A stretch of DNA of 12,099 nt. Source: a bacterium. GTDB taxonomy: Bacteria > Krumholzibacteriota > Krumholzibacteria > LZORAL124-64-63. Positions 1 through 12,099 of the stretch are shown here, one piece after another. A program made the position numbers and the translations under genes. The notes below the pieces were generated by a model, which was given only the letters and a program-made list of their open reading frames with translations, ran no database searches and was not told the origin of the DNA. The stretch covers positions 1-12,099 of the forward strand of contig VGXH01000017.1 in assembly GCA_016873405.1 (NCBI GenBank), given 5' to 3'. Within the stretch, counting starts at the first letter, position 1. Each line of letters begins with the position of its first letter.

Positions 1-3000
1 CCGGCGCCGAACGGCGATGACGACGGCCGTCGCGGCCGTCGCGGCCGTCAGCGCCAGGGCCGTCGCCACCGCCGGCGGCCGCCGCGCGGGGCGGGCGCCG
101 GGCGCCATGACGCTGCCGTCGCCCACGAGCACGAACTCCGCCCCGGTCGCCTGCCACCCGTCCGCATCCTGCCGCGCCAGGGCGGCGCGCTGCGCCGACT
201 GCAACGCCGCGGCCGCCGGCAGGCCGCCGCGCCAGGCGCGGTAGAAGGCCAGCAGGAGGCGTCGCGCGGCGGCGTCCGGCACATCGGCCTGGGCGGCCAG
301 CACGCAGTCGGCGCCGGCGTGGAGGAAGGCCTGGGTCAATCCGGTCACGCCTTCGCCGCGCGCCAGTTCGCCCCCGGCCGAACGGCACGAAGCCAACGTC
401 ACCAGCGTCGCGCGCAGCGGCAGCGAAACGGCCTCGTGCCACTGCAGCAAACCGTCATCGGCGCCCCCCGCGTCCGGCGCGACCGCGGGCGGGTTGAGCA
501 CCAGGTACGACCGGCGGGGGTCGGCGTCGTCCGCGTGCCCGTGGGCCGCGAAGTGCACGACCTGGGCGCTCGCCAGCAGCGCCCGCAGCCCGGATCCCTC
601 CGTGGCGTCCGCGTCCCGCAGCAGTCGCGCGCCGGGGAAGAGGTCCGCGACCATGGCCGCTTCGCGTTCGGCGTGGTGCAGTCGGGGCAGGGGTGCGCCG
701 GTGAACGGATGCACCCGCCCCCGCGCCGCGGCGCCGCGCTTGCGGTCGCCTTCGCAGCCGACCGCCAGCAGCGGCAGGGGCGACGGGTCGACCATCTCCT
801 GCCGCGCCGCGCCGCGCGCGCGCAGCGCCCGCAGCGTGCCGAGCGAAGGCGCGACGAAGACGGCGTGACCCTCGCCCAGGGGGCCGTCGGCCGAGCGCAG
901 GACGCCGAAGGGCAGCCTGTGCAACAGGCCGTCCGGGACGACGACGAGGGTCTCGCCGGGACGCAGTTCCGCGGCCGCCGGCGCGACCAGCCCCTCGTGC
1001 AGCCCCCGGGCGGCCATGGTCGGCACCGGAGGGGGTGCGTCACCGCGGAGGCGGAGCCGCAGGTACAGGTCGACGCGGGTCTCGATCTCGTCGCGCGGCG
1101 GCAGCGCGTGGGCGCACACGGCGTCGCGGGTCGCGCTGAACAGCCAGGAGCCTTCGGCGCCCAGCACGTAGTACAGGAGCCGTTCGCCCGGGCGCAGCGC
1201 CGCCAGCAGGGAATCGGGAGACTCGGGCGCGGCGTAGAGTTCGCGCGCGTGCGGGGCGCCGCTGGCCGCCAGGCGCAGACCCAGCAGCCCGTGCTCACGC
1301 TCCAGGTCGCGGGCGCGCTGCCCCAGATCGCGGCGCGTCAGCGTGTCCAGGCCGCCGTCCTGAAGCCGGGCCTGCACGTGCGCCAGGCGGGAGACGAGAT
1401 CCCGTTCCCGCCGGGCCGATTCCGGCGACGGCCCCTCGCCGCCGCGGGCCAGCGCTTCGCGCAGACGGTCGGCCAGCACCCCGGCGCGGGCGCGATCGGC
1501 GGTCGCCAGCGCCATCGGCGCGCCGCGCCCGCCGCGCCGGGCCTGCAAGGCGATCAGGCTCTCGTAGGGAGCGGCGGCCGGCGCCGGCAGGTGACGACGC
1601 AGTTCGTCGACGCCCACGCGCCGCCGCAGCGATTCGCTCGCGGTCACCGATTCGGTCAGCAGCCGCTCGGCCGCCGCCGTGTCGCCCCGCGCCAGGGCGA
1701 GGCCGCCGAGGTCCGCCAGGCACTGCCACTCCAACTCGCTGAGGCCGCCCTCGCGCGCCAGCGCCAGCGCGCGCGCGGCCAGGGCGCTGGCGCTGTCCGG
1801 CTCGCCGTGAGCCCGCGAGCGCAGCAGCAGCGTCCGCGCGCGCGCCGGCCACTCGCCGTCGTCGGCCAGGAGCGCGGAGGCATCGGCCAGCAGGCGGCGA
1901 GCGTCAGCGCGGCGACCCTGCGCCAGGTGGAGCGCAGCCAGGTCGTCCAGCGCGTCGATCATGGCCACCTTGTCCCGCCAGCGACGGGCGATGGTCAGCG
2001 CGCGGCGGGCGTGGAGCTCCGCGAGCGCCGGATTCCCCGCCGCCGCGTACACGGCCTGGAGCGCCCCCATCGCTTCCCGGGCGATCTCCTCGGAACGCGC
2101 CGCCTCCGCCAGGGTCAGCGCCCGCTCGCCCTCGTCGCGGGCGGATTCGAGGTCGCCCAACTGGAGGTGGACCCAGGCGATGCTCACGCGGGTCCGGGCT
2201 TCACCCGCGCCGTCGTCGATGGCCGCGCAGGTCTCCAGGGCCCGGTGATGGTCCACCAGCGCCCGCCGGTAGTCGCCCTGCAGGGCGGCGAGCTGCCCCA
2301 GCGAATTGAGACACCAGGCGGCGCTCATGCGGTCGCCGAGTTCCTCGTTCAGCGCCAGGGCTCGCCGATAGGCGGCGGCGGCGCGGTCCAGGTCACCCAG
2401 GTAGTGGCAGGCCAGGGCCAGGCCGCCCTCGACCCAATTGCGGATGTGCGGCGTCCGCAGGCGTTCACAGATCAGGCGGCAACGTTCGTAGTGGGACACG
2501 GCCTGGGCGTACTCGCCGGTCTGCAGCAGCACGTAGGCCAGGCGCTGGCGGGCGGCCAGTTCGCCGCGCTCGTGGCCCCCGGCCACGAGAACGTCGCAGG
2601 CCTGGCGGAAGTGCTCGGCGGCGGCATCGCGGCGTCCTTCGGCATCGGCCGCGGCGCCGAGGCCGGTCTGGACGGCGCCCAGCAGGGACGGGCGTCCGCA
2701 GGCAAGGGCGATCTTGTGCGCCCGGGCCAGATGGCCTCGGGCCGCGGCCACGTCTCGTGCTTCGGTCTCCTGGTAGGCCAGGTTGGCCAGGCACATCGCC
2801 GCCCGGCCGCTGTCGCCCAATGCGGTCGCCATGTCCACGGCTCGCGCGTAGAAGGCCAGCGATTCGGCGAAGCGCCGCTGGCGGCTCTTGACGGCGCCCA
2901 GTCCGTTGAGCGCGTCGCAGGCGATCTGCCGCCAGCCCCGGGCCTGGGCTTCGTCCAACGCCAGGCGATAGAGGCTGTCGGCCTCGGCGTGTCCACCCGC

Positions 3001-3582
3001 AAGGTAGGCGATGCCGGCCGCCAGCGTCCGCGCGTCCGCCCGCAGGCGACCGCCGGCGGCGGCCGACAGCCGCAGGACGGCGACCCGCGCGCAGGCCGTC
3101 CGCGCGGAGTCGGGCTCCTCGGCGCGCAGGCGGGCGCGCGCACAGGCGAGCCAGGCGATGGCGGCGCCCGCGGTGTCGCCGCGGGCGGAGGCCCGCGCCG
3201 CGAGTCGGGCCCAGGCCGCCGCCGCCGCGCCGTGTCGTTCGGCCGCGCGCTGGCGCGCCGCCTCGAGGTGGAGGCGGGCGTCGTCCCCGCGGAGTCGGCC
3301 GGCGAGCGCCGCCAGGGCGCTGTCCTCGCGGCAGAGGCGGTTCGCCGCTTCGAGCGCTCCCTCGACATGCGGCAGGACATAGCCGTCGGCGAGCAGGCTA
3401 AGGTAGTGCGCGCCGGCGGCCGTGGCGGCGCCTCCGTCCAGCAGCGACTGCCCCGCTTCCCAGGTGGCCAGCTGCACCCGCGCCGGCGCAACGGGTGCGG
3501 CGGCGGCATGTCCCCACGCCGCCGCGCCCAGCAGGAGCGCCGCCACGGGGACGGTCGCCCGGCCATTCCGCCCTGCACCCAA
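1..3582 (-). CDS. Exported TPR-CHAT domain protein with C-terminal membrane segment (C-terminal end outside window)
   Basis: Translating the minus strand gives one open frame of 1194 codons running off the left edge without a stop. Residues 9-24 form a hydrophobic signal-peptide core after Arg5/Arg8, with an Ala-rich cleavage area near 26-29. About ten TPR-like helical repeats occupy roughly residues 190-640. A CHAT (caspase HetF associated with TPRs) domain spans about 795-1155: the His motif VVHFAAHG puts the catalytic His at 1014 and LASCRSAGG puts the catalytic Cys at 1066, a family-like spacing; FVLVGD closes the domain. Residues about 1170-1191 are an Ala/Val-rich membrane segment followed by Arg-Arg-Arg, so the stop is probably very near. 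I chose the TTG at 3582 because GGAGGGG lies 8 nt upstream; an in-frame ATG at 3639 would add 19 residues but overlaps the likely -10 box. CHAT proteins are cysteine proteases or protease-like scaffolds; the substrate here is unknown. Family assignment is firm, start is moderate. Confidence 0.88.
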   Translation of the reverse strand, partial: MGAGRNGRATVPVAALLLGAAAWGHAAAAPVAPARVQLATWEAGQSLLDGGAATAAGAHYLSLLADGYVLPHVEGALEAANRLCREDSALAALAGRLRGDDARLHLEAARQRAAERHGAAAAAWARLAARASARGDTAGAAIAWLACARARLRAEEPDSARTACARVAVLRLSAAAGGRLRADARTLAAGIAYLAGGHAEADSLYRLALDEAQARGWRQIACDALNGLGAVKSRQRRFAESLAFYARAVDMATALGDSGRAAMCLANLAYQETEARDVAAARGHLARAHKIALACGRPSLLGAVQTGLGAAADAEGRRDAAAEHFRQACDVLVAGGHERGELAARQRLAYVLLQTGEYAQAVSHYERCRLICERLRTPHIRNWVEGGLALACHYLGDLDRAAAAYRRALALNEELGDRMSAAWCLNSLGQLAALQGDYRRALVDHHRALETCAAIDDGAGEARTRVSIAWVHLQLGDLESARDEGERALTLAEAARSEEIAREAMGALQAVYAAAGNPALAELHARRALTIARRWRDKVAMIDALDDLAALHLAQGRRADARRLLADASALLADDGEWPARARTLLLRSRAHGEPDSASALAARALALAREGGLSELEWQCLADLGGLALARGDTAAAERLLTESVTASESLRRRVGVDELRRHLPAPAAAPYESLIALQARRGGRGAPMALATADRARAGVLADRLREALARGGEGPSPESARRERDLVSRLAHVQARLQDGGLDTLTRRDLGQRARDLEREHGLLGLRLAASGAPHARELYAAPESPDSLLAALRPGERLLYYVLGAEGSWLFSATRDAVCAHALPPRDEIETRVDLYLRLRLRGDAPPPVPTMAARGLHEGLVAPAAAELRPGETLVVVPDGLLHRLPFGVLRSADGPLGEGHAVFVAPSLGTLRALRARGAARQEMVDPSPLPLLAVGCEGDRKRGAAARGRVHPFTGAPLPRLHHAEREAAMVADLFPGARLLRDADATEGSGLRALLASAQVVHFAAHGHADDADPRRSYLVLNPPAVAPDAGGADDGLLQWHEAVSLPLRATLVTLASCRSAGGELARGEGVTGLTQAFLHAGADCVLAAQADVPDAAARRLLLAFYRAWRGGLPAAAALQSAQRAALARQDADGWQATGAEFVLVGDGSVMAPGARPARRPPAVATALALTAATAATAVVIAVRRR
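24..50. repeat. Three tandem 9-bp repeats inside the CHAT gene
   Basis: The unit cggccgtcg occurs at 24-32 and 33-41, with a one-mismatch third copy at 42-50. It is in frame and encodes an Ala/Thr/Val-rich repeat within the C-terminal membrane segment of the CHAT protein. Likely a slippage-prone low-complexity stretch; copy number could vary between strains without breaking the frame. Confidence 0.6.
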
Positions 3583-3588
3583 GGCCGA

Positions 3589-3597
3589 ATCCCCTCC
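3589..3597 (-). promoter_or_regulatory. Strong Shine-Dalgarno site deciding the TTG start of the CHAT gene
   Basis: On the minus strand GGAGGGG (within 3597-3591) is followed by 8 nt and then TTG at 3582-3580. This is a near-ideal ribosome binding site and spacing. The alternative in-frame ATG at 3639-3637 has no comparable purine-rich site in front of it. Confidence 0.6.
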
Positions 3598-3634
3598 GTC
3601 GGCTCCGCCGGCCGGTCGGCCGATCGCCGCCTTC

Positions 3635-3643
3635 AGCATAGCA
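3635..3643 (-). promoter_or_regulatory. Putative extended -10 promoter for the CHAT gene
   Basis: Reading the minus strand, TGCTATGCT is an extended -10 element (TGn plus TATGCT, four of six matches to TATAAT). No convincing -35 hexamer is found 16-18 nt upstream, which is tolerated with an extended -10. It would start transcription near 3628 and give a leader of about 46 nt before the TTG at 3582. It is one of few AT-containing patches in a GC-rich gap. Prediction only. Confidence 0.35.
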
Positions 3644-3705
3644 CGCCGATCCGGACGACCCGAGCGGTCGTTGCCGCGACCCGGGGCGGACCGCCGCAGT
3701 GGCCG

Positions 3706-3735
3706 CTGGCAGGGTTCGCCGTCATCCCCTAGGAT
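3706..3735 (+). promoter_or_regulatory. Putative sigma70-type promoter for the rightward cluster
   Basis: CTGGCA (3706-3711, four of six matches to TTGACA) and TAGGAT (3730-3735, four of six to TATAAT, with the key A and final T kept) are separated by 18 nt. Initiation would fall at about 3742-3743, the A of the preferred ATG, implying a leaderless or nearly leaderless mRNA. The competing reading is that AGGA (3731-3734) is instead a Shine-Dalgarno site 8 nt before the ATG at 3743. Sequence alone cannot decide. Confidence 0.3.
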
Positions 3736-3742
3736 GTCCGCC

Positions 3743-6700
3743 ATGCACCCCGATCCCGTCGCCCGCGCCGCCGGCGCGCCCCCCGAGTTCCGGGGGTTCG
3801 GGCATCTGATGCCCTACCGCGTCCAGGAGATACTCCTGGTCGCTTCGGAGTACGACGCCTACACGCTGGAGGAGGGCGGGCGGCTGACCGAGCTGCTGCT
3901 GAACGAGTATCGCGAGCTGAACCTCAGCTACCCGCCCCATGTGGCGCGCGCGGCGAGCGGAGACGAGGCCGTCAAGCTGCTGGAGGCGCACCGCTACGAT
4001 CTGGTGGTGACCATGACGCGCCTGGGCGACATGTCGGCCGCCGAGCTGGCGCGACGCATCCGCAGCCGCACGGCCGAGGTGCCGATCTACACGCTGGCCT
4101 TCAGCCCCCGCGAACTGCAGCACCTCCAGGAATCCGACAACCAGGGCAGCATCGACCGCTGCTTCCTGTGGAACGGCGACGTGCGGCTGCTGCTGGCGAT
4201 CATCAAGGTCTGCGAGGACGAGCGCAACGTGGCGCACGACACGCGCTACGGCGAGGTGCGCTGCATCCTGCTGGTCGAGGATTCCGTGCGCTTCTACTCC
4301 GCCTTCCTGCCGCTTCTCTACGGGGAGGTGCTGGAACAGACGCAGTCGCTGATGGCCGAGGGCATCAACCTGAGCCATCGCCTGCTGCGGCTGCGGGCGC
4401 GGCCGAAGGTCCTGCTGGCCCGCACGTTCGAGGAGGCGTGGGACCTCTACTCCAGCTACAAGGACTCGCTGCTGGGAGTGATCGCCGACGGGCGCTTCCC
4501 GCGGCAGGGGGTCCCGCGCGACGATGCGGGCGTGGAGTTCATCCGGCGGGTCAAGTACGTCGATCCGCACACGCCGGCGGTGCTGCAGTCGACCGACGGC
4601 GACCTGGAGGCCGTGGCGCACCAGGTCGGGGCCGGATTCGTCCGCAAGCGGTCGCGGACGCTGCTGCAGGACCTGCGGCGGTTCATGCTCGACAACTTCG
4701 GCTTCGGCGAGTTCGTGTTCCGCCTGCCGGACGGGACCGAGGTCGGTCGCGCCGCGGATCTCAAGGGCCTGGCCCGGCAGCTGCGCACGGTGCCGGCGGC
4801 GTCGGTCCGGCACCACGCCTCGCACGACCACTTCTCCAACTGGCTGCGGGCGCGCACGGAGTTCCAGTTGGCGGCGGCCATCCGGCCGCGCAAGGTGACG
4901 GAGTTCGAGCACGTTGAGGACCTGCGCGAGTTCCTGGTGCAGACGATCAATCGCTTCCGCAGCGAGGCGCAGCGCGGCGTGGTCGCCGATTTCTCGCGGC
5001 GCCACTTCGACACCCTCAGCGCCTTCGTGCGCATCGGCGGCGGCTCCCTGGGCGGCAAGGGGCGGGGGCTGGCGTTCGTCAACTCGATCCTGCACGGCTA
5101 CGGCATCCACGATCGCTTCCCGGGCACCGTCATCCGCGTGCCGACCACGGCGGTCATCGGCACGAACGTCTTCGACACCTTCTTCGATCAGGGCGAGCTG
5201 CGCGCGCGGGTGCAGGCGGATCTGGACGACGAGCAGGTGGTCGCCGCCTGCCTGGCGCACAAGCTGCCGCCGGAGATCTACGGCGACCTGGAGGCGTTCC
5301 TGGACCAGGTGCGCTACCCGCTGGCGGTGCGCTCGTCGAGCCTGCTGGAGGACAGCCAGTTCCAGCCGTTCGCCGGCGTCTACGCCACCTACATGCTGGC
5401 CAACAACCACCCCGACCTGAAGGTGCGCCTGGACCAGCTCTGCGACGCGATCAAGCTGGTCTACGCCTCGACCTACTCGCGGGCGGCCAAGAGCTACGTC
5501 GAGGCCACCGCCAACCGGATCGAGGAGGAGAAGATGGCGGTGATCGTGCAGCAGGTCGTGGGCCGGCGGCACGGACACTACGACTATCCGCACTTCTCCG
5601 GGGTGGGGCTGTCGGCCAACTACTATCCGGCCGGCGATCTGAAGCCCGAGGACGGCGTCGTCACCGTGGCGCTGGGACTCGGGCGCACGGTGGTCGGGGG
5701 CGGCAAGGCGCTGCGCTTCAGCCCCGCGCGGCCGCTGGCCCTGCCGCAGTTCAACACGCTGAACGACTGGCTGCGCGAGAGCCAGCGCGAGTTCTACGCC
5801 GTGGACGTCAGCCGCCCCGACCAGTACCCCGGTCCGCGCGACGACTACAACCTGGCCTTGCTGGATCTGGCCGCGGCCGAAGCGCACGGCACGCTGGCGC
5901 CTGTCGGTTCGGTGCACGTGCCGGCCGACAACATGATCTACGACGGACTCGGGCGCGCAGGGGAGCGCCTGGTCTCGTTCGCCGGCGTGCTGAAGGCGCG
6001 AGCCTTCCCGCTGGCGGAGATCACCGCGCTGCTGTTGGATCTCGGCCGGCGCACGATGAGCGCCGAGGTCGAGATCGAGTTCGCCGTCGTGCTGGGCGAC
6101 GGCCAGGACGTGCCGCACCAGTTCGGCTTCCTGCAGATACGGCCGCTGGCCGCCGGGCTGGTGGCGCCGGCGGTGCCGCCGGAACTGCTGGCGGCGCCCG
6201 ACGCGCTGGTCGCCACCACCACGGCCCTCGGCAACGGCCGTTCCGCGGACATCCGCGACATCCTCTATGTGCCGCGGGCGGGCTTCGACCGCGCGCGCTC
6301 GCCGGAGGCGGCGGCGGAGATCGCCGCCTTCAATCGGCAGTTGGCCGCCGAGGGGCGGCCGTACCTGCTGGCCGGCCCGGGGCGCTGGGGCTCGTCGGAC
6401 CGCTGGCTGGGCATCCCGGTCCGCTGGGACCAGATTTCCGGGGCGCGCGTGATCGTGGAGGCCCCGCTGGACGGGTTCGCGGTCACCCCCAGCCAGGGCT
6501 CCCATTTCTTCCAGAATCTGACCTGTTTCCAGGTGGGCTACCTGACCGTCGGCGGCAACGAGGGGCCGGACCGTCTGGATTGGGACTGGCTGGACGCGCA
6601 GGCGGCGCTGGCGACCGGCCGCCACGCCCGGCTGCTGCGGCTGCCCGAGCCGTTGACGGTGCTCATCGACGGGCGCTCGCGGCGCGGCCTGGTGCTGAGG

Positions 6701-6811
6701 CCTGAGGCCGGGGCGGGGGCGCCGCGCGAGGGGAGCGCGCGCGACGGGAGCGCGCGCGACGGGGCGGCCGGGGCGACGGCCGGGACCGGAATCCCCGCGC
6801 AGGAAGGTTGA
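3743..6811 (+). CDS. Tandem receiver-like / PEP-pyruvate-binding (PPDK N-terminal type) fusion protein
   Basis: A 1022-residue protein from the ATG at 3743 (AGGA 8 nt upstream; ATG at 3734 would add three residues). Residues about 28-165 look like a degenerate receiver: Ser-Glu replaces the acidic pair, Met91 sits near the phosphoacceptor position and Trp143 near the usual Lys. Residues about 173-315 look like an intact receiver (Glu179/Asp180, Asp249, Ser283/Thr284, Lys302). A linker with HDHFSNWLRAR (361-371) leads to a PPDK/PEP-synthase ATP-grasp domain (about 425-803) with GGSLGGKGRG (Lys439), VRSSSLLED (Arg530), IVQQVVG (601-607) and closing QIRPL. The C-terminal module has GPGRWGSSD (878-886) and SQGSHFFQN (917-925), then a Gly/Ala/Arg tail. 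No swivel-domain phosphohistidine motif or PEP/pyruvate barrel is recognisable, so a complete PPDK or PEP-synthase reaction is unlikely. The role is probably regulatory or a phosphotransfer not yet defined. Domain calls are firm, function unknown. Confidence 0.88.
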   Translation: MHPDPVARAAGAPPEFRGFGHLMPYRVQEILLVASEYDAYTLEEGGRLTELLLNEYRELNLSYPPHVARAASGDEAVKLLEAHRYDLVVTMTRLGDMSAAELARRIRSRTAEVPIYTLAFSPRELQHLQESDNQGSIDRCFLWNGDVRLLLAIIKVCEDERNVAHDTRYGEVRCILLVEDSVRFYSAFLPLLYGEVLEQTQSLMAEGINLSHRLLRLRARPKVLLARTFEEAWDLYSSYKDSLLGVIADGRFPRQGVPRDDAGVEFIRRVKYVDPHTPAVLQSTDGDLEAVAHQVGAGFVRKRSRTLLQDLRRFMLDNFGFGEFVFRLPDGTEVGRAADLKGLARQLRTVPAASVRHHASHDHFSNWLRARTEFQLAAAIRPRKVTEFEHVEDLREFLVQTINRFRSEAQRGVVADFSRRHFDTLSAFVRIGGGSLGGKGRGLAFVNSILHGYGIHDRFPGTVIRVPTTAVIGTNVFDTFFDQGELRARVQADLDDEQVVAACLAHKLPPEIYGDLEAFLDQVRYPLAVRSSSLLEDSQFQPFAGVYATYMLANNHPDLKVRLDQLCDAIKLVYASTYSRAAKSYVEATANRIEEEKMAVIVQQVVGRRHGHYDYPHFSGVGLSANYYPAGDLKPEDGVVTVALGLGRTVVGGGKALRFSPARPLALPQFNTLNDWLRESQREFYAVDVSRPDQYPGPRDDYNLALLDLAAAEAHGTLAPVGSVHVPADNMIYDGLGRAGERLVSFAGVLKARAFPLAEITALLLDLGRRTMSAEVEIEFAVVLGDGQDVPHQFGFLQIRPLAAGLVAPAVPPELLAAPDALVATTTALGNGRSADIRDILYVPRAGFDRARSPEAAAEIAAFNRQLAAEGRPYLLAGPGRWGSSDRWLGIPVRWDQISGARVIVEAPLDGFAVTPSQGSHFFQNLTCFQVGYLTVGGNEGPDRLDWDWLDAQAALATGRHARLLRLPEPLTVLIDGRSRRGLVLRPEAGAGAPREGSARDGSARDGAAGATAGTGIPAQEG
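6731..6760. repeat. Perfect 15-bp tandem duplication in the tail of the receiver/PPDK-like gene
   Basis: The unit gggagcgcgcgcgac occurs at 6731-6745 and again at 6746-6760. It is in frame and duplicates a Gly-Ser-Ala-Arg-Asp pentapeptide in the disordered, Gly/Ala-rich C-terminal tail after the GSHFFQ module. It looks like recent slippage; the tail beyond about residue 985 is probably dispensable linker. Confidence 0.75.
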
Positions 6812-6827
6812 TTCTCCTTGCCCGCGC

Positions 6828-6847
6828 CGCGGCGGCCCGCGATTTTT
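6828..6847 (+). terminator. Possible short intrinsic terminator or attenuator before glutamate dehydrogenase gene
   Basis: CGCGG (6828-6832) pairs with CCGCG (6837-6841) around a 4-nt CGGC loop and is followed at once by ATTTTT (6842-6847), the longest T run in this gap. The structure starts 17 nt after the stop of the receiver/PPDK-like gene. The stem is short (5 bp, all G-C), so it may only partly attenuate read-through to the downstream gene. Competing pairings in the same GC-rich stretch, such as the palindrome at 6825-6834, weaken the case. Confidence 0.4.
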
Positions 6848-6863
6848 CGGCCACCAAGGCACC

Positions 6864-6883
6864 GGGCGCGGCCTGATGCGCCC
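6864..6883 (+). promoter_or_regulatory. Inverted repeat in the leader of the glutamate dehydrogenase gene
   Basis: GGGCGC (6864-6869) and GCGCCC (6878-6883) form a perfect 6-bp stem with an 8-nt loop. It ends 24 nt before the start codon and has no T run, so it is not a terminator. It could be an operator or an mRNA leader hairpin, but a stem of this size also arises by chance in such GC-rich DNA. Confidence 0.2.
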
Positions 6884-6907
6884 AGGCTTCAACACGGGGT
6901 GACGAGG

Positions 6908-8197
<1,290 letters not shown>

Positions 8198-8199
8198 GC

Positions 8200-10974
8200 A
8201 TGGACCGCGCGCGCGGCGGGCAGCCTGACGACTCCCGCCGCGCGTTCGCGGCCGTCCCGTGGCGCGAACTGCTGGACGTGATCCGCCAGGGTCGCGGCCG
8301 GCAGTTCGTTCGCGTTTCCCGCAAGATGCTCAACCACCTCTGCTCGATCGGACTGAGCGAGGCGCAGGTCATGCTGGCGGAGGTGGACACCGGTCCCGCC
8401 GGGGCGGCCCGCCGCGAGGGCCGACTCGACGCCGGCCGGCCCGGTTCCGCGCGCCCGAGCCAGACCAAGGTGCCGGGAACCCGCCTGCCGCTGGAGCAAT
8501 CCCCCCTGATGACCGGCGCTCCGTTCGAGCTGGCCGCCCGCTACCTGCCCGACGAGGAGATCTCCGAACGCTTGCAGCGCTGGCTGAAGGAGGACGAGGC
8601 CAGCTTCTTCGGCACCGTGGTGGCCGATCCCCGCAGCACGATGCCGGAGATCGCCGAGGCCATCCGCCGCTACAACGACGTCCTGCTCGGGCGCAGCGGC
8701 CTGGCGCCCAGCACGCTCAAGAGCCTGCGCGTCTCGCTCATCCAGCGCTTCCTGACCGAACAGCTCGACTACATCAACGTGGCGAAGGAGGTGGCGCGGA
8801 TCACCGACTTCCACGGCCTGCTCGACCGCGTGATCATGACGCGGGGCTGCTACGGCAAGCTGGGCGGCAAGGCCGCCGGCCTGCTCCTGGCCGGCTGGAT
8901 CCTGGAGCGGCCCGAGGCCGCGGAGATGGGCGTGGGCACCGTCAAGACGCCGCGGACCTGGTACGTCGTCTCCGACGTGATCATGGACTTCATCCGCCTG
9001 AACGATCTTGACGACGTCATGGACCAGAAGTTCAAGGACATCACGCAGGTCCGCCGCGAGTACCCCAACCTGGTCCAGCTGTTCAAGAACAGCCCGTTCC
9101 CGCCCGATCTGGTGGAAGGGCTCTCGCGCGCGCTGGACTACTTCGGCGACGTGCCGCTGATCATCCGCAGCTCGAGCCTTCTGGAGGATCGCTTCGGCAC
9201 CGCCTTCTCGGGCAAGTACAAGAGCCTGTTCCTGCCCAACCGCGGGTCCCGCGCCGACCGCCTGGCGGCGCTGCAGGACGCGGTCGCGGAGGTGTGGGCC
9301 TCGATCCTCGGTCCCGACCCGATCGAGTATCGGCGCGAGCGGGGACTGCAGGAGTTCGTCGAGGAGATGGGCATCCTGATCCAGGAGGTCGTGGGCACGC
9401 GCGTGGGCCGCTACTGGCTGCCCGCCTTCGCGGGCGTGGCCTTCAGCCTGAACGAGTTCCGCTGGTCGCCGCGCATCCGGCGCGAGGACGGATTGCTGCG
9501 CCTGGTGCCGGGGCTGGGCACGCGCGCGGTCGACCGCGTCGGCGACGACTTCCCGGTGCTGGCGGTGCCCGGCCAACGCGGACTGCGCGCGCACGCCTCG
9601 CTGCAGGAGACCCTGCGCTACAGCCCGCGGCAGGCCGACGTCATCAACCTCGAGACGGCGAGCTTCGAGACGGTGCCGCTGGCCGATCTCCTGAAGGAGG
9701 CCGGCGCGGACTACCCGCTCGTCGAACGCGTCTTCTCCGTTCTGCGCGGCGGGCATCTGCAGCAGGTGCAGAGGCTGATGCTGGATCCCGAGCACGACGA
9801 TCTGGTCGCCGATCTGCGGGGCCTGCTGGACGGCACCGACTTCGTGACCCGCATCCAGGCCCTGCTCAAGACGCTGGCGATGTACCTGCAGTCGCCCGTG
9901 GACATCGAGTTCGCCCACGACGGCAAGGATTTCTACCTGGTGCAATGCCGCCCGCAGGCGATGTCGGGCGACAACGCGCCGTCGCCGATCCCCCACGACC
10001 TGCGTCCGGAGGACGTGTTGTTCACGGCCGACCGCTTCGTCTCCAACGGCCAGGTGCCGGACATCACGCATGTCGTGTACGTGGTGCCGGAGGCGTACGC
10101 CGAGTTGCCCGACCGGGAGACCATGGCCTCGGTCGGTCGTGTCGTGGGGGCGCTGAACGGGCTGCTGCGCAAGCGCTCGTTCATCCTGGTGGGGCCGGGG
10201 CGCTGGGGCAGCCGCGGCGACATCAAGCTGGGCGTGGCGGTGACCTACGCCGACATCAACAACACGGCCATGCTGGTCGAGGTGGCGCGGCGCCGGGGCG
10301 ACTACGTGCCGGACCTGAGCTTCGGAACCCACTTCTTCCAGGACCTGGTGGAGGCCGGCATCCGCTACCTGCCGCTCTACCCGGACGACGCAGGCATCGT
10401 CTTCCGGGAGGACTTCCTGCTGGGCGCGCCCAACCGCCTGGCGGAGCTGCTGCCCGACCACGCGCCGCTGGAGCACTGCGTGCGGGTGGTCGACGTGCCG
10501 GCGGCCTCGCGCGGGCGCGTGCTGCGGATCTACCAGAACGCGGAACTGGACCATGCGGTGGCCGTCCTCGAAGCGCCTGGCGACCGGCGCGCGACGGGCG
10601 CCGCGCGCGCGACGGCGGCGGCGGCCGACTCGCCGCTGAGACACGCCCGCTGGCGCCGACAGGTGGCCGAGGAACTGGCGCGGTCGCTGGACCCGGACAC
10701 GAGCGGAGTGGTGGCCGTGCACCTGCGCGGATCGGTCGCGGACGGTCGCGCCACCGCCGAGAGCGACATCGACCTGGTGGTCCGCTTCGGCGGCGACGAC
10801 GGCCAGCGCGCGCGCCTGGAAGTCTGGCTGGACGGCTGGAACCGGGCGCTGGCGGTGCTCAACCAGCAGAGCACGGGCGTGCGCGTCGAGCGCCTGCTGG
10901 ACGCGGTCATCGTCGCCGCCGACGATCACGAGGTGGCGGGCGGCCCCCGCCTGCCGCTCAAGGACGAGCTCTGA
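8200..10974 (+). CDS. PEP-pyruvate-binding (PPDK N-terminal type) protein with C-terminal nucleotidyltransferase domain
   Basis: A 924-residue protein whose ATG follows the dehydrogenase stop by 2 nt, suggesting translational coupling. The N-terminus (about 20-60) has a helical segment RVSRKMLNHL, followed by a variable linker. The PPDK-type ATP-grasp domain spans about 205-590: YGKLGGKAAG (Lys224), IIRSSSLLED (Arg323), ILIQEVVG (392-399) and closing VQCRPQ. It then has VGPGRWGS (664-671) and SFGTHFFQD (707-715), the same module as its upstream paralogue. After an Ala/Arg-rich linker, residues about 810-924 form a minimal nucleotidyltransferase fold: LRGSVADGRAT followed by SDIDLVV, giving Gly844-Ser845 and the metal-binding pair Asp856/Asp858. 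Such domains transfer a nucleotide to a protein or small molecule; the target here is unknown, though the adjacent dehydrogenase is an obvious candidate. No swivel-domain or PEP-barrel motif is seen. It lacks the receiver domains of the paralogue. Domains are firm; function is inference. Confidence 0.9.
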   Translation: MDRARGGQPDDSRRAFAAVPWRELLDVIRQGRGRQFVRVSRKMLNHLCSIGLSEAQVMLAEVDTGPAGAARREGRLDAGRPGSARPSQTKVPGTRLPLEQSPLMTGAPFELAARYLPDEEISERLQRWLKEDEASFFGTVVADPRSTMPEIAEAIRRYNDVLLGRSGLAPSTLKSLRVSLIQRFLTEQLDYINVAKEVARITDFHGLLDRVIMTRGCYGKLGGKAAGLLLAGWILERPEAAEMGVGTVKTPRTWYVVSDVIMDFIRLNDLDDVMDQKFKDITQVRREYPNLVQLFKNSPFPPDLVEGLSRALDYFGDVPLIIRSSSLLEDRFGTAFSGKYKSLFLPNRGSRADRLAALQDAVAEVWASILGPDPIEYRRERGLQEFVEEMGILIQEVVGTRVGRYWLPAFAGVAFSLNEFRWSPRIRREDGLLRLVPGLGTRAVDRVGDDFPVLAVPGQRGLRAHASLQETLRYSPRQADVINLETASFETVPLADLLKEAGADYPLVERVFSVLRGGHLQQVQRLMLDPEHDDLVADLRGLLDGTDFVTRIQALLKTLAMYLQSPVDIEFAHDGKDFYLVQCRPQAMSGDNAPSPIPHDLRPEDVLFTADRFVSNGQVPDITHVVYVVPEAYAELPDRETMASVGRVVGALNGLLRKRSFILVGPGRWGSRGDIKLGVAVTYADINNTAMLVEVARRRGDYVPDLSFGTHFFQDLVEAGIRYLPLYPDDAGIVFREDFLLGAPNRLAELLPDHAPLEHCVRVVDVPAASRGRVLRIYQNAELDHAVAVLEAPGDRRATGAARATAAAADSPLRHARWRRQVAEELARSLDPDTSGVVAVHLRGSVADGRATAESDIDLVVRFGGDDGQRARLEVWLDGWNRALAVLNQQSTGVRVERLLDAVIVAADDHEVAGGPRLPLKDEL

Positions 10975-10990
10975 CGCGACCGGATCCGGG

Positions 10991-11031
10991 CGCGCGGCCG
11001 GGCCGGCGTCGGCCGCGCGACGGCGGCCCGG
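10991..11031. terminator. Overlapping inverted repeats between convergent genes
   Basis: CGCGCGGCC (10991-10999) and GGCCGCGCG (11011-11019) form a perfect 9-bp stem with an 11-nt loop; CCGGGCC (10998-11004) and GGCCCGG (11025-11031) form a competing 7-bp stem. They lie in the 88-bp gap between two convergent genes, where a bidirectional terminator would be expected. No T run follows on either strand, so any termination would be non-canonical or Rho-dependent. Confidence 0.3.
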
Positions 11032-11062
11032 TCGTTCCGGCCGCGCCCCCGCGCGCAGGATC

Positions 11063-11383
11063 TCAGCGGCTCGAGGCGAGCCGCCGCAGCTTGCGCTTGC
11101 GCCGGTGAATCGCCTTGCGCGCGGCCTGCAGGGCCTCGCGGTCGCCGCTCGTCAGCGCGTCCAGGCGCGCGACCTTCAGACGGCGGATCTCCGCCTTGAT
11201 GGCGCGCTTGCCGAGTCCGGGTTCGATGTGGCGGTGCGGCCGCTCGATGTGCAGCCGCTGCGCCAGGAGATCGACCAGCTCGTCCTTGCGCAGCCCGATC
11301 ACGCCCTTGACGTCCGGGCACTTCTCCTTCGCCATCTCCCGCAGGTCGGCGACGCGCGTTTTCTGGAGCTCGTGGAAATCCAT
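11063..11383 (-). CDS. Small Rho N-terminal-domain-like basic protein
   Basis: A 106-residue protein starting at the ATG at 11383-11381, with GGAGG 7 nt upstream. Residues about 4-45 resemble the Rho termination factor N-terminal (Rho_N, SAP-like) helical domain, with LQKTRVADLREMAKEK and a GLRKDELVDLLAQ segment typical of the fold. Residues about 63-106 are strongly basic and predicted helical, ending in an Arg/Lys-rich stretch (IHRRKRKLRRL), consistent with nucleic-acid binding. It has none of the ATPase domain of true Rho (about 420 residues), so it is not Rho itself. Small stand-alone proteins with this arrangement are generally annotated only as Rho-N domain proteins; whether they bind RNA or DNA here is not shown by the sequence. 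It is convergent to the nucleotidyltransferase fusion gene and divergent from the MmgE/PrpD gene, so it forms its own transcription unit. Confidence 0.8.
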   Translation of the reverse strand: MDFHELQKTRVADLREMAKEKCPDVKGVIGLRKDELVDLLAQRLHIERPHRHIEPGLGKRAIKAEIRRLKVARLDALTSGDREALQAARKAIHRRKRKLRRLASSR

Positions 11384-11682
11384 GTGACGCCCTCCGCGTG
11401 CGTGGGGAAGCAGGTCCGGGGACCGATTCCGGCGGCGGGCGCGGCCCGCCGCGCCGTCCGATCCTAGCGCAGCGCCCGGGCCCCGGGCAAGGGCGGTCCG
11501 CGATGCGTGTCCGCGATCCGCCGGACGCCGGCCGTCGCGGCGACGGGCGGGCGACGGGCTGGCGGCGGCGGCCCGTCCGTGTCATGTTGCGGCCGTCCCG
11601 CGCCCGGCCGGCGGCCCGCGACCGTCCCGCCGCGCCACCGGCCGGGCGCGCCGCGCCCCACCTTCAGCCCGCGAGGATTCCG
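11384..11682. other. Divergent intergenic region between Rho-N-like and MmgE/PrpD genes
   Basis: This 299-bp gap holds the putative Rho-N promoter and its palindrome. A short direct repeat, tccgcgat at 11497-11504 and 11510-11517, lies just outside that promoter. The rest, to the ribosome site GAGGA at 11673-11677, is very GC-rich; I see no convincing promoter for the rightward gene, no RNA gene and no supported small coding frame. Confidence 0.5.
11461..11490 (-). promoter_or_regulatory. Putative sigma70-type promoter of the Rho-N-like gene with a palindrome over it
   Basis: On the minus strand TTGCCC (11490-11485, four of six matches) and TAGGAT (11466-11461) are separated by 18 nt. Transcription would begin near 11454, leaving a leader of about 70 nt. 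A palindrome, GCCCGGG (11474-11480) and CCCGGGC (11482-11488), lies across the spacer and the -35 hexamer, where a repressor could block polymerase. The same TAGGAT box with an 18-bp spacer appears in front of the rightward cluster. Confidence 0.4.
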
Positions 11683-12099
11683 ATGAGCGCTGCCGCCCGT
11701 CCCAGCCTGACCCGCCGCCTGGCCGAGTACGCCGTGGGCCTCCACTACGAGGACCTGCCCGCCGCCGACGTCAAGGAGGCCAAGCGCTTCCTGCTCGATT
11801 CGGTCGGCTGCGCGCTGGCGGCCGTCCGCAATGCGGACATGGCGGCCATGTACCGCTTCATCCGGCGGCAGGGGGGCACGCCCGAGGCCACGCTCATCGG
11901 ATCGGGCGAGCGCACCAACGCGGCGAACGCGGCGCTGATGAACAGCCTGCTGATCCGGGCGCTGGACTACAACGACATCTTCTGGGAGCAGGACCCGAGC
12001 CACCCGTCCGACATCATCTTCGCCGCGATCTCGCCCGCCGAGGCCCGCGGGCTGGACGGGAGGGACGCGCTGGTCGGCATCATGATCGCCTACGAGCTC
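11683..12099 (+). CDS. MmgE/PrpD family protein, N-terminal part (runs off right edge)
   Basis: The frame opens at the ATG at 11683, 5 nt after GAGGA (11673-11677), and stays open for 139 codons to the end of the window. It shows the family's N-terminal hallmarks: LDSVGCALAA in the first helices, NAALMNSLLIRALDYND around residues 84-100, and HPSD near 107-110 in the expected place, followed by IIFAAISPAEA and GIMIAYEL. The family includes 2-methylcitrate dehydratase (PrpD, methylcitrate cycle of propionate degradation), cis-aconitate decarboxylase and iminodisuccinate epimerase, and normally has about 450-500 residues, so roughly 70% of the protein is missing here. The exact substrate cannot be set from this part. 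A gene for methylcitrate synthase or methylisocitrate lyase just beyond the right edge would favour PrpD. Confidence 0.88.
   Translation, partial: MSAAARPSLTRRLAEYAVGLHYEDLPAADVKEAKRFLLDSVGCALAAVRNADMAAMYRFIRRQGGTPEATLIGSGERTNAANAALMNSLLIRALDYNDIFWEQDPSHPSDIIFAAISPAEARGLDGRDALVGIMIAYEL

Follow-up and report, generated by a model that had tools for sequence, protein, structure and literature searches.

Organization of the locus

The window, i.e., the whole stretch of 12,099 nucleotides that was analyzed, carries a complete glutamate dehydrogenase gene (GDH1) between two genes, A and B, whose products share a PPDK-type ATP-grasp and a C-terminal module and differ in their accessory domains. In our reading of the window, all three genes are intact and co-directional on the plus strand, and GDH1 and B are separated by only 2 nt, which confirms the arrangement described in the original prediction. 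The features are listed below.

1–3744, minus strand: TPR-CHAT gene (CHAT domain C-terminal), preceding A and transcribed away from it
3743–6811, plus strand: A, a Rec-PPDK_N protein (Pfam, model and fold matches, residue counts)
4487–4489, plus strand: codon of Asp249, the phospho-acceptor of A's second receiver (residue counts; codon checked)
6497–6514, plus strand: GSHFFQ motif of A with His921 (58/58 in alignment A2; translation checked)
6908–8197, plus strand: GDH1, a hexameric-type glutamate dehydrogenase (Pfam, NF040817, PDB matches)
8200–10974, plus strand: B, a PPDK_N-nucleotidyltransferase protein (Pfam, model, fold matches, residue counts)
10324–10341, plus strand: GTHFFQ motif of B with His711 (100/100 in alignment A1; translation checked)
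11063–11383, minus strand: Rho_N-like small protein of 106 aa, below the Pfam cut-off, after B
from 11683: MmgE/PrpD gene, downstream of the Rho_N-like gene

The longest start of the TPR-CHAT gene overlaps the start of A, and its true start probably lies further inside. GC in the window reaches 0.79 at this gene, and the long open reading frames on the antisense strand throughout the window appear to be artefacts of composition. The Rho_N-like protein is also found after B in one other locus (L004; 59% identity).

GDH1 is full length with both ELFV domains (Pfam) and is closest to archaeal-type GdhA, with an NF040817 score of 477.8 bits that is below the cut-off of 750; its PDB matches are 1gtm and 1euz.

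Protein A comprises an Asp-less receiver (residues ~27–163), an intact receiver (~172–321), the PPDK-type ATP-grasp (~417–805), and the C-terminal module with GPGRWG and GSHFFQ, and its Pfam match consists of PPDK_N and receiver. A model built from a 58-sequence alignment (A2; mean pLDDT 80.9) gave fold matches for two receivers. The first has the receiver fold and lacks the phospho-acceptor Asp according to residue counts at the position assigned as equivalent, where the presumed phospho-acceptor is Met in 55/58 sequences. The second carries the acidic pair, the phospho-acceptor Asp, the Ser/Thr and the Lys, with Glu179, Asp249, Ser283, and Lys302 each present in 58/58. Five Bacteroidota genomes (G124, G148, G217, G241, and G245) have two A-type genes ~8 kb apart or less on the same contig.

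Protein B has a helical N-terminal region, the PPDK-type ATP-grasp (~180–590), the C-terminal module (~603–790) and a minimal nucleotidyltransferase (~812–924). Pfam matches both PPDK_N and nucleotidyltransferase, NTP_transf_2 being above its cut-off, and the model was built from a 100-sequence alignment (A1; mean pLDDT 86.3). The GS motif and three acidic residues of the nucleotidyltransferase are present in the window's B and largely kept among its relatives (Gly844 and Ser845 in 100/100, Asp856 in 93/100, Asp858 in 92/100, and Asp901 in 94/100). This domain and a GAF-like part are absent in some clades. For example, in L141–L148 the match to B stops before the nucleotidyltransferase, near residue 920–930 of 1068, and these genes still lie behind GDH1. 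In full-length B, the N-terminal region matched a GAF domain only weakly, with E 0.04 for one of the three sequences examined, and we presume that the weakly GAF-like N-terminus of longer B relatives resembles sensor-linked GAF domains. Shorter B-like matches that end before the nucleotidyltransferase were also seen tail to tail with a main B (L034:12741–15107 on the minus strand, G021:C99:14128–16245, and G075:C6:24248–26305).

A Separate Family with a PPDK-Type ATP-Grasp

A and B match Pfam PPDK_N with E values of 4.3e-35 and 8.9e-54, respectively, and share with PPDK and PEP synthase the invariant Lys, Arg, Glu, Gln, and Arg of the ATP site (Lys439, Arg530, Glu779, Gln798, and Arg800, each 58/58 in A; Lys224, Arg323, Glu570, Gln582, and Arg584, each 100/100 in B). 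When the family profile is aligned to that of ordinary PPDKs, the E...LQxR stretch that closes the ATP site falls in register. Since these catalytic residues are conserved, the ATP-grasp of A and B probably binds ATP.

Downstream of the ATP-grasp, by contrast, A and B depart from PPDK and PEP synthase, in that no PEP/pyruvate-binding barrel was found by Pfam in either protein, and GPGRWG and G(S/T)HFFQ replace the TSHAA-type swivel motif. In the models, the ATP-grasp is followed only by the module, plus the nucleotidyltransferase in B. The module is homologous between A and B (profile-profile E 4.9e-25), remained without a Pfam match when four segments were searched at E 10, and did not match PEP-utiliser domains by sequence (E 0.07 and 0.45). 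Its His is invariant, in 58/58 A, 100/100 B, and 41/41 C sequences (C, a third paralogue described below, being counted by motif). A mixed A/B/C profile aligned reliably through the ATP-grasp only, and a forced global profile alignment did not place the module His on the PPDK His. In both models, DSSP puts this His at the start of a helix, after one beta-strand and before another, a strand-helix-strand place that we take to be that of swivelling phosphohistidine domains. Fold matches of the A and B models have aligned ranges extending to the end of the swivelling phosphohistidine domain in some chains, with no residue-level match, while that of B to PEP synthase 2ols (297 residues) ends near chain residue 424.

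The nearest solved fold relatives are the small-molecule dikinases PPDK, PEP synthase, rifampin phosphotransferase, and HpeI (PMC12167813). A and B differ from rifampin phosphotransferase in that their module is unrecognizable by sequence and there is no room for a rifampin-binding domain; none was found between ATP-grasp and module, the module directly following the end of the ATP-grasp at ~805 in A and ~590 in B. They differ further in their attached receivers or nucleotidyltransferase and in the linkage of their genes to GDH. NF041857 scored 20.5 and 30.6 for A and B, against a cut-off of 999.

The original prediction regarded A and B as truncated PPDK-like proteins. Degradation or truncation of a PPDK is ruled out, as conservation of the ATP site is complete and the relatives among the matches listed are mostly of the same length. 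Judged by sequence, A and B instead form a separate family, in which a PPDK-type ATP-grasp is joined to a C-terminal module without a Pfam match.

Association of B and C with GDH1

Among the best 80 of 580 confirmed matches to B, a sample that leans towards the window's B, 62 loci have GDH1 upstream of B in the same orientation, with a gap below 2.4 kb in 60/62 (the other two are 5.0 and 5.3 kb). Where this sample offers more than 4.5 kb of room, GDH1 is upstream in 44 of 45 loci, and in the sole miss (L031) it is on the other strand. The record titles of these GDH1-B loci name Krumholzibacteria, Eisenbacteria, Latescibacterota, Myxococcota, Gemmatimonadetes, Acidobacteriota, relatives of Melioribacter, Calditrichota, Zixibacteria, Cloacimonadota, Fermentibacteria, Aminicenantes, Phycisphaerae, and Neomarinimicrobiota, although most of the genomes are MAGs and such titles can misname the organism.

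A second sample consisted of 80 genomes from the phylum of L001's genome, with counts uncorrected for kinship. It contains 59 B places of at least 850 bits, 45 of which have GDH1 (E ≤ 1e-150) upstream within 6 kb; in five of the other 14 (L086, L088, L089, L094, and L096) GDH1 is cut by the contig end. By genome, GDH1 is present in 51/80 and a B-type match of at least 500 bits in 57/80, including all 51 genomes with GDH1. Strict B (at least 850 bits) occurs in 46 of these 51, and the other five have shorter nucleotidyltransferase-less or partial B-type matches only; conversely, three of the 49 strict-B genomes are without GDH1. A paralogue lies within 6 kb of 52 of the 62 GDH1 places, and some of the remaining 10 are at contig ends. 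Several genomes (e.g., G065, G068, and G079) carry two B genes, one of the window type and one longer, and a separate GDH1 accompanies each.

In even draws of other phyla, B was present in 19/198 Bacteroidota and 38/149 Acidobacteriota genomes. GDH1 is upstream of B in 14 of 18 Bacteroidota loci (18 of 19 places, leaving out the query's own locus; misses L113, L124, L127, and L128) and in 18 of 20 Acidobacteriota loci (20 of 42; misses L133 and L135), and in L113 and L135 the sequence ends ~2 kb or less behind B.

Many of these loci contain the third paralogue, C, a protein of ~580 aa comprising the ATP-grasp and module only. Of the 45 roomy loci from the best 80 of 580 matches, 30 have C placed between GDH1 and B; among the 20 Acidobacteriota loci, C is seen in only four. 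In the window, there is no C between GDH1 and B, and A is present instead; A is closer to C (35–44% over the aligned part) than to B (21–24%). Of 51 C-B pairs, 38 overlap by 1–50 nt, and in 27 the overlap with the earliest start available to B is 4 nt (11 pairs) or 8 nt (16 pairs), where first-start positions may be upstream of the true starts. Further, C is fused to B in five proteins of 1631–1647 aa with both His motifs, one of these proteins being named Ignavibacteriae. Organisms named among the B matches include Rosettibacter firmus, Melioribacter sp. Ez-97, and Stygiobacter electus.

Association of A with a Second GDH Type

A is most often accompanied by a different enzyme, GDH2, an NADP-specific GdhA-type GDH (NF006929 753.6 bits against a cut-off of 536). 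In Bacteroidota, NADP-type GDH2 is within the 1.5 kb flanks of A in 24 of 30 loci (absent from those of L150, L151, L154, L155, L166, and L171), the 30 loci being drawn from 33 full-length places, some sharing one genome. In seven loci (L160, L161, L162, L163, L167, L168, and L172) another archaeal-type GDH, ~50% identical to GDH1, lies across A from the NADP-GDH. Among 20 A loci of the phylum sample, hand-picked as A-type places without an adjoining B, 16 have a GDH within ~3 kb (15 NADP-type and one GDH1), 14 of them on the same strand, and in four GDH is absent from the fetched stretch. Two of these four have a phosphofructokinase gene within 5 kb, downstream of A (L219:5868–10176, where it follows directly, and L223:5736–13371), with no GDH neighbour; A-type proteins may attend other central enzymes too. 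As an informal control, 31 ordinary PEP-utiliser genes in 10 genomes were inspected by eye, and all of them are more than 20 kb away from the A, B, and C places, the nearest being at 20.2 kb. Two weak matches (E ~1e-5), one of which is probably an ordinary PEP synthase, were omitted.

The genes are therefore not rare neighbours in related genomes, the finding that would have spoken against the original prediction; rather, the pairing of these paralogues with GDH is retained under many phylum labels. The trio A-GDH1-B itself was seen for the most part in the clade to which the window belongs (L001, L002, L004, and others) and does not hold as a general unit elsewhere, where GDH1-(C-)B and NADP-GDH-A are common and GDH1-A-B occurs in three Acidobacteriota loci.

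Possible Role in the Control of GDH

Because two GDH types are paired with different paralogues across distant lineages, a functional link between the A/B/C family and GDH is very likely. This pairing is hard to reconcile with an old co-regulated operon whose products act separately, with no direct mechanism, as are the findings that GDH1 never occurs without a B-type match in the 80 phylum genomes and that C and B overlap or are fused. Co-regulation or shared transfer alone can keep gene order, and the MAG counts are not independent, yet we consider such a conserved neighbourhood highly improbable as the explanation.

It is harder to decide what the link consists of. The receivers and the nucleotidyltransferase favour a regulatory role, and the small-molecule dikinases among the nearest solved relatives disfavour it; we judge that the link is probably regulatory rather than a pathway step. 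If it were the latter, the ATP-grasp proteins would phosphorylate or activate a GDH-linked small molecule (e.g., 2-oxoglutarate or glutamate), with GDH as a pathway partner rather than a target, and the association with GDH is indeed as tight as would be expected of a pathway operon. However, neither a PEP/pyruvate barrel (Pfam) nor another substrate domain is present, C consists of ATP-grasp and module only, and a pathway enzyme with receivers (A) or a nucleotidyltransferase (B) would be unusual, which makes this metabolic role rather doubtful. Alternatively, B might attach a nucleotide to GDH in the manner of GlnE/GlnD, the ATP-grasp being a mere nucleotide sensor. The conserved nucleotidyltransferase motif is in keeping with this, but relatives of B without the domain still lie behind GDH1, and the scanned A and C proteins showed no nucleotidyltransferase, yet the ATP-grasp residues and the His are invariant; we regard it as quite improbable.

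On balance, we favour the explanation that the A-GDH1-B trio represents one version of a widespread cluster whose PPDK-type ATP-grasp proteins are dedicated partners of GDH, most likely as ATP-driven regulators. The constant part is the ATP-grasp with the His module; since the nucleotidyltransferase and the N-terminus with weak GAF similarity occur in some members and not in others, they probably act as inputs or additional outputs. In such a mechanism, the module, probably a diverged swivelling phosphohistidine-like domain, would take a phosphoryl group from ATP on its invariant His (921 in A, 711 in B), as its fold and motif position suggest; its state would be tuned by the receivers of A, by the weakly GAF-like N-terminus of longer B relatives, and by the nucleotidyltransferase of B, and could be passed to GDH or a partner protein to alter GDH activity. 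The putative phosphohistidine step itself is tentative, as the fold range behind it brings no residue-level match. Further points against the favoured explanation are the A genes with no GDH nearby, the GDH1 places lacking a paralogue within 6 kb, and the loss of nucleotidyltransferase and GAF-like parts from some clades. More speculatively, the family might be a new class of ATP-grasp histidine autokinases, in which the His is phosphorylated from ATP by PPDK-type chemistry and the phosphoryl group moves to the Asp of the intact receiver of A and sets GDH activity directly, i.e., a His-Asp relay without a classical histidine kinase (neither A nor B has a Pfam match to HisKA or HATPase_c at E 0.1); this joint claim appears unlikely. 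As for the carbon/nitrogen control originally proposed, a regulatory role fits the receivers and nucleotidyltransferase, whereas sensing of PEP has no basis in the sequence because no PEP/pyruvate-binding domain appears in the Pfam result.

Relation to Known Systems

Nucleotidyltransferase control of nitrogen enzymes is known from GlnE and GlnD, which act on GS or PII. B is similar in having a nucleotidyltransferase domain linked to a nitrogen enzyme, but its domain is minimal, is attached to an ATP-grasp protein, and is lacking from some clades, and the presumed target is GDH. Protein regulators of GDH include GarA in mycobacteria and KidO in Caulobacter; here, too, GDH is the (presumed) controlled enzyme, but these proteins are unrelated to A and B and are not known to have an ATP-grasp.

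The REC-PPDK architecture, the same as that of A, is already in print (PMC5847659), and Asp-less receivers linked to a PPDK output have been reported (PMC4395418); in the consulted parts of both papers, no function, GDH link, or proteins of the B or C types are given. PMC12096838, considered as a possible link between GDH and PEP synthase, was ruled out, as the two are separate hits of an unrelated screen in the part consulted. Among the open-access papers listed in full-text searches, no title or abstract opening tied PPDK-like proteins to GDH.

GDH is a main junction of carbon and nitrogen flow, and clusters of GDH with these paralogues in many little-studied bacteria point to undescribed control of nitrogen uptake or release. 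If the favoured explanation is true, it would provide the first function for REC-PPDK proteins, which the censuses, in the parts consulted, list without one, and a dedicated ATP-driven control of GDH would explain nitrogen control in many lineages known mainly from MAGs.
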